Below are positions 1-64,000 of a stretch of DNA of 64,000 nucleotides, piece by piece. The DNA comes from Devosia sp. (GTDB lineage Bacteria > Pseudomonadota > Alphaproteobacteria > Rhizobiales > Devosiaceae). The position numbers and the translations under genes are program-made. The stretch is taken from the NCBI RefSeq assembly GCF_017307495.1, contig NZ_JAFKHE010000013.1, forward strand, positions 62,001-126,000, in the 5' to 3' direction. Positions within the stretch are counted from its first letter, which is position 1; the number at the start of each line of letters is the position of its first letter. The notes below the pieces were generated by a model, which saw nothing but the letters and a program-made list of their open reading frames with translations, was not told the DNA's origin and made no database searches.

Positions 1-273
1 GACCGAGTACCCCTCGCGGTTGAGATACTCGGTGCGCGACATGTCCTCGGCGCTCTCGGCATGCTGTCCACCGTCCAGTTCGACGATCAGTCCCGCCTCG
101 GCACAAAGGAAATCCGCAAAGTACGGACCGATAGGCACCTGCCTCGCGAACTTGAGGCCGGCCAGGTTGCGATTGCGCAGCACGTACCAAAGCCGGTTTT
201 CGACGTCCGTGCCGGCCTTTCGCAGCCGACGCGCCCGTTCAACCGTGGCTGTGGTGCGCTCGCCCAAGCTCAC
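1..273 (-). CDS. DUF559 (endonuclease-like) protein, 3' end beyond window
   Basis: The reverse-strand frame opens at GTG 273 and runs off the left edge. It encodes about 90 residues with the motifs of the DUF559 family: RLWYVLRNR, IGPYFADFLC and IVELDGGQH. The acidic and His residues of the last motif are part of the predicted nuclease core of this Vsr-like family (family knowledge). The start overlaps the stop of the upstream amidohydrolase (GTGA), so translation is probably coupled. It is a paralogue of the DUF559 gene at 1523-1960; the two share LDGGQH and GPYxADF. Its function is unknown. The nuclease role is inferred from the fold only. Confidence 0.75.
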   Translation of the reverse strand, partial: MSLGERTTATVERARRLRKAGTDVENRLWYVLRNRNLAGLKFARQVPIGPYFADFLCAEAGLIVELDGGQHAESAEDMSRTEYLNREGYSV

Positions 274-1520
274 CCCACGATCTCCGCCGTCTCCAGCACC
301 GCCCGCAGCAGCACGTCGGTTCCGGCCGCGGCCCATTCCTTGCTGATCTCTTCCGCCTCGTTGTGGCTGAGCCCGTCGACGCACGGGCACATGATCATCG
401 CCGCCGGCGCGACGCGGTTGATCCAGCACGCATCGTGCCCGGCGCCCGAGACGATGTCGCGGTGCGAATAGCCGAGTTCCTTGGCCGCCGCCCGTACGTT
501 GCCGACCAGCGTCTTGTCGAAAGTCACCGGGTCGAAATGCCCGACCTGCTCGACCTCGAATCCGATATCCAGCGCTTCGGCGGTATTCTCGATGCCGGCG
601 CGGATGCGCGCGTCCATCTCGTCGAGCACGTCCTTGTTGGGCGAGCGGATATCGATGGTGAACACCGCCTTGCCGGCGATGATGTTGCGCGAATTCGGAT
701 AGACTTGGATGTGCCCCACCGCGCCCACGGCGTCGGGCTGGTAGTCCATCGCCACCTCGTGCACCAGCTCGATCACCCGCGCCATGCCGAGGCTGGCATT
801 ACGGCGCTTCGGCATCGGGGTCGAGCCGGTATGCGCCTCCTTGCCGGTGAGCGTCACCTGCAGCCACTTCAGCCCCTGGCCGTGCGTGACGACGCCGATG
901 TCGATGTTCTCGTCCTCCAGGATTGGGCCCTGCTCGATGTGGAGCTCGTAATAGGCGTGGATCTTCCGCGCCCCGACGACCTCGTCGCCCTTCCAGCCGA
1001 TCCGCTCGAGTTCTTCGCCGAAGGTCTTTCCGTCCTTGTCGGTGTGCTTGTAGACGTCGGCCTGGTCGAGCACGCCGGCGAAGACGCCCGAGGCCATCAT
1101 GGCCGGGGCGAAGCGCGCGCCTTCCTCGTTGGTCCAGTTGACCACCACGATCGGCCGCCTGGTCCTGATGTCGAGGTCGTTGAGCGTGCGGATCACCTCG
1201 AGCCCGCCGAGCACGCCGAGCACGCCGTCATAGCGCCCGCCGGTCGGCTGGGTGTCGAGATGGCTGCCGACATAGACCGGATCGAGCCCCGGCTCCGTGC
1301 CCTCGCGGCGCGCGAACATGGTGCCCATCTGGTCGAGCCCCATGCTCATCCCGGCCGCCTCGCACCATTTCTGGAACAGTGCGCGGCCCTTGCCGTCTTC
1401 GTCGGTCACCGTCTGCCGGTTGTTGCCGCCGGCAACCCCAGGACCGATTTCGGCCATCTCGTGGATGGAGCTCCAGAGGCGTTCGGGGTTGATCCTGAGG
1501 TTCTCGCCGGGAGCTGCCAT
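270..1520 (-). CDS. Zn-dependent M20-family amidohydrolase, probably N-carbamoyl-beta-alanine amidohydrolase
   Basis: This 416-residue protein has the metal-binding motifs of the M20 hydantoinase/carbamoylase group: GSHLDTQPTGGRYDG near residue 85 and NEEGARF near 130, plus a late His in the GAGHDACW segment. The family cleaves N-carbamoyl amino acids, ureidopropionate or allantoate to the amine, CO2 and ammonia. The neighbouring dihydropyrimidine dehydrogenase, omega-aminotransferase and RutR homologue make beta-ureidopropionase, step three of reductive uracil and thymine breakdown, the likeliest role. Allantoate or L-carbamoylase activity cannot be excluded from sequence. The start lies 2 bp after the stop of the DUF559 gene, and its 3' end overlaps another DUF559 gene. 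Confidence 0.85.
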   Translation of the reverse strand: MAAPGENLRINPERLWSSIHEMAEIGPGVAGGNNRQTVTDEDGKGRALFQKWCEAAGMSMGLDQMGTMFARREGTEPGLDPVYVGSHLDTQPTGGRYDGVLGVLGGLEVIRTLNDLDIRTRRPIVVVNWTNEEGARFAPAMMASGVFAGVLDQADVYKHTDKDGKTFGEELERIGWKGDEVVGARKIHAYYELHIEQGPILEDENIDIGVVTHGQGLKWLQVTLTGKEAHTGSTPMPKRRNASLGMARVIELVHEVAMDYQPDAVGAVGHIQVYPNSRNIIAGKAVFTIDIRSPNKDVLDEMDARIRAGIENTAEALDIGFEVEQVGHFDPVTFDKTLVGNVRAAAKELGYSHRDIVSGAGHDACWINRVAPAAMIMCPCVDGLSHNEAEEISKEWAAAGTDVLLRAVLETAEIVG

Positions 1521-1522
1521 AG

Positions 1523-1960
1523 TTATCGGTCTTTCACAGAAGTTGCAGTCAGGTCCCCTCGCCCCTCTGGGGAGAGGGTGGCTGGCGCGAAGCGCCAGTC
1601 GGGGGAGGGGCAGTGCCGCAAGGTCAGCAACAATGCCTGCTGCACGCCGTCGATGTTGCCCAGCACTTCATTGTTCCAGAAGCGCAGGACGGAGAAGCCC
1701 TGTTCGTTGAGATAGCGAGTCCGGCGGGCATCACTGACGGAGTCGGAATGCTGGCCGCCGTCCAACTCGACGACGAGCATTTCGTCGCGACAGACGAAGT
1801 CTGCGCAGTACGGCCCAATCGCGTACTGGCGCACGAACTTGAAGCCGTCGAGACGGCGGTCGCGCAGACGCCACCAGAGCATCTTCTCTGCGTCAGTGGC
1901 AGCTGAGCGCAACGCGCGTACGCGCTTCAGAATGCGTGGATCGCCGTGACTTCCCCTCAC
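1523..1960 (-). CDS. DUF559 (endonuclease-like) protein bounded by palindromic repeats
   Basis: The core, about residues 10-115, has LWWRLRDRRLDGFKF, IGPYCADFVC and LVVELDGGQH, the DUF559 signature. I place the start at GTG 1960, which lies inside the end of a palindromic repeat. An ATG at 2086 in the same frame would add about 40 residues made entirely of repeat-derived sequence. The C-terminal 25 residues or so are also encoded by a repeat (1554-1614). The gene is therefore a nuclease-like core with a repeat at each end. It splits a catabolic gene set whose other members are metabolic enzymes, which suggests insertion. The start codon is uncertain and the function unknown. Confidence 0.7.
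   Translation of the reverse strand: MRGSHGDPRILKRVRALRSAATDAEKMLWWRLRDRRLDGFKFVRQYAIGPYCADFVCRDEMLVVELDGGQHSDSVSDARRTRYLNEQGFSVLRFWNNEVLGNIDGVQQALLLTLRHCPSPDWRFAPATLSPEGRGDLTATSVKDR
1554..1614. repeat. REP-like palindromic element at the 3' end of a DUF559 gene
   Basis: Two adjacent hairpins are visible: CCCTCTGGGGAGAGGG, and GGCTGGCGC facing GCGCCAG. A closing GGGGAGGGGCAGT matches the right end of the elements at 1951-2060 and 18333-18441. It encodes the last part of the DUF559 frame. Confidence 0.75.
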
Positions 1961-2060
1961 CCTGACCCTCTCCCCGGAGGGGAGAGGGGACGCACTTTGC
2001 GCCGCCGGTGCTCCATCGCCCCCTCTCCCCTCCGGGGAGAAGGCTGGGGTGAGGGGCAGT
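1951..2060. repeat. Bipartite REP-like element (class 1)
   Basis: The left half runs from TTCCCCTCACCCTGACC through a hairpin CTCCCCGGAGGGGAG. After a spacer the right half has CTCCCCTCCGGGGAG and ends GGTGAGGGGCAGT. The same layout and ends recur at 18333-18441 and, with an extra block, at 55159-55300. It lies between the mmsA-type gene and the DUF559 core and supplies the DUF559 GTG start. Confidence 0.85.
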
Positions 2061-2089
2061 CCTGCGATGCTCGCGCGTCCCACCATCTC

Positions 2090-3586
<1,497 letters not shown>

Positions 3587-3606
3587 CGAGGTCTCCGCCC
3601 TTAGTG

Positions 3607-3650
3607 TGGAACGTTCATTCTATTCGCTGTGATATAGAATATCCGTTCCA
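3607..3650. promoter_or_regulatory. Long interrupted inverted repeat upstream of mmsA
   Basis: The left arm TGGAACGTTCATTCTAT (3607-3623) and right arm ATAGAATATCCGTTCCA (3634-3650) are near-complementary, about 14 of 17. Each arm is itself roughly palindromic, in the style of IclR-family sites (TGGAAC...GTTCCA). It differs from the RutR-type sites in the window, so mmsA may answer to another regulator. The regulator is not identified. Confidence 0.55.
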
Positions 3651-3652
3651 TT

Positions 3653-4984
3653 CTACTCAAGCGTCTTCAGGATGCCTCCAAGCGTGCCGATCAGTTCGTC
3701 GATCTGCGCCTTGGTGATGATCAGCGGCGGGCTCAGGGCGATGATGTCGCCGGTGGTGCGGATCAGGATGCCCTTCTCGTAGGCTTGCACGAAGGCCGAG
3801 AAGGCGCGCTTGGTCGGCGCGCCGGCGATCGGCTCCAGCTCCACCGCGCCGATCAGGCCCAGGTTGCGGATGTCGATGACATGCGGCAGGCCCTTGAGCG
3901 AATGCAGCGCATCGGCCCAGTAGTCGGCGAGTTCGGCGCCGCGGGTCAGCAGGCCCTCGTCCTTGTAGGTCTCGAGCGTCGCCAGGCCGGCCGCAGCCGC
4001 CACCGGGTTGCCCGAATAGGTGTAGCCGTGCATGAACTCGATGACGTGCTCCGGCCCCTGCATGAAGGCGTCGTGGATCTCGGACGTGACCAGCACCGCG
4101 CCCATCGGGATGGTGCCGTTGGTCAGGCCCTTGGCCGTCACCATGATGTCGGGCGTGACGCCGAAATAGTCGGCCGCGAACGGCGTGCCGACGCGGCCGA
4201 AGCCGGTGATCACTTCGTCGAAGATCAGCAGGATGCCGTGCTTCCTGGTGATCTCGCGCAGCTTCTGCAGATACCCCTTGGGCGGGATCAGCACGCCGGT
4301 CGACCCGGCCACCGGCTCGACGATCACCGCGGCGATGGTCGAGGCGTCATGCAGCGTGACGATGCGCTCGAGTTCACTCGCCAGGTCCTCGCCGCCGCCC
4401 TCGCGCTCGCCGCGGGTGAACTGGTTCTTGCCCGGGGTATGGGTGTGCGGCATGTGGTCGACGCCGGTCAGCAGCGTGCCGAACATCTTGCGGTTGGTGA
4501 CGATGCCGCCCACCGAGATGCCGCCGAAGTTGACGCCGTGATAGCCGCGCTCGCGCCCGATCAGGCGGAAGCGGCTGCCCTCGCCCTTCACCCGGTGATA
4601 GGCCAGCGCCACCTTCAGCGCCGTCTCCACCGACTCCGAGCCGGAGTTGGTGTAGAGCACGTGGTTCAGCCCCTCCGGCGCGATCGACACCAGCGCGTTG
4701 GCGAGCTCGAACGCCTTGGGATGGCCCATCTGGAAGGCCGGCGCGTAGTCCATCTCGGCTGCCTGCGTCGCGATCGCCTCGACGATCTTGGGGCGGCAGT
4801 GGCCAGCGTTCACGCACCACAGGCCCGCCGTGCCGTCCAGCACCTTGCGTCCGTCGGAGGTGGTGTAGTGCATGTCCTTGGCGCCCACGAACATGCGCGG
4901 CGCCTTCTTGAACTGCCGGTTGGCTGTGAACGGCATCCAGAACGCGCTGAGATCGTTTGGCGTGACATTGCGACGGTCGGACAC
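3653..4984 (-). CDS. Class III aminotransferase, omega-amino acid (beta-alanine):pyruvate type
   Basis: This 443-residue fold-type I class III aminotransferase opens with LSAFWMPFTANRQFKKAPR, characteristic of beta-alanine:pyruvate transaminases. It has the PLP Asp in LIFDEVITGFGR near residue 245 and the Schiff-base Lys in TAKGLTNG near 285. It would transfer the amino group of beta-alanine or beta-aminoisobutyrate to pyruvate and give malonate or methylmalonate semialdehyde for the adjacent dehydrogenase. The GTG start at 4984 has a GGGAG 8 bp upstream. It is divergent from rutR, with TGGTCAA (5022-5028) and the site at 5070-5085 between the two genes. Confidence 0.88.
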   Translation of the reverse strand: MSDRRNVTPNDLSAFWMPFTANRQFKKAPRMFVGAKDMHYTTSDGRKVLDGTAGLWCVNAGHCRPKIVEAIATQAAEMDYAPAFQMGHPKAFELANALVSIAPEGLNHVLYTNSGSESVETALKVALAYHRVKGEGSRFRLIGRERGYHGVNFGGISVGGIVTNRKMFGTLLTGVDHMPHTHTPGKNQFTRGEREGGGEDLASELERIVTLHDASTIAAVIVEPVAGSTGVLIPPKGYLQKLREITRKHGILLIFDEVITGFGRVGTPFAADYFGVTPDIMVTAKGLTNGTIPMGAVLVTSEIHDAFMQGPEHVIEFMHGYTYSGNPVAAAAGLATLETYKDEGLLTRGAELADYWADALHSLKGLPHVIDIRNLGLIGAVELEPIAGAPTKRAFSAFVQAYEKGILIRTTGDIIALSPPLIITKAQIDELIGTLGGILKTLE

Positions 4985-5069
4985 CTTGATGACTCCCTGG
5001 CAGTCTATTTGTTGATCGTACTGGTCAAGTTTTATTATCCCTTGACCTTTGGATGTGTTATCCAGAAAT

Positions 5070-5085
5070 TTGACCAGTTGGAAAA
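5070..5085. promoter_or_regulatory. Probable RutR-type operator between aminotransferase and rutR
   Basis: TTGACCAGTTGGAAAA matches TTGACCANNTGGTCAA with a perfect left half and 5 of 7 in the right half. It ends 15 bp before the rutR start, so autoregulation is likely. A second half-site, TGGTCAA at 5022-5028, lies closer to the aminotransferase. Confidence 0.6.
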
Positions 5086-5100
5086 AACGTTATCACTCCC

Positions 5101-5796
5101 ATGCCGCTGATCAAGGTGAAAATGCTGGAGGCCGAAGGCGGCCAGGGGGCGGTGAAACCGACCGGCCGCAAGCGCGCGCGCGCCCAGACCCGCATCCAGC
5201 GCGAGAAGCAGGAAGTGATCCTCGAGGCCGCGCTCGACGTGTTCTCGCGCGAGGGTTTTCGCGGCGCCACCATCGACCAGATCGCCGAGGCGGCGGGGAT
5301 GAGCAAGCCCAACCTGCTCTACTATTTCCCGCGCAAGGAAGAGATCTACAAGCGCCTGATGACCGCCATGCTCGACGTCTGGCTCGCTCCGCTGCGCGAG
5401 ATCGATTCGGACGGCGACCCGGTGACGGAGCTGCGCTCCTACATCCGGCGCAAGATCGAGATGAGCCGGGACTATCCCCGCCAGAGTCGGCTGTTCGCCA
5501 ACGAGATGCTGCAGGGCGGGCCGCGCGTGCTCGACGTGCTGGAGACCGATCTCAAGGGGCTGGTCGACGAGAAGGTGCAGATCATGGAGGGCTGGATGGA
5601 CGCCGGCAAGATCGTGCGCACCGATCCCTACCACATGATCTTTTCGATCTGGGCCACCACGCAGCACTATGCCGATTTCGACGTCCAGGTCCGCGCCGTG
5701 CTCGGCAAGGACCGCGGCGGCGAAGGCCGCTTCGAAGACGCTGCCCGCTACCTCGAGAACCTCTTCCTGCACGGGCTCTTGCCCAAGGAACGCTAG
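5101..5796 (+). CDS. rutR: TetR-family pyrimidine catabolism regulator RutR
   Basis: This 231-residue protein has an N-terminal TetR helix-turn-helix at about residues 38-82 (AALDVFSREGFRGATIDQIA, then SKPNLLYYFPRKEEIY). Its C-terminal half closely follows E. coli RutR as I recall it: DIWLAP-like DVWLAPLR, SRDYPRQSRLF, MLQGGP, IFSIWATTQHYADF. RutR proteins respond to uracil or thymine and bind TTGACCANNTGGTCAA. Three such sites in this window and the pyrimidine genes around it support the assignment. It shares overlapping stop codons with the convergent DMT transporter gene. Confidence 0.9.
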   Translation: MPLIKVKMLEAEGGQGAVKPTGRKRARAQTRIQREKQEVILEAALDVFSREGFRGATIDQIAEAAGMSKPNLLYYFPRKEEIYKRLMTAMLDVWLAPLREIDSDGDPVTELRSYIRRKIEMSRDYPRQSRLFANEMLQGGPRVLDVLETDLKGLVDEKVQIMEGWMDAGKIVRTDPYHMIFSIWATTQHYADFDVQVRAVLGKDRGGEGRFEDAARYLENLFLHGLLPKER

Positions 5797-6716
5797 GCGT
5801 CCCTGAGCAGCGCCAGCACCGCCAGCCCGAGCACGGTCACCAATGCGCCCAGGGCGACGCTGAAGCTCACCCAGCCATGCCCGGCCATGCCCTCGAGCAG
5901 GATGACGAACGCCGGTACCAGATAGCCGTAGGCGACAACCTTGGCGGCGGGCAGGTGGGCCGAGGCGAACTGGATCAGGAAGAAGCAGATCGCCGTCGGC
6001 CCGATCGCGAGGTAGAGCACCACCCACCACACCAGCGGGTCGAGATGCAGCCAGTCCGTCGCCAGCACCTCCGGCAACCCGTAGAGCACGATCCAGGACG
6101 CCGTCGCCACCATCGTCCAGAAGCTCAGCACCAGCGCCGGCTCGCCGCGGTTGAAGCGGCGGAGCAGCGGCGTGTACACCGAGTAGGTGATGCAGCCGAC
6201 GAGATAGATGAGTTCGCCCTGGCCCACGTCGAAGCGCATGAGCGCCTCGACATCGCCGCGGAAGATGACCCAGATCGCCCCGGCGCCGGCGAGCAGCAGG
6301 CTGACCAGCACCGCCGGCCCGGATCGCTGCCCGACGATGAACCACGCCGTCACCGCCGTCATCATCGGCACCAGCGTATAGACCGCGCTGGTCGCGACCG
6401 GCTTCGTCATCGTCAGGGCAATGAACATCGTGATGAAGTACACGGCCGTCAGGAAGCCGTTGATGCCGAAGCGCCAGGGCGCAGCCGGCCAGCGAAACCG
6501 CAGCCGCGCGATGCCAAAGGCATAGAGCCCCATGAACCCGGCCGCCAGCACGAAGCGCAGGGCATTGAGCGGCACCGCGTGGATATAGGGCACGGTCATC
6601 GCGCCGAACGTGAACGAGCCGGCGATCAGGCTTGCGAACAGCAGCATGGCGAGGTGCGCGCGCAGCCGCTGCCGGCCATCGGCCGCCCCTTCGATCTCCG
6701 CTCCGCTTTCCGCCAC
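5793..6716 (-). CDS. EamA/DMT-family transporter
   Basis: This 307-residue, very hydrophobic protein has about ten predicted membrane segments in two EamA-like repeats: an N-terminal LAMLLFASLIAGSFTFGAM and a second repeat near YLVGCITYSVYTPLL. The family exports or imports small metabolites through the inner membrane, and the substrate cannot be told. It is convergent with rutR, overlapping by 4 bp, and may be transcribed alone. Confidence 0.85.
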   Translation of the reverse strand: MAESGAEIEGAADGRQRLRAHLAMLLFASLIAGSFTFGAMTVPYIHAVPLNALRFVLAAGFMGLYAFGIARLRFRWPAAPWRFGINGFLTAVYFITMFIALTMTKPVATSAVYTLVPMMTAVTAWFIVGQRSGPAVLVSLLLAGAGAIWVIFRGDVEALMRFDVGQGELIYLVGCITYSVYTPLLRRFNRGEPALVLSFWTMVATASWIVLYGLPEVLATDWLHLDPLVWWVVLYLAIGPTAICFFLIQFASAHLPAAKVVAYGYLVPAFVILLEGMAGHGWVSFSVALGALVTVLGLAVLALLRDA

Positions 6717-6817
6717 CGTATGCTCCCCGAACCAGCGCCGCCGTCTCTATAGCGGCGCGACGGTCGAGAAAAGCCGGCAACCGCCGCCGGCAGGGCACCC
6801 TTTCCCGGCGCCAGTGC

Positions 6818-7801
6818 TCACGCAGCTTCCGCGAGGGCGAAGGTGTGGCCCGGCAGTGCCTTGGCCCGATAGAGCGCCGCATCCGCCGCCGCGACCAGTT
6901 GCGGATCGCCGGGGCGGCCGACGGCTGCCCCCAGGCTCGAGCCGAGCGCGACTTCGCCCGCTCCGATGGGGATCGGCTCGCTCAGCGCGGTGCCGATGTC
7001 GGCCGCCATTTCCGCCAGCGCCGCCCGGTCGATCGGACCCTGTCGCACGAAGGCGAACTCGTCGCCGCCCATGCGGGCCACCAGGTCGCCGTCCCCGGCG
7101 AGGTTCGCCAGGCGCTGCGCGACGGTTTTCAGCAGTTCGTCGCCGGCGCCATGCCCCATCCGGTCGTTGATCGCCTTGAAGTCGTCGAGGTCGAGATAGA
7201 GCAGCCCGATCTCGGTGACGCCGCGCGCCGCCGCGGCCTCGATCCAGCCGTCGAAGGCCAGCCGGTTACCCAGCCCCGTCAGTGCATCGTGCAGCGCCAG
7301 CTCATGCGCATCGCGCCGCCGTCGCTCGAGTTCGCGGGTCATGCCCAGCAGCTTGCGCAGGATGGTGAAGATGCCGAACAGGAACACGCCGGTAGCCGCC
7401 AGCCGCAGCGGTGCGAGGTGGAGGAACATGTCGGAGCCAATGCGTCTCGGCGTCCACGCCAGCACCTCGGCCCGTCCGGGAGCAGGCACCGACACCTCGT
7501 CGGCCGCAACGCCGGACGGCGCGACAAAGCGTGCCCGATCGAGGACGAAGTCCTGCTGCAGCCGCGCTTCTGTCCCGGGCCCGGAACCAACGACCAGCAA
7601 CGCCCGTTCTGCCCGTTCGATCTCGTCGGCGATGGCGGCCCGGTCGATCGCCTGCATGGCGTAGTAGGCGGCAAACACCACGGTCAGCGCCAGCAGCAGC
7701 ATCGCTGCGACGCTGCCGGCCATCAGCCGGCCCGGATCGGGCAACTGGGCTGGCAACTCGCTCCCACCCGTCGTCCGCTTCGGTGCGCCGAAAAAACCCA
7801 T
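6818..7801 (-). CDS. Membrane-anchored diguanylate cyclase (GGDEF)
   Basis: This 327-residue protein has membrane segments at about 27-50 and 130-150, bracketing a short periplasmic region. A GGDEF domain follows, with DALTGLGNRLAFD, LDLDDFKAIND and intact MGGDEF, so cyclic-di-GMP synthesis is expected. The position of the inhibitory RxxD site, just upstream of the signature, reads GDGD, so product inhibition through that site is probably absent. I chose ATG 7801 (MGFFGAPK) because a GGGGG tract precedes it; an upstream in-frame start at 7849 adds 16 residues. Confidence 0.85.
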   Translation of the reverse strand: MGFFGAPKRTTGGSELPAQLPDPGRLMAGSVAAMLLLALTVVFAAYYAMQAIDRAAIADEIERAERALLVVGSGPGTEARLQQDFVLDRARFVAPSGVAADEVSVPAPGRAEVLAWTPRRIGSDMFLHLAPLRLAATGVFLFGIFTILRKLLGMTRELERRRRDAHELALHDALTGLGNRLAFDGWIEAAAARGVTEIGLLYLDLDDFKAINDRMGHGAGDELLKTVAQRLANLAGDGDLVARMGGDEFAFVRQGPIDRAALAEMAADIGTALSEPIPIGAGEVALGSSLGAAVGRPGDPQLVAAADAALYRAKALPGHTFALAEAA

Positions 7802-7989
7802 ACCCGCATCCCCCTGGCGCCCGGAACCTAGCAAGCAGCTCTTTGCCAATCCCTTAGCGACATCATGGGCTAACGGTAGATGGTTGATGCAGTCTTAAGC
7901 GTCGCCGGAACACTGCGGCCCGGCTCGCGGGAGAGACCTGACTCTCCCCACCCGGATCCCGGGAGAGCGACAAGAAGGATCGCAGCAAG

Positions 7990-8018
7990 AAGCCCGGGAG
8001 CCGCAGCTCGCCGGGCTT
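7990..8018 (-). terminator. Hairpin downstream of preA
   Basis: AAGCCCGG (7990-7997) pairs with CCGGGCTT (8011-8018) 25 bp after the preA stop. On the minus strand it is followed by TTCTTGCT, a weak T-rich tract. It probably ends the preT-preA transcript. Confidence 0.55.
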
Positions 8019-8042
8019 GCATGACTTGCGGGTCGGGCCGGT

Positions 8043-9359
8043 TTATTCGGCCGGCTCGACCTTGCGCATTGGGTTGTTGGGGTGCGTGGTCCAGTTGGCG
8101 TAGGTCGGCTCGACCACCCTGTTGGTCCGCTCGTCCAGCATGCCCGGCTGGAGCGCGATCATGGTGATGCAGTCCTCGACCGGGCACACGTTGACGCACA
8201 GGTTACAGCCGACGCATTCGTCGTCCATCACCTCGAAGTGCCGCTTGCCGTCCTTCTCCTTCATGATCGCCTGGTGCGAGGTGTCCTCGCAGGCGATGTG
8301 ACAGCGGCCGCACTTGATGCACGTTTCCTGGTCGATATGCGCCTTGGTGATGTAGTTGAGGTTGAGGAACTGCCAGTCGGTGACGTTGCGCACCGCGCGG
8401 CCCGAAAAATCGTCGAGCGTGCGATACCCCTTCTCGTCCATCCAGTTCGAGAGCCCCGAGATCATCTCCTCGACGATCTTGAAGCCATAGACCATGGCCG
8501 CGGTGCACACCTGCACGTTGCCGGCCCCCAGCGCCAGGAACTCGGCGGCGTCGCGCCACGTCGTCACCCCGCCGATCCCCGAGATCGGCAGCCCGTAGGT
8601 TTCCTTGTCGCGGGCGATCTCGGCGACCATGTGCAGCGCGATCGGCTTGGCCGCCGGACCGCAATAGCCGCCATGCGTGCCCTTGCCGTCGATCGTCGGC
8701 ATCGGCGCCATCAGGTCGAGGTCGACGCTGGTGATCGAGTTGATGGTGTTGATCAGGCTCACCGCATCGGTGCCGCCGTTCTTGGCGGCGCGCGCCGGCC
8801 GGCGGATATCGGTGATGTTCGGCGTCAGCTTGGTGATCACCGGCATGCGCGAGTACTGCTTGCACCAGCGCACGACCATCTCGACATATTCGGGCACCTG
8901 GCCCACGGCGGCGCCCATGCCGCGCTCGCTCATGCCGTGCGGGCAGCCGAAATTCAGCTCGATGCCGTCCGCTTCGGTCTCTTCCACCAGCGGCAGGATC
9001 GCCTTCCAGCTGTCCTCGTCGCACGGCACCATGATCGAGACGACCAATGCCCGGTCGGGCCAGTTCTTCTTGACCTGCTTGATCTCCTGCAGGTTGAGCT
9101 GCAGCTGCCGGTCGGTGATCAGCTCGATGTTGTTGAACCCGATCAGCCGCCGGTCGCCCGACCAGATCGCGCCGTAGCGCGGCCCGTTGACGTTGACCAC
9201 CGGCGGGCCTTCCTCGCCCAGCGTCTTCCACACCACGCCGCCCCAGCCGGCCTTGAAGGCGCGCTCGACATTGTAGGCCTTGTCGGTCGGCGGCGCGGAC
9301 GCCAGCCAGAACGGATTGGGCGATTTGATCCCGACGAAATTGTTGCGGATGTCAGCCAT
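8043..9359 (-). CDS. preA: NAD-dependent dihydropyrimidine dehydrogenase subunit PreA
   Basis: This 438-residue protein has a dihydroorotate-dehydrogenase-like FMN barrel at about 1-310 (NPFWLASAPPTD near the N-terminus, ELNFGCPHGM, KLTPNITDI, ISGIGGVTTW). A C-terminal ferredoxin domain with two 4Fe-4S motifs follows: CIKCGRCHIAC and CVGCNLCVNVC. With PreT it reduces uracil and thymine to the dihydro forms, or runs in reverse. It follows preT by 10 bp and clearly shares its transcript. It fits as step one of the pathway whose later enzymes lie at 270-4984. Confidence 0.95.
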   Translation of the reverse strand: MADIRNNFVGIKSPNPFWLASAPPTDKAYNVERAFKAGWGGVVWKTLGEEGPPVVNVNGPRYGAIWSGDRRLIGFNNIELITDRQLQLNLQEIKQVKKNWPDRALVVSIMVPCDEDSWKAILPLVEETEADGIELNFGCPHGMSERGMGAAVGQVPEYVEMVVRWCKQYSRMPVITKLTPNITDIRRPARAAKNGGTDAVSLINTINSITSVDLDLMAPMPTIDGKGTHGGYCGPAAKPIALHMVAEIARDKETYGLPISGIGGVTTWRDAAEFLALGAGNVQVCTAAMVYGFKIVEEMISGLSNWMDEKGYRTLDDFSGRAVRNVTDWQFLNLNYITKAHIDQETCIKCGRCHIACEDTSHQAIMKEKDGKRHFEVMDDECVGCNLCVNVCPVEDCITMIALQPGMLDERTNRVVEPTYANWTTHPNNPMRKVEPAE

Positions 9360-9369
9360 GGCTCTCTCC

Positions 9370-10719
9370 TCAGTTTCCGCTCAGGTAACGGTGGATGCTC
9401 TCGGCCGCGTCGCGTCCCTGCGCCACCGCCGTCACCGTCAGGTCGTCGCCCTTGTCGATGCAGTCGCCGCCGGCCCATACGCCCGGCCGCGATGTGCGGC
9501 CCTCGGCGTCGACGGCGATGCGGCCGCCGCTCAGCGCCAGCCCGGCCGCCGTCTCGTCCTCGAGCGTCTGGCCGATGGCCTTGAACACCTGGTCGGCGGG
9601 CAGCGTCAGGGTGTGGCCCATGCCGACCAGCCGGCCATCCGTCAGCGTGGTGTATTCGAGCTCGATGCCGGTCACCCGGCCGTTCTCGGTCAGGATACGC
9701 TTGGGCTGCAGCCAGTGCCGGATCCGGACACCCTTGGAGGCCGCCAGGTCCTGCTCGAAGCCCGAGGCGTTCATGTGCTCCTGCCCGCGCCGGTAGCAGA
9801 TCGTCACGTCCTCGGCGCCCAGCAGCTTGGATTGCACGGCCGCGTCGATCGCCGTCATGCCGCCGCCGATCACCACGATCCGGCGGCCGACGGGGAGCTT
9901 GGACAGGTCGTCGCTCTGGCGCAGTTCCGAGATGAAGTCGACGGCGGCGGCGAGCCCGTCGTCGGCGGTGCTCTCGCCCTCCGCCCGCAGCGCATTCACG
10001 CCGCCCAGTCCCACGCCGAGGAACACCGCGTCATGCGTCTTGAGCAGGCCCTCGAGCGACAGCTCCTTGCCCAGCGCCTGGCCGAGCTCGATGTCGATGC
10101 CGCCGATCGCGGTGACATACTCGACTTCCGCCTGCGCAAAACCGTCGGGCGTCTTGTAGGTGGCGATGCCGTATTCGTTGAGCCCGCCGGCCTTGGGCCG
10201 CGCGTCATAGATGGTGACGTCGTGGCCGTGCACGGCCAGCCGGTGCGCCGCCGCGAGGCCGGCCGGGCCGGCGCCCACCACTGCGATCTTCTTGCCGGTC
10301 GAGGGGGCGCGCTCGAAGAACTGCGCGTTCTCTTCCATGGCGATGTCGGTCGCGTAGCGCTGCAGCTGGCCGATCTTGACCGGCTTGCCCTCGGCCTCCA
10401 TGCGCACGCAGGCCTCCTCGCACAGCTGCTCGGTGGGGCAGACCCGGGCGCACATGCCGCCCAGGATGTTCTGCTCGAAGATCGTCTCGGCCGCCCCGAG
10501 CGGATTGTCGGTCGAAATCTCCCGGATGAACATCGGGATGTCGATCGAGGTCGGGCAGGCATGCATGCACGGGGCATCGAAGCAGAAGTAGCAGCGGTCG
10601 GCCTCGACGAACGCTTCGTGCTTGTCCAGCCGCGGATGCAGGTCCGAGAAATTCCGTGCGTATTGGCCGGGTTCCAGCCGCCCCGGTACGATGCCTTGCT
10701 TGAGCATACCCTCGCTCAT
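9370..10719 (-). CDS. preT: NAD-dependent dihydropyrimidine dehydrogenase subunit PreT
   Basis: This 449-residue protein is of the glutamate-synthase small-subunit type. The N-terminal Fe-S segment has CYFCFDAPCMHACPT and CARVCPTEQLCEEAC. An FAD-binding VVGAGPAGLAAAHRL lies near residue 150, and an NAD(P)H site (IGGGMTAIDAA) lies near 285. It passes electrons from NADH to PreA. The ATG at 10719 lies 60 bp downstream of a RutR-type operator, so the preTA pair is predicted to be RutR-controlled. Confidence 0.94.
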   Translation of the reverse strand: MSEGMLKQGIVPGRLEPGQYARNFSDLHPRLDKHEAFVEADRCYFCFDAPCMHACPTSIDIPMFIREISTDNPLGAAETIFEQNILGGMCARVCPTEQLCEEACVRMEAEGKPVKIGQLQRYATDIAMEENAQFFERAPSTGKKIAVVGAGPAGLAAAHRLAVHGHDVTIYDARPKAGGLNEYGIATYKTPDGFAQAEVEYVTAIGGIDIELGQALGKELSLEGLLKTHDAVFLGVGLGGVNALRAEGESTADDGLAAAVDFISELRQSDDLSKLPVGRRIVVIGGGMTAIDAAVQSKLLGAEDVTICYRRGQEHMNASGFEQDLAASKGVRIRHWLQPKRILTENGRVTGIELEYTTLTDGRLVGMGHTLTLPADQVFKAIGQTLEDETAAGLALSGGRIAVDAEGRTSRPGVWAGGDCIDKGDDLTVTAVAQGRDAAESIHRYLSGN

Positions 10720-10779
10720 CGGCCGCTCCCTCTCTCCCTAGAGCCATTCCAGAGAGGGACGCTAACGCAGCGCCGAAAT

Positions 10780-10795
10780 TTTATCAATTGGTCAA
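10780..10795. promoter_or_regulatory. RutR-type operator upstream of preTA
   Basis: TTTATCAATTGGTCAA matches TTGACCANNTGGTCAA with a perfect right half and 5 of 7 in the left half. It lies 61-76 bp before the preT start. Confidence 0.7.
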
Positions 10796-11139
10796 AAATG
10801 AGAAAAATGCTGACCCTCGACCGAGGCGCGCCGCCTCCCCGCCGGCCCCCGAAAACGTGCCGGATCTTGCCGAAAGCCGTCCGCCATCGCTGCCCGGCGA
10901 TGCCCGGGCGCGGCTCCGCGCGGATTTTTTTCGTATGGCGCCAAGGAACGGCGAGTCATTCCCGTCGTCGGGACAAGGCCCTGGAATTCCAGTCAGAAAT
11001 CGAATCCCGGGACAGAATCCAGCTGATGCATTTGTGCAACTGTTGCACTTGCAGGTGACCTGTTCATATTCGGTTCATATTCTCGCCACACCGCCAAAGC
11101 TTGTTCCGCCCCGTCGTAACAAGCGTGAGTAGTTGAAGG
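10796..11139. other. Intergenic region between preT and rlpA
   Basis: About 340 bp without a convincing gene; frames across it are proline/arginine-rich and lack family signatures. The right end is less GC-rich and holds the repeated TGTTCATATTCGGTTCATATT (two TTCATATT copies, around 11060-11082). This may be promoter sequence for rlpA. Confidence 0.5.
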
Positions 11140-11496
11140 TTGAATAGGAATATCGTTCTGGTCGCCGCCCTGGTAACGGGCCTCATGACTTCCGTTACCG
11201 GTGCCTTGGCCGACCAGTGCGGTGGGGCGTCCTGGTATGGACCAGGTTTCCACGGCAAGAAGACGGCCTCGGGCGAGCGGTTCAACGAGAATGCAATGAC
11301 CGCCGCCCACAAGAGCCTTCCCCTCGGTACCGTCGTGAAGGTCACGAACCAGCGGACGGGGAAGTCCATCAAGGTCACAATCAACGACCGCGGTCCCTAT
11401 GCCAAGGGCCGCATCATCGACCTCTCCAAGGCGGCAGCCGCCAAGCTCGGAACCCAGGCGTCCGGCGTCGGCAAGGTCTGCATCGCCGAACTCTGA
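11140..11496 (+). CDS. RlpA-like septal ring lytic transglycosylase family protein
   Basis: This 118-residue secreted protein has an N-terminal signal sequence (VLVAALVTGL..GALA, cleavage near residue 25). A double-psi beta-barrel follows with GGASWYGPGFHGKKTASGE, MTAAHKSLPLGT and TVNDRGPY-like TINDRGPYAKGRIIDLS. These are the RlpA motifs, including the catalytic-site Asp. There is no SPOR domain and no lipobox Cys, so this is the short secreted type. The only start giving the full signal peptide is TTG 11140. Its AGG-like ribosome site is very close, so the exact start is uncertain. Confidence 0.85.
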   Translation: MNRNIVLVAALVTGLMTSVTGALADQCGGASWYGPGFHGKKTASGERFNENAMTAAHKSLPLGTVVKVTNQRTGKSIKVTINDRGPYAKGRIIDLSKAAAAKLGTQASGVGKVCIAEL

Positions 11497-11518
11497 CCAC
11501 CGCAGTCGGAGCCAATTC

Positions 11519-11553
11519 AGGGGGTCGCCCGGGACAGCCGGGCGGCCCCTTTG
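11519..11553 (+). terminator. Rho-independent terminator after rlpA
   Basis: A GC-rich hairpin (GGGGTCGCCCGG, loop GACAG, CCGGGCGGCCCC) is followed by TTTGT. It lies 25 bp after the rlpA stop. Confidence 0.7.
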
Positions 11554-11563
11554 TCATGCCCGC

Positions 11564-11779
11564 CTACAGGTCGTTGGCCGCGTTCAGTTCGCTGCTCGTC
11601 AATCCGTCGCCCTCGGGGTCGATCGGATTGACCGGCTCCAGGCCGATCAGCGCCTCGATGTCGACGGCCAGCATGGTGAGGTCGAGCTCGGCGACCTTTT
11701 CCACCTTCTGCCGCGCCAGGGCGTGCTTCAGGGCCTCTTCGATCTGCTGCGTCCTGAGGGACTCGTCAACCATTGCCAT
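11564..11779 (-). CDS. Small hypothetical protein, 71 residues
   Basis: The predicted protein is acidic and soluble (MAMVDESLRTQQIEEALKH at the start, NPIDPEGDGL near the end), with helix-forming heptads in its first half. I chose the first of two ATGs (11779, 11773), which follows a GGGGGAA. It overlaps the stop of the upstream small membrane protein by 14 bp, so the two are probably coupled. No family is recognised. Confidence 0.6.
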   Translation of the reverse strand: MAMVDESLRTQQIEEALKHALARQKVEKVAELDLTMLAVDIEALIGLEPVNPIDPEGDGLTSSELNAANDL

Positions 11780-11915
11780 CGATCTTGATTCCCCCGTCGT
11801 CGACGCGGATCTCCAGCGCCGGGCGCTGCGACTGCTGGTAGGCGATATAGACGCCGAAGCCGACGGCAAGCGCGGCCAGCGTGGCGATCACGATGTAGAG
11901 CGAGCTTCTGGTCAT
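11766..11915 (-). CDS. Small single-pass membrane protein, 49 residues
   Basis: One hydrophobic segment (SLYIVIATLAALAVGFGVYI) at residues 4-23 is followed by a short polar tail ending RVDDGGIKIDGNG. ATG 11915 is preceded by AAGGG at good spacing. It overlaps the start of the next small gene, and lies just downstream of phnN in the same direction. Function unknown. Confidence 0.6.
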   Translation of the reverse strand: MTRSSLYIVIATLAALAVGFGVYIAYQQSQRPALEIRVDDGGIKIDGNG

Positions 11916-11970
11916 GCCGGGACCCTTCAGTTGACGCTGCCGGGGTGCAACGCCGCAGCCCGGCATTGGT

Positions 11971-12525
11971 TCAACCGGCGATCAGCCTGAGTGCATCGAC
12001 AAAGCGCGCCACGCCCTGGTCCAGCGATGCGGAGTTGTCGATGGTGACGGCACTGACGCCTTCCGGCACCGGCGCGCCCTCGCGCGCCAGCCGCGCCGCA
12101 ACCTCGTCGGCGCCCTCGCGCCCGCGCCCGGCCAGGCGCCGCGCCCGCACTTCCGGTTCGGCGGTCACCAGCAGCACGTGGCAGCTGGGGTATTTCTCGA
12201 TCGCCCGCTCGATCACCCGGCGCGAGGTGTTCACCACCACGACCCGGCCCGCGACCATGGCCGCCTCGATCGCGGCCGGCACGCCATAGCACAGGCCGTG
12301 CGCCTCCCAGTCGAGGGCATAGGCGCCGCGCAGCTTCTGCCGGGCGAACTCGGCCGCATCGATGCTGTCGTGATCCTCGAGCTCGACCATCGCCTGCCGC
12401 GTCACCACGCGGCGCGGGAAGGTGAAGCGCGGGTCCCCCGCCAGCGCGGTCTTGGCCGCCCCGATCAGCGTGTCCTTGCCGGCGCCCGAAGGGCCGACGA
12501 CGAGGACGAGGGCCCCCTCGCTCAT
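11971..12525 (-). CDS. phnN: Ribose 1,5-bisphosphokinase PhnN
   Basis: This 184-residue kinase of the guanylate-kinase-like fold has a P-loop VVGPSGAGKDTL at residues 9-20, RRVVTRQ near 38 and a C-terminal TIDNSASLDQG. PhnN phosphorylates ribose 1,5-bisphosphate to PRPP, the last step of carbon-phosphorus lyase catabolism. Its ATG overlaps the phnM stop (TGATG), so the two genes are coupled. Confidence 0.92.
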   Translation of the reverse strand: MSEGALVLVVGPSGAGKDTLIGAAKTALAGDPRFTFPRRVVTRQAMVELEDHDSIDAAEFARQKLRGAYALDWEAHGLCYGVPAAIEAAMVAGRVVVVNTSRRVIERAIEKYPSCHVLLVTAEPEVRARRLAGRGREGADEVAARLAREGAPVPEGVSAVTIDNSASLDQGVARFVDALRLIAG

Positions 12526-13661
12526 CAGCTGACCCGCTTGCCTTGCCGCCACACCCCGCGCACCACCGGCACGGGGTCGGTGCGCCGCACGCGCACCAGG
12601 TCGGCGCGCTTGCCCACCGCGATCTCCCCGCGGTCGTTGAGATGCGCCGCCTCGGCCGGGCGCTTGCTCACCATCTGCACGGCCTGCGGCAGCGTGATGT
12701 TGTCGGCCCGCTCCGGCAGCAGGAACGTCGCATACATCAGCGCGAACGGCACGTAGTCGGAACTCAGCACGTCGAGGACGCCGGCCTTGGCCAGCTCGGC
12801 TGCGGAGATATTGCCGTTGTGCGACTTGCCGCGCACCACGTTCGGCGCCCCCATCAGCACGGCGAGCCCGGCCGCGTGGCAGGCCCTGGCCGCGTCCATC
12901 GTGGTGGGGAATTCCGCGATGCTCATGCCGTCGCGTACCGCCTCGTCGACATGCTCGACCGTGGCGTCGTCGTGGCTGGCGAAGGCGAGGCCGATCTCGC
13001 GGCCGCGCTTCAGGATCGCGGCGCGGTTGGCGTCGGCGTACTTGTCCCGTTCCGCCTGCCGGTCGGCGATGAACTGCGTCATCTCGGCATCCGAAAAGCG
13101 CATCTTCTTCTGGTAGTAGGCGACGTAGTGGTCGAGCGTCACATACTGCCGGGCGCCCGGCGTATGGTCCATCAGCGAGGCCAGCCCGACGATCGGGTTG
13201 GCGCAATGCGCGTCGAAATGCTCGGCCACGTCCGGTGTCGCCAGTTCGCAGCGAAGGTGGATGTGGTGGTCGGCCCTGAGCCGGTCGTCGGCATCGGCAT
13301 GCGCCACCGCCTCGACCATGGCAGCCACGTCCTCGGTGATGTCGCCCGTCTCCGGATCCGAACCGATCCGCACCGCGTCGAACACCGTCGTGATGCCGGC
13401 GCCCGCCACCTGCGCGTCATGGCTCTGCAGCGCCGCCAGGGCGTTCCAGGTGACCCCCGGCCGCGGCCGGTAGTGGTTCTCGAAGTGGTCGGTGTGCAGT
13501 TCGACGAGGCCCGGCACGACATAGTCGCCCTCGACATCTTCGCCGACCCGGCCGGTGCCGGCGTCGATCTCGGCGATCACCCCGTCGCGCACCAGCACGG
13601 AGCCCTCGATCACCTCGTCGGCAAGCACGATCCTGGCGTTAGCGAGCGCGAATTCGCGCAT
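12525..13661 (-). CDS. phnM: Alpha-D-ribose 1-methylphosphonate 5-triphosphate diphosphatase PhnM
   Basis: This 378-residue amidohydrolase-superfamily enzyme has the metal-binding ELHTDHFENH near residue 55, DHHIHLRCEL near 130, ASHDDAT near 230, and DYVPFALM near 315. PhnM removes diphosphate from the triphosphorylated ribosyl phosphonate before C-P lyase acts. The 5' end overlaps the DUF1045 gene by 23 bp and the 3' end overlaps phnN. phnGHIJKL are not within reach in this window. Confidence 0.93.
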   Translation of the reverse strand: MREFALANARIVLADEVIEGSVLVRDGVIAEIDAGTGRVGEDVEGDYVVPGLVELHTDHFENHYRPRPGVTWNALAALQSHDAQVAGAGITTVFDAVRIGSDPETGDITEDVAAMVEAVAHADADDRLRADHHIHLRCELATPDVAEHFDAHCANPIVGLASLMDHTPGARQYVTLDHYVAYYQKKMRFSDAEMTQFIADRQAERDKYADANRAAILKRGREIGLAFASHDDATVEHVDEAVRDGMSIAEFPTTMDAARACHAAGLAVLMGAPNVVRGKSHNGNISAAELAKAGVLDVLSSDYVPFALMYATFLLPERADNITLPQAVQMVSKRPAEAAHLNDRGEIAVGKRADLVRVRRTDPVPVVRGVWRQGKRVS

Positions 13662-14361
13662 CGGCAGTCTCCCCGGTCAGCATGAAATCGTCGAGCCGCG
13701 CGAACGGTGCGCCGGCCTCGGGCTCGTGGAACAGGACCAGCCTGTCCACCGCCATGTCCGCTTCGGCCAGCGGGCCGAAGTGCTCGGCCGCCGCCTGCAT
13801 GTAGGCCGCGCGCTCACCTTCCGGCAGCCGGTCGGTCAGCGTCATGTGCAGCTGGAACTGCTCGAACACGTACGGATAGCCGTAGCCCTCGAGCAACTCG
13901 AGCTGGCGTGGGCTGAGATTGCCGTTCTTGACCCGCCGGGCCCGTTCCTCGTCCGAGGGCGGGGCGCGGAACGGATCGAACGTCTCGACCACGTCGCCGG
14001 CAAAGGCGGTAAGCGCCTCGCTCTGCGTGGCCGGAATGAGCGCCAGGAAGCCGTCGATCAGCGCCAGCTTGATCGGCCCGATCGCCACCGGCTCCGTCGC
14101 CGACACGTACTCGTCCAGCGCCGCCTCGAGTTCGGCGCGTGTCCTGCCCTCGGCCAGCGCCATCGGCGCCTTTATCGTCGCGTGGAAGCCGTAGCGCCGG
14201 GCCGAGATGCTGCGCTCGAACAGCGCGTTCCTTGCCGTCGCATGCAGCGGTCCGTCGATCGTCGCCCCGGTCAGCGGGTCGCGGCCCAGCCATTCGGCGG
14301 CCTTGGCCCACAGCGGATCGTCCGCGGCGGGCGCATAGTAGATGGCAAAGCGTTCGGGCAT
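13639..14361 (-). CDS. DUF1045 phosphonate-operon protein
   Basis: This 240-residue protein opens with MPERFAIYYAPAADDPLW, the hallmark of the DUF1045 family of putative phosphonate metabolism proteins. Two 2H-phosphoesterase-like motifs, RYGFHATIKAPM near 57 and FQLHMTLTDRL near 168, give the HxT/HxTL pair, so a 2H phosphoesterase fold is likely. It is first in the DUF1045-phnM-phnN operon. A role hydrolysing a cyclic ribose phosphate, as PhnP does elsewhere, is an inference from the motifs and context. Confidence 0.85.
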   Translation of the reverse strand: MPERFAIYYAPAADDPLWAKAAEWLGRDPLTGATIDGPLHATARNALFERSISARRYGFHATIKAPMALAEGRTRAELEAALDEYVSATEPVAIGPIKLALIDGFLALIPATQSEALTAFAGDVVETFDPFRAPPSDEERARRVKNGNLSPRQLELLEGYGYPYVFEQFQLHMTLTDRLPEGERAAYMQAAAEHFGPLAEADMAVDRLVLFHEPEAGAPFARLDDFMLTGETADARIRAR

Positions 14362-14444
14362 CGGCGCGGCTCGGCTGGAAGTCGGGGGTGACTAGCCGGG
14401 TTCGATGTCAGTTTTTTGTCAGCCCGGCAAGCCGGCCGCCGAAC

Positions 14445-14900
14445 TCAGAGCACCCTGGCGCTGCACGGCGCCGATTGCGGCGCGGCGCCCGGCAGCACAT
14501 TGTCGGCCACCAGCGTCTGGCCGCCGGCGAGCGGGCCCAGCAGGGCGAAGAAGCCGACCTGGCCCTCGCTCTTCAGCTGCCACTTGATGCGCGTGCCCGG
14601 CGGCAGCTCCTCGGCGCTCTTGTTCACCACCACGATGGCGTTGGGCTGGCTGGCGACGGCGCAGTCGAGGGCGACCTGCAGCCCGAAGTGCCGGGCCTGC
14701 AGCGCCGGTTCCTCGACATAGTCCGAAGAAGAGGAAGACCGCTCGACTCTGGTCGGCGACTTCGGCGTGCTGTCGACGATCTCCGTCTTGTCGATGGGGA
14801 GGCCCCCGCCGGGTGCGAGCGGTACAACTTCTGCGGCAATGGCCGGCACACACATCAGTATCGCGAACACGACGCCCGCGAGGGGACGAATAACGTTCAT
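14445..14900 (-). CDS. Hypothetical secreted protein, 151 residues
   Basis: A clear signal peptide (VIRPLAGVVFAILMCVPAIA, residues 3-22) is followed by a Ser-rich linker and a compact beta-rich C-terminal half with two or three Cys. ATG 14900 is preceded by AGGAA, 6 bp away. No family is recognised. It lies downstream of nothing obvious and is followed by the DUF1045 operon in the same direction, 83 bp away. Confidence 0.6.
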   Translation of the reverse strand: MNVIRPLAGVVFAILMCVPAIAAEVVPLAPGGGLPIDKTEIVDSTPKSPTRVERSSSSSDYVEEPALQARHFGLQVALDCAVASQPNAIVVVNKSAEELPPGTRIKWQLKSEGQVGFFALLGPLAGGQTLVADNVLPGAAPQSAPCSARVL

Positions 14901-15179
14901 TTCGGTTCCTGGCGTAGGGCCATCCGGTCGCGTCCACGACCGCCTGACTATGACTTTGCTTTTGTGGGCCGGCAACTACCGTGTGACTCTTGAACCCCTG
15001 CTGAGGTTCCCGTTTAGCCGACGTTCAGCCAACCGTTGCGCAACCGCTACACCTGCGGGCCGGTCCCTTGCCGCCCTATTTGGGCAATGCAGCCGGTTGC
15101 ACAAGGCGATCGCGGAATGATGATGAAGATGGCCGGCTTGCACCAGGCGCATGCCCCCGCCACTATGCCGGCAACAGGG

Positions 15180-16451
15180 ATGACGACACGCCTCATGGAC
15201 CGGGACCTTCTCGAGCGGCTCTATCATCGCGCCGTGGATGCTGCGCAGCCTCAGCATGCCATAGCCGCCAACCTGCCCGCCCCGCCGGCCGGCCGGACCA
15301 TCGTCATCGGGGCCGGCAAGGCCTCGGCCCAGATGGCGCAGGCCTTCGAGCGGGCCTGGCCGTACCGCATCGACAAGGGCCTCGTGGTCACCCGCTACGG
15401 TTATGCCGTCCCCTGCGAGCGCATCGAGATCGTCGAAGCCGCCCATCCCGTTCCCGACATTGCCGGCTACCTCGCCGCCCGCCGGCTGATGGAAACCGTC
15501 TCCGGCCTCAGCCACGATGATCTCGTGGTCGCGCTGATTTCGGGCGGCGGCTCGGCGCTCCTGCCGCAACCGGCCGCCGGTCTCAGCTTCGAGGACGAGC
15601 AGGCGGCCAACGAGGTGCTGCTCGCCTCCGGCGCGCCGATCTCGGTGATGAACGTCATCCGCAACGAACTCAGCGCCATCAAGGGCGGCCGCCTCGCCGC
15701 CATGGCCGCTCCCGCCCGCGTCGCCACCCTCGTCGTCTCCGATATCCCCGGCGACGACCCCTCCCTCGTTGCCTCCGGCCCCACCGTGCCCATGGCCACC
15801 ACCCGCGCCGAGGCCCGCCACCTCGCCGCCCTCTATCGGTTGAAGCTGCCGCAGCCGGCCGAAGCACTGCTCGCCTCCGACGCCAACCCGGCGCCGGGAC
15901 CGGCCGACCCGCGTTTCCGGCACAACTCCACCCGCATCATCGCCTCTGCGGCCCTGTCGCTCGACGCCGCCGCCGCCGCAGCGCAGGATGCCGGGTTGCA
16001 GGCGCACATCCTCTCCGACGCCGTCGAGGGCGAGGCGCGCGACGTTGCCGGCGTGCTCGCCGCCCTGGCCCGCGAAGTGAGCCGGCGCAACCGCCCCTTC
16101 GCCCGGCCCGCAGTTCTCCTTTCGGGCGGCGAAACCACCGTCACCCTGCGCGGCACCGGCCGCGGCGGCCGCAATGCCGAGTTCCTGCTCGCCTTCGCCA
16201 TTGCCGTCGAGGGCACTACCGGGATCACCGCGCTTGCCGCCGATACCGATGGCATCGACGGGGCAGGGGACAATGCCGGCGCCGTCTGCGACGGCACCAC
16301 CGCCGCGCGCATGCGGGCCGCCGGCATCGACCCGCGCGCCGCGCTCGCCGACAACGACGCCTACAACGCCTTCCGCGCCATCGGCGGCCTGTTCACCACC
16401 GGCCCCACCGGCACCAACGTCAACGACTTCCGCGCCATCATCGTCAGGTAG
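15180..16451 (+). CDS. Glycerate 2-kinase (GckA/TtuD, DUF4147-MOFRL type)
   Basis: This protein of about 423 residues has IVIGAGKASAQMA near residue 42, EAAHPVPD near 87, ALISGGGSALLP near 118 and SDIPGDDPSLVASGPT near 185. A C-terminal MOFRL domain has LSGGETTVTLRGTGRGGRN and DTDGIDGAGDNAGA. It phosphorylates D-glycerate to 2-phosphoglycerate and feeds glyoxylate, serine or tartrate metabolism into glycolysis. I chose ATG 15180 by comparison with family N-termini; earlier in-frame starts (from 15036) would add 15-48 residues of unlikely sequence. Confidence 0.9.
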   Translation: MTTRLMDRDLLERLYHRAVDAAQPQHAIAANLPAPPAGRTIVIGAGKASAQMAQAFERAWPYRIDKGLVVTRYGYAVPCERIEIVEAAHPVPDIAGYLAARRLMETVSGLSHDDLVVALISGGGSALLPQPAAGLSFEDEQAANEVLLASGAPISVMNVIRNELSAIKGGRLAAMAAPARVATLVVSDIPGDDPSLVASGPTVPMATTRAEARHLAALYRLKLPQPAEALLASDANPAPGPADPRFRHNSTRIIASAALSLDAAAAAAQDAGLQAHILSDAVEGEARDVAGVLAALAREVSRRNRPFARPAVLLSGGETTVTLRGTGRGGRNAEFLLAFAIAVEGTTGITALAADTDGIDGAGDNAGAVCDGTTAARMRAAGIDPRAALADNDAYNAFRAIGGLFTTGPTGTNVNDFRAIIVR

Positions 16452-16469
16452 CCGCCGCCGCGAGGCGGA

Positions 16470-16670
16470 TCATTCCTCGACCCAGCTGTCGAAGTCGCCG
16501 TCCTTGGTCAGTCGCGCCACCATGTAGCCGCCGCGCTCGCGCGGCCGCACTTCATAGTCGTACCGGTGTCCGTCCATGGCGCGCTGGATGTTGGCTGCGC
16601 TCTCGGCGCTCTCCTTGCTGCCATAGACCTGCGGCACGCTGCCGCCTTCGCTGACGAATGCCCGTGACAT
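16470..16670 (-). CDS. Small hypothetical protein, 66 residues
   Basis: ATG 16670 follows GGAGA at 6 bp spacing. The polar sequence has SKESAESAANIQRAMDGHRY in the middle and GGYMVARLTKDGDFDSWVEE at the C-terminus. It is convergent with the glycerate kinase gene and divergent from the sugar dehydrogenase gene. No family is recognised. Confidence 0.6.
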   Translation of the reverse strand: MSRAFVSEGGSVPQVYGSKESAESAANIQRAMDGHRYDYEVRPRERGGYMVARLTKDGDFDSWVEE

Positions 16671-16793
16671 GGCCGTCTCCTTTGCGACCACCATACACCA
16701 ACCGTCCCCGGCCGGACGATTTTGCGTGTCGGGGAACTTCCCTTCCGCCCCGACTTCCCCTTAAGTGCGCCCCGCTTCAGGGAGACGCCGCAC

Positions 16794-17732
16794 ATGGCCA
16801 GAAAGAAGATCGCCGTCATCGGCATCGGCAAGATCGCGCAGGACCAGCACCTGCCGGTGATCGACAAGAGCCCGGACTTCGAGCTCGCCGCCTGCGTCTC
16901 GACCCGCGGCCTCGGCCATCGCGACGTCCCGGTGTTCAGGACCCCGGCCGAACTCTACAAGGCCATGCCCGAAGTCGGCCTCGTCGCCATCTGCACGCCC
17001 CCGGGCGTGCGCCACGCCTTTGTCCGCGAGGCGATCGACGCCGGCAAGGACGTGCTGCTGGAAAAGCCGCCGACCCCCACCATCACCGAGTTCGAGGACC
17101 TCGTCGCCTATGGCGAGAAGAAGGGCGCGGTCCTGTTCCAGACCTGGCACAGCCGCTACAACGCCGCCGTCGAGGCCGCGAGGCTCATCCTCAAGGACGA
17201 GGGCGTCGCCTCTGTTCGCATCGACTGGCGCGAGAGCGTGCGCAAGTGGCATCCCGGCCAGGAGTGGGTATGGGAGCCGGGCGGCTTCGGCGTCTGCGAT
17301 CCGGGCATCAACGCGATGTCGATCTTCACCAGGATCATGCCGTTCCCCGTCTTCGTCGAGCGCGCCACGCTGAAGTTCCCGGCCAACCGGCAGACCCCGG
17401 TCGATGTCGAGATCGTCTTCAAGTCGGTCCACAAGCATGCCCCGAAGATGTCGGCCGGCTTCAACTGGCTCGAGGAGTCGGGCGAGATCTGGACCATCGC
17501 CATCGAGACCCGCAAGGGCACCCAGCTGAAGCTCGAAAAGGGCGGCACCGTGCTCAAGGTCGATGGCACGGAAACCGTCGCCAATCCGTCCGAGGAATAC
17601 GAGGCGATCTACGAGCGCTTCGCCAAGCTGCTCAGGAAGGGCAGGTCCGAGATGGACGGTGCGCCCCTGCGCCTCATCGGCGACGCCTTCCTGCTCGGCG
17701 CGCGCGAGAACGTGGAAGAGTTCCACTGGTAG
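16794..17732 (+). CDS. Gfo/Idh/MocA sugar 1-dehydrogenase, D-galactose/L-arabinose type
   Basis: This 312-residue protein begins with a Rossmann motif AVIGIGKIAQDQHLP. It then has the EKPPTPT loop near residue 92, TWHSRYNAAVE near 118, KWHPGQEWVWEPGGFGVCDPG near 150 and a late LRLIGDAFLLG. The HPGQxWxWEPGGxGVxDPGIN block is, from memory, typical of L-arabinose/D-galactose 1-dehydrogenases of the Azospirillum AraA type. These make the aldonolactone in non-phosphorylative sugar oxidation. ATG 16794 is preceded by AGGGAGA. Substrate preference (galactose, fucose or arabinose) cannot be read from sequence. Confidence 0.82.
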   Translation: MARKKIAVIGIGKIAQDQHLPVIDKSPDFELAACVSTRGLGHRDVPVFRTPAELYKAMPEVGLVAICTPPGVRHAFVREAIDAGKDVLLEKPPTPTITEFEDLVAYGEKKGAVLFQTWHSRYNAAVEAARLILKDEGVASVRIDWRESVRKWHPGQEWVWEPGGFGVCDPGINAMSIFTRIMPFPVFVERATLKFPANRQTPVDVEIVFKSVHKHAPKMSAGFNWLEESGEIWTIAIETRKGTQLKLEKGGTVLKVDGTETVANPSEEYEAIYERFAKLLRKGRSEMDGAPLRLIGDAFLLGARENVEEFHW

Positions 17733-17828
17733 TTCAACTGCCGCCGCCGGACTTGGGCTAGACATTTGGTGCACTGGTGCATCGAGTTCCAGCTCGGTAC
17801 ACCTACCATACCAGATGAGGAGGACCGC

Positions 17829-18326
17829 ATGTACGAGACCTTCAACGGCTCGGCGCACCCGCTTGCGCCCAAGGAAATCGCCATCACCGCGCTGCCCGAC
17901 GACGAGCGCGTCTGGGTCCCGCAGGCCGAGGGCGTCTGGTTCCGCCCGCTCTTCCTCAACACGCTCCAGGGCCAGTGGTGCAACCTGCTGCGCGTCCGCC
18001 GCGCCGGCATCCTCTCCAGGCACCTGCATCCGCAGCCGGTGCACGGCTACGTCATCAAGGGCCGCTGGCACTATCTCGAGCACGACTGGGTCGCCGAGAC
18101 CGGCTCCTATGTCTTTGAACCGCCAGGCGAAATCCACACCCTGACGGTTCCCGAGGATTGCGCCGAGATGATCACCTTCTTCAACATCTCGGGCTGCATG
18201 GTCTATCTCGACAAGGACAACAGGCAGGTCGGTTTCGAGGACGTCTTCACCAAGATCGACATGTGTCGGAAGCACTACGAGAAGGTCGGGCTGGGCGCGG
18301 ATTACGTCCACCAGTTCGTGCGCTGA
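17829..18326 (+). CDS. Cupin protein of the 2,4'-dihydroxyacetophenone dioxygenase family
   Basis: This 165-residue cupin carries LSRHLHPQPVHGYVIKGRWHY at about residues 60-80 and a second motif GSYVFEPPGEIHTL. The His residues are placed for metal binding. The family name comes from an aromatic ring-cleaving dioxygenase, but most members are uncharacterised. Its place between a sugar dehydrogenase and an SDR suggests carbohydrate or small-acid metabolism instead. ATG 17829 follows a strong GAGGAGGA. Confidence 0.75.
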   Translation: MYETFNGSAHPLAPKEIAITALPDDERVWVPQAEGVWFRPLFLNTLQGQWCNLLRVRRAGILSRHLHPQPVHGYVIKGRWHYLEHDWVAETGSYVFEPPGEIHTLTVPEDCAEMITFFNISGCMVYLDKDNRQVGFEDVFTKIDMCRKHYEKVGLGADYVHQFVR

Positions 18327-18332
18327 CCGGAC

Positions 18333-18441
18333 TTCCCCTCACCCTGACCCTCTCCCCAGAGGGGAGAGGGGACGCGAGACCACCGACAGTGCCACATCGC
18401 CCCCTCTCCCCTCTGGGGAGAGGGCCGGGGTGAGGGGCAGT
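18333..18441. repeat. Bipartite REP-like element (class 1)
   Basis: Its layout is the same as at 1951-2060: TTCCCCTCACCCTGACC, a hairpin CTCCCCAGAGGGGAG, a spacer of about 28 bp, a second hairpin CTCCCCTCTGGGGAG, and an end GGTGAGGGGCAGT. It separates the cupin and SDR genes and could act as a transcript-stabilising or attenuating structure. Confidence 0.85.
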
Positions 18442-18455
18442 ACCGAGGACAAAAC

Positions 18456-19181
18456 ATGACCTGGGCCACCGAATTCTTCGCCAATAAGTCCGTCGTCATC
18501 ACCGGCGGCACCTCCGGCATCGGCCAGGGCATCGGCCGCGCCTTCGCCGACGCCGGGGCGACGGTCCATGCGACCGGCGCCACCCAGGCCGAAGTCGAAG
18601 CCGGCGCCAAAGCCGAGCCGCGCTTCCGCTACACCCAGCTCGACGTGCGCGACACCGAGCAGGTCGCGGAATATGCCAGCGTTTTCAGCCACATCGACGC
18701 GCTGGTCAACTGCGCCGGCATCATCTTGCGGGGCGGCGAGTTCAGCGTCTCCGGCTTTGAGACGGTCATGGACATCAACCTCAACGGCTCGATGCGAACG
18801 GCCTATGCCTTCCGCGACAAGCTCGGTGGCGGTGCGATCCTCAACATCGGGTCGGTTTCGACATTCCGCGGTGCCCAGCACGCACCGGCCTATGCCGCTA
18901 GCAAGCATGCCGTCGGCGGGCTCACCAAGTCGCTGGCCGCGGCGTTCGCAGCCGAGGGCATCAGGGTCAATGCGCTGGCGCCCGGCTGGATCGAGACACG
19001 CTTCACCGCCGAGCCGCGCGCCAACGAAGCCCGCAATGCCGAGCTGATGGGGCGCACGCCGCTCGGCCGCTGGGGCACTCCTGCCGACCTCGCGCCGGCT
19101 GCTCTATTCCTCTGCTCCCCGCTGGCCGGCTTCATCACCGGCGCCATCCTGCCGGTCGACGGGGGCTACCTCATCGCCTGA
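18456..19181 (+). CDS. SDR-family oxidoreductase
   Basis: This 241-residue classical short-chain dehydrogenase has TGGTSGIGQGIG at about 15-26, NCAG near 87, the catalytic YAASK near 149 and PVDGGYLI at the C-terminus. It probably uses NAD(H) to oxidise or reduce a hydroxyl or keto group. It lies 130 bp after the cupin gene across a palindromic repeat, and starts after a GAGGAC. Substrate unknown; a sugar or sugar acid is plausible from the neighbours. Its last 78 bp are overlapped antisense by the next gene. Confidence 0.85.
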   Translation: MTWATEFFANKSVVITGGTSGIGQGIGRAFADAGATVHATGATQAEVEAGAKAEPRFRYTQLDVRDTEQVAEYASVFSHIDALVNCAGIILRGGEFSVSGFETVMDINLNGSMRTAYAFRDKLGGGAILNIGSVSTFRGAQHAPAYAASKHAVGGLTKSLAAAFAAEGIRVNALAPGWIETRFTAEPRANEARNAELMGRTPLGRWGTPADLAPAALFLCSPLAGFITGAILPVDGGYLIA

Positions 19182-19661
19182 CGGAGCCGGCGGGTTCACC
19201 CTTGGCGCGCAGAAATAGAGCGCCTGGTTGATCGCATGGAGCGAACCCGAGAGCGAAATTGCCCGGTCGATCGAGGCGCCGGCCTGCGGGTCGACATAGA
19301 CCAGCCCGGCATTCTTCAGCAGCGCGATGATCGGGGCGACGTCGCCCCCGATCCGCGCATGGTAGGGCGAGCCGTCGGCGACGGCCGTCACCGGGAACCG
19401 CTCGCCTTCCTTGTCGAACTCCAGCACCCACCGCCCGGCGTCGCCGCCCTCGCGGCTGGTGTGGATGTGCACCCCGACCGAGAAATCGTCCTCGCAACGC
19501 ACCGCGAGGCAGGCAAAGGCCTCCGGTGTCGAGCCATAGGTGCAACCCAGCGCCGCTCGGTCGCCCTCACCAGGAAGCGGTGAATAGTGCCAGCCGGCCT
19601 CCTGTGCGAGGGCCGGGGCGGTGAGCATGATGCTGGTAGCAGCCACCAATGCCCACCCCAT
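19104..19661 (-). CDS. Hypothetical secreted protein, 185 residues
   Basis: A signal peptide (GWALVAATSIMLTAPALA) is followed by an exported domain with four or more Cys: LGCTYGS, FACLAVRCEDD and YFCAPR. I chose ATG 19661; the frame upstream is repeat-derived. The C-terminal 26 residues lie antisense to the SDR gene, and a hydrophilic tail there may be non-native. No family is recognised. Confidence 0.55.
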   Translation of the reverse strand: MGWALVAATSIMLTAPALAQEAGWHYSPLPGEGDRAALGCTYGSTPEAFACLAVRCEDDFSVGVHIHTSREGGDAGRWVLEFDKEGERFPVTAVADGSPYHARIGGDVAPIIALLKNAGLVYVDPQAGASIDRAISLSGSLHAINQALYFCAPRVNPPAPSGDEVAPVDRQDGAGDEAGQRGAEE

Positions 19662-19665
19662 CCAC

Positions 19666-19749
19666 GATGTCATTCCGGCGAAGGCCGGAATCCATCTCTC
19701 CGCCCGCGCTGGCGGAACCATGGACCCCGGCCTGCGCCGGGATGACATC
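19666..19749. repeat. Palindromic element, class 3 (GATGTCATTCC...GGGATGACATC)
   Basis: An inverted repeat with ends GATGTCAT and ATGACATC contains inner hairpins CATTCCGGCGAAGGCCGGAA and CCCGGCCTGCGCCGGG. A related copy lies at 59328-59407. The shared sequence TCCATCTCTCCGC versus CCCATCTCTCCGC shows that they are one family. Confidence 0.85.
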
Positions 19750-19777
19750 GGTGTGTGGGGTGGTGCAGTGCCCAAGC

Positions 19778-20725
19778 CTAGTTCCCCGCGTCGGTGAGTA
19801 CCTTCAGGTCCTCGGCACTCAACGTCAGGCGCGCCCCGCGGGCAAGGCTCTTCACCTGCTCGACCGAGGTGGCCGAGGCGATCGGCGCCGCAACGCCCGG
19901 CTGCGCTGCGACCCAGGCAAGCGCGATCTCGCTCAGGGCTGCGCCGGTCCGCGCTGACACCTTGTCGAGCGCAGTGAGAATCCTGAAGCCCTTGTCGTTG
20001 AAGTAGTTGTCGATCACGCCCTTGCCGCGATGGCTCTTGGCGGCGTCCTCGGGCTTTCGGTACTTGCCGGTGAGGAAGCCTCGCGCCAGCCCGAAATAGT
20101 GGATGCCGGAAACCTCTTCCTTCACGCACAGTTCCTGCAGCGCGCCGGAGAACTTCCTGCGGCTATAGAGGTTGAACTCGTTCTGGATCGTGTCGTAGCG
20201 CGCAAAGCCTCTGCGCCTCGAGATCTCCAGCGCTTCGCTCAGCAATGACACATCGTGGTTGGAGGTGCCGATGAACCGCACCTTGCCCGCCTTGACCAGG
20301 CGGTCATGGGCCTCGAGCGTCTCTTCCTGCGGCGTGTTCGGGTCGGGCCAGTGGCTCTGGTAGAGATCGATATAGTCGGTCTGCAGCCGCTTCAGCGAAT
20401 GCTCGACTTCCTCCATGATCCACCTGGCGCTGAGGTCGCGGTGACCCTGGCCCATGTCCGAGCCGACCTTGGTGAACACGAGCACCTTGTCGCGATTGCC
20501 GCGCGCCTTGATCCAGCGCCCGATGACCTTCTCGCTCTCGCTGTCGTTGCCGGGGATCCAGCGCGAGTAGGAATCGGCCGTGTCGATGGCCGTGAACCCT
20601 TCCGCCGTGAAGGCATCCAGGATGTCGAACGAGGTCTCCTCGTCCACCCCCGCGCCGATGACGTTGGTGCCCAGCACGATCGGGTCGATGAAAAGCTGGG
20701 AGCGGCCGAGGCGGCGCTTTGCCAT
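19778..20725 (-). CDS. Aldo/keto reductase
   Basis: This 315-residue TIM-barrel reductase has AIDTADSYSRW near residue 48 (catalytic Asp and Tyr), FTKVGSD near 80 (catalytic Lys), LYQSHWPD near 125 with an H-bonding His, and GTSNHDVS near 158. It resembles YajO/Tas-like NADPH reductases. ATG 20725 is preceded by TTGGAGA. Substrate unknown. Confidence 0.88.
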   Translation of the reverse strand: MAKRRLGRSQLFIDPIVLGTNVIGAGVDEETSFDILDAFTAEGFTAIDTADSYSRWIPGNDSESEKVIGRWIKARGNRDKVLVFTKVGSDMGQGHRDLSARWIMEEVEHSLKRLQTDYIDLYQSHWPDPNTPQEETLEAHDRLVKAGKVRFIGTSNHDVSLLSEALEISRRRGFARYDTIQNEFNLYSRRKFSGALQELCVKEEVSGIHYFGLARGFLTGKYRKPEDAAKSHRGKGVIDNYFNDKGFRILTALDKVSARTGAALSEIALAWVAAQPGVAAPIASATSVEQVKSLARGARLTLSAEDLKVLTDAGN

Positions 20726-20837
20726 GAATATCTCCAATGGAATGCTGTGGTCGGGAGGGAAGGCTACGCTAGCGCTGTGCGGTCCGGGTGCCAAGCGAGC
20801 CAGTTGCGATCATGGATACGGTCGGAGAACGGCTCGC

Positions 20838-21224
20838 TCACCGCGGCTGGATCAGGTCCCACTTGTTGCCGTAGAGGTCTTCGAACACCGCAACCGAGCC
20901 GTAGGCCTCGTGCCGCGGCGCCTCCAGGAACCTGACGCCCCGCGCCGAATAGAGCGCGAAGTCACGCTCGAAATCGTCCGTCTCCAGAAAGAAGCCGACT
21001 CGCCCGCCGGTCTGGTCGCCGATGCGGGCCCGCTGCGCCTCGCCCTCCGCCACCGCCAGCAGCAAGCGGGCCCCGCCGGCTGCAGGAGCCACCAGAACCC
21101 AGCGCTTGCCGCCGCCCAGCGGCGTGTCCGTCACAACGACGAATCCGAGCGTGTCGCGATAGAAGGCGATGGCCTCGTCGTAGTCGCTAACGACGAGTGC
21201 GATGGTGGCGATGGATTGCGTCAT
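20838..21224 (-). CDS. VOC-family (glyoxalase-like) protein
   Basis: This 128-residue protein has the beta-alpha-beta-beta-beta fold pattern: SDYDEAIAFYRDTLGFVVV near the N-terminus, GGRVGFFLETDDF in the middle and VAVFEDLYGNKWDLI at the C-terminus. The His/Glu metal ligands of true glyoxalase I are only partly evident. It could be a dioxygenase, glyoxalase or binding protein. It stands alone. Confidence 0.8.
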   Translation of the reverse strand: MTQSIATIALVVSDYDEAIAFYRDTLGFVVVTDTPLGGGKRWVLVAPAAGGARLLLAVAEGEAQRARIGDQTGGRVGFFLETDDFERDFALYSARGVRFLEAPRHEAYGSVAVFEDLYGNKWDLIQPR

Positions 21225-21373
21225 CCTCAGAAACTTTCCTCCGGTGCTGCTGCGGACAAAGTTGCCGGCAAGCCCGGCTCCGCAACCGATTTACCTGCCC
21301 GATTCCCGGCGCGTAGTCTTGCTTTCCATCGGTCGGCCAATCCTTGGGCATCCATTCCTCCGGCCGTCGGTCC

Positions 21374-21389
21374 TTGACCAATTGGTCAA
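21374..21389. promoter_or_regulatory. Perfect RutR-type operator upstream of the ABC transporter operon
   Basis: TTGACCAATTGGTCAA is a perfect 16-bp palindrome and an exact match to the TTGACCANNTGGTCAA consensus known for RutR. It ends 117 bp before the start of the substrate-binding protein gene and points to control by the rutR product encoded 16 kb away. Confidence 0.82.
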
Positions 21390-21506
21390 CTCCCCATTGC
21401 GCAGCCAGGGAAAAAGCGCTTTGTTGCCGCCCAAGCTCCGGCCGGCCAAGGGGGAACACCTTGCCGTTGAACGCCGGGGCGCAATGCTATTCGGGAGACA
21501 AACATC

Positions 21507-23102
21507 ATGAAATTGATGCGCACTCTGCTTACCGCAACCGCGCTTGTCGCGGTGATGGGCGGCAGTGTCTATGCCAAGCAGCTCGTATTCTGCTCGGAGG
21601 CCTCGCCGGCGCACTTCGACCCCGGTCCGACCGCCGGTGGTAACGATTTCGACGCTTCTTCGCGCACCATCTACGATCGCCTCGTCGAGTTCGAGCATGG
21701 CGGCACCGCCGTCACTCCGGGCCTCGCCGAGAAGTGGGAAGTCTCGGCCGACGGCCTCGAGTACACCTTCCATCTGCGTCCGGGCGTGAAGTTCCACACC
21801 ACGTCCTATTTCACCCCCACCCGTGACCTGAACGCAGACGACGTGATCTTCTCGTTCGAGCGCCAGTGGAAGTCGGACAATCCGTGGTACCAGTACCTCG
21901 AGGGCCTGAGCTGGGACTATTTCCAGGGCATGGACATGCCCAAGTTCCTCAAGTCGATCGAGAAGGTTGACGACCTGACGGTCAAGATGACCCTCACCGA
22001 GCCCAACGCGCCGATGATCGCGAACCTCGGCATGGACTTCTCTTCGATCGTCTCGAAGGAATATGCCGACCAGCTCGCCGCTTCGGGCAACCTCGCCGAC
22101 TTCGCCAACAAGCCCATCGGCACCGGCCCGTTCGTCTTTGTCGACTACCAGACCGATGCCGTCATCCGCTACCAGGCCTTTGCCGACTACTGGCGCGGCA
22201 AGGTTGCCATCGACGACCTGATCTTCGCCATCACCACCGATCCGGCGGTGCGCGCGCAGAAGCTCAAGGCTGGCGAATGCGACATCATGAGCTACCCGGC
22301 CCCGGCTGACATCGAGGGTCTCAAGGCCGACGCCAACCTGAACGTCATGGAACAGGAAGGCCTCAACATCGGCTACATGGCGTACAACACCACGATTGCC
22401 CCGATGGACAACGTGAACGTCCGCAAGGCGCTCTCGACGGCCATCAACAAGAAGGCGATCGTCGATGCCGTCTACCAGGGTGCCGGCCAGGTCGCCAAGA
22501 ACCTGATCCCGCCGACCATGTGGTCCTATGACGACGCCATCGTCGACACCGCCTACGATCCGGAAGCGGCCAAGAAGATGCTGGCCGACGCCGGCGTGTC
22601 GGGCCTGACCCTCGATCTCTGGGCCATGCCGGTCAGCCGTCCGTACAACCCCAACGCCCAGCGCGTTGCGGAAATGATCCAGGCCGACTGGGCCGCTGTC
22701 GGCGTCACCGCCAACATCGTGACCTACGAGTGGACCGAGTACCGCGAGCGCGGCAAGCAGAAGGACCGCCCGGGCGCCTTCCAGATCGGCTGGACAGGTG
22801 ACAACGGCGATCCGGACAACTTCTTCGCCACCCTGTTCTCGTGCTCGGCCATCGGCGTCAGCAACTACTCCAGCTGGTGCAACCAGGACTTCGAGACCGC
22901 GATCCAGGACGCCAAGAAGGTTTCCGACCAGGCCGAGCGCACCAAGCTCTACACCAGGGCCCAGGAGATCTTCAAAGCCGAGGAGCCCGCCATGACGATC
23001 GCTCACTCGAAGGTCTTCATGCCGATGAACAAGCGCGTCCAGGGCTACACCATGGATCCGCTCGGCATCCACCGCTTCGACAACGTCGACGTGACCGAAT
23101 AA
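21507..23102 (+). CDS. ABC transporter substrate-binding protein, family 5 (DppA-like)
   Basis: This 531-residue periplasmic protein has a signal peptide (LLTATALVAVMGGSVYA) ending near residue 23. SBP_bac_5 features follow: FCSEASPAHFDP, YDRLVEFEHGG, DGLEYTFHLRPGVKFH and a C-terminal PMNKRVQGY. It captures a peptide or peptide-like ligand for the permease genes behind it. The RutR-type operator upstream suggests that the ligand may be linked to pyrimidine breakdown. ATG 21507 follows GGGAGA. Confidence 0.9.
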   Translation: MKLMRTLLTATALVAVMGGSVYAKQLVFCSEASPAHFDPGPTAGGNDFDASSRTIYDRLVEFEHGGTAVTPGLAEKWEVSADGLEYTFHLRPGVKFHTTSYFTPTRDLNADDVIFSFERQWKSDNPWYQYLEGLSWDYFQGMDMPKFLKSIEKVDDLTVKMTLTEPNAPMIANLGMDFSSIVSKEYADQLAASGNLADFANKPIGTGPFVFVDYQTDAVIRYQAFADYWRGKVAIDDLIFAITTDPAVRAQKLKAGECDIMSYPAPADIEGLKADANLNVMEQEGLNIGYMAYNTTIAPMDNVNVRKALSTAINKKAIVDAVYQGAGQVAKNLIPPTMWSYDDAIVDTAYDPEAAKKMLADAGVSGLTLDLWAMPVSRPYNPNAQRVAEMIQADWAAVGVTANIVTYEWTEYRERGKQKDRPGAFQIGWTGDNGDPDNFFATLFSCSAIGVSNYSSWCNQDFETAIQDAKKVSDQAERTKLYTRAQEIFKAEEPAMTIAHSKVFMPMNKRVQGYTMDPLGIHRFDNVDVTE

Positions 23103-23113
23103 TCGGCTAAAAT

Positions 23114-23157
23114 AAGGGGGGCGGCACCGCGGGATACTCCCGACGGCGCCGCCCCTT
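23114..23157 (+). terminator. Intercistronic hairpin between binding protein and permease
   Basis: A GC-rich stem (AAGGGGGGCGGC with GCCGCCCCTT, inner CGGGATACTCCCG) lies in the 67-bp gap. There is no T-tract. It probably stabilises or attenuates the transcript so that the binding protein is made in excess, as is usual for such operons. Confidence 0.55.
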
Positions 23158-23169
23158 GGCATACCCAGC

Positions 23170-24177
23170 ATGCTGCGCTTCATCCTCCAGAAACTGGCCT
23201 TGATCGTTCCGACCATCATCGGCATCACGATCGCGTCCTTTGCTTTCATCCGCCTGCTTCCCGGCGACCCCATCCTTGCGATGGCGGGCCAGCACGGCGT
23301 CACGCCGGAACGCTACGAGATCCTCAAGGAGCAGTTCGGCTTCAACCTGCCGATCTGGCAGCAGTACTTCAACTATGTGGGCGGCATCCTGCAGGGCAAC
23401 TTCGGCATCTCGCTCGCCACCAAGCGCCCCGTCATCGCCGAGTTCATGACCCTGTTCCCCGCAACGGTCGAACTGGCGCTCTTTGCCATGCTGATCGCCG
23501 TGATCCTGGGCATTCCGGCCGGCATCTTCGCCGCCATCAAGCGCGGCTCGTGGTTCGACCAGGTCACCATGGGCGTGGCGCTGACCGGCTACTCCATGCC
23601 GATCTTCTGGTGGGGCCTCCTGCTCATCATTTTCTTTTCCGGCTATCTCGGCTGGACGCCGGTGTCGGGCCGCATCGCGCTGAACTTCTTCTTCCCGCGC
23701 GTCACCGGCTTCATGCTGATCGACAGCCTGCTCGCAGGCAAGCCGGACGGCTTCGTCTCTGCCTTGCGTCACCTGATCCTGCCCGCCATCGTGCTCGGCA
23801 CCATTCCGCTGGCCGTGATTGCGCGCCAGACGCGCTCGGCCATGCTCGAAGTGCTGGGCGAGGACTACGTGCGCACTGCCCGCGCCAAGGGGCTCGAGCC
23901 CCGCCGCGTCGTCGGCGTCCACGCCTTCCGCAATGCGCTGATCCCGGTTGTCACCACGATCGGCCTTCAGGTCGGCCTGCTGATGGCCGGCGCCATCCTC
24001 ACCGAGACGATCTTTTCCTGGCCCGGCATCGGCAAGTGGATGATCGATTCCATCGGCAAGCGTGACTATGTCTCCGTGCAATCCGGCCTGTTGCTCATTG
24101 CGTTGATCGTCATGGCGGTGAACCTCGTCGTCGACATCCTCTACGCCGTCATCAATCCGCGCATCAGGGTGCAGTGA
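23170..24177 (+). CDS. ABC transporter permease, DppB-like
   Basis: This 335-residue inner-membrane protein opens MLRFILQKLALIVPTIIGIT. It has about six membrane segments, the GDP motif RLLPGDPI near residue 30, and the EAA loop (EDYVRTARAKGLEPRRVVGVHAFRNALIP) near 235-263 that docks the ATPases. It overlaps dppC by one base. Confidence 0.93.
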   Translation: MLRFILQKLALIVPTIIGITIASFAFIRLLPGDPILAMAGQHGVTPERYEILKEQFGFNLPIWQQYFNYVGGILQGNFGISLATKRPVIAEFMTLFPATVELALFAMLIAVILGIPAGIFAAIKRGSWFDQVTMGVALTGYSMPIFWWGLLLIIFFSGYLGWTPVSGRIALNFFFPRVTGFMLIDSLLAGKPDGFVSALRHLILPAIVLGTIPLAVIARQTRSAMLEVLGEDYVRTARAKGLEPRRVVGVHAFRNALIPVVTTIGLQVGLLMAGAILTETIFSWPGIGKWMIDSIGKRDYVSVQSGLLLIALIVMAVNLVVDILYAVINPRIRVQ

Positions 24178-25079
24178 TGAGCACGGACGCCGCAACGCCC
24201 ACCGTCGCTGCCGGCCCGCTCGCGGGCCTGCGCGAGTTCTGGTACTATTTCTCGATGAACAAGGGGGCCGTCCTCGGCCTCGCCGTATTCGTCCTCCTGA
24301 TCCTGGTCGCCATCTTCGCGCCGGTCCTCGCGCCGTTCCCGCCCGACCAGCAGTTCCGTGAATTCATCCGCATGGCGCCGCCGTGGGCCGGCGGGACCCA
24401 GCCGCAGTTCCTGCTCGGTACCGACGAGGTCGGCCGCGACATCCTTTCCCGTCTCATCCACGGCTCGCGCTATTCCCTGTTCATCGGCTTCTTCGTCGTC
24501 AGCGGTGCGCTCCTTGTCGGGGTCACCCTCGGCCTCCTGGCCGGCTATTTCCGCGGCTGGGTCGATGCGCTGATCATGCGCGTCATGGACATCATCCTCG
24601 CCTTTCCTTCGCTGCTGCTTGCCCTCGTGCTGGTGGCCATCCTCGGCCCCGGGCTGTTCAATGCGATGCTGGCCATCGCATTGGTGCTGCAGCCGCACTT
24701 CGCGCGCCTCACCCGCGCCGCCGTGCTCTCCGAAAAAAGCCGTGAGTACGTGACTTCGGCCAAGGTCGCCGGGGCCGGGCACCTGCGGCTGATGTTCATC
24801 ACCATCCTGCCCAACTGCCTCGGGCCGCTGATCGTGCAGGCGACGCTCAGCTTCTCCAACGCCATCCTCGAAGCTGCCGCACTGGGCTTCCTCGGCATGG
24901 GCGCACAGCCGCCGACGCCGGAATGGGGCACCATGCTGGCCCGCGCCCGCGAGTTCATCACCTCGGCATGGTGGATCGTCACCATGCCCGGCCTCGCGAT
25001 CCTCATCACGGTTCTCGCCATCAACCTGATCGGCGATGGGTTGCGCGATGCGCTCGACCCCAAGCTCAAGCGGAGCTGA
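24177..25079 (+). CDS. ABC transporter permease, DppC-like
   Basis: This 300-residue permease has an N-terminal cytoplasmic segment, the [18 protein letters not shown] block near 80, and about six membrane segments. Its EAA-type loop is [20 protein letters not shown], and it ends [14 protein letters not shown], the usual DppC terminus. I use ATG 24177 (an in-frame GTG is one codon earlier); it overlaps the dppB stop. Confidence 0.93.
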
Positions 25080-25084
25080 GGCCG

Positions 25085-25921
25085 ATGCCCCTTCTCGAAG
25101 TCAAGAATCTCACCGTCTCGTTCGATACCTCGGTCGGCGTGTTCCACGCCGTGAAGGGCATCGACCTCCATGTCGACGCCCGCGAGGTCCTCGCCATCGT
25201 CGGCGAGTCGGGCTCGGGCAAGTCGGTGGCCATGCTTGCGGTGATGGGTCTCCTCCCCGCCACCGCCACCGTGAAGGCCGACAAGCTCAGCTTCGACGGG
25301 CGCGACCTGTTGAACATCTCGGACAGCGACCGGCGCAAGATCATCGGCAAGGACGTTGCCATGATCTTCCAGGAGCCGATGACCAGCCTCAACCCGTGCT
25401 TCACGGTCGGCTTCCAGATCGAGGAAGTGCTGCGCTTCCACCTCGGCATGGGCAAGGCGCAGCGTCGCGCCCGCGCCGTCGAACTGCTCGAGCAGGTCGG
25501 CATTCCCAATCCGGCCGAGCGCCTCAATGCCTATCCGCACCAGATGTCGGGCGGCCAGAACCAGCGCGTCATGATCGCCATGGCCATCGCCTGCAAGCCC
25601 AAGCTGCTGATCGCCGACGAGCCCACCACCGCGCTCGACGTGACCATCCAGAAGCAGATTCTCGACCTCCTGGTCCGCCTCCAGGCCGAGCACGGCATGG
25701 GCCTGATCATGATCACCCACAATATCGGCGTCGTCGCCGAGACGGCCGACCGCGTCGTCGTGCAGTACAAGGGCAACAAGATGGAGGAGGCCGGCGTGCT
25801 CGAACTCTTCACGACGCCCAAGAGCCCGTACACGCGGGCCTTGCTCGCCGCCCTGCCCGAGAACGCCACCGGCGACCGGCTGCCGACGATCACCGGCTTC
25901 GATTTCGAGGAGGCCCGCTGA
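25085..25921 (+). CDS. ABC transporter ATP-binding protein, DppD-like
   Basis: This 278-residue ATPase has Walker A GESGSGKS near residue 40, Q-loop [12 protein letters not shown], signature [14 protein letters not shown] and Walker [13 protein letters not shown]. It is about 45 residues shorter than typical DppD and ends soon after [14 protein letters not shown]. It therefore lacks the C-terminal Cys-containing extension common in oligopeptide ATPases. It overlaps the next gene by ATGA-type coupling. Confidence 0.92.
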
Positions 25922-26757
25922 TGGCCAAGGTCCTCGAAGCCTTCAACATCGTTCGCGACTACCATATCGGCGGCACCCTGTTCGGCGGCGGCCGTACCGT
26001 GCATGCCGTGAAGGGCGTCAGCTTTTCGCTCGAGCAGGGCAAGACCCTCGCTGTCGTCGGCGAATCCGGCTCGGGCAAGTCGACGCTTGCCCGCATCCTC
26101 ACCCTGATCGACCGACAGACGGCCGGCGAGCTGAAGATCGACGGCGAGATCGTCGATATCGCCAAGACCGGTGTCACCAAGGCCATGCGCCGCAAGGTGC
26201 AGATGGTGTTCCAGAACCCGTACGGGTCGCTCAACCCGCGCCAGAAGATCGGCGACGTGCTGATGGAGCCCCTGCTGCTCAACACCGACATGCCGGCTGC
26301 CGAGCGCCGCGAACGTGCCCTCGACATGCTGGTCAAGGTCGGCCTGCAGCCCGAGCACTTCAACCGCTACCCGCACATGTTCTCGGGCGGGCAGCGCCAG
26401 CGCATCGCCATTGCGCGCGCCATCATCCTGCGCCCCTCGCTGCTGGTGCTCGACGAGCCGGTCTCGGCCCTCGACCTCTCCGTCCAGGCCCAGATCCTCA
26501 ATCTCCTCGCCGACCTGCAGGACGAGTTCGGGCTCACCTACGTGTTCATCAGCCACGACCTCAGCGTAGTGAAGTACATCGCCGACGACGTGATGGTGAT
26601 GTACCTGGGCGAGGCGGTGGAGCAGGGGACCCGCGACAAGCTCTTCTCCAGTCCCGAGCATCCCTACACCAGGGCCCTGTTCGCCGCGACGCCGCGTGCC
26701 GACGTCGAGAGCATCAAGACCCGGTTGGCAAAAAAGGCAGCGCTGGCAACGACCTGA
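25921..26757 (+). CDS. ABC transporter ATP-binding protein, DppF-like
   Basis: This 278-residue second ATPase of the importer has Walker [13 protein letters not shown] near residue 49, Q-loop [14 protein letters not shown], signature [14 protein letters not shown] and Walker [13 protein letters not shown]. The last third has [13 protein letters not shown] and [13 protein letters not shown] but no Cys-rich tail. The ATG overlaps the dppD stop. It ends the five-gene operon. Confidence 0.93.
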
Positions 26758-26845
26758 GCGGTTTTGAGCGCAGGCCTTAAGCCGGTGTTAAGCCCGGGCC
26801 CGTAGCTTCCCCTGATGCTACGATCGCCGGTGTCCCTCCTTGCCC

Positions 26846-29071
26846 ATGGCTGCCGCTTCCACATTGGCAAAGGCCATTAAGGCGCGCCACCTGAAAGAGG
26901 CTGACCGCCCGGCCTCGGCACTTGCCGGCTTCACGCTCTGGATCGCACTCCCGACTCTCGCCGTTTATGTCGGCGTGTGCGCGCTCGTCGTCGTCGCCAT
27001 GCACCTCATGAGCTCGGAGATGAACGCCATCGACTCCGACCGTGGCCAGAAGGCCATCGCCGCCGCGGTCGATTCCCTGGTGGTCGGCCTGGGCGAAAGC
27101 GCCGCCGACGAGGCCACCTGGACCGAGGCCTACATCAACACCTATGTCGAGCCCAACCCGGCCTGGCACGATGCCACCTGGGGCTCCACCGCCCGCATCT
27201 CCGATACCTACGACACCGCGATCCTTACCGACGTCGACGGCAAGATCGTCTTCGGCGAAAGCGCCCGCGGACCTGTGAGCGGCAGTCTGGCGGACGCATT
27301 CAGTGGGGCCGCCGAGCTGCTGGCGGAACTCGAAAGCGAGATCAGCCATTCGGGCGACGGCGCCACCGTCGCCCATCTGTCGCGCAACAGCCGAGGCGCC
27401 GTGGCGCTGGCCGCCGCCGTTGTCCGGGGCAATTCCGGGCAGGCAGGCATTCCCCGGGAGCACCGGCGCATTCTCTGGCTCGCCAAGCAGCTCGACGACG
27501 AAATGCTGCGCGGCGTCGCCGCCCGCTTCGAACTGCCGCTGCCGCGTCTTGTGCGTGTCCCGCAGGATGGCCACGACTCCATGGTGCTGAAGGATGCGGC
27601 CGGGGCCGACATCGCCACCATCGACTGGAGCCCGCGCCGCCCCGGCGATCCTGCCTTCGCCCACACCATCACCGTTGCGGTGATGGTCATGCTGGTCATC
27701 GGCGTGCTGGTCTTCCTCGTCCTCGCGGCCTTCCGTCACAGCATCAAGCTTCGCGCCGTGGCTGACGAGCGCGATTGGTTCAACGCCCGCTACGACCCGG
27801 CCACAGGCCTGCGCAACCGCTTCGGCCTCGAGGAGCACCTGAAGAGCCTGATCCCGAAGAAGCGCGGCGAGCGCAGCGTCACCGCCCTCCAGGTCTATGT
27901 CGACGGCCTGCCGGATATCGTGGGCCTCTATGGACGCGAGACCGCGGCGCAGGTCCTCGTTTCACTGGCCGAGCGCTTCGCGGACATGTCCGGCGGCAGC
28001 GCCACCCTTGCTCGCATCGGTCCCGCCGAGATCGGACTGGTCGAGATCGGGGAGACTTCCGCCATCGACCTGGGCGCGCTGGCCGAGAAGATCCTCGAGA
28101 CGGCCTCGGATCCCGTCCCCGTCGGCGCCCTCAAGCTCAAGATCGGCGGACTCAGCATTGGTCTGGCCTCCGCTGCTGCCACGCGCGACGACGTCGGCAA
28201 CGTGATCCGCATGGCCGAGGCCGCGGTGGCCAAGGCGCGCGAGACCGGCGGCAATCACACCGTCGTCTATACCCCGGCCATCGAGGACGAGCGGCGTCGC
28301 CGGATCGAGCTGCAGACCGATATCCGCCGAGGGCTCGAGGCTTCCGAATTCGACCTCGAATACCAACCGATCATCGATTTCCGCACCCAGGCCGTCATCG
28401 GCGTCGAAGCACTGATGCGCTGGAACCGCCGTGCTGCCGGTCCCATGGGTCCGGGTGAATTCATCCCCGCCGCCGAAGCCTCGGGCCTGATCGACGATCT
28501 GGGCATGTTCGCGTTGCGCCGCGCCGTCGAGGAGATCGGTCCGCTCGGCAACCTCAAGATCTCCGTCAACGTCTCGACCGCGCAGTTGCGGAACCCCAAC
28601 CTGCCGCAGATCGTGTTCTCCGCGCTCGACGAGTGGGGGGTTGATCCCACCCGCCTGCAGCTCGAGGTCACCGAGTCCTTCCTCGTCACCCAGCCCGAGC
28701 GGGCCATCAAGCTGATCGAGCAGCTGCGCCATGCCGGTGTGCTGATCGCGCTCGACGATTTCGGCACCGGCTACTCCTCGATCGGCTACCTCAAGCAGTT
28801 CAGCTTCGACCGGGTGAAGCTCGACCGTTCGCTCGTCGCAGATATCGATGAGGATCCCGTTCAGGCGGCACTGGTCGAATCCACCATGGTCTATGCCTTC
28901 GCCATGGGCCTCGCCGTCACCGCCGAGGGCGTCGAGCGGCGCGAGGAAGCGGCGCTCCTGTCCCGGCTGGGCTGCCGCGAGTTCCAGGGCTATCTCTTCG
29001 CCCGCCCGCTGCGACTGGCCCAGCTCGAGCGCCTGATCGGCGTTGAGCCGGAACTGCGCGCGGCTAGCTAG
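26846..29071 (+). CDS. Membrane GGDEF-EAL protein, probable c-di-GMP phosphodiesterase
   Basis: This protein has about 741 residues. A membrane segment at about 25-50, a periplasmic CHASE4-like sensor region, and a second membrane segment near 275-295 precede the GGDEF and EAL domains. The GGDEF site is degenerate (RIGPAEIG in place of RxGGDEF), so cyclase activity is unlikely. The EAL domain keeps EALMRW, SVNVST, EVTES, DDFGTG, VKLDRS, AEGVE and FQGYLF, the metal and catalytic residues of active phosphodiesterases. ATG 26846 and TTG 26840 are both possible starts. The 3' end overlaps the convergent zur gene by 8 bp. Confidence 0.88.
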   Translation: MAAASTLAKAIKARHLKEADRPASALAGFTLWIALPTLAVYVGVCALVVVAMHLMSSEMNAIDSDRGQKAIAAAVDSLVVGLGESAADEATWTEAYINTYVEPNPAWHDATWGSTARISDTYDTAILTDVDGKIVFGESARGPVSGSLADAFSGAAELLAELESEISHSGDGATVAHLSRNSRGAVALAAAVVRGNSGQAGIPREHRRILWLAKQLDDEMLRGVAARFELPLPRLVRVPQDGHDSMVLKDAAGADIATIDWSPRRPGDPAFAHTITVAVMVMLVIGVLVFLVLAAFRHSIKLRAVADERDWFNARYDPATGLRNRFGLEEHLKSLIPKKRGERSVTALQVYVDGLPDIVGLYGRETAAQVLVSLAERFADMSGGSATLARIGPAEIGLVEIGETSAIDLGALAEKILETASDPVPVGALKLKIGGLSIGLASAAATRDDVGNVIRMAEAAVAKARETGGNHTVVYTPAIEDERRRRIELQTDIRRGLEASEFDLEYQPIIDFRTQAVIGVEALMRWNRRAAGPMGPGEFIPAAEASGLIDDLGMFALRRAVEEIGPLGNLKISVNVSTAQLRNPNLPQIVFSALDEWGVDPTRLQLEVTESFLVTQPERAIKLIEQLRHAGVLIALDDFGTGYSSIGYLKQFSFDRVKLDRSLVADIDEDPVQAALVESTMVYAFAMGLAVTAEGVERREEAALLSRLGCREFQGYLFARPLRLAQLERLIGVEPELRAAS

Positions 29072-29495
29072 CCGGTTTCCCGCATTGCGCGCAGCGGCCG
29101 CGCAACTCGATGGTCGTCCGCTCGAGTGCGAACCCTGTCCGCTCGGACCAGGCCACCAGGCGTCCGGTCACTTCCGGATCGGTGAACTCATCGACCCGTC
29201 CGCAACCTGAGCAGATCGCAAAGGCCGCCATGCTGACCCGGTGGCAGCCGGCATCGGCGCAGCAGACGAACGCATTGAGCGATTCCAGCCGGTGCGCGAG
29301 ACCCTGCTCGATCAGCTTGTCGAGTGCGCGGTAGATCTGCAGCGGCGCGCGCAGTCCGTCCTCGCGCAGCCGATCGAGAATGTCGTATGCCGAAAGCGGG
29401 CCGTCGGCCCGATTCAACGCCTCGAGCACCAGGCCCTGGTTGCGCGTCAGGTCGCGCGGCCGTTCGTGATGGTGGTCTTCGTGACTGTGCGCCAT
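29064..29495 (-). CDS. zur: Zinc uptake regulator Zur (Fur family)
   Basis: This 143-residue Fur-family repressor has an N-terminal His-rich HSHEDHHHERP. A winged-helix DNA-binding region covers about residues 18-75 (LSAYDILDRLRE, APLQIYRALDKL). The metal-binding C-terminal half has the CSGCGR and CAQCGKP pairs. It starts 4 bp after znuB in the znuC-znuB-zur operon, and Zur-type boxes lie upstream of znuC, so the operon is probably self-regulated by zinc. Confidence 0.92.
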   Translation of the reverse strand: MAHSHEDHHHERPRDLTRNQGLVLEALNRADGPLSAYDILDRLREDGLRAPLQIYRALDKLIEQGLAHRLESLNAFVCCADAGCHRVSMAAFAICSGCGRVDEFTDPEVTGRLVAWSERTGFALERTTIELRGRCAQCGKPAS

Positions 29496-29498
29496 GGC

Positions 29499-30305
29499 TC
29501 AGGCCTCCCGCTTGCGCTGCCACAGGCGGGCCGGCACCGCGATCGAAACAAGGAACAGGACCAGCGCGGCCACGACGATCGAGGGGCCGCTGGGCGTGTC
29601 GAACCGCAGCGATCCGAACAGCCCGCCGGTTACCGCCACCGCTCCCGCCACGGCAGCCACGACCGCCATCAACTCGGGCGTGCCGCTGACCCGCCGTGCC
29701 GTCGCCGGCGGGATGATCAGCAGCGCCGTGATCAGCAGCACGCCGACGATTTTCATCGCGATCGCGATCACCGAGGCGAGCAGCAGCATCAGGATCACCC
29801 GCGTCACCTCGGGCCGCATGCCTTCGGCCTCGGCGATGTCGGCATTCACTGTTGCCGCCAGCAGCGGTCGCCACATGAGCACCAGGGCGCCCAGGATCAC
29901 CGCCCCGCCCAGCCAGATCACCGCGATATCGGCCACCGACACCGCAAGGATGTCGCCGAACAGGAACCCCATCAGGTCGACCCGGATGCCGCTCAGGAAC
30001 GCGACGACGAGGCCGATCGCCAGCGCCGAATGGCTGAGGATACCGAGCAGCGCATCGGTCGAAAGCGTATTGCGCCGCTGCAGCAGCAGCAGCGCGCCCG
30101 CTACCGCCGCGGCGATGACGAATACCCCGAGCGTGACGTTGACCTGTGCCACCAGGCTGAGCGCCACGCCGAGCAACGCCGAATGCGCCATCGTGTCCCC
30201 GAAATACGACATCCGCCGCCATACGATGAAGCAGCCCAGCGGCCCCGTGACCAGGGCCAGCCCGATGCCGGCGATGAGCGCGCGGGTGAAGAAGTCCTCA
30301 AGCAT
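29499..30305 (-). CDS. znuB: Zinc ABC transporter permease ZnuB
   Basis: This 268-residue permease of the ABC-3 family opens MLEDFFTRALIAGIGLALV. GCFIVWRRMSYFGDTMAHSALLG follows near residues 23-45, then about seven to eight membrane segments; ATARRVSGTPELMAV near 195 is typical. It moves zinc delivered by ZnuA across the inner membrane. The start overlaps the znuC stop by 8 bp. Confidence 0.93.
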   Translation of the reverse strand: MLEDFFTRALIAGIGLALVTGPLGCFIVWRRMSYFGDTMAHSALLGVALSLVAQVNVTLGVFVIAAAVAGALLLLQRRNTLSTDALLGILSHSALAIGLVVAFLSGIRVDLMGFLFGDILAVSVADIAVIWLGGAVILGALVLMWRPLLAATVNADIAEAEGMRPEVTRVILMLLLASVIAIAMKIVGVLLITALLIIPPATARRVSGTPELMAVVAAVAGAVAVTGGLFGSLRFDTPSGPSIVVAALVLFLVSIAVPARLWQRKREA

Positions 30306-31137
30306 GGTCGTGTCCGTGGTGGCTGTGGCCCTCGTGCTCGTGCACGTGCTCGTGCGCGCCAACCACCCGGCCGTCCGCCTCCAGCACGCGCCCGTCGGGC
30401 AGGTGCGTGTGGTCGTGATGGTGCTGGTACACCGCAAGCGCGTTGGCCGCACGGGCCCCGAACAGGCTCAGGTATTCCGGGCTCCGCGCCACCGATTCCG
30501 GCGAACCGCGGCAGCACACGTGCCCGTTGAGGCAGATCACCGTGTCGGTGGCCGCCATCACCACGTGCAGGTCGTGGCTGATCAGCAGGATCCCGCATTG
30601 CGTCTCGTCGCGGATCTGGCCAATGAGATCGTAGAGCGCCACCTCGCCCGAGAAATCCACCCCCTGTACGGGCTCATCGAGCACCAGCAGGTCCGGTTTC
30701 CGGATCATGGCCCGCGCCAGCAGCGCCCGCTGGAACTCGCCGCCCGACAGGTGCTGGACCTCGGCCTCGGCGAGGTGCGAGACGCCCGTGGCCTCGAGCG
30801 CCCCGGCGATCTCCCCGGGCCCGTACCTGCCGGTGAGCGTCATCAGCCGCCTGACCGTAAGCGGCATCGTCCAGTCGATCGCCAGCTTCTGCGGCACATA
30901 GCCGACCCTCAGCCCGGTCCGGCGCGACACCGTGCCCACGCTCGGCTTCAAGACGCCGGTCACGAGCTTCGCGGTGGTCGACTTGCCCGAGCCGTTCGGG
31001 CCGATCATCGTCACGATCTCGCCGCGCCGGATCGAAAGGTCGACGCCCTCGACCAACCAGCGCCCGTCGCGCTTCACACCAGCCCCGGCGACATCGACCA
31101 GCACGTCGTGCCCGCGCGGCGCCTCCACGAAATTCAT
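30298..31137 (-). CDS. znuC: Zinc ABC transporter ATP-binding protein ZnuC
   Basis: This 279-residue ATPase has Walker A GPNGSGKSTT near residue 49, signature LSGGEFQRALLARA, Walker [13 protein letters not shown], and a His-rich tail (HHHDHTH, then HEHVHEHEGHSHHGHDH). Such tails are common in ZnuC and may sense zinc. Its start faces znuA across a 96-bp gap with two Zur-type boxes. Confidence 0.94.
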   Translation of the reverse strand: MNFVEAPRGHDVLVDVAGAGVKRDGRWLVEGVDLSIRRGEIVTMIGPNGSGKSTTAKLVTGVLKPSVGTVSRRTGLRVGYVPQKLAIDWTMPLTVRRLMTLTGRYGPGEIAGALEATGVSHLAEAEVQHLSGGEFQRALLARAMIRKPDLLVLDEPVQGVDFSGEVALYDLIGQIRDETQCGILLISHDLHVVMAATDTVICLNGHVCCRGSPESVARSPEYLSLFGARAANALAVYQHHHDHTHLPDGRVLEADGRVVGAHEHVHEHEGHSHHGHDHA

Positions 31138-31151
31138 GCTTCCGTCCCTTG

Positions 31152-31169
31152 CTGACGTTCTAACATTAC
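31152..31169. promoter_or_regulatory. Zur-type box near znuC
   Basis: CTGACGTTCTAACATTAC matches the palindromic Zur consensus GTNATGTTATAACATNAC in about 14 of 18 positions, with a strong right half. Confidence 0.55.
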
Positions 31170-31193
31170 GTTACAGCCTAGCAGGCCGACAGC

Positions 31194-31211
31194 GTAATGT
31201 CATAACATTTC
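31194..31211. promoter_or_regulatory. Zur-type box near znuA
   Basis: GTAATGTCATAACATTTC is nearly the full palindrome GTAATGTTATAACATTAC. It lies 23 bp before the znuA start, where repression by zinc-loaded Zur would block transcription. Confidence 0.75.
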
Positions 31212-31233
31212 GTCGTTCTGAAAGGCTTCTGGC

Positions 31234-32160
31234 ATGTTGAAGAACTTCACCCTGGCGCTGCTGGCGGCGCTCGGCTGGTCGTCCGTAGCTCTGGGGGATG
31301 TCCCCAAGGTCGTCGCCTCGGTCAAGCCGATCCATGCGCTGGTCAGCGCCGTGATGGGCAACCTAGGCACGCCCGCGCTGATCGTCAGCGGTGCGGCGTC
31401 CCCGCACACCTACAGCCTCAAGCCCTCCGACGCGCAGGCCCTGCAGTCCGCCGACCTCGTGTTCTGGACTGGTCATGGCCTCGAGCTCTTTCTCGAGGAT
31501 TCGATCGCAACCCTCGCGCCTCGGGCGAAGATCGTGGAGCTCAGCGCTGCCCCGGGCATCGAACTCCTGCCGCCGCGCCAGAGCGGCACCTTCGAGCAGC
31601 ACGCCGACGATCCGGCGGAGACCGGGGGCGGGCACGCCCACGAAGAGCGCGACATGCACTTCTTCCTCGATCCTGAGAATGCCAAGGTCATGGTCGCCGT
31701 GATTGCCGACCAGCTTGCCGCCGCCGATCCCGAGCACGCCGAGCTCTACCGGGCCAATGCCGCCACCGAGACGGCTGACCTCGACGCCCTGATCGCCGAG
31801 ACCGCCGCGAGGCTCGCGCCGGTCAAGGATCGACCCTTCGTCGTCTTCCACGATGCCTATCAGTACTTCGAGAAGCGCTTCGGGCTGACCGTCGCGGGCT
31901 CCGTTACCGTCAGTCCCGAGATCACGCCGGGCGCCGATCGCATCAACGCCATCCGCGACAAGCTCAAGACCCTCGCCGCCGCCTGCGTCTTTGCCGAGCC
32001 GCAGTTCGATCCCCGCATGGTCAGCGTACTGATCGAGGGCACCAGCGCCCGGCACGGCGTGCTCGATCCCGAGGGGGCAACCCTCGAAGAAGGTCCCGGT
32101 CTCTATCGCAGGCTGATCGAGAACCTCGCAACCAGCCTCGTCGACTGCCTCGGCGGCTGA
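31234..32160 (+). CDS. znuA: Zinc ABC transporter substrate-binding protein ZnuA
   Basis: This 308-residue cluster A-I binding protein has a signal peptide (LKNFTLALLAALGWSSVALG). The metal ligands include His in GAASPHTYSLKPSDA near residue 60, a short acidic/His loop (EQHADDPAETGGGHAHEE) near 118-135, HFFLDPEN near 140, and a His in VFHDAYQYFEKRFGL near 208. It collects periplasmic zinc for ZnuBC. Confidence 0.94.
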   Translation: MLKNFTLALLAALGWSSVALGDVPKVVASVKPIHALVSAVMGNLGTPALIVSGAASPHTYSLKPSDAQALQSADLVFWTGHGLELFLEDSIATLAPRAKIVELSAAPGIELLPPRQSGTFEQHADDPAETGGGHAHEERDMHFFLDPENAKVMVAVIADQLAAADPEHAELYRANAATETADLDALIAETAARLAPVKDRPFVVFHDAYQYFEKRFGLTVAGSVTVSPEITPGADRINAIRDKLKTLAAACVFAEPQFDPRMVSVLIEGTSARHGVLDPEGATLEEGPGLYRRLIENLATSLVDCLGG

Positions 32161-32162
32161 AG

Positions 32163-32519
32163 CTACTTCAACGGCCCGCGGAAGATGAAGAAGGCGCCGG
32201 CGAAGATGAGCGCGAAGCCGACCGCGTGGTTCCAGGTCAGCTTCTCGCCGAGCACGAACACGGCAAAGCCGACGAACACCGTGAGGCTGATCACCTCCTG
32301 GATGGTCTTGAGCTCGGCTGCCGAATAAGTGCCGTAGCCGATACGGTTGGCGGGCACCGCCAGCCAGTATTCCACCAGCGCGATGCCCCAGCTCGCCATT
32401 ACCGCCGCCCACATCGGGGCGGCGGGGAACTTCAGGTGCCCGTACCACGCAACGGTCATGAACACGTTCGAGCCGACAAGAAGGACGATAGGCATGATCG
32501 TCTGGAAGGTCAGGGGCAT
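32163..32519 (-). CDS. DUF486/DMT-like small membrane protein
   Basis: This 118-residue protein has four predicted membrane segments: PIVLLVGSNVFMTVAWYGHL, WAAVMASWGIALVEYWLAV, VISLTVFVGFAVFVLGEKL and VGFALIFAGAFFIF. The YxHLK..PAAP and YGTYSAAELKTIQEVISL segments identify the DUF486 family. Function unknown, perhaps an SMR-like transporter. It ends 3 bp from the znuA stop, convergent. Confidence 0.85.
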   Translation of the reverse strand: MPLTFQTIMPIVLLVGSNVFMTVAWYGHLKFPAAPMWAAVMASWGIALVEYWLAVPANRIGYGTYSAAELKTIQEVISLTVFVGFAVFVLGEKLTWNHAVGFALIFAGAFFIFRGPLK

Positions 32520-32785
32520 GGGACACCGCGAGCGAGAATCACGCGCCCATTGATCTCCGGCGGCCGGATCGGCTGCAAGCCCGTCAGCGCGCCGGCAGCT
32601 GCAAAAGGAGCTGGTCGACGCCGCCTTCCTGCACAATCGACGCTGTCTGCCCGGCCCGGCGCCACATCGTTTCCGGCCTCGCCGGCCGCGTGGCAGAGGC
32701 AAGCTACCCGCCCCGCTTCCGCCACCAAACCCTGCCCAGACTCACAGCCGTCCGCTAGACTCGGCGGCATCGATGGAGGCCTCGC

Positions 32786-33385
32786 ATGCGCACACTCGCC
32801 CTCGTTCCATTCCTCCTCCTTGCCGGCCCGGCGATGGCCGGCGAGATCAAGTGCGAGGGCGCCTTCGCCGCCGACAGCTCCGAGGCGAGGCTGGTCGAGA
32901 GCTTCGGCAAGGACAACGTGGTGACCGGAGACGTCCCCGGCCCCGAGGGCTCCACCGTCCTCGCCACGACAGTGTTCCCCAACGATCCCGCGCGGGCGAT
33001 GGAGTTCGGCTGGTGGGACGAGGAGAAGCTCGAGCGCACCGCCTACTTCACTGTCCCCGCCGGTGATACCGCCCCCGGCGGACTGAGGGTCGGCATGACG
33101 GTCAAGCAGGTCGAGGCCCTGAACGGCGGCCCCTTCGACATGTATGGCTTCTTCTGGGACTATGGCGGCTCGGCTGGCTTCGACGGCGGCAAGCTCGCCG
33201 ACCTGCCCGGCGGCTGCAACGTCTCGGTCCGCTTCGCCGTCGGCGACTATCCGGCCGATCTCGATGTCGCTGCTATTTCCGGCGACCAGCAGATCTCCTC
33301 GAGCGAGCCACTGCTCGAGACTGTGCACGCCACCATCGAGTCGATCACGGTGGGCTATCCCGACTTCTCCGCCGCCGAAGATTGA
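32786..33385 (+). CDS. Hypothetical secreted protein, 199 residues
   Basis: A signal peptide (RTLALVPFLLLAGPAMA) is followed by GEIKCEGAF and a second Cys in LPGGCNVSV near residue 145. The mature part is acidic and probably beta-rich. GLRVGMTVKQVEALNG resembles the short motif of SmpA/OmlA-like or DUF-type periplasmic proteins. No firm family. It precedes the cobalamin riboswitch by about 30 bp. Confidence 0.65.
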   Translation: MRTLALVPFLLLAGPAMAGEIKCEGAFAADSSEARLVESFGKDNVVTGDVPGPEGSTVLATTVFPNDPARAMEFGWWDEEKLERTAYFTVPAGDTAPGGLRVGMTVKQVEALNGGPFDMYGFFWDYGGSAGFDGGKLADLPGGCNVSVRFAVGDYPADLDVAAISGDQQISSSEPLLETVHATIESITVGYPDFSAAED

Positions 33386-33415
33386 CCGCCCTCCACCAGG
33401 CGGCGTATTGATCAC

Positions 33416-33605
33416 CCTACGTTGGTTCCGCAGACCCGTTCGGGCGCGCGGATCAAAAGGGAACACGGTGCGGCGTACCCATCAGGGACCAAATCCGTGG
33501 CTGCCCCCGCAACTGTGAACGGCGAGTGCCCTCCGACTATGCCACTGGTGGAAACCGGGAAGGCTGGAGAACACGAGGACCCGTGAGCCAGGAGACCTGC
33601 CGACG
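33416..33605 (+). ncRNA. Cobalamin riboswitch (AdoCbl aptamer)
   Basis: The conserved blocks are present in order: a GGTTCC-type start of the element, GGCTGCCCCCGCAACTGTGA (33519-33538), GCCACTG (33541-33547), CCGGGAAGGCTGG (33555-33567), and the B12 box AGCCAGGAGACCTGCC (33586-33601). It lies 50 bp before cbtB, so adenosylcobalamin is expected to shut down the cobalt uptake and cobW-cobN-cobO operon. Boundaries are approximate. Confidence 0.95.
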
Positions 33606-33654
33606 TGCAGCCGGGCGAAGAGCCCATTTTCATCCGCACGGAGGGTGCAGGTCT

Positions 33655-33837
33655 ATGAATACGCAAATCCAGACCGCGACGGTTGCGTCGCTTTCTGTCT
33701 CGCAGCGCGTCATCGCAGGCGTGCTGGCGCTGTTTCTCGGTCTCGTCCTTGTCGGCGGGGTTGGCTTTGCCAGCGACATGGCCATTCACAATGGCGCGCA
33801 CGACATGCGCCATTCGCTGGGCTTCCCCTGCCACTGA
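33655..33837 (+). CDS. cbtB: Cobalt transporter subunit CbtB
   Basis: This 60-residue protein has one membrane segment (VIAGVLALFLGLVLVGGVGF) and the His-rich tail typical of CbtB, HNGAHDMRHSLGFPCH. CbtAB is a predicted cobalt transporter found under cobalamin riboswitches. ATG 33655 follows GGAGGG. It is the first gene after the riboswitch. Confidence 0.93.
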   Translation: MNTQIQTATVASLSVSQRVIAGVLALFLGLVLVGGVGFASDMAIHNGAHDMRHSLGFPCH

Positions 33838-33912
33838 GCCGGAGCGCGATCGGAACGGCCGCTTGCGCTATTTCCGGCCCGAACGCGCGACCAGCTGAAG
33901 AACGAGACATCG

Positions 33913-34644
33913 ATGAAACTCTTCCAGCGAATCTTCTTCGCTGCGGTCCTCTCCGGACTCGCAGCCGGCTTGGTCATGAGCGCCGTCCAGCAATGGCGCG
34001 TGGCGCCGCTCATCCTCGAAGCGGAGGTCTATGAGACGGCTGCGGCGCCTGCCGAACATGCCCACGACTCTGCCACCCCGGCGGTCCATGAGCATGACGC
34101 AGACGCATGGGCTCCACAGGATGGCCTCGAACGCATCGGCTACACCGTGCTCGCCAACATCCTCGCCTCGATCGGCTTTGCCTTCCTGCTTGCCGCCGTC
34201 TCGGTCCTCTCCGGCATCCAGATCACCGCGCGCAACGGCGTGATCTGGGGCCTCGGGGGCTTCGTCGCCCTGCAGCTGGCGCCAGCCTTCGGCTTGGCGC
34301 CAGAGCTTCCGGGCATGCCGGCCGCCGATCTCGTGGCCCGCCAGGCCTGGTGGGTCGGCACGGCGCTGGCCACCGGCGTTGGCATCCTCGCGATCGCGAG
34401 GTTCCGCAACTGGACCGGCATCGCACTCGCCGCCGTACTGATCCTTGCGCCGCACCTCATCGGCGCGCCGCAACTGGCAGGCGAGCACGTGTCCGTCGTC
34501 CCTGCCCATCTCGCCAGCGAATTCGCGGCCGCCTCGCTCGCAACCGGCGCCCTGTTCTGGCTGATCGCCGGCCCGCTGCTGGGCTGGCTCAACGAACGCT
34601 TCACCCGCGCCGAGGTGACCGCCCTCAAGGGAGCCCACGCATGA
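33913..34644 (+). CDS. cbtA: Cobalt transporter subunit CbtA
   Basis: This 243-residue membrane protein has five or so membrane segments: LFQRIFFAAVLSGLAAGLVM at the start, VLANILASIGFAFLLAA near 78, and later hydrophobic stretches. A His/Asp-rich loop (EHAHDSATPAVHEHDAD) near residues 47-63 could bind Co2+. It works with CbtB in cobalt uptake. It overlaps cobW by ATGA. Confidence 0.92.
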   Translation: MKLFQRIFFAAVLSGLAAGLVMSAVQQWRVAPLILEAEVYETAAAPAEHAHDSATPAVHEHDADAWAPQDGLERIGYTVLANILASIGFAFLLAAVSVLSGIQITARNGVIWGLGGFVALQLAPAFGLAPELPGMPAADLVARQAWWVGTALATGVGILAIARFRNWTGIALAAVLILAPHLIGAPQLAGEHVSVVPAHLASEFAAASLATGALFWLIAGPLLGWLNERFTRAEVTALKGAHA

Positions 34645-35699
34645 ACACCCAGAAGATCCCCGTCACCGTGATTACCGGCTTCCTCGGCGCGGGCAAGACG
34701 ACACTTGTCCGCCATCTGCTCGCCCACGCCAATGGCAAGCGCATCGCGCTGATCATCAACGAGTTCGGCGAACTCGGCGTCGACAAGGAGATCCTCGCCG
34801 GCTGTGGCGACGAGACCTGCCGCGAGGAGGACATGATCGAGCTGAGCAACGGCTGTATCTGCTGCACCGTCGCCGACGAATTCATCCCCACCATGCAGCA
34901 GCTCCTCGCCCGCCCGGATCGGCCCGACCACATCGTGATCGAGACTTCCGGCCTCGCCCTGCCGCAGCCGCTGATCCGCGCCTTCAACTGGCCCGAGATC
35001 AAGTCCGAGGTCACCATCGACGGCGTCATCACCGTTGCCGACGCCGCCGCGCTGAGCGAAGGCCGCTTCGCCAACGACGAGGCGGCTGTCGATGCGCTCC
35101 GCTCGGCCGACGCCATGCTCGATCACGAGACCCCGCTGGGCGAATTGTTCGAGGACCAGCTGATCGCTGCCGACATGGTGATCCTCAACAAGTCCGACCT
35201 GGTCTCGACCGCCAAGCTCGATACCATCGAGAGCCACCTCAAGGCCGAGATGCGTCCGGGCACCGGCATCGTCCGCGCTCACAACGGCCATGTCGATGTC
35301 GCCGCGCTTCTCGGCATGGGCCTTTCGACCGAGGACAACCTGAGCGGCCGCGAGAGCCACCATGAGCTCGAACACGGCGGCGAAGGGCATGAGCACGACG
35401 ACTTCGATTCGTTCTCGGTCGACCTCGAGGGCGTCACCAGCAAGGATCAGCTCTTGGCGAGCATCGAAGAGACCATCCGCGCGCACGACGTGCTGCGATT
35501 GAAGGGCTTCGCCGCCCTCCCGGGCGCCTCGGCCCGCCTCGCCATCCAGGCCGTCGGCCCGCGCGTCACCGCATATTTCGACCGACCGTGGAAGCCGGGG
35601 GAGGTTCGGCAGACCGCACTCGTCGTGATCGGCGAGAGCCCCCTCGACCGCGATGCGATCACCGCCAGCCTTCGGCAGGCGGTAGTGGCCGCAGCCTAG
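34641..35699 (+). CDS. cobW: CobW-family GTPase, cobalamin cluster
   Basis: This 352-residue G3E GTPase has the P-loop TGFLGAGKTTLVRH at residues 10-23, the metal site GCICCTV near 72, and ILNKSDLV near 186. A His/Asp-rich insert (SHHELEHGGEGHEHDDF) lies near 238, and a C-terminal CobW_C domain follows. It is thought to deliver cobalt to the CobN-type chelatase, which is encoded next. The ATG overlaps the cbtA stop. Confidence 0.93.
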   Translation: MNTQKIPVTVITGFLGAGKTTLVRHLLAHANGKRIALIINEFGELGVDKEILAGCGDETCREEDMIELSNGCICCTVADEFIPTMQQLLARPDRPDHIVIETSGLALPQPLIRAFNWPEIKSEVTIDGVITVADAAALSEGRFANDEAAVDALRSADAMLDHETPLGELFEDQLIAADMVILNKSDLVSTAKLDTIESHLKAEMRPGTGIVRAHNGHVDVAALLGMGLSTEDNLSGRESHHELEHGGEGHEHDDFDSFSVDLEGVTSKDQLLASIEETIRAHDVLRLKGFAALPGASARLAIQAVGPRVTAYFDRPWKPGEVRQTALVVIGESPLDRDAITASLRQAVVAAA

Positions 35700-35712
35700 C
35701 CGACGGCATCAC

Positions 35713-35750
35713 GTCTCCCTCTCCCCGCGGGAGAGGGTCGGGGTGAGGGG
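35713..35750. repeat. Single REP-like hairpin upstream of cobN
   Basis: GTCTCCCTCTCCCCGCGGGA is followed by GAGGGTCGGGGTGAGGGG. This is the right half of the class 1 elements. It occupies most of the 65-bp cobW-cobN gap and ends 14 bp before the cobN ATG. Confidence 0.75.
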
Positions 35751-35764
35751 TTGGAGTGACAACG

Positions 35765-38700
35765 ATGCATCTTCTCGCGGCGCAAGCCGGGGCATTGCAG
35801 CAGGAGGGCGAGGCCATAGACCTCGCCCAGTCGCCGGCGGACATCGTTTTCGCCTCGGCTGCCGACAGCGAACTGATGATGCTCGCCGCCGCGGCAGACC
35901 GTGCAGGGGCCGTCGACCTCCGCCTCGCCAACCTGCTGCGCCTGAGCCACAACCTTTCGGTCGACATGTGGCTCGACCAGACCGTGCAGCACGCGCGCCT
36001 CGTCGTCCTCCGCCTGCTCGGCGGCGCATCGTACTGGCAGTACGGCGTCGACGAACTTTCTGCCCTTGCCATGCAGGGCAAGTTCCGGCTCGCCCTGCTC
36101 CCCGGCGACGCCACCCCCGACCCGATCCTGCAACAGCGCTCCACCATCGCGCCGGAAGACTGGTCGCGGCTGCACGCGCTGTTCACGGCAGGCGGACCGG
36201 ACAATGCGGATGAGTTGCTCGCAGCGTTCCACGTTTTGGCGGCTTCATCGCCTCCCTCCCCCTTGAGGGGAGGGATCGAGGGAGGGGGTGGTACGGCGAC
36301 GCACGGTCCGACCCCCACCCCCAGTGCCTCCCCTCAGGTGGGAGGGGAGCTGTCCGACCTTACCCCCAAGCCCTTCCCCCGCTTCGGCCTCTGGCACCCC
36401 GCCCAAGGCATGCTCGAGACCCTGCCGCCGTCGCCACACCCGAACGCCCCCATCCTCTTTTACCGCGCCGCCCTCGAGGGCGCCGGCACCGCCACGCTCG
36501 AAGCCCTGATCACCGAGCTCGAAGCCCAGCGCCTCAACCCCGTCCCCATCGTCGTCTCGACGCTGAAGGAGGGCGCCTGCATACGTTTCTTGCAAGCGGC
36601 CCTTGCCGCGTACCCGCCCGATGTCATCCTCAACCTCACCGGCTTTGCCCTGGGCCTCGATGGCCTCGAGGACAAGCAGAACCCCTTCGCCGGCATCGAC
36701 GCGCCGGTGATCCAGCTGATCCAGGGCGGCCGCCCCGAGCAGCAATGGGCTGATGACCTCCAGGGCCTGACGTCCAAGGACCTTGCCATGCAGGTGGTCC
36801 TGCCCGAGCTCGACGGCCGCCACGGCATGATCCTCGTCGGCCACAAGCAGGAGGCCGTCTGGCACGAGCGCACCCAATGCCCGCTCTCCGCCTACGCCCC
36901 CGACCACGCCGGCATCCGCCGCGCCGTGACGCTGGCGAGGAACTGGACGGTACTGCGCAACACGCCGCGCGCCGGGCGCAAGATTGCCATCGTCCTCGCC
37001 AACTATCCCATCCGCGACGGCCGGCTGGCGAACGGGGTCGGCTATGACGCGCCGCAATCGACGGTGGAGATTTTGCGAGCGATGGCGAGGGCAGGATATG
37101 CGGCCTCCCCCCTCCCAACCTCCCCACTTGTGGGGGGGGCTGGGAGGGGGGAGGCCACAGGCAACGATCTCATTGCCCTGCTCCAATCTGGCCCCACCAA
37201 CGCCCATCCCGAGCGCGGCACCGGCATCCCGTTTCGCGTCGCTCGCTACCGCGAACTCTTCGCCACCCTGCCGGCGAAGATCCGTTCCGAGGTCACCGCC
37301 CGCTGGGGCGATCCGTCGTCCGATCCCTTTGTCCGCGGCGACAACTTCCACCTTCCAGCCCTCGACCTCTGCAACGTCACCGTCCTCCTCCAGCCGGCCC
37401 GCGGCTACCACCTCGACGAGACTGCCAGCTATCACGACCCCGACCTCGTCCCCCCGCACGGCTACCTCGCCGCCTATCTCTGGCTGCGCCATGAGTTCGG
37501 CGCCCATGCCGTCATTCACAACGGCAAGCACGGCAATCTCGAATGGCTTCCCGGCAAGGCCGCAGCGCTCGATCCGGCCAGTTACCCCGCTGCCCTCTGG
37601 GCCGAACTGCCGCAGCTCTACCCCTTCATCGTCAACGACCCGGGCGAAGGCACCCAGGCCAAGCGCCGCACCGGCGCGGTGATCATCGACCATCTCGTCC
37701 CGCCATTGACGCGCGCCGAAACCTACGGCCCGCTCAAGGACCTCGAGGCCCTGCTCGACGAATACTACGCCGCCTCCGGCCTGGACCGCCGTCGCCTCGC
37801 CGGGCTTCGCAAGCGCATCCTTGATTTCGCCCGCGATACCCGTCTCGACCGCGACATCGGCCTCGTCCCCGACGAGACGGAATCGCTGCGCCGCATCGAC
37901 ACCTTCCTGTGCGACCTCAAGGAGGCCCAGATCCGCGATGGCCTCCACGTCTTCGGCCAATCCCCCATCGGCCGGCTGGAGCGCGACCTGATCGTGGCGC
38001 TGGCGCGCGTCCCGCGCGGCGAGGGGGCAGGCGAGGCGTCGTTGGTGCGGGCACTGGCGGATGATCTGAAGCTGGGGCTTGATCCGTTGACGGCAGACTT
38101 GGGCGCCGAATGGACTGGGCCTCTGCTCCCCTCCCCCTTGAGGGGAGGGCCCGGGGGAGGGGGTGGTGCAGTCGGCAACGAGATTTCCCTCGCGACCCCC
38201 ACGCCCCAGCCCTCCCCTCAAGGGGGAGGGGAGCCGTTCCGCACCGTCGGTGACATCGTCGAATACCTCGAAGCTCTCGCCGCTGAACTGGTGGAGGGCG
38301 GGGCCCCGGAGCCGGATTGGCACGCGACCCGTGCCGTCCTGGGAACGGTGGTGCACACCATCCGGCCGCGCCTGCGCGCCTCCGGCCCGGCCGAAACCGC
38401 CGCGCTTCTCGCCGGCCTCGACGGCCGCTTCATCGCCCCCGGCCCCTCCGGCGCGCCCTCGCGTGGACGGCTCGATGTCCTCCCCACCGGCCGCAACTTC
38501 TATTCCGTGGACAACCGTGCCGTCCCCACGCCAACCGCGTGGGAACTCGGCCGGAAATCCGCGGAGAACCTGCTGCTCCGCCATTTCCAGGATCACGGCA
38601 CGCCGCTCCGCTCGCTCGCGCTCAGCGTCTGGGGAACCGCCAACATGCGCACCGGCGGCGACGACATCGCCCAGGCCCTCGCCTTCATCGGCGCCCGCCC

Positions 38701-39664
38701 GAGCTGGGATCCGGGCTCGTTCCGCATCTCCGGCTACGAGATCATCCCGCTGGCGAAGCTCGGGCGACCGCGCGTCGACGTGACCCTGCGCATCTCCGGC
38801 TTCTTCCGTGATGCCTTCCCGCAGCAGATCGCGCTGTTCGATAAGGCCATCCGTGCCATCGGCGCGCTCGATGAGCCTGAGGACGACAATCCCATCGCCG
38901 CCCGCATGCGCACCGACGCGCTCGAACTGATGAAGTCGGGCGCCGGCGATCGCGATGCCGCCCTCAAGGCTGGCCACCGCATCTTCGGTTCCAAGCCCGG
39001 GGCCTACGGGGCCGGCCTGCAGGGCCTCATCGACTCCGGCTCGTGGGAAACCGGGGCCAATCTCGCCGAAGCCTTCCTCAACTGGGGCCAGTATGCCTAC
39101 GGCGCCAATGCCGCCGGTACGCCCGAACGCGACCGGTTCGTTGCCCGTCTCACCAATAGCGATGCCATCGTCCACAATCAGGACAATCGCGAGCACGACC
39201 TGCTCGACAGCGACGACTACTACCAGTTCGAGGGCGGCCTCGCCGTCACCGCTGAAGCCCTGAGCGGGCGCAAGCCCGCCGCCTACCACAACGACCACTC
39301 CCGGCCCGAGCGCCCCGTCGCCCGCACGCTTGAGGAAGAAATCGCCCGCGTCATGCGCTCCCGCGTCGTCAACCCCAAGTGGATCGACGGCGTGAAGCGT
39401 CACGGCTACAAGGGCGCCTTCGAGATCATCGCTACGGTCGACTACATGTTCGCCTTTGCCGCCACCACCGGCGCGGTGAAGACGCACCACTTCGACCTCG
39501 CCTTCGAAGCCTTCGTCGAGGATGATGCGACGCGGCAGTTCATCCAGCAGAACAACCGCTTCGGCTACGACGAACTGATCGAGAAGTTCAACGAAGCCCG
39601 CCGCCGCGGCTTCTGGACGCCCCGCTCCAACTCCGCCTTCGCCTATCTCGAGGAACGCCCATGA
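35765..39664 (+). CDS. cobN: Cobaltochelatase subunit CobN, with three palindromic elements in frame
   Basis: This 1299-residue protein is the large subunit of the aerobic CobNST chelatase, which puts Co2+ into hydrogenobyrinic acid a,c-diamide. The family is recognised by MHLLAAQAGAL at the N-terminus, FHLPALDLCNVTVLLQPARG near 540, HNGKHGNLEWLPGK near 590, and IVHNQDNREHDLLDSDDYYQ near 1136. Residues about 163-196, 446-463 and 788-824 are Pro/Gly-rich, repeat-encoded insertions (PPSPLRGG...PTPTPS type) lying between conserved blocks. cobS and cobT are not in the window. The GGAG-preceded ATG 35765 matches family N-termini (a GTG lies at 35756). Confidence 0.95.
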   Translation: MHLLAAQAGALQQEGEAIDLAQSPADIVFASAADSELMMLAAAADRAGAVDLRLANLLRLSHNLSVDMWLDQTVQHARLVVLRLLGGASYWQYGVDELSALAMQGKFRLALLPGDATPDPILQQRSTIAPEDWSRLHALFTAGGPDNADELLAAFHVLAASSPPSPLRGGIEGGGGTATHGPTPTPSASPQVGGELSDLTPKPFPRFGLWHPAQGMLETLPPSPHPNAPILFYRAALEGAGTATLEALITELEAQRLNPVPIVVSTLKEGACIRFLQAALAAYPPDVILNLTGFALGLDGLEDKQNPFAGIDAPVIQLIQGGRPEQQWADDLQGLTSKDLAMQVVLPELDGRHGMILVGHKQEAVWHERTQCPLSAYAPDHAGIRRAVTLARNWTVLRNTPRAGRKIAIVLANYPIRDGRLANGVGYDAPQSTVEILRAMARAGYAASPLPTSPLVGGAGRGEATGNDLIALLQSGPTNAHPERGTGIPFRVARYRELFATLPAKIRSEVTARWGDPSSDPFVRGDNFHLPALDLCNVTVLLQPARGYHLDETASYHDPDLVPPHGYLAAYLWLRHEFGAHAVIHNGKHGNLEWLPGKAAALDPASYPAALWAELPQLYPFIVNDPGEGTQAKRRTGAVIIDHLVPPLTRAETYGPLKDLEALLDEYYAASGLDRRRLAGLRKRILDFARDTRLDRDIGLVPDETESLRRIDTFLCDLKEAQIRDGLHVFGQSPIGRLERDLIVALARVPRGEGAGEASLVRALADDLKLGLDPLTADLGAEWTGPLLPSPLRGGPGGGGGAVGNEISLATPTPQPSPQGGGEPFRTVGDIVEYLEALAAELVEGGAPEPDWHATRAVLGTVVHTIRPRLRASGPAETAALLAGLDGRFIAPGPSGAPSRGRLDVLPTGRNFYSVDNRAVPTPTAWELGRKSAENLLLRHFQDHGTPLRSLALSVWGTANMRTGGDDIAQALAFIGARPSWDPGSFRISGYEIIPLAKLGRPRVDVTLRISGFFRDAFPQQIALFDKAIRAIGALDEPEDDNPIAARMRTDALELMKSGAGDRDAALKAGHRIFGSKPGAYGAGLQGLIDSGSWETGANLAEAFLNWGQYAYGANAAGTPERDRFVARLTNSDAIVHNQDNREHDLLDSDDYYQFEGGLAVTAEALSGRKPAAYHNDHSRPERPVARTLEEEIARVMRSRVVNPKWIDGVKRHGYKGAFEIIATVDYMFAFAATTGAVKTHHFDLAFEAFVEDDATRQFIQQNNRFGYDELIEKFNEARRRGFWTPRSNSAFAYLEERP
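36251..36351. repeat. Class 2 palindromic element inside cobN
   Basis: Left hairpin CCTCCCTCCCCCTTGAGGGG with GGGAGGGGGTGG, a spacer, then CCCCCACCCCC and CCTCCCCTCAGGTGGGAGGG. It is nearly superimposable on the intergenic element at 54107-54206 and is read in frame as PPSPLRGGIEGGGG...PTPTPSASPQVGGE. Confidence 0.9.
37101..37154. repeat. 54-bp perfect-armed palindrome inside cobN
   Basis: GGCCTCCCCCCTCCCA and TGGGAGGGGGGAGGCC form 16-bp perfect arms, with a second stem CCTCCCCAC facing GGGGGGGG around TTGT. It is read in frame as ASPLPTSPLVGGAGRGEA. Confidence 0.85.
38126..38234. repeat. Class 2 palindromic element inside cobN (second copy)
   Basis: CTCCCCTCCCCCTTGAGGGG and GGGGGAGGGGGTGG, a spacer of about 32 bp, then CCCCCACGCCCC and CCCTCCCCTCAAGGGGGAGG. 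It is read in frame as PSPLRGGPGGGGG...PTPQPSPQGGGE, the same frame as the first copy. Confidence 0.9.
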
Positions 39665-40302
39665 CCGACCGTCCCCCCAAGAAGACCGACCTGATGAGCG
39701 AGGCGGAGCGTGACGCCTACCACGCCGAGAAGATGAAGAAGAAGAAGGAGGCGCGGAACAAGATCCTCGCTACCAAGACCGAGGAGCGCGGCCTGCTCAT
39801 CGTCCACACCGGCAAGGGCAAGGGCAAGTCGACCGCCGCCTTCGGCATGGTGTTCCGCGCCCTCGGCCACGGCTTCAAGGTGGGCATCGTGCAGTTCGTG
39901 AAGGGCGCCTGGGAAACCGGCGAGCGCGACGTGCTGGAGAAGTTCCCCGATCTCGTCACCATCAACGCCATGGGCGAGGGCTTTACCTGGGACGTCGCCG
40001 ATCGCCAGCGCGATCTCGCCGCCGCCCGCGCCGCCTGGGAGCAGGCCAAGCGCCTGATCGCCGATCCGCAGTACAAGCTGATCCTGCTCGACGAGCTCAA
40101 TATCGTCCTGCGTTACGACTACCTGCCTCTCGACGAAGTGCTGGAGGTGCTGCGCAACAAGCCGCGCGACACGCACGTCATCGTCACCGGCCGCAACGCC
40201 AAGGATGAACTGATCGAACTCGCCGACTTGGTCACCGAGATGACCGAGATCAAGCACCCCTTCCGCGCCGGCGTGAAGGCGCAGGCCGGCATCGAGTTCT
40301 GA
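39661..40302 (+). CDS. cobO: Cob(I)yrinic acid a,c-diamide adenosyltransferase CobO
   Basis: This 213-residue CobA/CobO-type ATP:corrinoid adenosyltransferase has a P-loop HTGKGKGKSTAAFG near residue 44, VQFVKGAWETGERD near 78, and DELNIVLRYDYL near 142. The long N-terminal charged helix (KMKKKKEARNK) is usual. It overlaps cobN by ATGA. Its stop abuts that of the convergent gene, so no space is left for a separate terminator. Confidence 0.95.
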   Translation: MTDRPPKKTDLMSEAERDAYHAEKMKKKKEARNKILATKTEERGLLIVHTGKGKGKSTAAFGMVFRALGHGFKVGIVQFVKGAWETGERDVLEKFPDLVTINAMGEGFTWDVADRQRDLAAARAAWEQAKRLIADPQYKLILLDELNIVLRYDYLPLDEVLEVLRNKPRDTHVIVTGRNAKDELIELADLVTEMTEIKHPFRAGVKAQAGIEF

Positions 40303-40764
40303 TCAGCAACCAGCCTTGAGCGAGCGCACCAGCCGGTTCACCACCGGGTCGAGCCTGGTGATATCCGCGGCCGAGTATTGCAGCCGGAAGGCCGCATACT
40401 GGCCATCGCAGCCGGCGACCATCCGCTGGTACAGCACGCGCTTGCCCTGCGTGCCCGAAAAGCTCGCCCAGCTCGGCGTGACCGACCGGTAGGTCAGGGT
40501 CCAGCCGTCGCCCTCGGCCGAGGCCATGGCCGCCGCGACCGCCGCTTCGAAACTGTCCTCGAGGATGGTTCCGCCCCACGCGGCCAGCTTCGTCGCCCCG
40601 TCGCGGAACTCCCGTCCGTCGCCATTGTCGGCTTCCCGCCCCACCGCAAAGCCGGGTGGCACCTCGATGCTGTAGCCGAAGCGGGCGTTGTCGTAGCGTC
40701 GCCAGTCGTCGGCGAGGGCCGGGGTCAGCACAAGGACAAGGAGCAGGGCAAGCAGGGCGCGCAT
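40303..40764 (-). CDS. Hypothetical secreted protein, 153 residues
   Basis: A signal peptide (RALLALLLVLVLTPALA) is followed by DDWRRYDNARFGYSIEVPPGF, a common opening of small periplasmic lipid- or wall-associated proteins in rhizobia. YQRMVAGCDGQYAAFRLQY is near the end. ATG 40764 begins the signal sequence; an in-frame ATG at 40782 adds six residues. Function unknown. Confidence 0.6.
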   Translation of the reverse strand: MRALLALLLVLVLTPALADDWRRYDNARFGYSIEVPPGFAVGREADNGDGREFRDGATKLAAWGGTILEDSFEAAVAAAMASAEGDGWTLTYRSVTPSWASFSGTQGKRVLYQRMVAGCDGQYAAFRLQYSAADITRLDPVVNRLVRSLKAGC

Positions 40765-40836
40765 GCCGGGAACATCGCTCAACGCACAGCCTCATTCAAT
40801 CGTCTTGCTGGTCGCGGCGCGCGGGCCGCGTGGCTG

Positions 40837-41739
40837 CTACACCACCACGATGCCGGAGTGCTTGGCCTTGTACTCCGGCTCGACATGGATGCTGACCTGC
40901 GCATGCGGCACCGCCTCGCGCAACCTCGCCTCGATCGAATCGCAGATGGCGTGCGCCGCCTCCACGCTCATGGCGCCGGGCACAACGAGGTGGAAGTCGA
41001 CGAAGGTCGCCCGCCCGGCCTGGCGGGTGCGGATGTCGTGCGCCTCGATCGCGCCGTCGGCGCTGGCGGAAATGATTTCGCGGATCGTGTTGAGCGTCTC
41101 GGGCGCGACGGCCGCGTCCATCAGTCCTCCCACGCTCTGGCGGATCAACTGCCAACCCGACCACAGGATGGTCACCGCCACGAAGGCGGCGAGGATCGCG
41201 TCGAGCCGCTGGTAGCCGGTCACGATGGCGAGCAGGACGCCGGCGAGCACTGCCACGGTAGAGAGCACGTCCGTCATCAGGTGCCGGCCGTCCGCCTCGA
41301 GCGACAGCGACCCCTGGCGCTTGCCGGTCCGGATCAGCACCAATGCCCATCCGACGTTGATCAGCGTCGCCACGATCGAGACCGTCAGCCCGACCGGGTC
41401 GGCCTCGAACGGCCGCGGATCGTTGAACCCGACCCAGGCCCGCTGCAGGATCACGAGCGCCGCGATGCCGATGAAGATGCCGATCACCACCGCCGAGAAA
41501 TACTCGGCCTTGTGATAGCCATAGGGCAGGTTTGCATCCGCCGGCCGCGCCACCAGGCGCACGGCCACCAGCGCGACAACTGCCGTGACCACGTTGACGA
41601 CGCTCTCGAGCGCGTCCGAGAACAGCGCGATCGAGCCCGTCGCATAGGCCGCATAGCCCTTGAGCGCGAGCACAAGTAGGCCCACCACGAGGCTCCCCAG
41701 CGCGACGCGCACGGTCAGGTTGTCGGACGATGCTTTCAT
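40837..41739 (-). CDS. Cation diffusion facilitator (CDF) metal transporter
   Basis: This 300-residue protein has six membrane segments and a C-terminal cytoplasmic dimerisation domain. Site-A motifs are FSDALESVVN in segment 2 and DGRHLMTDVLS in segment 5. The Cys/His-rich loop of Zn-specific CDFs is absent. It exports a divalent metal (Zn, Fe, Co or Mn) in exchange for protons. It is embedded between cobO and cbiX but faces the other way, so a link to cobalt homeostasis is possible but unproven. Confidence 0.85.
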   Translation of the reverse strand: MKASSDNLTVRVALGSLVVGLLVLALKGYAAYATGSIALFSDALESVVNVVTAVVALVAVRLVARPADANLPYGYHKAEYFSAVVIGIFIGIAALVILQRAWVGFNDPRPFEADPVGLTVSIVATLINVGWALVLIRTGKRQGSLSLEADGRHLMTDVLSTVAVLAGVLLAIVTGYQRLDAILAAFVAVTILWSGWQLIRQSVGGLMDAAVAPETLNTIREIISASADGAIEAHDIRTRQAGRATFVDFHLVVPGAMSVEAAHAICDSIEARLREAVPHAQVSIHVEPEYKAKHSGIVVV

Positions 41740-41989
41740 CGGCGCTCCTTACGCTGGCTCTATTGCACTGACAAGTCCATGAATTTGCACGTGATTTTGA
41801 GAAGCGTTCGCATCTGGTCGGGGAATCGTTTGACCCGTTCCAGCCTGCCCAATACAACCCATTGAAAGCGCAGCGTTCCTTGACGGACTGAAACTCACGC
41901 CTGGTGCGGTCGACCCAACTCGGGGACCAATTCCGGGGCTGCTGATTGGTCGAAGCGAACTCTGCCTCTTGTGCAAAACAGAGGCGAGA

Positions 41990-43255
41990 ATGGACAAATC
42001 CCTGATCCTGCCGGCCAAGACCGGCGTGATGTTGTGCGGCCACGGCAGCCGCAACCAGCTGGCCGTCGGCGAGTTCGCCATCCTTGCCGAGCGTCTGCGT
42101 GAGCGCCTGCCCGGCGTGCCGGTGGAGTACGGCTATCTCGAGTTCGCCAACCCGGTGATCCACCAGGGCCTCGACCGCCTGCGCGAGACCGGCGTCGAGC
42201 GCATCCTCGCGGTGCCGGGCATGCTGTTCGCCGCTGGCCATGCCAAGAACGACATCCCCTCGGTGTTGAACACCTATGCCGCCAAGGCCGGCGTCGACAT
42301 CACCTATGGCCGGGAACTCGGCGTCGACCTGAAGATGCTCCGCGCCGCCGGCGACCGTATCCAGGAGGCGATCGACGCTGCGCCCACCGAGGTCCCGCGC
42401 CACGAGACATTGCTGCTGGTGGTCGGCCGCGGAGCCTCCGACCCCGATGCCAATTCCAATGTCGCCAAGGTCATGCGCCTCCTCTGGGAGGGCATGGGCT
42501 TCGGCTGGGGCGAGGTCGCCTATTCGGGCGTGACCTTCCCGCTGGTTTCTCCCGCGCTCGACCATGCCGTACGCCTCGGCTACCGCCGCATCATCGTCTT
42601 CCCCTATTTCCTGTTCACCGGCGTGCTGGTGAAGCGCATCTACGCCGCGGCCGACGAAGCGGCCGCGAAGTACCCGCACGTCGAGATCCTCAACGCCCCG
42701 TACCTCAACGACCATCCCCTGGTCATCGACACCTTCCTCGATCGCATCCAGGAAATGCTGGTCGGCCAGAACCTGATGAACTGCGCCATGTGCAAGTATC
42801 GCGAGCAGGTGCTGGGCTTCGAGGCCGAAGTTGGCCTCGCGCAGGAAAGCCACCACCATCATGTCGAGGGTATCGGCGGCGGTCTCGAGAACTGCCCGTG
42901 CAAGGGCGATTGCGACAGCTCCTGCCGCGACGAGGCCTTCTGCAAGGCGCATGGCCTGCCCTGGACGCCGCTGCACAGCCATGGGCATGACCATGCCCAT
43001 GGCCACCATCACCATGGCCACGTGCATCCGCATACCCACGCCCCGGCACGCCATGCCCTCCTCGCCAATACGGCCGCTCCGGCGATCCGTCTCGGCCCGA
43101 GCCACGATCACGGCTATCCCGAGGATCACGGCCACCACCACGGCGATGCCCCGGCGCATCACCACCATCCCTATCCGCACGCCGACCATCCGCACGGCCC
43201 GGTCACGCTGCCCAAAGTCCCTGGCCGGCTTGCGCGCGAGGAACAGGAGCGCTGA
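41990..43255 (+). CDS. cbiX: Sirohydrochlorin cobaltochelatase-like CbiX, long form with His-rich tail
   Basis: This 421-residue protein has two chelatase-like halves: VMLCGHGSRNQLAVGEF at about 12-28, with HAKNDIP near 84, and LLVVGRGASDPDANSNVAKV near 143. Two Cys clusters follow, NCAMCKYREQ near 264 and NCPCKGDCDSSC near 301, which may bind an Fe-S cluster as in other long CbiX proteins. A tail of about 75 residues is full of His (HSHGHDHAHGHHHHGH near 330). CbiX inserts cobalt early, which is unexpected beside a CobN pathway. ATG 41990 follows GAGGCGAGA. It overlaps the next gene by one base. Confidence 0.9.
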   Translation: MDKSLILPAKTGVMLCGHGSRNQLAVGEFAILAERLRERLPGVPVEYGYLEFANPVIHQGLDRLRETGVERILAVPGMLFAAGHAKNDIPSVLNTYAAKAGVDITYGRELGVDLKMLRAAGDRIQEAIDAAPTEVPRHETLLLVVGRGASDPDANSNVAKVMRLLWEGMGFGWGEVAYSGVTFPLVSPALDHAVRLGYRRIIVFPYFLFTGVLVKRIYAAADEAAAKYPHVEILNAPYLNDHPLVIDTFLDRIQEMLVGQNLMNCAMCKYREQVLGFEAEVGLAQESHHHHVEGIGGGLENCPCKGDCDSSCRDEAFCKAHGLPWTPLHSHGHDHAHGHHHHGHVHPHTHAPARHALLANTAAPAIRLGPSHDHGYPEDHGHHHGDAPAHHHHPYPHADHPHGPVTLPKVPGRLAREEQER

Positions 43256-44124
43256 TGCCGCTCTTCGATCGCTACATCGCGGTGGACTGGTCGGCCAACA
43301 GTCGCCCCAAAGGTGGCAAGGACTCCATCTGGATTGCGGAGCGCGGCAGCGGAGATTCTGTGCCAAGCCTGAACCCGCAAACCCGCCACGCCGCCATCAG
43401 CCACCTGGTCGAGCGGCTAGAAGGTGCTCTCGCTGCCGGCGAACGAAGCTTTGTCGGCTTCGACTTTCCTTTCGGCTATCCGCAAGGGGCGGCGTTGCGT
43501 CTGGCGGGTCGCCCCACTTGGGCCGCGCTGTGGGCAAAAATCGCCGAAGCAATCGTCGACGGAGAGGACAATCGCTCCAACCGCTTCGCCGTCGCGGCCC
43601 AGTTCAACGCCCAGCTTGGCGATGACGGCCCACGCTTCTGGGGTTGCCCGGTCTCCGCGGCGTCTGACAGTCTCAGCACGCACAAGCTGGCGCGCTTCGA
43701 CGCCATTGCAGAGTTTCGTGCGGTCGAGAAAGTGGCCAAAGGCGCCAAGTCGACCTGGCAGCTCTTCTACAATGGCTCGGTCGGCAGCCAGAGCCTGCTC
43801 GGTATCGCGTATCTGCAACGGCTGCGGGCTCGTTTCGGCGCCGCCGTCGCCGTCTGGCCATTCGAAACCGATTTCGAGCGCCAACTCGCCGCGCCGATCG
43901 TCCTCGCCGAAATCTATCCCTCACTGGATGCCCACGACCCCGCTGTCCTGCCGAAGGATCGCGCGCAGGTGCAAGCGCAGGTCGCCCGCTATTCGTCGCT
44001 CGATGCCGCGGATCGCTTCGTCCACGCCCTGAGCCTGCCTGAGCCGTTCGAGCCACAGCGTACGACGCTCGCCGGGGAAGAGGGATGGATCGTTGGCGCC
44101 GGCCATGTGGGGCTCGTCGCATGA
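43255..44124 (+). CDS. Unrecognised protein coupled within the cobalamin operon (DUF429/RNase H-fold-like)
   Basis: This 289-residue soluble protein opens with YIAVDWSANSRPKGGKDSIW and has FVGFDFPFGYP near residue 65. That is an acidic beta-strand pattern reminiscent of DUF429 or RNase H/actin-like folds (inference). Other segments include RFWGCPVSA near 125 and AEIYPSLD near 222, with DAADRFVHAL near 245. Its ATG overlaps the cbiX stop and its stop overlaps the cobH start, so it is translated as part of the corrin operon. No enzyme of the known pathway matches it. Confidence 0.8.
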   Translation: MPLFDRYIAVDWSANSRPKGGKDSIWIAERGSGDSVPSLNPQTRHAAISHLVERLEGALAAGERSFVGFDFPFGYPQGAALRLAGRPTWAALWAKIAEAIVDGEDNRSNRFAVAAQFNAQLGDDGPRFWGCPVSAASDSLSTHKLARFDAIAEFRAVEKVAKGAKSTWQLFYNGSVGSQSLLGIAYLQRLRARFGAAVAVWPFETDFERQLAAPIVLAEIYPSLDAHDPAVLPKDRAQVQAQVARYSSLDAADRFVHALSLPEPFEPQRTTLAGEEGWIVGAGHVGLVA

Positions 44125-44741
44125 CCTACCTCCGCGATCCCGACGCCATCTACGCCCAGTCCTTTGCCACCATCAAAGCCGAGGCCGACCTCGCGCATCT
44201 GCCACCCGAACTGCACCCGGCCGTGATCCGCATGATCCACGCCTGCGGCATGGTCGACCTCGCCGCGGACATCGCCGGCGATCCCGCCGTCGCGGCCGCC
44301 ACGCGCTCCGCCCTTTCCGCTGGCGCCGCGGTCCTCTGCGATTGCGAAATGGTCCGCTCCGGCATCATCCGCCGCCACCTGCCGGCCGACACCGAACTCA
44401 TCGTCACCCTCAACGACCCGGCAGTGCCGGATCTGGCGAAAACCCTCGGCACCACGCGCTCCGCCGCCGCCGTCGAACTGTGGCGCCCGCGCCTGGCTGG
44501 CGCCGTTGTCCTCATCGGCAATGCGCCGACCGCGCTCTTTCACCTCATCGAACTGATCGCGACCGGCGGGCCGCGTCCTGCGGCGATTATCGCCGCGCCC
44601 GTCGGTTTCGTGGGGGCGGCAGAGAGCAAGGCCTTGCTGGCGTCCGGTTCGCTTTCTATTCCCTTCCTTACGGTGCTCGGCCGGCGCGGCGGCTCGGCCA
44701 TCGCCAGCGCCGCCTTCAATGCGATAAGCAGGGATCAATGA
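44121..44741 (+). CDS. cobH: Precorrin-8X methylmutase CobH
   Basis: This 206-residue CobH/CbiC protein has the catalytic His in AVIRMIHACGMVDLA near residue 39, DCEMVRSGI near 74, NAPTALFHLIE near 134, and PVGFVGAAESK near 160. It moves a methyl group from C-11 to C-12 to form hydrogenobyrinic acid. It overlaps both neighbours by ATGA. Confidence 0.95.
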   Translation: MTYLRDPDAIYAQSFATIKAEADLAHLPPELHPAVIRMIHACGMVDLAADIAGDPAVAAATRSALSAGAAVLCDCEMVRSGIIRRHLPADTELIVTLNDPAVPDLAKTLGTTRSAAAVELWRPRLAGAVVLIGNAPTALFHLIELIATGGPRPAAIIAAPVGFVGAAESKALLASGSLSIPFLTVLGRRGGSAIASAAFNAISRDQ

Positions 44742-46093
44742 CCGCCTGGCTGCACATCATCGGGGTAGGGGAGCGGGGGCCGCGCGAATTGCCGGCCTCG
44801 TATAAGCTGCTGCTCGGCTACGCCGACACCGTCATCGGCCCGGCCCGTTTCCTCGCCGATCTCGAGCCCGTGTCCCGTCCCAATGCCACGGCCGACCTGT
44901 TCAACCCGGAGTTTGTGAGCAAGCGCAGCTTCGAGGCCGTCGCCCGCGCCCTCGCCGGCGAGGAGCCCGACCACTCTCCCGCCGCCAACTATTCCGACGG
45001 CCGCACCCTGCTCGAGTGGGAACCGCCCATCGACAACATGATCGAGCAGGTCATGGCTCTGCGCGACAGCCCGACCGTCATCCTCGCCTCCGGCGACCCG
45101 ATGTGGTTCGGCATCGGCGCCACCTTGACCCGCCATCTTCTGCCCGGCGAGTTCGTCATCCATCCGCATCCCTCTGCCTTCCAGCTTGCCGCGGCGCGGC
45201 TGCATTGGCCGCTGCAGTCCGTGGCCGCCATCTCTCTGCATGCCCGGCCGGTCGAAACGCTGCACCCCCACCTCGTCCCCGGCAACCGCATCCTCGCCCT
45301 CACCGCCGACCGCTCGACTGTCGATCTCGCCCTCGAGCTGCTCATCGACCGCGGCTATGGCCACAGCCTCATCACTACCCTCGAGAACCTCGGTTCCTCC
45401 GAGGAGCGCATCACCAGTGGCGAGGCTGAAACCTTCGACAGCCACGACGTCGAGGACTTCTACGTCCTGGCCATCGACTGCGTGCCCGACTTCACCGCGC
45501 CGCTCCTCCCGCCCGTGCCGGGTCTCCCCGACGAGAGCTTCGTCAACGACGGACAACTGACCAAGCGCGAGGTTCGGGCCGCCACGCTCGCCAAGCTGGC
45601 TCCGTTCGTCGGCGCGGTCCTTTGGGATGTCGGCGCCGGCTCCGGCTCGGTCGCGATCGAGTGGCTGCGCGCCGCCCGGGACACCAGGGCCGTGGCCTTC
45701 GAGAGCGCCGGCGCCCGTGTGCAGATGATTGCCGCCAATGCCGCTTCGCTCGGCGTGCCGCATCTCGAGATCGTCCAGGGCCGTGCCCCCGAGGCATTCG
45801 GCAACCGCGCCCCGCCCGATGCCATCTTCATGGGCGGCGATGTCGGCAACGACGACCTGTTCGACGCCTGCTGGGGCGCACTGAAGCCCGGCGGACGCCT
45901 CGTCGCCAATGCGGTGACCCTCGACGCCGAGCATGCGCTCTATTCGCGCCACCTCCAGCTCGGCGGTGAACTCACCCGCATCGAGGTTGCCGCCCTCGAT
46001 CGCGTTGGCGGTCACCGCGCATTCAGGCCGCGCATGGCAGTAACCCAGTGGGTCGTTTCCAAGGCCGTGCACGGCTTCGTGGTGAACCCATGA
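44738..46093 (+). CDS. cobL: Precorrin-6Y C5,15-methyltransferase (decarboxylating) CobL
   Basis: This 451-residue two-domain enzyme has an N-terminal CobL/CbiE-type methyltransferase, about 1-230 (LHIIGVGERGPREL, ILASGDPMWFGIG). A C-terminal CbiT-like SAM domain begins near 270 (LWDVGAGSGSVAIEW near 293, IFMGGDVGNDDLFD). It methylates C-5 and C-15 and decarboxylates the C-12 acetate. It is a little longer than the usual length of just over 400. Starts and stops overlap its neighbours. Confidence 0.94.
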   Translation: MTAWLHIIGVGERGPRELPASYKLLLGYADTVIGPARFLADLEPVSRPNATADLFNPEFVSKRSFEAVARALAGEEPDHSPAANYSDGRTLLEWEPPIDNMIEQVMALRDSPTVILASGDPMWFGIGATLTRHLLPGEFVIHPHPSAFQLAAARLHWPLQSVAAISLHARPVETLHPHLVPGNRILALTADRSTVDLALELLIDRGYGHSLITTLENLGSSEERITSGEAETFDSHDVEDFYVLAIDCVPDFTAPLLPPVPGLPDESFVNDGQLTKREVRAATLAKLAPFVGAVLWDVGAGSGSVAIEWLRAARDTRAVAFESAGARVQMIAANAASLGVPHLEIVQGRAPEAFGNRAPPDAIFMGGDVGNDDLFDACWGALKPGGRLVANAVTLDAEHALYSRHLQLGGELTRIEVAALDRVGGHRAFRPRMAVTQWVVSKAVHGFVVNP

Positions 46094-46812
46094 CAGCAAA
46101 GACAGCCGGCACCCTGCACCTCGTCGGCGTCGGACCCGGCGATCCCGAGCTCGTCACGCTCAAGGCGGCAAGGCTCCTCGCCGCCGTACCCGTCATCGCC
46201 TATCCCACCACCGGCGAGGATTCCGCCCTGGCCCTCGAAATCGCCACCCCGCACCTCAATCCGGCCGCCGCGCGCCTGCCCGTATCGATCCCGATGTCGG
46301 TCGAGCGCGGCCCCGCCCGGGCCGCCTATGACGCCGCCGCCGAGGCTATCCTTGTCCACTTGCGTGCGGGCCGCGACGTCGCCTGGCTCTGCGAGGGCGA
46401 CCCGCTGTTCTACGGCTCCGCCATGTACCTGATTGCCCGCGTCGGCCGCGATGCTCCGATTGCCGTCGTGCCCGGCGTGACCTCGCTCACCGCCGCCGCC
46501 GCCGCCGTCGGTCGTCCTCTGGCTGCGCGCAACGAGATGCTGAAGATCCTGCCCGCCCCGCTCGACGACGAGACCCTGCGCGCCGAGCTCGCCGCCACCC
46601 CCGCCGCTGCCATCATCAAGGTCGGCCGCCACTTCGACCGCGTCCGTGGCCTGCTTGCCGAGACGGGCCACGCCGATGGCGCCGTCGTCGTCGAGCACGC
46701 CACGGGCGCGCGCCAGCGCATTACCCGCCTCGCCGATTTCGCCCACGACGAGCGGCCCTATTTCTCCACCATCCTCTGCTATCGCGGCGATGAAGACTGG
46801 GGTCGCCCGTGA
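46090..46812 (+). CDS. cobI: Precorrin-2 C20-methyltransferase CobI
   Basis: This 240-residue tetrapyrrole methylase has LVGVGPGDPELVTLKAARLL at residues 11-30, WLCEGDPLFYGSAMYL near 100 and VVPGVTSLTAAAAA near 127. It makes precorrin-3A from precorrin-2 using SAM. The ATG overlaps the cobL stop, and its stop overlaps the cobJ start. Confidence 0.94.
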   Translation: MTAKTAGTLHLVGVGPGDPELVTLKAARLLAAVPVIAYPTTGEDSALALEIATPHLNPAAARLPVSIPMSVERGPARAAYDAAAEAILVHLRAGRDVAWLCEGDPLFYGSAMYLIARVGRDAPIAVVPGVTSLTAAAAAVGRPLAARNEMLKILPAPLDDETLRAELAATPAAAIIKVGRHFDRVRGLLAETGHADGAVVVEHATGARQRITRLADFAHDERPYFSTILCYRGDEDWGRP

Positions 46813-48575
46813 ACAGGCCCGCCATCATCACCTTCGCCGACACCGGCCTCGATACGGCCACCCGCATCGCCGAGATCACCGACGGCGAAGTCTTCGCCTG
46901 CGGTCAGGGCGGCATCGATGCGCTCAAGCTGCTGCCCCGCCTCTTCGCCGAAGGTCGCCCGATCATCGGCGTCTGCGCCGCCGGCATCCTCATCCGCCTG
47001 CTCGCATCCAGCCTCGAGAACAAGACGCGCGAGCCTCCCGTTCTCGCCGTCTCGCTCGGCGGCGGCAGCATCGTGCCGCTGCTCGGCGGCCACCGCGGCG
47101 CTAACCGACTGGCCCGCGAACTGGCCGAAGAGCTCGGCGGCCACCCGGCCATCACCACCGCATCCGACAGCCTCTTCGCCCATGGCCTCGACGAGCCCCC
47201 GCCGGGCTGGGTGCTCGGCACCCCACAGGACGCCAAGCCCGCGATGATGTCGCTGCTGCTCGGCGCCAGGATCCAGCTCGATGGCTACGCTCCGTTCCTC
47301 GAGGCGGCCGGCTATCCCATCTCGTCCCTGGGCCAGGTGAAGGTCCTGGTCACCGAGCAGAAGCTGCGCATCGATCGCGGCGTCGTCTATCACCCCAAGA
47401 CGCTGGTGGCCGGTGTCGGCTGCGAGCGTGGCGCGGACGCCGAGGAAGTGATCGAACTCATCGATCTCGCGCTCGCCCGGCAGAACCTCGCGCCGCAGAG
47501 CCTCGCCGCCATCGCCTCGATCGACATCAAGGCGGACGAGCCGGCCCTCCACGCTGCCGCCCGCCACTTCAACGTGCCGCTGCGCCTGTTCTCGGCCGCC
47601 GAGCTGAGCCAGGAGCGCTACCGCCTGAAGCACCCTTCCAACTATGTCGAGGAGACCGTCGGCAGCCCCGGCGTCGCCGAGCCCGCCGCGCTCAAGGCCG
47701 GCCCATTGGTGGTCGACAAGCTGAAGTCGGAGCGCGTGACCTGCGCTATCGGCAAGGCGCCGCGCCCCATCGATCCTGAAACGCTCGGGCGCCGCCCCGG
47801 CGTCCTGCACCTCGTCGGCATCGGCCCGGGCGAAGCCATCTCGCGCACCGCCGCCGCCGTCGCTGCGCTGGAAGAGAGCACCGACTGGGTTGGCTACGGC
47901 CTCTATCTAGACCTCGTCTCCGATCTCCGCCGCGGCCAGGAGTTCCATCGTTACGATCTCGGCGAAGAAGAGCCGCGCGTTCGCCACGCGCTGGAACTGG
48001 CCGCCGAGGGCAGGGTGGTCGCGCTGGTCTGTTCGGGCGATGCCCAGATCTACGCCATGGCGGCGCTCGCCTACGAACTGCTCGACGCCACCGGCCCGCG
48101 CGCCCTCTCCGAGGTCGCCCGCCGCGTCAATGTCGAGACGCATCCCGGCGTCTCCGCCTTCCAGGCCGCCTCCGCCGCCGCCGGCGCCATCATCGGCCAC
48201 GATTTCTGCTGCATCTCGCTCTCCGACCTGCTCACGCCGCGCGCCGATATCCTCAGGCGCCTCGACGGTGCAGCAAAGGCCGATTTCGTCACCGCGCTCT
48301 ACAATCCGCGCTCGCAGCGCCGGACCGACCTGATCGAGGAGACCAAGCGCGTCTTCCTCGAGCATCGCCCGGCGACTACCCCGGTCATCATCGGCTCCAA
48401 TCTCGGCCGCCCCAGCCAGCGTGTCCGCGTCGTCGAACTGGGGGCCTTCGACCCGACCGAGATCGACATGCTCACCATCGTCATCATCGGCGCCAGCACG
48501 TCCCGCACCTTCCAGCGCGGCAGCGGCGCCGTCGCCTACACCCCGCGCGGCTACGAGAAGAAGGGAGAGGTGTGA
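46809..48575 (+). CDS. cobJ: CbiG-CobJ fusion: cobalt-precorrin-5A hydrolase-like plus precorrin-3B C17-methyltransferase
   Basis: This 588-residue protein is a fusion. Residues about 1-190 are CbiG N-terminal and middle region (GGIDALKLLPRLFAEGRPII, VLAVSLGGGSIVPLLGGH). Residues about 198-320 are the CbiG_C/CobE domain (VAGVGCERGADAEEVIELI, IDIKADEPAL). Residues about 330-585 are the CobJ/CbiH methylase (LHLVGIGPGEAISRTAAAV, VCSGDAQIYAMAAL, TALYNPRS). CobJ methylates C-17 and contracts the ring. CbiG acts on C-20 acetaldehyde release in the anaerobic route, so its role here is unclear. Bifunctional proteins of this sort are known in rhizobia. It overlaps cobI. Confidence 0.9.
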   Translation: MNRPAIITFADTGLDTATRIAEITDGEVFACGQGGIDALKLLPRLFAEGRPIIGVCAAGILIRLLASSLENKTREPPVLAVSLGGGSIVPLLGGHRGANRLARELAEELGGHPAITTASDSLFAHGLDEPPPGWVLGTPQDAKPAMMSLLLGARIQLDGYAPFLEAAGYPISSLGQVKVLVTEQKLRIDRGVVYHPKTLVAGVGCERGADAEEVIELIDLALARQNLAPQSLAAIASIDIKADEPALHAAARHFNVPLRLFSAAELSQERYRLKHPSNYVEETVGSPGVAEPAALKAGPLVVDKLKSERVTCAIGKAPRPIDPETLGRRPGVLHLVGIGPGEAISRTAAAVAALEESTDWVGYGLYLDLVSDLRRGQEFHRYDLGEEEPRVRHALELAAEGRVVALVCSGDAQIYAMAALAYELLDATGPRALSEVARRVNVETHPGVSAFQAASAAAGAIIGHDFCCISLSDLLTPRADILRRLDGAAKADFVTALYNPRSQRRTDLIEETKRVFLEHRPATTPVIIGSNLGRPSQRVRVVELGAFDPTEIDMLTIVIIGASTSRTFQRGSGAVAYTPRGYEKKGEV

Positions 48576-48596
48576 TGCCAGAACCTCGCACGTTTG

Positions 48597-48695
48597 CTCC
48601 CCTCCCCCCTGAGGGGAGGGGCTGGGGGTGGGGGTCCGTCGGTGATCTGGGGAGGTACCCCCTCCCTCGTTCCCTCCCCTCAAGGGGGAGGGATG
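48597..48695. repeat. Class 2 palindromic element between cobJ and cobM
   Basis: CTCCCCTCCCCCCTGAGGGG and GGGGCTGGGGGTGGGGG, a spacer, then CCCTCCCCTCAAGGGGGAGG. It has the same design as the copies inside cobN, and fills the only real gap in the cbiX-cobM operon. Confidence 0.88.
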
Positions 48696-48720
48696 CAGGG
48701 GCAGGGCCATCGAGTCAGCC

Positions 48721-49506
48721 ATGACCGTCTATTTCATCGGCGCCGGTCCTGGCGCGCCCGACCTCATCACCGTGCGTGGCCTGCGCCTCATCGAGAGCTG
48801 CGAAGTCTGCCTCTACGCCGGCTCGCTCGTCCCCGCCGAAATCGTCGCCTCCGCCCCTGAGGGTGCGCTTGTCCGCGACACCGCGCCGATGCATCTCGAC
48901 GAGATCATTGACGAGATCAAGAAAGCCGATGTCGCCGGCAAGGATGTCGCGCGGGTCCACTCCGGCGACCCATCGATCTACGGCGCCACTGCCGAGCAGA
49001 TGCGTCGCCTCGATGCACTCGGCATTGCCTACGAAGTCGTCCCCGGCGTGCCCGCCTTCGCCGGCGCCGCCGCCCGCCTTGCCGCCGAGCTGACGCTGCC
49101 CGAAATCAGCCAGACCATCATCCTCACCCGCACTTCCGGCAAGGCCTCGGCCATGCCGGAGTCCGAGAGCCTCGAGATCCTCGGGCAGTCGAAGGCGACG
49201 CTCTGCATCCACCTCTCGATCCGCAACCTCGGCTATGTCGAGACCGCGCTGACGCCGAACTACGGCGCCGATTGCCCGGTGGTCATCATCTACCGCGCCA
49301 CCTGGCCCGACGAGGAAGTGATCTTCACCACTCTCGGCGAGATGAAGGCGCGCGTGCGCGAGGAAAAGATCACCCGCACCGCCCTGATCCTCGTCGGCCG
49401 CGTCTTGGGCGAAACCCGCTTCCGCGAATCTCGCCTCTACGACCAGGACTTCGCGCACGTCCTCCGCAACGCCGGAAAGAAGAAGGCGAGGGCTGGGCTG
49501 CCATGA
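48721..49506 (+). CDS. cobM: Precorrin-4 C11-methyltransferase CobM
   Basis: This 261-residue methylase opens TVYFIGAGPGAPDLITVRGL, has VARVHSGDPSIYGATAEQMR near residue 77 and VVPGVPAFAGAAARLAAEL near 104. TLCIHLSIRNL is near 160. It methylates C-11 of precorrin-4. The ribosome site is weak (GGGCCATCGAG), and the gene is separated from cobJ by a repeat of about 100 bp. Confidence 0.95.
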   Translation: MTVYFIGAGPGAPDLITVRGLRLIESCEVCLYAGSLVPAEIVASAPEGALVRDTAPMHLDEIIDEIKKADVAGKDVARVHSGDPSIYGATAEQMRRLDALGIAYEVVPGVPAFAGAAARLAAELTLPEISQTIILTRTSGKASAMPESESLEILGQSKATLCIHLSIRNLGYVETALTPNYGADCPVVIIYRATWPDEEVIFTTLGEMKARVREEKITRTALILVGRVLGETRFRESRLYDQDFAHVLRNAGKKKARAGLP

Positions 49507-49509
49507 AGG

Positions 49510-49635
49510 AGGCCCCCTCACCCGGCGCTGCGCGCCGACCTCTCCCCCAAGGGAGAGGTGGCGGGGGGGCGCGATTGTGCCGCACCACCTCTCCCTCTGG
49601 GGGAGAGGTCGGCCGAAGGCCGGGTGAGGGGGCCT
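49510..49635. repeat. Large inverted repeat between cobM and cobK
   Basis: The outer ends AGGCCCCCTCACCCGGC and GCCGGGTGAGGGGGCCT are perfect complements. Inside are two further arms, GACCTCTCCC near 49538 and GGGAGAGGTC near 49600, each with its own local hairpin. The structure separates the convergent cobM and cobK genes and may end transcription in both directions. Confidence 0.85.
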
Positions 49636-49652
49636 TCTCGAGCTGTCTCGAC

Positions 49653-50375
49653 CTACAGCTTCAGCGCCGCGATTGCCCGACCTACCGTCGGCACTTCGTA
49701 GGCTGGAGGCAGTTCCGGCCGGGCGATCATGAATACCGGCAGCCGCAGCCTGAGCGCGGCCTGCAGCTTTGCCTCGGTCTGCGCCCCGCCCGAATTCTTG
49801 CAGATCAGGTGGCTGATCCCCTGTTCCTGCAGCAGCGCCAGTTCGCCGTTGAAGAAGAAGGGCGGCCGCGCCAGGATCGACGTGGCGTTGACCGGCAGCT
49901 CCCGCTCCGGCGGCTCGATCGAACGGACGACGAAGCTGCAGTCGGTCCGCTTGAGGTAGGGCTCGAGCCGGGTGTGTCCCACGGTCAGGAAGGCCCGCGC
50001 GCCCTTGGGCAGCGCCGCCGCTGCGTCCTCAGCCGAGGCGAAGTGCTTCCAGAATGCATATTGCGGCTCGTTCCAGCCCGGTCGCATCAGCCGGACCAGC
50101 CTCAGGCCGGCCAGTTCCGCCGCTTTCACCGCGCTGCGCTTGATCTCCTCGGCATAGGGGTGGGTCGCATCGACGATCCGGTCGAACTGTTCGGTCAGGA
50201 TGTAGTTACCCAGCCCGTCGCCACCGCCAAATCCGCCCACCCGCACGTTACCGGCCGGCAGCAGCGGCTCGCTCGTCTTGCCGGCGAGCGAGGTGGTCAC
50301 GTCATGGCCAAGCTTGACCAGTTGCGCCGCCAGCAGGCGCGCTTCCTCGGTGCCTCCCAGGATCAGGATCTTCAT
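49653..50375 (-). CDS. cobK: Precorrin-6A reductase CobK
   Basis: This 240-residue NADPH-dependent reductase has ILILGGTEEARLLAAQLV at the N-terminus, VDATHPYAEEIKR near 83, and ICKNSGGAQTEAKLQAAL near 200. It reduces precorrin-6A to 6B. ATG 50375 is preceded by GGGGAAAG; an upstream in-frame start adds 16 residues. It is on the opposite strand to cobM and cobB. Confidence 0.93.
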   Translation of the reverse strand: MKILILGGTEEARLLAAQLVKLGHDVTTSLAGKTSEPLLPAGNVRVGGFGGGDGLGNYILTEQFDRIVDATHPYAEEIKRSAVKAAELAGLRLVRLMRPGWNEPQYAFWKHFASAEDAAAALPKGARAFLTVGHTRLEPYLKRTDCSFVVRSIEPPERELPVNATSILARPPFFFNGELALLQEQGISHLICKNSGGAQTEAKLQAALRLRLPVFMIARPELPPAYEVPTVGRAIAALKL

Positions 50376-50536
50376 CGTGCAGTCGCTTTCCCCTACGACC
50401 CTCGCGTCACGGCGATCTGCCAATCGCCGAAGACACAGAGCAGCCTTCGTCCATGCCGCTCACGTCCCACTATAGTGGCTAGCCCCAAGATTTTGCAGCA
50501 CAATTCTAAGCAGTGTGCGAACCGGGACGGATCCCG

Positions 50537-51841
50537 ATGAACGGCCTCGTCATCGCGGCCCCACGCTCCGCCTCCGGCAAGACCACCGTGACGCTGGGCC
50601 TTGTCGCCGCGCTGCGCCGCCGCGGCCTTGCCGTCGCCCCGGCCAAGTCCGGCCCGGACTATATCGATACCGCCATCCTCGCCCGCACCGCAGGGCGCGC
50701 GGCCCTCAACCTCGACGCCTGGGCCATGTCGCTCCCGCGCCTGCGCCGGCTGGCCTCGGCCCACGCCGCCGATGCCGACCTGCTCCTTGTCGAAGGCGCG
50801 ATGGGCCTGTTCGATGGCGCTGCCGACAATCGCGGCTCCACCGCCGACCTTGCCGCGGCCCTTGGCCTGCCGGTCATCCTCGTCCTCGACGCCGAGCGCC
50901 AGAGCCAGTCGATCGCCGCGCTCGCCCACGGCTTTGCCACCTGGCGGCCGGATGTCACGGTCGCCGGCCTCATCATCAACCGCGCCGCCTCCACCCGCCA
51001 CGAGGCCATGCTGCGCAGCGCCCTGAGCGCGCTGCCGATTCCTCTGCTCGGCGTGATCCCGAAACGGGAAGTGCTCGTCCTGCCCGAGCGTCAGCTGGGC
51101 CTCGTCCTTCCCGACGAAGTGGCCCGCTTTGACGGAGTGGTCGGTGCCGCCGCCGAGGCGATGGAGGACTATGTCGACCTGAACCGGCTCGTTGCGTTGA
51201 GCACAGACCTGGCCGCCTCGTCTCCCTCCCCCTCCTCCCCGCAGGGGGGAGGCGGGCTGCCGCCCCTCGGCCAGCACATCGCCATTGCCCGCGATGCCGC
51301 CTTCGCCTTCCTCTACCCCCACTGGCTCCGTGACTGGCACGCCGCCGGCGCCACCCTCTCCTTCTTCTCCCCGCTCGCCAACGAGGCCCCCGATCCCGCC
51401 GCCGATGCCGTCTTCCTGCCGGGCGGCTATCCCGAACTCCACGGTCAAGTGCTTGCCCGGGCAAGGAGTTTCCACGCGGGTCTCTATGCTGCCCGCGATC
51501 GTGGCGCGCTGGTGTACGGTGAGTGCGGAGGCTTCATGGTGCTGGGCCGCTCGATCACCGACAAGTCCGGCATCACCCATGCCATGACCGGCCTGCTGCC
51601 GCACGAAACACGCATCGACCGCCCCCGGCGCGTGCTCGGCTATCGCCGGCTGAGCCACGCGAGCCCGCTGCCCTTTCCAACTCGGCTCGCCGGGCACGAA
51701 TTCCACTATTCCAGCGCCCGCCGCACCCATGGCACGCCCCTGTTCGCAGCCACCGATGCGCTCGGCGAAGCCCTGCCGCCGATGGGGTTGGTCGAAGGAC
51801 GTGTCATGGGCTCCTACGCCCATGTCATTGATATCGCCTAG
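50537..51841 (+). CDS. cobB: Cobyrinate/hydrogenobyrinate a,c-diamide synthase CobB, with a small repeat insertion
   Basis: This 434-residue enzyme has an N-terminal P-loop ATPase domain (APRSASGKTTVT at 6-17, VEGAMGLFDG near 84). A class I glutamine amidotransferase domain follows, with GGYPELHGQ near 296, the nucleophile in YGECGGFMVLG near 328, and [11 protein letters not shown] at the end. It amidates the a and c carboxylates. Residues about 229-240 (SPSPSSPQGGGG) are coded by a palindromic repeat in the linker between domains. It shares a 4-bp stop overlap with the convergent cobF. Confidence 0.94.
   Translation: MNGLVIAAPRSASGKTTVTLGLVAALRRRGLAVAPAKSGPDYIDTAILARTAGRAALNLDAWAMSLPRLRRLASAHAADADLLLVEGAMGLFDGAADNRGSTADLAAALGLPVILVLDAERQSQSIAALAHGFATWRPDVTVAGLIINRAASTRHEAMLRSALSALPIPLLGVIPKREVLVLPERQLGLVLPDEVARFDGVVGAAAEAMEDYVDLNRLVALSTDLAASSPSPSSPQGGGGLPPLGQHIAIARDAAFAFLYPHWLRDWHAAGATLSFFSPLANEAPDPAADAVFLPGGYPELHGQVLARARSFHAGLYAARDRGALVYGECGGFMVLGRSITDKSGITHAMTGLLPHETRIDRPRRVLGYRRLSHASPLPFPTRLAGHEFHYSSARRTHGTPLFAATDALGEALPPMGLVEGRVMGSYAHVIDIA
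51221..51256. repeat. Palindromic repeat fragment inside cobB
   Basis: CTCCCTCCCCCTCCTCCCCG is followed by CAGGGGGGAGGCGGG. It is read in frame within a linker between the two catalytic domains. It is shorter than the class 2 elements in cobN. Confidence 0.7.
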
Positions 51842-52599
51842 CTCTTTTCAGGCTTGCGGATCAGGTACGTGTCCATGATCCAGCCGTTGCGGGCCTGCGC
51901 TGCGGTGCGCACCGTGTCGATCTCGTCCATCACTTCGCTCACCTGGCCGGCGACGAGGATCTCGTCAGCCGTCCCCAGGTAGGCGCCCCAGAAGATCTCC
52001 GCCTCGTCTCCGGCGAACCGTCGGAACGCCTGATGGTTGTCCAGCATCACCACCGCGCTCGTGAGCCCGTCCGCCTCGCCGGCGCCGACCCGCCGCCCGG
52101 TAGTGATCGTCACCGCCTCGCCCACCCGGTTCAGCGTCACCTGGTGCTGCGCCGCCAGCGCCTGTGGCGCCGAAATGCCGGGGATCACCTCGATCGCAAA
52201 CTCCCAGCCCGCCGCCTGCATGTCCTTGAGAATCCTGAGCGTTCCGTCATAGAGCGTGGGATCGCCCCAGACGAGGAACGCGCCGACCCCGTCCTCGCCC
52301 AGTTCGCCAAACATCCGCCGGTATGCCGCTTCCAGCTTGTCCCGCCATTCCTGGACGGCATCGCGATAGTCCGGCGTCCCGGCCTGTCGCCGTGACGGAA
52401 TGGCGAACTCCACCAGCCGGTAGCGGGGCTCGGTCACGAAGCGTTCGAGCATCTGCTTGCGGATCGCGTTGAGCCCGGCCTTCTCCTCGCCCTTGTCGGG
52501 CATGAAGAACACCTGCGCCCGGTTCATGGCGTTGATCGCCTGCACCGTGAGGTAGTCCGGGTTGCCGGCCCCGATGCCGATCACGAGGAGGGTTCGCAT
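51838..52599 (-). CDS. cobF: Precorrin-6A synthase (deacetylating) CobF
   Basis: This 253-residue SAM methylase opens with [20 protein letters not shown], has [20 protein letters not shown] near 31-50 and [17 protein letters not shown] near 109. [17 protein letters not shown] is near 138. It is specific to the oxygen-dependent pathway: it methylates C-1 and removes the acetyl unit. It is convergent with cobB and divergent from cobQ. Confidence 0.94.
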
Positions 52600-52645
52600 G
52601 ACGTCATCCCTACCGGATCGGCGCGCGACCCGCTATCAGTTCGGC

Positions 52646-54094
52646 ATGACGGCCAGATCGATCATGTTCATGGGCACCGGCTCCGATGTGGGAAAATCCC
52701 TGCTCGTAGCGGGACTTGCGCGCGCCTATGCCAATCGCGGGCTGCGCGTCGCGCCGTTCAAGCCGCAGAACATGTCGAACAATGCCGCCGTTACGGCCGA
52801 TGGCGGCGAAATCGGGCGCGCCCAGGCGCTGCAGGCGCGGGCGGCACGGCGGGAGCCGACCACCACGATGAACCCGGTCCTGCTGAAGCCGGAGGGCGAT
52901 GTAGGGGCCCAGACTATCGTGCTCGGGCAGCGCAAAGGTTCATACAAGGCCCGGCAATATTGGGCCAAGAGGCATGAACTTTTGCCCCTGGTTTTGGCCG
53001 CCCATGCCGAATTGGCCGCCGATGCCGACCTCGTCCTGATCGAGGGCGCCGGCAGCGCGTCCGAGGTCAACCTCCGCGCGGGCGACATCGCCAACTTCGG
53101 CTTCGCGCGCGCTGCCGACAAGCCGGTGGTGGTCGTCGCCGACATCCAGCGCGGCGGCGTGATCGCTGCCCTGGTCGGAACCTTCGCCGTCATCGACCCC
53201 GCCGATGCCGCGCTGATCGTCGCCACGCTGGTCAACAAGTTCCAGGGCGACCCGCAATTGTTTGACGCAGGCAAGCAATTCATTGCCGAGCGCACCAATG
53301 TGCCATGCCTTGGACCCGTGCCGTTCTTTGCCGGCGCGTCCAGGTTGCCGGCCGAGGACATCCTCGCCCTCGACCAGTTGCCGCGCGGCGAGGGCGGCTT
53401 CCGCATCGTCGTACCGCGCCTGCCGCGCCTCTCCAATTTTGACGACCTCGACCCGCTTCGCCTCGAGCCTGGCGTATCCATCGAGATCGTCGAGCCCGGC
53501 CGTCCATTGCCGCGCGGCGACCTGATCGTCCTGCCCGGCTCGAAGGCCACGCGCGCCGACCTCGCCGCCCTGCGCGCGGAAGGGTGGGACATCGACATCC
53601 TCGCGCAGCACCGGCAGGGGACGCGCGTGCTCGGCATCTGCGGCGGCTACCAGATGCTGGGCAGGACGGTGTCCGATCCGGACGGCATCGAAGGCGAAGC
53701 CGGATTCTCGGCCGGGCTCGGACTGCTCGATGTGTCCACCACGCTCGGCCCCACCAAGGAACTGCGCGTCGAGGCCGCCACCCATGTCGGGTCGGGCACG
53801 CCGATCAGCGGCTACCACATGCATATGGGCGTCACCTCCGGTCCCGGGCTCGACCGGCCCTTCGCGCGTATCGGCAATGCCTCGGATGGCGCCGTGAGTG
53901 CGGACGGCCTGGTGATGGGCACCTATCTGCACGGCCTGTTTGCCGCGGATGGGTTCCGACGCAGCTTCCTTGGCGCCGCGGCCCAGGGCTCGACCCTTGC
54001 CTATGAGCAGATGGTCGACGAGACGCTCGACGCGCTGGCGGTTCATCTCGAGCGTCACCTCGACCTCGATGCGTTGCTGGAGTTGGCGCGGTGA
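52646..54094 (+). CDS. cobQ: Adenosylcobyric acid synthase CobQ
   Basis: This 482-residue glutamine-dependent amidase has a P-loop [15 protein letters not shown] near residue 10, [15 protein letters not shown] near 36, [15 protein letters not shown] near 130, the GATase Cys in [10 protein letters not shown] near 330 and [12 protein letters not shown] near 425. It adds the b, d, e and g amides. I chose ATG 52646 by family alignment. An ATG at 52598 has a better ribosome site (GAGGAGGG) and would add 16 residues, overlapping the cobF start. Confidence 0.93.
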
Positions 54095-54106
54095 TCGGCT
54101 CGATCG

Positions 54107-54206
54107 CCTCCCTCCCCCTTGAGGGGAGGGACCGAGGGAGGGGGTGGCCCGGTGAGCGCCGTTGGCCCCCCACCCCCAATCCCTCCCGTCAAGGGGGAGG
54201 GGAGCC
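54107..54206. repeat. Class 2 palindromic element between cobQ and cobD
   Basis: CCTCCCTCCCCCTTGAGGGG and GAGGGAGGGGGTGG, a spacer, then CCCCCCACCCCC and CCCTCCCGTCAAGGGGGAGG. Its last bases, GGAGGGGAGCC, serve as the ribosome binding site of cobD. It is the closest intergenic match to the copy at 36251-36351 in cobN. Confidence 0.9.
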
Positions 54207-55157
54207 ATGATGCACGCCCTCGTCGCTCCCCTCGCCCTGCTCATCGAGCGCCTTGTCGGCTATCCGGATTGGCTGGTGAAGCGCATCGGCCATCCCGTCA
54301 TGTGGATGGGCGGGTTGATCGCCGTGCTCGACAGGCGGCTCAACGACCGCACGCGGGGCAGGGGGGTGCTGGCCCTGGTGATCCTGCTCGGGGTGACCGC
54401 GGCGATCACCGTTCCGCTCACGGCGCTGCTGCGCCCGCTGCCCTTCGGGTTTCTCATGGAAGCGCTGCTGGCCTCGACCCTGCTGGCGCAGAAATCGCTG
54501 AATGACGCCGTGGCCTTCGTGGCTGCAGCCCTGCGCCGCTCGCTTCCCGAAGGCCGTGCCGCCGTCAGCCACATCGTCGGCCGTGATCCCGAAGCCCTCG
54601 ACGAGCCCGGCGTCGCCCGTGCCGCGATCGAAAGCCTCGCCGAGTCCACCTCCGACGCCGTCGTCGCCCCGCTGTTCTGGCTGCTGCTGTTCGGCCTGCC
54701 CGGCATCGCGCTCTACAAGGCCGTCAACACCGCCGACTCGATGATCGGCCACAAGACCGCGCGTCACCTGCAGTTCGGCTGGGCCAGCGCCCGCTTCGAC
54801 GACCTGCTGAACCTCGTTCCGGCCCGACTGAGCGCCCTGCTCATCGCCGGGGCGGCGTTCTTCGTGCCGGAGGCCAATTCCGAAGCCGCCTGGTCGACGG
54901 CGCTGCGCGATGCAAAGAAGCACGAAAGCCCCAATGCCGGCTGGCCCGAAGCGGCCATGGCCGGCGCCCTCGGTTTCGCGCTCGGCGGCCCGCGCAGCTA
55001 CGACGGCGCGCTGGTCGACCTGCCGCGCTTCGGCGAGGGCAGGGCGGACCTCGGGCCGGGGGATATCCAGCGCGCGCTGCAACTCTATCGGTCGGGCCTG
55101 AACGTGCTGCTGGTGGTCACGATGGTGCTTGCTGCCCTGGTGTGGCGGCTGGGCTGA
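54207..55157 (+). CDS. cobD: Adenosylcobinamide-phosphate synthase CobD (CbiB)
   Basis: This 316-residue integral membrane protein opens MMHALVAPLALLIERLVGYP, has HPVMWMGGLIAVLDRRLN near 25-42, ARAAIESLAESTSDAVVAPL near 140, and KAVNTADSMIGHKT near 172. Four to five membrane segments are visible. It attaches the aminopropanol arm to cobyric acid. ATG 54207 takes its ribosome site from the adjoining palindromic repeat. Confidence 0.94.
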   Translation: MMHALVAPLALLIERLVGYPDWLVKRIGHPVMWMGGLIAVLDRRLNDRTRGRGVLALVILLGVTAAITVPLTALLRPLPFGFLMEALLASTLLAQKSLNDAVAFVAAALRRSLPEGRAAVSHIVGRDPEALDEPGVARAAIESLAESTSDAVVAPLFWLLLFGLPGIALYKAVNTADSMIGHKTARHLQFGWASARFDDLLNLVPARLSALLIAGAAFFVPEANSEAAWSTALRDAKKHESPNAGWPEAAMAGALGFALGGPRSYDGALVDLPRFGEGRADLGPGDIQRALQLYRSGLNVLLVVTMVLAALVWRLG

Positions 55158-55158
55158 C

Positions 55159-55300
55159 CTTCCCCTCACCCGCCTTCGCTTCGCTCAGGCACCCTCTCCC
55201 TCAAGGGGAGAGGGAATAGCTGCGGCACCATCTTGCCCCCGGGATACCCCTCTCCCCTTGAGGGAGAGGGGTGGCGCGAAGCGCCGGGGTGAGGGGCAGG
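55159..55300. repeat. Bipartite REP-like element (class 1, extended) between cobD and cobU
   Basis: It begins TTCCCCTCACCCGCC, has CCTTCGCTTCGCTCAGG as an extra block, then hairpins CCCTCTCCCTCAAGGGGAGA and TCTCCCCTTGAGGGAGA, and ends GGGGTGAGGGGCAG. It lies between convergent genes and could terminate both. Confidence 0.85.
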
Positions 55301-55311
55301 CCCTGCCATCT

Positions 55312-55866
55312 TCAGGCCTCGTGCACCCGCCGCGCCACCCCTGGCTCCGGCGCCACCCCCTTCAGCACCATCGGCAGCCCGGCCACCACGAAATAGGCAT
55401 CGTCGCAGATTTCCGCGACGCGCTGGTGCGCCGCGCCGGCGAGATCGCGGAACATCCTGGCCATCGCATTGTCCGGCACGATGCCCAGCCCGACCTCGTT
55501 GGAGACGAGGATCACCCGGCTCGTCGTCGTCGCCACCAGGGTCGTCACCAGTTCGTCGACCGCGGCGGCGACGTTCTCCTCGGCCATGATCAGGTTGGTG
55601 ATCCACAGCGTCAGGCAGTCGACGAGAATGGCGTCATGGTGCCTCGCCGCTTCGGCGATCGCCCGGCTGAGCCGCAGCGGCTCCTCGATCGTCTCGAACT
55701 GCGGGCCGCGCTGTTCGCGGTGGGCCCGCACGCGCTCGCGCATCTCCGCGTCGAGCGCCTGCGCCGTCGCGAGATAGGCCGGCCGCAGCCCGGCCCGCAT
55801 CGCCAGCCGTTCGGCGAATCCAGTCTTGCCCGATCGCGCCCCCCCCAGCACCAGCATATGTCCCAT
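55312..55866 (-). CDS. cobU: Adenosylcobinamide kinase/guanylyltransferase CobU (CobP)
   Basis: This 184-residue bifunctional enzyme has a P-loop LVLGGARSGKTGFAE near residue 5, AYLATAQALDAEMRERVRAH near 30, VDCLTLWITNLI near 82, and SNEVGLGIVP near 122. It phosphorylates cobinamide and attaches GMP. ATG 55866 is preceded by GGGAGG; MGHM gives two nearby Met choices. It is convergent with cobD. Confidence 0.94.
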   Translation of the reverse strand: MGHMLVLGGARSGKTGFAERLAMRAGLRPAYLATAQALDAEMRERVRAHREQRGPQFETIEEPLRLSRAIAEAARHHDAILVDCLTLWITNLIMAEENVAAAVDELVTTLVATTTSRVILVSNEVGLGIVPDNAMARMFRDLAGAAHQRVAEICDDAYFVVAGLPMVLKGVAPEPGVARRVHEA

Positions 55867-56138
55867 CAGCCGCCTCCCGCCATCGCCGCATCGCGTCAAA
55901 CGCGCGAGGGCCCGTTTCGCGCCCTGCGCCGACATTGTCCGCCTGCGTGCCATGCAGCAAGCGGACTTTCCCGACGCAACGGCGCGCTTATTCTACTTTC
56001 GTCTGAAGCCCTTTGGCATTATGGTCCGCGCCGGACTCGGCGGGGCCCGGGTTCGCAAGCCACGAGCGATATCGGCAGGGGGCGCGGACCTCTTCGGCCC
56101 GATTTCGCGACAACAAGACAAGCTGGAGAGCGCGCTCG

Positions 56139-57065
56139 GTGCCTAGGTATTATCTCGGGGTGGACGGTGGTGGCACCAACTGCCGCATTCGCCTTGCCGA
56201 CGAGAATCTCGTGACCCTGGCCGACGCGGCCGGCGGACGGTCCAACCTGCAGATCGAGGCGGGCGAGCCGGCCTACCGCTCCATCATGGAGGGGACCAGG
56301 GAAGCATTCGCGAAAGCCGGCATCGATCATGCCGAAACCGCCAATACCTATGCCTGCTTCGGCATGGCCGGCGGCCGTTTGCCCTCGGCCCGCGAGGCTT
56401 TCGCCAACCGTCCCTGGCCGTTCGCCGGGGTGCAGGTCTATGACGACATCGACATCGCCCGCGCCGGCGCCCATGGTGGCGAGGATGGCGCGGTGATCAT
56501 CGTCGGCACCGGCTCGGCCGCCCTCGCCATGGTCAATGGCCAGCGCCACCAGTGCGGCGGCTGGGGCTTCCAGATCGGCGACCAGATGTCCGGCGCCATC
56601 CTGGGTCGCGAACTCGTGCGCTACGCCGTCGAGGCCGCCGACGGACTCGTCGAGGGTTCCCCGCTCACCGAAGCGGTCATCGCCCGCCTCGGCGGCACCA
56701 TCGATGCGGTGATGGACTGGTCGTTCCCGCAGGACCCGCGCGGCCCCATGCCGGCCGGCAACGGCGCCCCCTCGACCCTGCTCGGGCGCGCCCCGGCCGA
56801 GTTCGGCGCGCTCGTCCCGCTGTTCTTCGACTACTACGAGAAGGGCGATCCGGTCGCCCTCAGGCTCATGGCCATCGAGCTTGGCTACATCGACAACTAC
56901 GTGCGCTGGTTCAAGGCGCGCGGCGTCACCCGCATGGCCGCCGTGGGCGGCTTCGGCACCCGCCTTTATCCGCTCATGATGGAGCGGTATGGCGATTTCA
57001 TCGTCCGGCCCGTATCCGAGCCGCTGCACGGCGCGGTCATCCTCGCCAAACAGAATTTCGCCTGA
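56139..57065 (+). CDS. BadF/BadG-type sugar kinase (N-acetylglucosamine kinase-like)
   Basis: This 308-residue ASKHA-fold kinase opens YYLGVDGGGTNCRIRLAD. It has the second phosphate loop IIVGTGSAALA near residue 114, GGWGFQIGDQMSGAILGREL near 135, and VGGFGTRLYPLM near 270. Relatives phosphorylate GlcNAc, glucosamine or glucose. The GTG start at 56139 follows GGAGAG. It stands 40 bp before zwf, in the same direction, so it may supply hexose phosphate to the Entner-Doudoroff genes. Substrate not determinable. Confidence 0.85.
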   Translation: MPRYYLGVDGGGTNCRIRLADENLVTLADAAGGRSNLQIEAGEPAYRSIMEGTREAFAKAGIDHAETANTYACFGMAGGRLPSAREAFANRPWPFAGVQVYDDIDIARAGAHGGEDGAVIIVGTGSAALAMVNGQRHQCGGWGFQIGDQMSGAILGRELVRYAVEAADGLVEGSPLTEAVIARLGGTIDAVMDWSFPQDPRGPMPAGNGAPSTLLGRAPAEFGALVPLFFDYYEKGDPVALRLMAIELGYIDNYVRWFKARGVTRMAAVGGFGTRLYPLMMERYGDFIVRPVSEPLHGAVILAKQNFA

Positions 57066-57105
57066 GCACGAGCCCATGACGTACCACGACAGGAGCCTGA
57101 GTAGC

Positions 57106-58587
57106 GTGTCCAGCCGCATCATACCGGTCCAGCCCTTCGACTACGTGGTGTTCGGCGCAACCGGCGACCTGACCAAGCGCAAGCTCATCCCGGCCCTCTA
57201 CCATCGCTTCAAGGACGGCCAGTTCGACGATGCGAGCCGCATCATCGGCGTGTCGCGCACCAAGCTCACCGATGCCGAGTTCCAGAAGCTGGCGCGCGAG
57301 TCGATCGAGGCCTTCGTCGAGAAGTCCTACCTCGACAAGAAGACCATCGACCGCTTCGTCTCGATCTTCTCCTACGTGCCCAACGACGTCAGCGACGAGG
57401 CGCACTGGGGCGACCTGGGCAAGAACCTGCGCGACGATCCCACGATCGTGCGGGCCTTCTACCTCGCCATCGCGCCCGACCTGTTCGGGCCGACCTGCGA
57501 GTACATCAAGAAGAAGGGCTACTATCGCCGCGACGCGCGGGTCGTGATCGAGAAGCCGCTGGGGCACGATCTCGCGTCCTCCATCGCCATCAACGACGAG
57601 GTGAGCCGGATCTTCAAGGAAGATCAGGTTTACCGCATCGATCACTACCTGGGTAAGGAGACGGTCCAGAACCTGCTGGCGCTGCGCTTCGCCAACATCC
57701 TGTTCGAGCCGATCTGGAACTCCGCCCATATCGACCATGTGCAGATCACCGTGGCCGAGTCGGTCGGCGCCGGCACGCGCGGCTATTACGACGAGTCCGG
57801 CGCGCTGCGCGACATGGTGCAGAACCACATCATCCAGCTGCTCTGCCTCGTGGCCATGGAGCCCCCGGCCTCCGACGACGCCAATGCGCTGCGCGACGAA
57901 AAGCTCAAGGTGCTGCGCTCGTTGAAGCCCGTCGCCAACGGCGATGTCAGCCGCCTCACCGTACGCGGCCAGTATCGTGCCGGCAGCGTCGAGGGCGTGC
58001 AGGTCGCCTCCTACCAGGACGAGCTGCCCGAGGACAAGAAGGGCTCACGGACCGAGACCTTCGTCGCCATCAAGGCCGAGATCGAGAACTGGCGCTGGGC
58101 CGGCGTGCCCTTCTACATCCGCACCGGCAAGCGCCTGGTATCGCGCGCCTCCGAGGTGGTGATCCAGTTCCGCAACATCCCGCACTCGATGTTCGACCAC
58201 GCCGAGGGCGCGCCGCGCCCCAACCGGCTGGTCATCCGCATCCAGCCCGACGAGGGCGTCAAGCTGTTCCTGATGATCAAGGATCCCGGCCCGGGCGGCA
58301 TGCGCCTGCGCGAGCAGCCGCTCAACCTGAGCTTTGCCGAGGCGTTCCAGGAGCGCACGCCCGAGGCCTACGAGCGCCTGCTGCTCGACGTGGTGCGCGG
58401 CTCCCAGACCCTGTTCATGCGCCGCGACGAGCTCGAGGCGGCCTGGCAGTGGATCGATCCCATCCGCAACTCCTGGGACGCCGCCACCGACTCGCCGCAG
58501 ACCTATACCGCCGGCACCTGGGGGCCCACCGGCGCCATTGCGCTGATCGAGCGCGACGGCCGCACCTGGCACGAGGACGATCATTGA
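57106..58587 (+). CDS. zwf: Glucose-6-phosphate 1-dehydrogenase
   Basis: This 493-residue enzyme has VFGATGDLTKRKLIPALYH at residues 13-31, the catalytic YRIDHYLGKETVQNLLALRF near 176-195, and VIEKPLGHDL near 147. It oxidises glucose 6-phosphate to the 6-phosphogluconolactone. I chose GTG 57106, which follows GGAG and gives the family N-terminus MSSRIIPVQPFD. ATG 57076 would add ten residues. The stop overlaps pgl. Confidence 0.95.
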   Translation: MSSRIIPVQPFDYVVFGATGDLTKRKLIPALYHRFKDGQFDDASRIIGVSRTKLTDAEFQKLARESIEAFVEKSYLDKKTIDRFVSIFSYVPNDVSDEAHWGDLGKNLRDDPTIVRAFYLAIAPDLFGPTCEYIKKKGYYRRDARVVIEKPLGHDLASSIAINDEVSRIFKEDQVYRIDHYLGKETVQNLLALRFANILFEPIWNSAHIDHVQITVAESVGAGTRGYYDESGALRDMVQNHIIQLLCLVAMEPPASDDANALRDEKLKVLRSLKPVANGDVSRLTVRGQYRAGSVEGVQVASYQDELPEDKKGSRTETFVAIKAEIENWRWAGVPFYIRTGKRLVSRASEVVIQFRNIPHSMFDHAEGAPRPNRLVIRIQPDEGVKLFLMIKDPGPGGMRLREQPLNLSFAEAFQERTPEAYERLLLDVVRGSQTLFMRRDELEAAWQWIDPIRNSWDAATDSPQTYTAGTWGPTGAIALIERDGRTWHEDDH

Positions 58588-59282
58588 GCGCAACCCGGCG
58601 CAATTTCGGCACCAAGGAAGATCTCGCCCTAGCCCTGGCCGAGGCCATTGTCGGACACCTGAACGACGGCATCGAGGCGCGCGGGCAGGCGGTGCTTGCC
58701 GTCTCCGGCGGCTCGACCCCGGCGCGCTTCTTCCAGGTGCTCGGTCGCAGCCGCCAGCTCGACTGGTCGCGCGTCACCGTCACCCTCGTCGACGAGCGCT
58801 GGGTGCCCGAGACCTCGTCGCGGTCCAATGCCGGCCTCGTCAACGAGAAGCTGCTGCAGGGCCCGGCCGCGACCGCCCATTTCGTGCCGCTGTGGTCGGG
58901 CGGGGACGAACCGACCGAGGCCGCCATCGCGCGCACCAACATGGCCATCAACGCCCTGCCGACGCCGTTCGACGCGGTGATCCTGGGCATGGGCAATGAC
59001 GGCCATACGGCGTCGTTCTTTCCGGGCGGTGATAGTCTTGCCGCGGCACTGACCGGCGAGGGGCCGGCCATTGCCATCCGGGCCCCGGGGGCAGGGGAGC
59101 CCCGGGTGACGCTGGTCCTCAGGCGTCTGCTCGACGCCGCGGGGCTCTATCTGCATATCGAGGGGGAGGAGAAGCTGGCGACGCTGGAGCGCGCTTCGGA
59201 AGACGGTCCCGTAGAGGACATGCCGATCCGCGCCGTGCTCAGGCAGACCCAGACACCGTTGAATATCTTCTGGAGCCCGTGA
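58584..59282 (+). CDS. pgl: 6-phosphogluconolactonase
   Basis: This 232-residue DevB-type lactonase has LAVSGGSTPARFFQVL near residue 38, VTLVDERWVPETSSRSNAG near 64, and VILGMGNDGHTASFFPGG near 132. It hydrolyses the lactone to 6-phosphogluconate. The TTG start at 58584 overlaps the zwf stop (TTGA), which is common for this pair. Confidence 0.93.
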   Translation: MSATRRNFGTKEDLALALAEAIVGHLNDGIEARGQAVLAVSGGSTPARFFQVLGRSRQLDWSRVTVTLVDERWVPETSSRSNAGLVNEKLLQGPAATAHFVPLWSGGDEPTEAAIARTNMAINALPTPFDAVILGMGNDGHTASFFPGGDSLAAALTGEGPAIAIRAPGAGEPRVTLVLRRLLDAAGLYLHIEGEEKLATLERASEDGPVEDMPIRAVLRQTQTPLNIFWSP

Positions 59283-59327
59283 GCGACGTCCTGATGGTTG
59301 AAGCAGATCGGCACCGCGGCCAGTGAG

Positions 59328-59407
59328 TGTCATCCCTGCGATAGCGGGGACCCATCTCTCCGCTGGCGCCGGCCGTGCCTTGGATCCCTGCTTTCGCAGG
59401 GATGACA
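59328..59407. repeat. Palindromic element, class 3, between pgl and edd
   Basis: TGTCATCCCTGCGATAGCGG...CCCATCTCTCCGC...CTGCTTTCGCAGGGATGACA. Outer ends are perfect complements (TGTCATCCCTGCG and CGCAGGGATGACA). It belongs with the element at 19666-19749. Confidence 0.88.
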
Positions 59408-59469
59408 GCTGGAATCTGCACCCATCCGAACAGCCCCGCAGGCTCCGTCCAGACCCCAAGGAGCATGCA

Positions 59470-61284
<1,815 letters not shown>

Positions 61285-61437
61285 TCGGCCGGGGTTGCGG
61301 GCCCCTGGTCCGCTCGCGCGCCGCCTGCTCGCCCATGCGGCAAGCCTCGCGCGATTCCGCCCCTCGCGAAAGCCGCTTTGCGCCTGCGCCAACTCGCGCT
61401 ACCGCTTGATCGGCTGCGACTCGGGGAGGAACAAGCG

Positions 61438-62019
61438 ATGCGCAACACTCGGGGGCTCGGCGCTGCGGCGCTTCTCGTCGTCCTCGCGGCCTGCTCGTCC
61501 ATCCCCATGGGCACGGCCGGCAAGTTGCGCAGCCTCGACTACCTCAACGACGACGTTGCCAGCCTGCTCCTGGCCTTCGACCTGCCGCCCGCGCTCGAGC
61601 CCATCCCCGGCGCGTCGACCGTGAGCTTCGACCTGGTAACCCCCTCGAGCGGCGAACGGCACGTCAAGGCGACCCTGGTCGTCGCCGATGCCGATGAACT
61701 CGCCGGCACGCTGCCGCCCCCGTCGGGCGATCGCAACTACTACCTGTTCGGGTTCTCCGAGACCGACAAGGCCGCGATCCGCGCCGCCCAGGCCTGGGCC
61801 CGGACCCTGCCGCCGGGCGCCAATTCGATGTCGGTCTCGCTCAGTCCCAGCCTGTGCCGCACCGAGCCGATCGAGCCGGCCAAGACCACCGTCTCCGCCC
61901 TCATCGCACTCCCGGGCGCGCCCGGCCTGTCACCCCTGCTCAGCAACATGCCGCTGTCGACGGTCCTCGCAGCGGCGCCGAACAAGGACATCCCGCCCTG
62001 CGCCGGGCATTCGGGCTGA
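61438..62019 (+). CDS. Hypothetical lipoprotein, 193 residues
   Basis: The N-terminal GAAALLVVLAACSS contains a lipobox with Cys at about residue 19. The mature part has SVSFDLVTPSSGERHVKATLVV-like beta strands, ending PPCAGHSG. ATG 61438 follows GGGGAGGA. No family is recognised; a periplasmic role at the membrane is inferred only from the signal. Confidence 0.7.
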   Translation: MRNTRGLGAAALLVVLAACSSIPMGTAGKLRSLDYLNDDVASLLLAFDLPPALEPIPGASTVSFDLVTPSSGERHVKATLVVADADELAGTLPPPSGDRNYYLFGFSETDKAAIRAAQAWARTLPPGANSMSVSLSPSLCRTEPIEPAKTTVSALIALPGAPGLSPLLSNMPLSTVLAAAPNKDIPPCAGHSG

Positions 62020-62025
62020 GCCGGC

Positions 62026-62604
62026 TCAGCCCAGCACGCCGGTGAAATCCAGCGCCAGCGTCGCCGCGCCGCCGAGCAGGACCAGCAGCCCCACCACCCT
62101 CGCCCGCGACTGGCTGGTCCCCGGCAGGCCGGCCGCGGCGCGCCAGTACAGCCAGGCGCCGACGACGACCAGCAGCGCCTCGATCGCCGCGGCGATCCAC
62201 GGCCATTGCCACAGCCCCAGGCCCAGCCGGGGCAGGTTGCCCCAGTCGCCCGGCAGGATCGGCATGTCCATCCGGTGCACGATCAGGTCGAGCACCCAGT
62301 GCGAGAATACCACGAGCGCCAGCACCACGCCGGCGCGCCGGGTCCACAGCATCGCCCCGGCCCAGCCGAACAGCGCCGACAGCAGAACGGCGCCGACCAG
62401 CGAGTGGGTGTAATCGGCATGGATGACGAGGTGGCCGTAGCCGGGGGCCATACCCTCCGCCGGGGCGGCAGTTTCTATGCCGGAGAGGAACAGCGGCACG
62501 AACAGCACGTCGAGGAACACCGTGGCCAGCATCAGCGCCCACAGCGGCACCGCGCTCTCCCGCGCCTTCACCGAGGCGGCAAATCCGAAGTGCCCGGCGA
62601 TCAT
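62026..62604 (-). CDS. Hypothetical membrane protein, 192 residues
   Basis: It has about five membrane segments, with MIAGHFGFAASVKARESAVP at the start, HADYTHSLVGAVLLSALFGW near 63 and VVFSHWVLDLIVHRMDMP near 100. The HFGFA...THS...SHWxLDxxxH pattern suggests a YdjM-like membrane-bound metal-dependent hydrolase family, though this is tentative. ATG 62604 overlaps the stop of a 29-codon upstream frame. Confidence 0.75.
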   Translation of the reverse strand: MIAGHFGFAASVKARESAVPLWALMLATVFLDVLFVPLFLSGIETAAPAEGMAPGYGHLVIHADYTHSLVGAVLLSALFGWAGAMLWTRRAGVVLALVVFSHWVLDLIVHRMDMPILPGDWGNLPRLGLGLWQWPWIAAAIEALLVVVGAWLYWRAAAGLPGTSQSRARVVGLLVLLGGAATLALDFTGVLG

Positions 62605-62690
62605 TTCCGGCGCTCCCCGGACCAGCCGACCCGTCGGTCGAGCAGGCCGACCACCAGCACGAAGAACAGCGTTGCGAGGATAAAGACCAT
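62601..62690 (-). CDS. Very small membrane protein, 29 residues
   Basis: This short frame encodes one hydrophobic helix (MVFILATLFFVLVVGLLDRR) and a basic tail ending ERRK. Its TGA overlaps the ATG of the next membrane protein, an arrangement typical of translational coupling. It is too short for homology by eye and could be a leader peptide or a true small protein. Confidence 0.45.
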   Translation of the reverse strand: MVFILATLFFVLVVGLLDRRVGWSGERRK

Positions 62691-62816
62691 TGTTGCGCCC
62701 CACGACGCGGCCGCCGCGCACCGTCCGCCGCTTGCCCGTCGCCGCCAAGTTTCCGTATCGGCCGGTGAAACGCAAGCCCCGCCACGCCACCGGGCCGCTG
62801 CGAGATGTAGCTCCGC

Positions 62817-64000
62817 CTAGAACCCGCCGCCGGTCTTGAAGCCGCCGCCGGTGCGGTTGCCGCTCGAGCCGGTGCGCGGCCGCGAGAAGCCGCCGCCTCC
62901 GGATGAGCCGCCGCCGCCGAAGCCGCCGCCGCCGGTGGGCAGCCGTCCCCAGCCGCCGCCGAAGCCGCCACCGCTGCCGGTGCGCCTCCCGCCCCCCGAC
63001 GTGCCGCCGCCGAAGCTCGAATCGGGCCAGCTGAAGCCGCCCGAATTGCCGCCCCACGGGCTGTTTTGCGGCTGCTGCGCCTTGGCGCCGCCGCCCTGCC
63101 AGTTCTGGCTGCGCCGCCACTGACCCCAGTAGTCGGCGGCCGAGATGCCGCCGCGCAGGAAGTCGTTGAGCAGGTCGCCCACCAGCTTGTCCTCGCCGAA
63201 GCTCGAGCGCGGGTTGTCGAAGCCCTGCTTCTTGAACTCGTACTGGATGTCCTCCAGTTCGCGCCGCCGCGCCGCCAGCGTCTTCAGCCGCGCCTTCTGG
63301 TCGCGGCTGTCGGCGTCCTCCTCGAGCGCGCGTTGCCGCGCCTCGTCGATCTGCTTGACGATGGTGTCGTCCTGCGCCGTCTGCGTGGCCCGCGCCTGCC
63401 CCAGCAGCGTCTGGATGTCCTCGCGCCCGAGCGCCTCGGCCAGCCCGTTCACCGCCGACGAGAAGGCCGGGTCGCTGCCCTGCGCCAGTTCGCGGTGCTC
63501 GCGTGCCCGCTCGTCGCGCTTGTCCTCGGCACCCACCATCTCTTCGTCGATTGCGGCGATGCGGGCCTGCGCCTTCTCCAGCGCCTCGCGCGTCGCCCGG
63601 CCGCCGGCCGCGTCGACCGCTGCCTTCTCGAGCCGCTCGACCGCCTCGGCCGCCGCCGCCGCGATCTGCTGCTGCCGGTCGGCATGCTCGCGCAGGCGCA
63701 GTGGAATCTCGTTGAGCATGGCGAAGTTCACCCGCGCCTCGGGAAAGCCCACCATGCCGGCAATCAGGCCGTCGAGATACTGGATGAGGTTGTTCTCGCG
63801 GTAGTTCCGCGTGCCGTAGCCGCGTTCCCACAGGTACATGAACAGCGGATCGTCGCGGTAGGGCTTGCCCTTTTCCTCGCGATCCTGCTCGGCCTGCCCG
63901 GTCTTGCGGATGCTCTCCTCGGCCACCTGCGCCAGCTGCTCGGCGGCGCGGCGTTTCTCGGCATATTCGGGGTCCTTGACCGCCTCGACCGCGACCTTGT
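62817..64000 (-). CDS. Glycine-rich hypothetical protein, N-terminus beyond window
   Basis: The frame is open to the right edge, so the 5' end is missing. The visible part of about 390 residues has KPYRDDPLFMYLWERGYGTR and NLIQYLDGLIAGMVGFPEAR. A long alanine/glutamate coiled-coil follows (about residues 105-255 of the visible part). A C-terminal tail of about 90 residues is made of Gly/Ser/Phe repeats (GGGFGGG type). The coiled coil and tail suggest a structural or membrane-associated role. No family is recognised with confidence. Confidence 0.75.
   Translation of the reverse strand, partial: KVAVEAVKDPEYAEKRRAAEQLAQVAEESIRKTGQAEQDREEKGKPYRDDPLFMYLWERGYGTRNYRENNLIQYLDGLIAGMVGFPEARVNFAMLNEIPLRLREHADRQQQIAAAAAEAVERLEKAAVDAAGGRATREALEKAQARIAAIDEEMVGAEDKRDERAREHRELAQGSDPAFSSAVNGLAEALGREDIQTLLGQARATQTAQDDTIVKQIDEARQRALEEDADSRDQKARLKTLAARRRELEDIQYEFKKQGFDNPRSSFGEDKLVGDLLNDFLRGGISAADYWGQWRRSQNWQGGGAKAQQPQNSPWGGNSGGFSWPDSSFGGGTSGGGRRTGSGGGFGGGWGRLPTGGGGFGGGGSSGGGGFSRPRTGSSGNRTGGGFKTGGGF

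Follow-up and report, generated by a model that had tools for sequence, protein, structure and literature searches.

Near the start of the window, the 64,000-nucleotide stretch of a Devosia genome that was analyzed here, a gene encoding a DUF559 protein lies between mmsA and a gene for an M20-family amidohydrolase, with all three on the minus strand (Table 1). The ATG of the DUF559 open reading frame (ORF) is located 3 nt past the mmsA stop, and its stop codon 2 nt ahead of the amidohydrolase ATG. The DUF559 domain (Pfam PF04480, E 1.8e-36) covers positions 1619-1930, residues 53-156 of the protein, and the ORF remains open across both palindromic elements that flank this domain. The TGA stop of the amidohydrolase gene is overlapped by a plausible GTG start of a second DUF559 gene, whose only bordering element, a class 1 REPIN, lies on the 3' side (C26:61752-61922, outside the window). 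These coordinates agree with an earlier sequence-only reading of the window, which had placed one DUF559 gene between mmsA and the amidohydrolase gene, and another over the far end of the latter.

Table 1. Genes and palindromic elements in the window.
Feature	Position	Strand	Details
Second DUF559 gene	1-272	minus	domain ends at 243; continues beyond window start; genome C26:61932-62243
M20-family amidohydrolase gene	270-1520	minus	
DUF559 nuclease ORF	1523-2086	minus	187 aa, ATG at 2086; Vsr/EDxHD-fold
3'-side REP	1555-1610		purine tail 1601-1610 facing gene, accessory stem-loop 1582-1598, main hairpin 1561-1578
5'-side REPIN	1948-2060		tail 1953-1962, hairpin 1966-1988, spacer, hairpin 2020-2043, tail 2046-2056
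mmsA	2090-3586	minus	
Dispersed REPIN without DUF559	18330-18441		same family as 1948-2060, 46-nt core 98% identical
Cobalamin riboswitch	33406-33618	plus	RF00174, 127 bits
Class 2 (CTCCCC arm) REPIN	36240-36360		type matches REPs flanking DUF559 at C26:267561-267872
Class 2 REPIN	38115-38244		
Class 2 REPIN	48586-48706		
Dispersed class 1-like inverted pair without DUF559	49515-49631		
Class 2 REPIN	54096-54215		
Dispersed class 1 REPIN without DUF559	55163-55296		

The 5'-side element and its copies meet the description of a REPIN, which consists of two inverted REPs with a spacer and occurs in dispersed copies. About 25 more near full-length copies were found in the genome (over 95 nt, the best 79-87% identical), and we therefore consider the flanking elements to be members of a dispersed repeat population. 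When folded as a single DNA strand, the REPIN gave z = -8.7 and -10 on its two strands relative to shuffled sequence, while the 3'-side REP folds less strongly (z about -3). No known RNA family from Rfam was found at the elements. A strict palindrome pattern with a 4-nt loop had no match in the window; as the loops vary, a rule based on hairpins with pyrimidine and purine arms was adopted instead. Two classes of elements were distinguished by their arms, class 1 with CCCTCTCCC/GGGAGAGGG and class 2 with CCCTCCCC/GGGGAGGG. All four DUF559 genes of the genome (4/4) have such polypyrimidine/polypurine palindromes (REPs) at their borders, two of them with class 1 elements on both sides, and the one at C26:267561-267872 with class 2 elements on both sides.

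An AlphaFold model of the DUF559 protein (pLDDT 89) matched NGO0050 from Neisseria gonorrhoeae (PDB 3HRL), the EDxHD homing endonuclease I-Bth0305I (PDB 3R3P) and, more weakly, Vsr. Sequence profiles agreed with these fold matches, both for NGO0050, the closest solved DUF559 structure (sequence E 1e-36, fold-match identity 44%), and for I-Bth0305I (sequence E 5e-4, fold E 1e-4). Among 44 DUF559 proteins, residues E15, D44, E55, and D57 were invariant and H61 nearly so, and the criterion for EDxHD enzymes, a Vsr-like fold with conserved acidic and histidine residues, is met. A link between DUF559 and EDxHD has been reported in a cyanobacterium (PMC9403480). In close pairs where it could be measured, dN/dS was 0.06-0.24, indicating purifying selection. 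DUF559 matched no family in PADLOC, and a reading as a defense system was dropped for that reason.

REPs at the borders of DUF559 genes

A role for DUF559 in spreading or processing the palindromes, as put forward in the sequence-only reading, would have been refuted if DUF559 genes elsewhere showed no enrichment for flanking elements. DUF559 was searched for in 190 genomes spread over Alphaproteobacteria, and 40 loci from this sample were examined along with the 4 of this genome. A REP was counted when a hairpin composed of one pure pyrimidine arm and one pure purine arm lay at most 200 bp from the DUF559 domain. Such hairpins were present on at least one side of 39 of these 44 loci and on both sides of 24, compared with 21 and 0, respectively, of 302 control ORFs from the same regions (Fisher 1e-30 and 3e-25). 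The density of hairpins was 4.0 per kb in the flanks of DUF559 genes and 0.05 per kb elsewhere, an enrichment of about 80-fold, so that the refuting outcome was not met. None of 111 small-ORF controls had hairpins on both sides, and of 30 ParE toxin genes from the same genomes, only one had a hairpin on at least one side and none on both. The idea that small acquired genes attract REPs in general was therefore rejected.

The hairpin rule was chosen after the window had been seen, which is why later, independent sets and a test free of any motif are of importance. Of 20 beta- and gammaproteobacterial DUF559 loci, 18 had a hairpin on at least one side and 12 on both. In a separate set of 79 loci, most of them from named organisms, 74 were not cut by contig ends and could be scored, with 70 positive on at least one side and 50 on both; the four misses (Legionella twice, Binatia, and Nitrospira) showed related palindromes on inspection. 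Hairpins were also present at single DUF559 loci of Deinococcus (two), Synechocystis, and Sphingomonas, and related palindromes were seen on inspection at loci of Pseudanabaena and Neisseria, with one REP-like palindrome upstream of the gene in N. gonorrhoeae. When only the likeness of the two flanks to each other was scored, without any motif, 91 of 119 DUF559 loci exceeded the 99th percentile of random sites. The gene for YcjD, the DUF559 protein of Escherichia coli K-12, lacks such REPs, however, which counts against a general REP role. This gene (L322) adjoins sapF, has no palindromes and is possibly a domesticated case.

The REP-DUF559-REP units, or cassettes, have a regular layout. Among 189 DUF559 loci, 115 had hairpins on both sides, and the pyrimidine arm came first in 290 of 291 hairpins. 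The purine tail faced the gene in 111 of 135 upstream and 125 of 143 downstream elements, so that the two REPs form an inverted pair with inward tails. The paired REPs of one cassette were more similar to each other (0.57) than to other REPs of the same arm class (0.38), and in 49 of the 115 pairs the partner was the best match of all. Most elements lack the GTAG head, as only 33 of 286 REPs had GTAG or CTAC close to the hairpin. Cassettes such as those at L139, L150, L325, L326, L329, and L006 are often situated between catabolic, transporter, or Fe-S operon genes, and those located in operons (hpa, suf, ABC permeases) keep the spacing between stop and start codons.

In addition, the type of REP varied with the sequence of the DUF559 protein next to it. 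Over 176 loci, REP similarity rose with DUF559 identity (Mantel rho 0.30, 0/500). A correlation was likewise obtained for comparisons of Alphaproteobacteria with loci from outside the class (rho 0.26) and for loci of the genus alone (rho 0.50), each with 0/1000 permutations. On a tree of 39 DUF559 proteins from the genus and near relatives, arm class required 5 changes, against a mean of 13.5 for shuffled data. On a tree of all taxa, however, the coarse arm class was only weakly bound, with 34 changes against 43.8 when shuffled, which counts against tight matching. This poorly resolved tree requires at least 23 changes of host group, which suggests that DUF559 has been transferred between classes.

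DUF559 and REPs across genomes and in relatives

The proposed link also predicts that DUF559 and REPs co-occur between genomes. Genomes were considered REP-rich if they contained three or more copies of the exact class 1 hairpin pattern, for which a reversed-pattern control was near zero, and DUF559 was called present at E below 1e-15. In the class sample of 190 genomes, DUF559 was detected in 30 of 34 REP-rich genomes and in 17 of the remaining 156 (p 1e-18). For 249 genomes sampled across the phylum, some of which also belong to the class sample, the counts were 37 of 47 and 24 of 202 (p 5e-19), and the non-alphaproteobacterial part alone still showed the association (p 3e-10). Overall, roughly one in three of the proteobacterial genomes sampled had a DUF559 match. 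REP-rich genomes lacking DUF559, the outcome that would have spoken against the link, amounted to 4 of 34 for the class and 10 of 47 across the phylum, both judged by the absence of a strong match. These do count against a role for DUF559; some are incomplete drafts, while others are near complete. Genomes G263, G290, G295, G386, and G432 are rich in class 1 palindromes without a strong DUF559 match.

RAYTs belong to the Y1_Tnp family (PF01797). This family was absent from the genome studied here, and among the 190 class genomes it showed no association with REP abundance (7 of 34 REP-rich genomes against 37 of 156 others, p 0.8). A RAYT or other Y1 transposase as the true driver of the REPs was thus rejected. 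Within the genus, 200 kb of sequence contained 1 and 0 hairpins in two genomes without DUF559, but 6-31 in four genomes with 5-11 DUF559 genes and similar GC content, although the numbers compared (2 against 4) are small.

Empty sites in relatives had been proposed as a further check, and three junctions yielded empty, REPIN-only, and REP-DUF559-REP alleles. In many relatives, mmsA and the M20 gene are separated by only 13-30 bp, whereas eight genomes carry REP-DUF559-REP at this junction and one (L079) retains only a REP remnant. An ABC permease junction was empty (few nt) in ten genomes, contained a REPIN only in L265 and a cassette in two genomes. Similarly, a cysS-VOC junction was empty in several genomes, contained a REPIN only in L280, a REPIN followed by a C-terminal remnant of DUF559 in L277, and a cassette in seven genomes. 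The DUF559 proteins of the cysS site form one clade, and the gene was therefore inherited in place there, with its REP arms changing along with it. DUF559 copies within one genome are mostly old and divergent (median about 49% identity), with few recent duplicates, unlike REPINs, which are abundant recent copies. Between this genome and a relative (G236), DUF559 proteins were 74-80% identical, compared with 94-96% for the mmsA, M20, and permease proteins.

No convincing target-site duplication was seen by eye at the three junctions. At the ABC permease junction, AGATGGC is found on both sides of the cassette and once in the empty site (L260 and L262), which may be a short duplication or merely a repeated start-codon context. 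At the mmsA-M20 junction of L080 and L081, a different REP-DUF559-REP unit seemingly lies inside the outer half of a REPIN of the L077 type, and it seems as if one cassette had replaced another.

Possible roles of DUF559

Comparison of the genomes demonstrated, at the level of sequence, that DUF559 genes are paired with REPs, that this pairing is specific to DUF559, and that REP type and protein match. It likewise established that the two DUF559-free congeners have almost no REPs and that alleles occur in empty, REPIN-only, and full form. We slightly favor the interpretation that these are parts of a two-part, RAYT-like system, made up of a DUF559 nuclease gene between inverted REPs and a dispersed population of REPs and REPINs of the same type; cutting of the REPs is inferred. 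The DUF559 protein, a predicted endonuclease with a Vsr/EDxHD fold, would recognize, and nick or cleave, the hairpins of REPs that belong to its own class, a reaction for which no cleavage data exist. Repair or copying of the cut would then place new REPs elsewhere and keep the REP population alike, with DUF559 working in trans on the dispersed REPs in the manner of RAYT transposases. The gene itself would mostly be inherited in place, evolving fast together with its own REP, and would occasionally be lost, leaving a REPIN behind, or gained. Sequence alone cannot tell whether DUF559 acts by copying REPs, by homing into them, or by some other mode of maintenance.

RAYTs were recognized as the agents of REPs by their inverted flanking REPs, the correlation with abundance of cognate REPs, and their fast evolution (PMC2817692). 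DUF559 shares with the REP-RAYT system (TnpA-REP, "REPtron") a nuclease gene between two inverted REPs and a dispersed population of cognate REPs and REPINs, as well as the features of cognate co-variation, faster evolution than its neighbors, and mostly vertical inheritance (PMC2817692). It differs in that the enzyme has a PD-(D/E)XK/EDxHD Vsr-like fold rather than that of an HUH Y1 transposase, and in that the palindromes have pure pyrimidine or purine arms with a purine tail, most of them without a GTAG head. By every comparative test that was run, DUF559 and its REPs thus appear to work like REP-RAYT, but they are not a member of that family, since the enzyme is non-homologous, a RAYT is absent, and the GTAG head is mostly missing. 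The part analogous to that of RAYTs which the sequence-only reading had suggested for DUF559 is supported by the enrichment, the co-occurrence, and the alleles, while cleavage or mobilization of the palindromes has not been shown.

DUF559 could also be a homing-type selfish gene that cuts gene-free REPs and spreads when these are repaired from REP-DUF559-REP, with the REPs serving as homology arms. We consider this possible but unlikely. Its closest functionally characterized structural relative, I-Bth0305I, is a homing endonuclease, the flanking REPs are placed where homology arms would be expected, the same junction can hold either a REPIN alone or REPIN-DUF559-REPIN (a REPIN alone at two junctions, in L265 and L280), and the nested arrangement in L080 and L081 would fit as well. 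Unlike I-Bth0305I, however, DUF559 resides in neither an intron nor an intein, but stands alone between genes, bordered by repeats that are found throughout the genome. Homing is also difficult to reconcile with the age and divergence of the DUF559 copies within a genome, where the REPINs are the abundant recent copies, with the inheritance in place of the cysS-site clade, and with REP types that change along with the gene.

It seems doubtful that DUF559 serves the host, for example in mismatch repair, and is a mere passenger between REPs moved by another agent. DUF559 is under purifying selection and shares its fold with the Vsr mismatch endonuclease, although, unlike for Vsr, no methyltransferase was found at the DUF559 locus in the window. 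Vsr-like enzymes are known in mismatch repair, where they cut T:G mismatches in the motif of a cytosine methylase. VsrA of Caulobacter has been described as a DUF559 protein and Vsr-like enzyme that affects the DNA-damage response, with a phenotype tied to cytosine methylation (PMC12907096); a link of VsrA with palindromic repeats was not found in the text searched. A role in REP biology may therefore not be the whole function of DUF559. A passenger would not explain, however, why REP abundance follows DUF559 and not Y1/RAYT-type transposases, why REP type follows its sequence, or why ParE genes, which are likewise small and readily acquired, lack REPs.

Rather than being substrates, the palindromes might serve DUF559 expression in cis, as translation starts, as terminators, or by protecting mRNA ends. 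Many ORFs do read through the 3'-side REP (70 of 146), and cassettes keep the stop/start spacing of operons. The sequence-only reading had noted that the palindromes encode both termini of the protein, including a GTG start, and in the window the ORF is indeed open through both elements, with an in-frame GTG in a REP tail. Elsewhere, however, the reading frame was random relative to the downstream REP (50/48/48), and of 59 loci with a GTG in the tail, 22 had it in frame and 37 did not. Coding of the protein ends by REPs is therefore incidental, and a REP-encoded GTG start as a general device was ruled out. As dozens of copies of the same REPs lie away from DUF559, and as the link holds between genomes and not just at the gene, a cis-acting role is highly improbable. 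An artifact of GC-rich sequence or hairpin scoring can practically be dismissed: some elements do lie in GC-rich genomes and the rule was set post hoc, but the same-region, motif-free, and reversed-pattern controls, along with congeners of the same GC content without REPs, refute it.

REPs have been described in Bradyrhizobium without an enzyme (PMC5082802), and no paper tying DUF559 (COG2852, PF04480, YcjD) to palindromic repeats was found in the open-access full text searched. Many REP-rich genomes, including this one, contain no RAYT-type transposase. To our knowledge, RAYTs are the only agents known to spread REPs. Returning to DUF559 as a RAYT-like nuclease, we think it reasonably probable that it represents a second, RAYT-independent family of REP-directed nucleases, present in several bacterial phyla, whose members would recognize and propagate, or home into, their own polypurine/polypyrimidine palindromes, which would explain REPs without RAYTs. 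If this is true, DUF559, a nuclease family of unknown function, would gain both a substrate and a role, and would provide a candidate nuclease for hairpin-type DNA with ready natural pairs of enzyme and substrate, while it would become possible to test directly how a large class of bacterial repeats arose.
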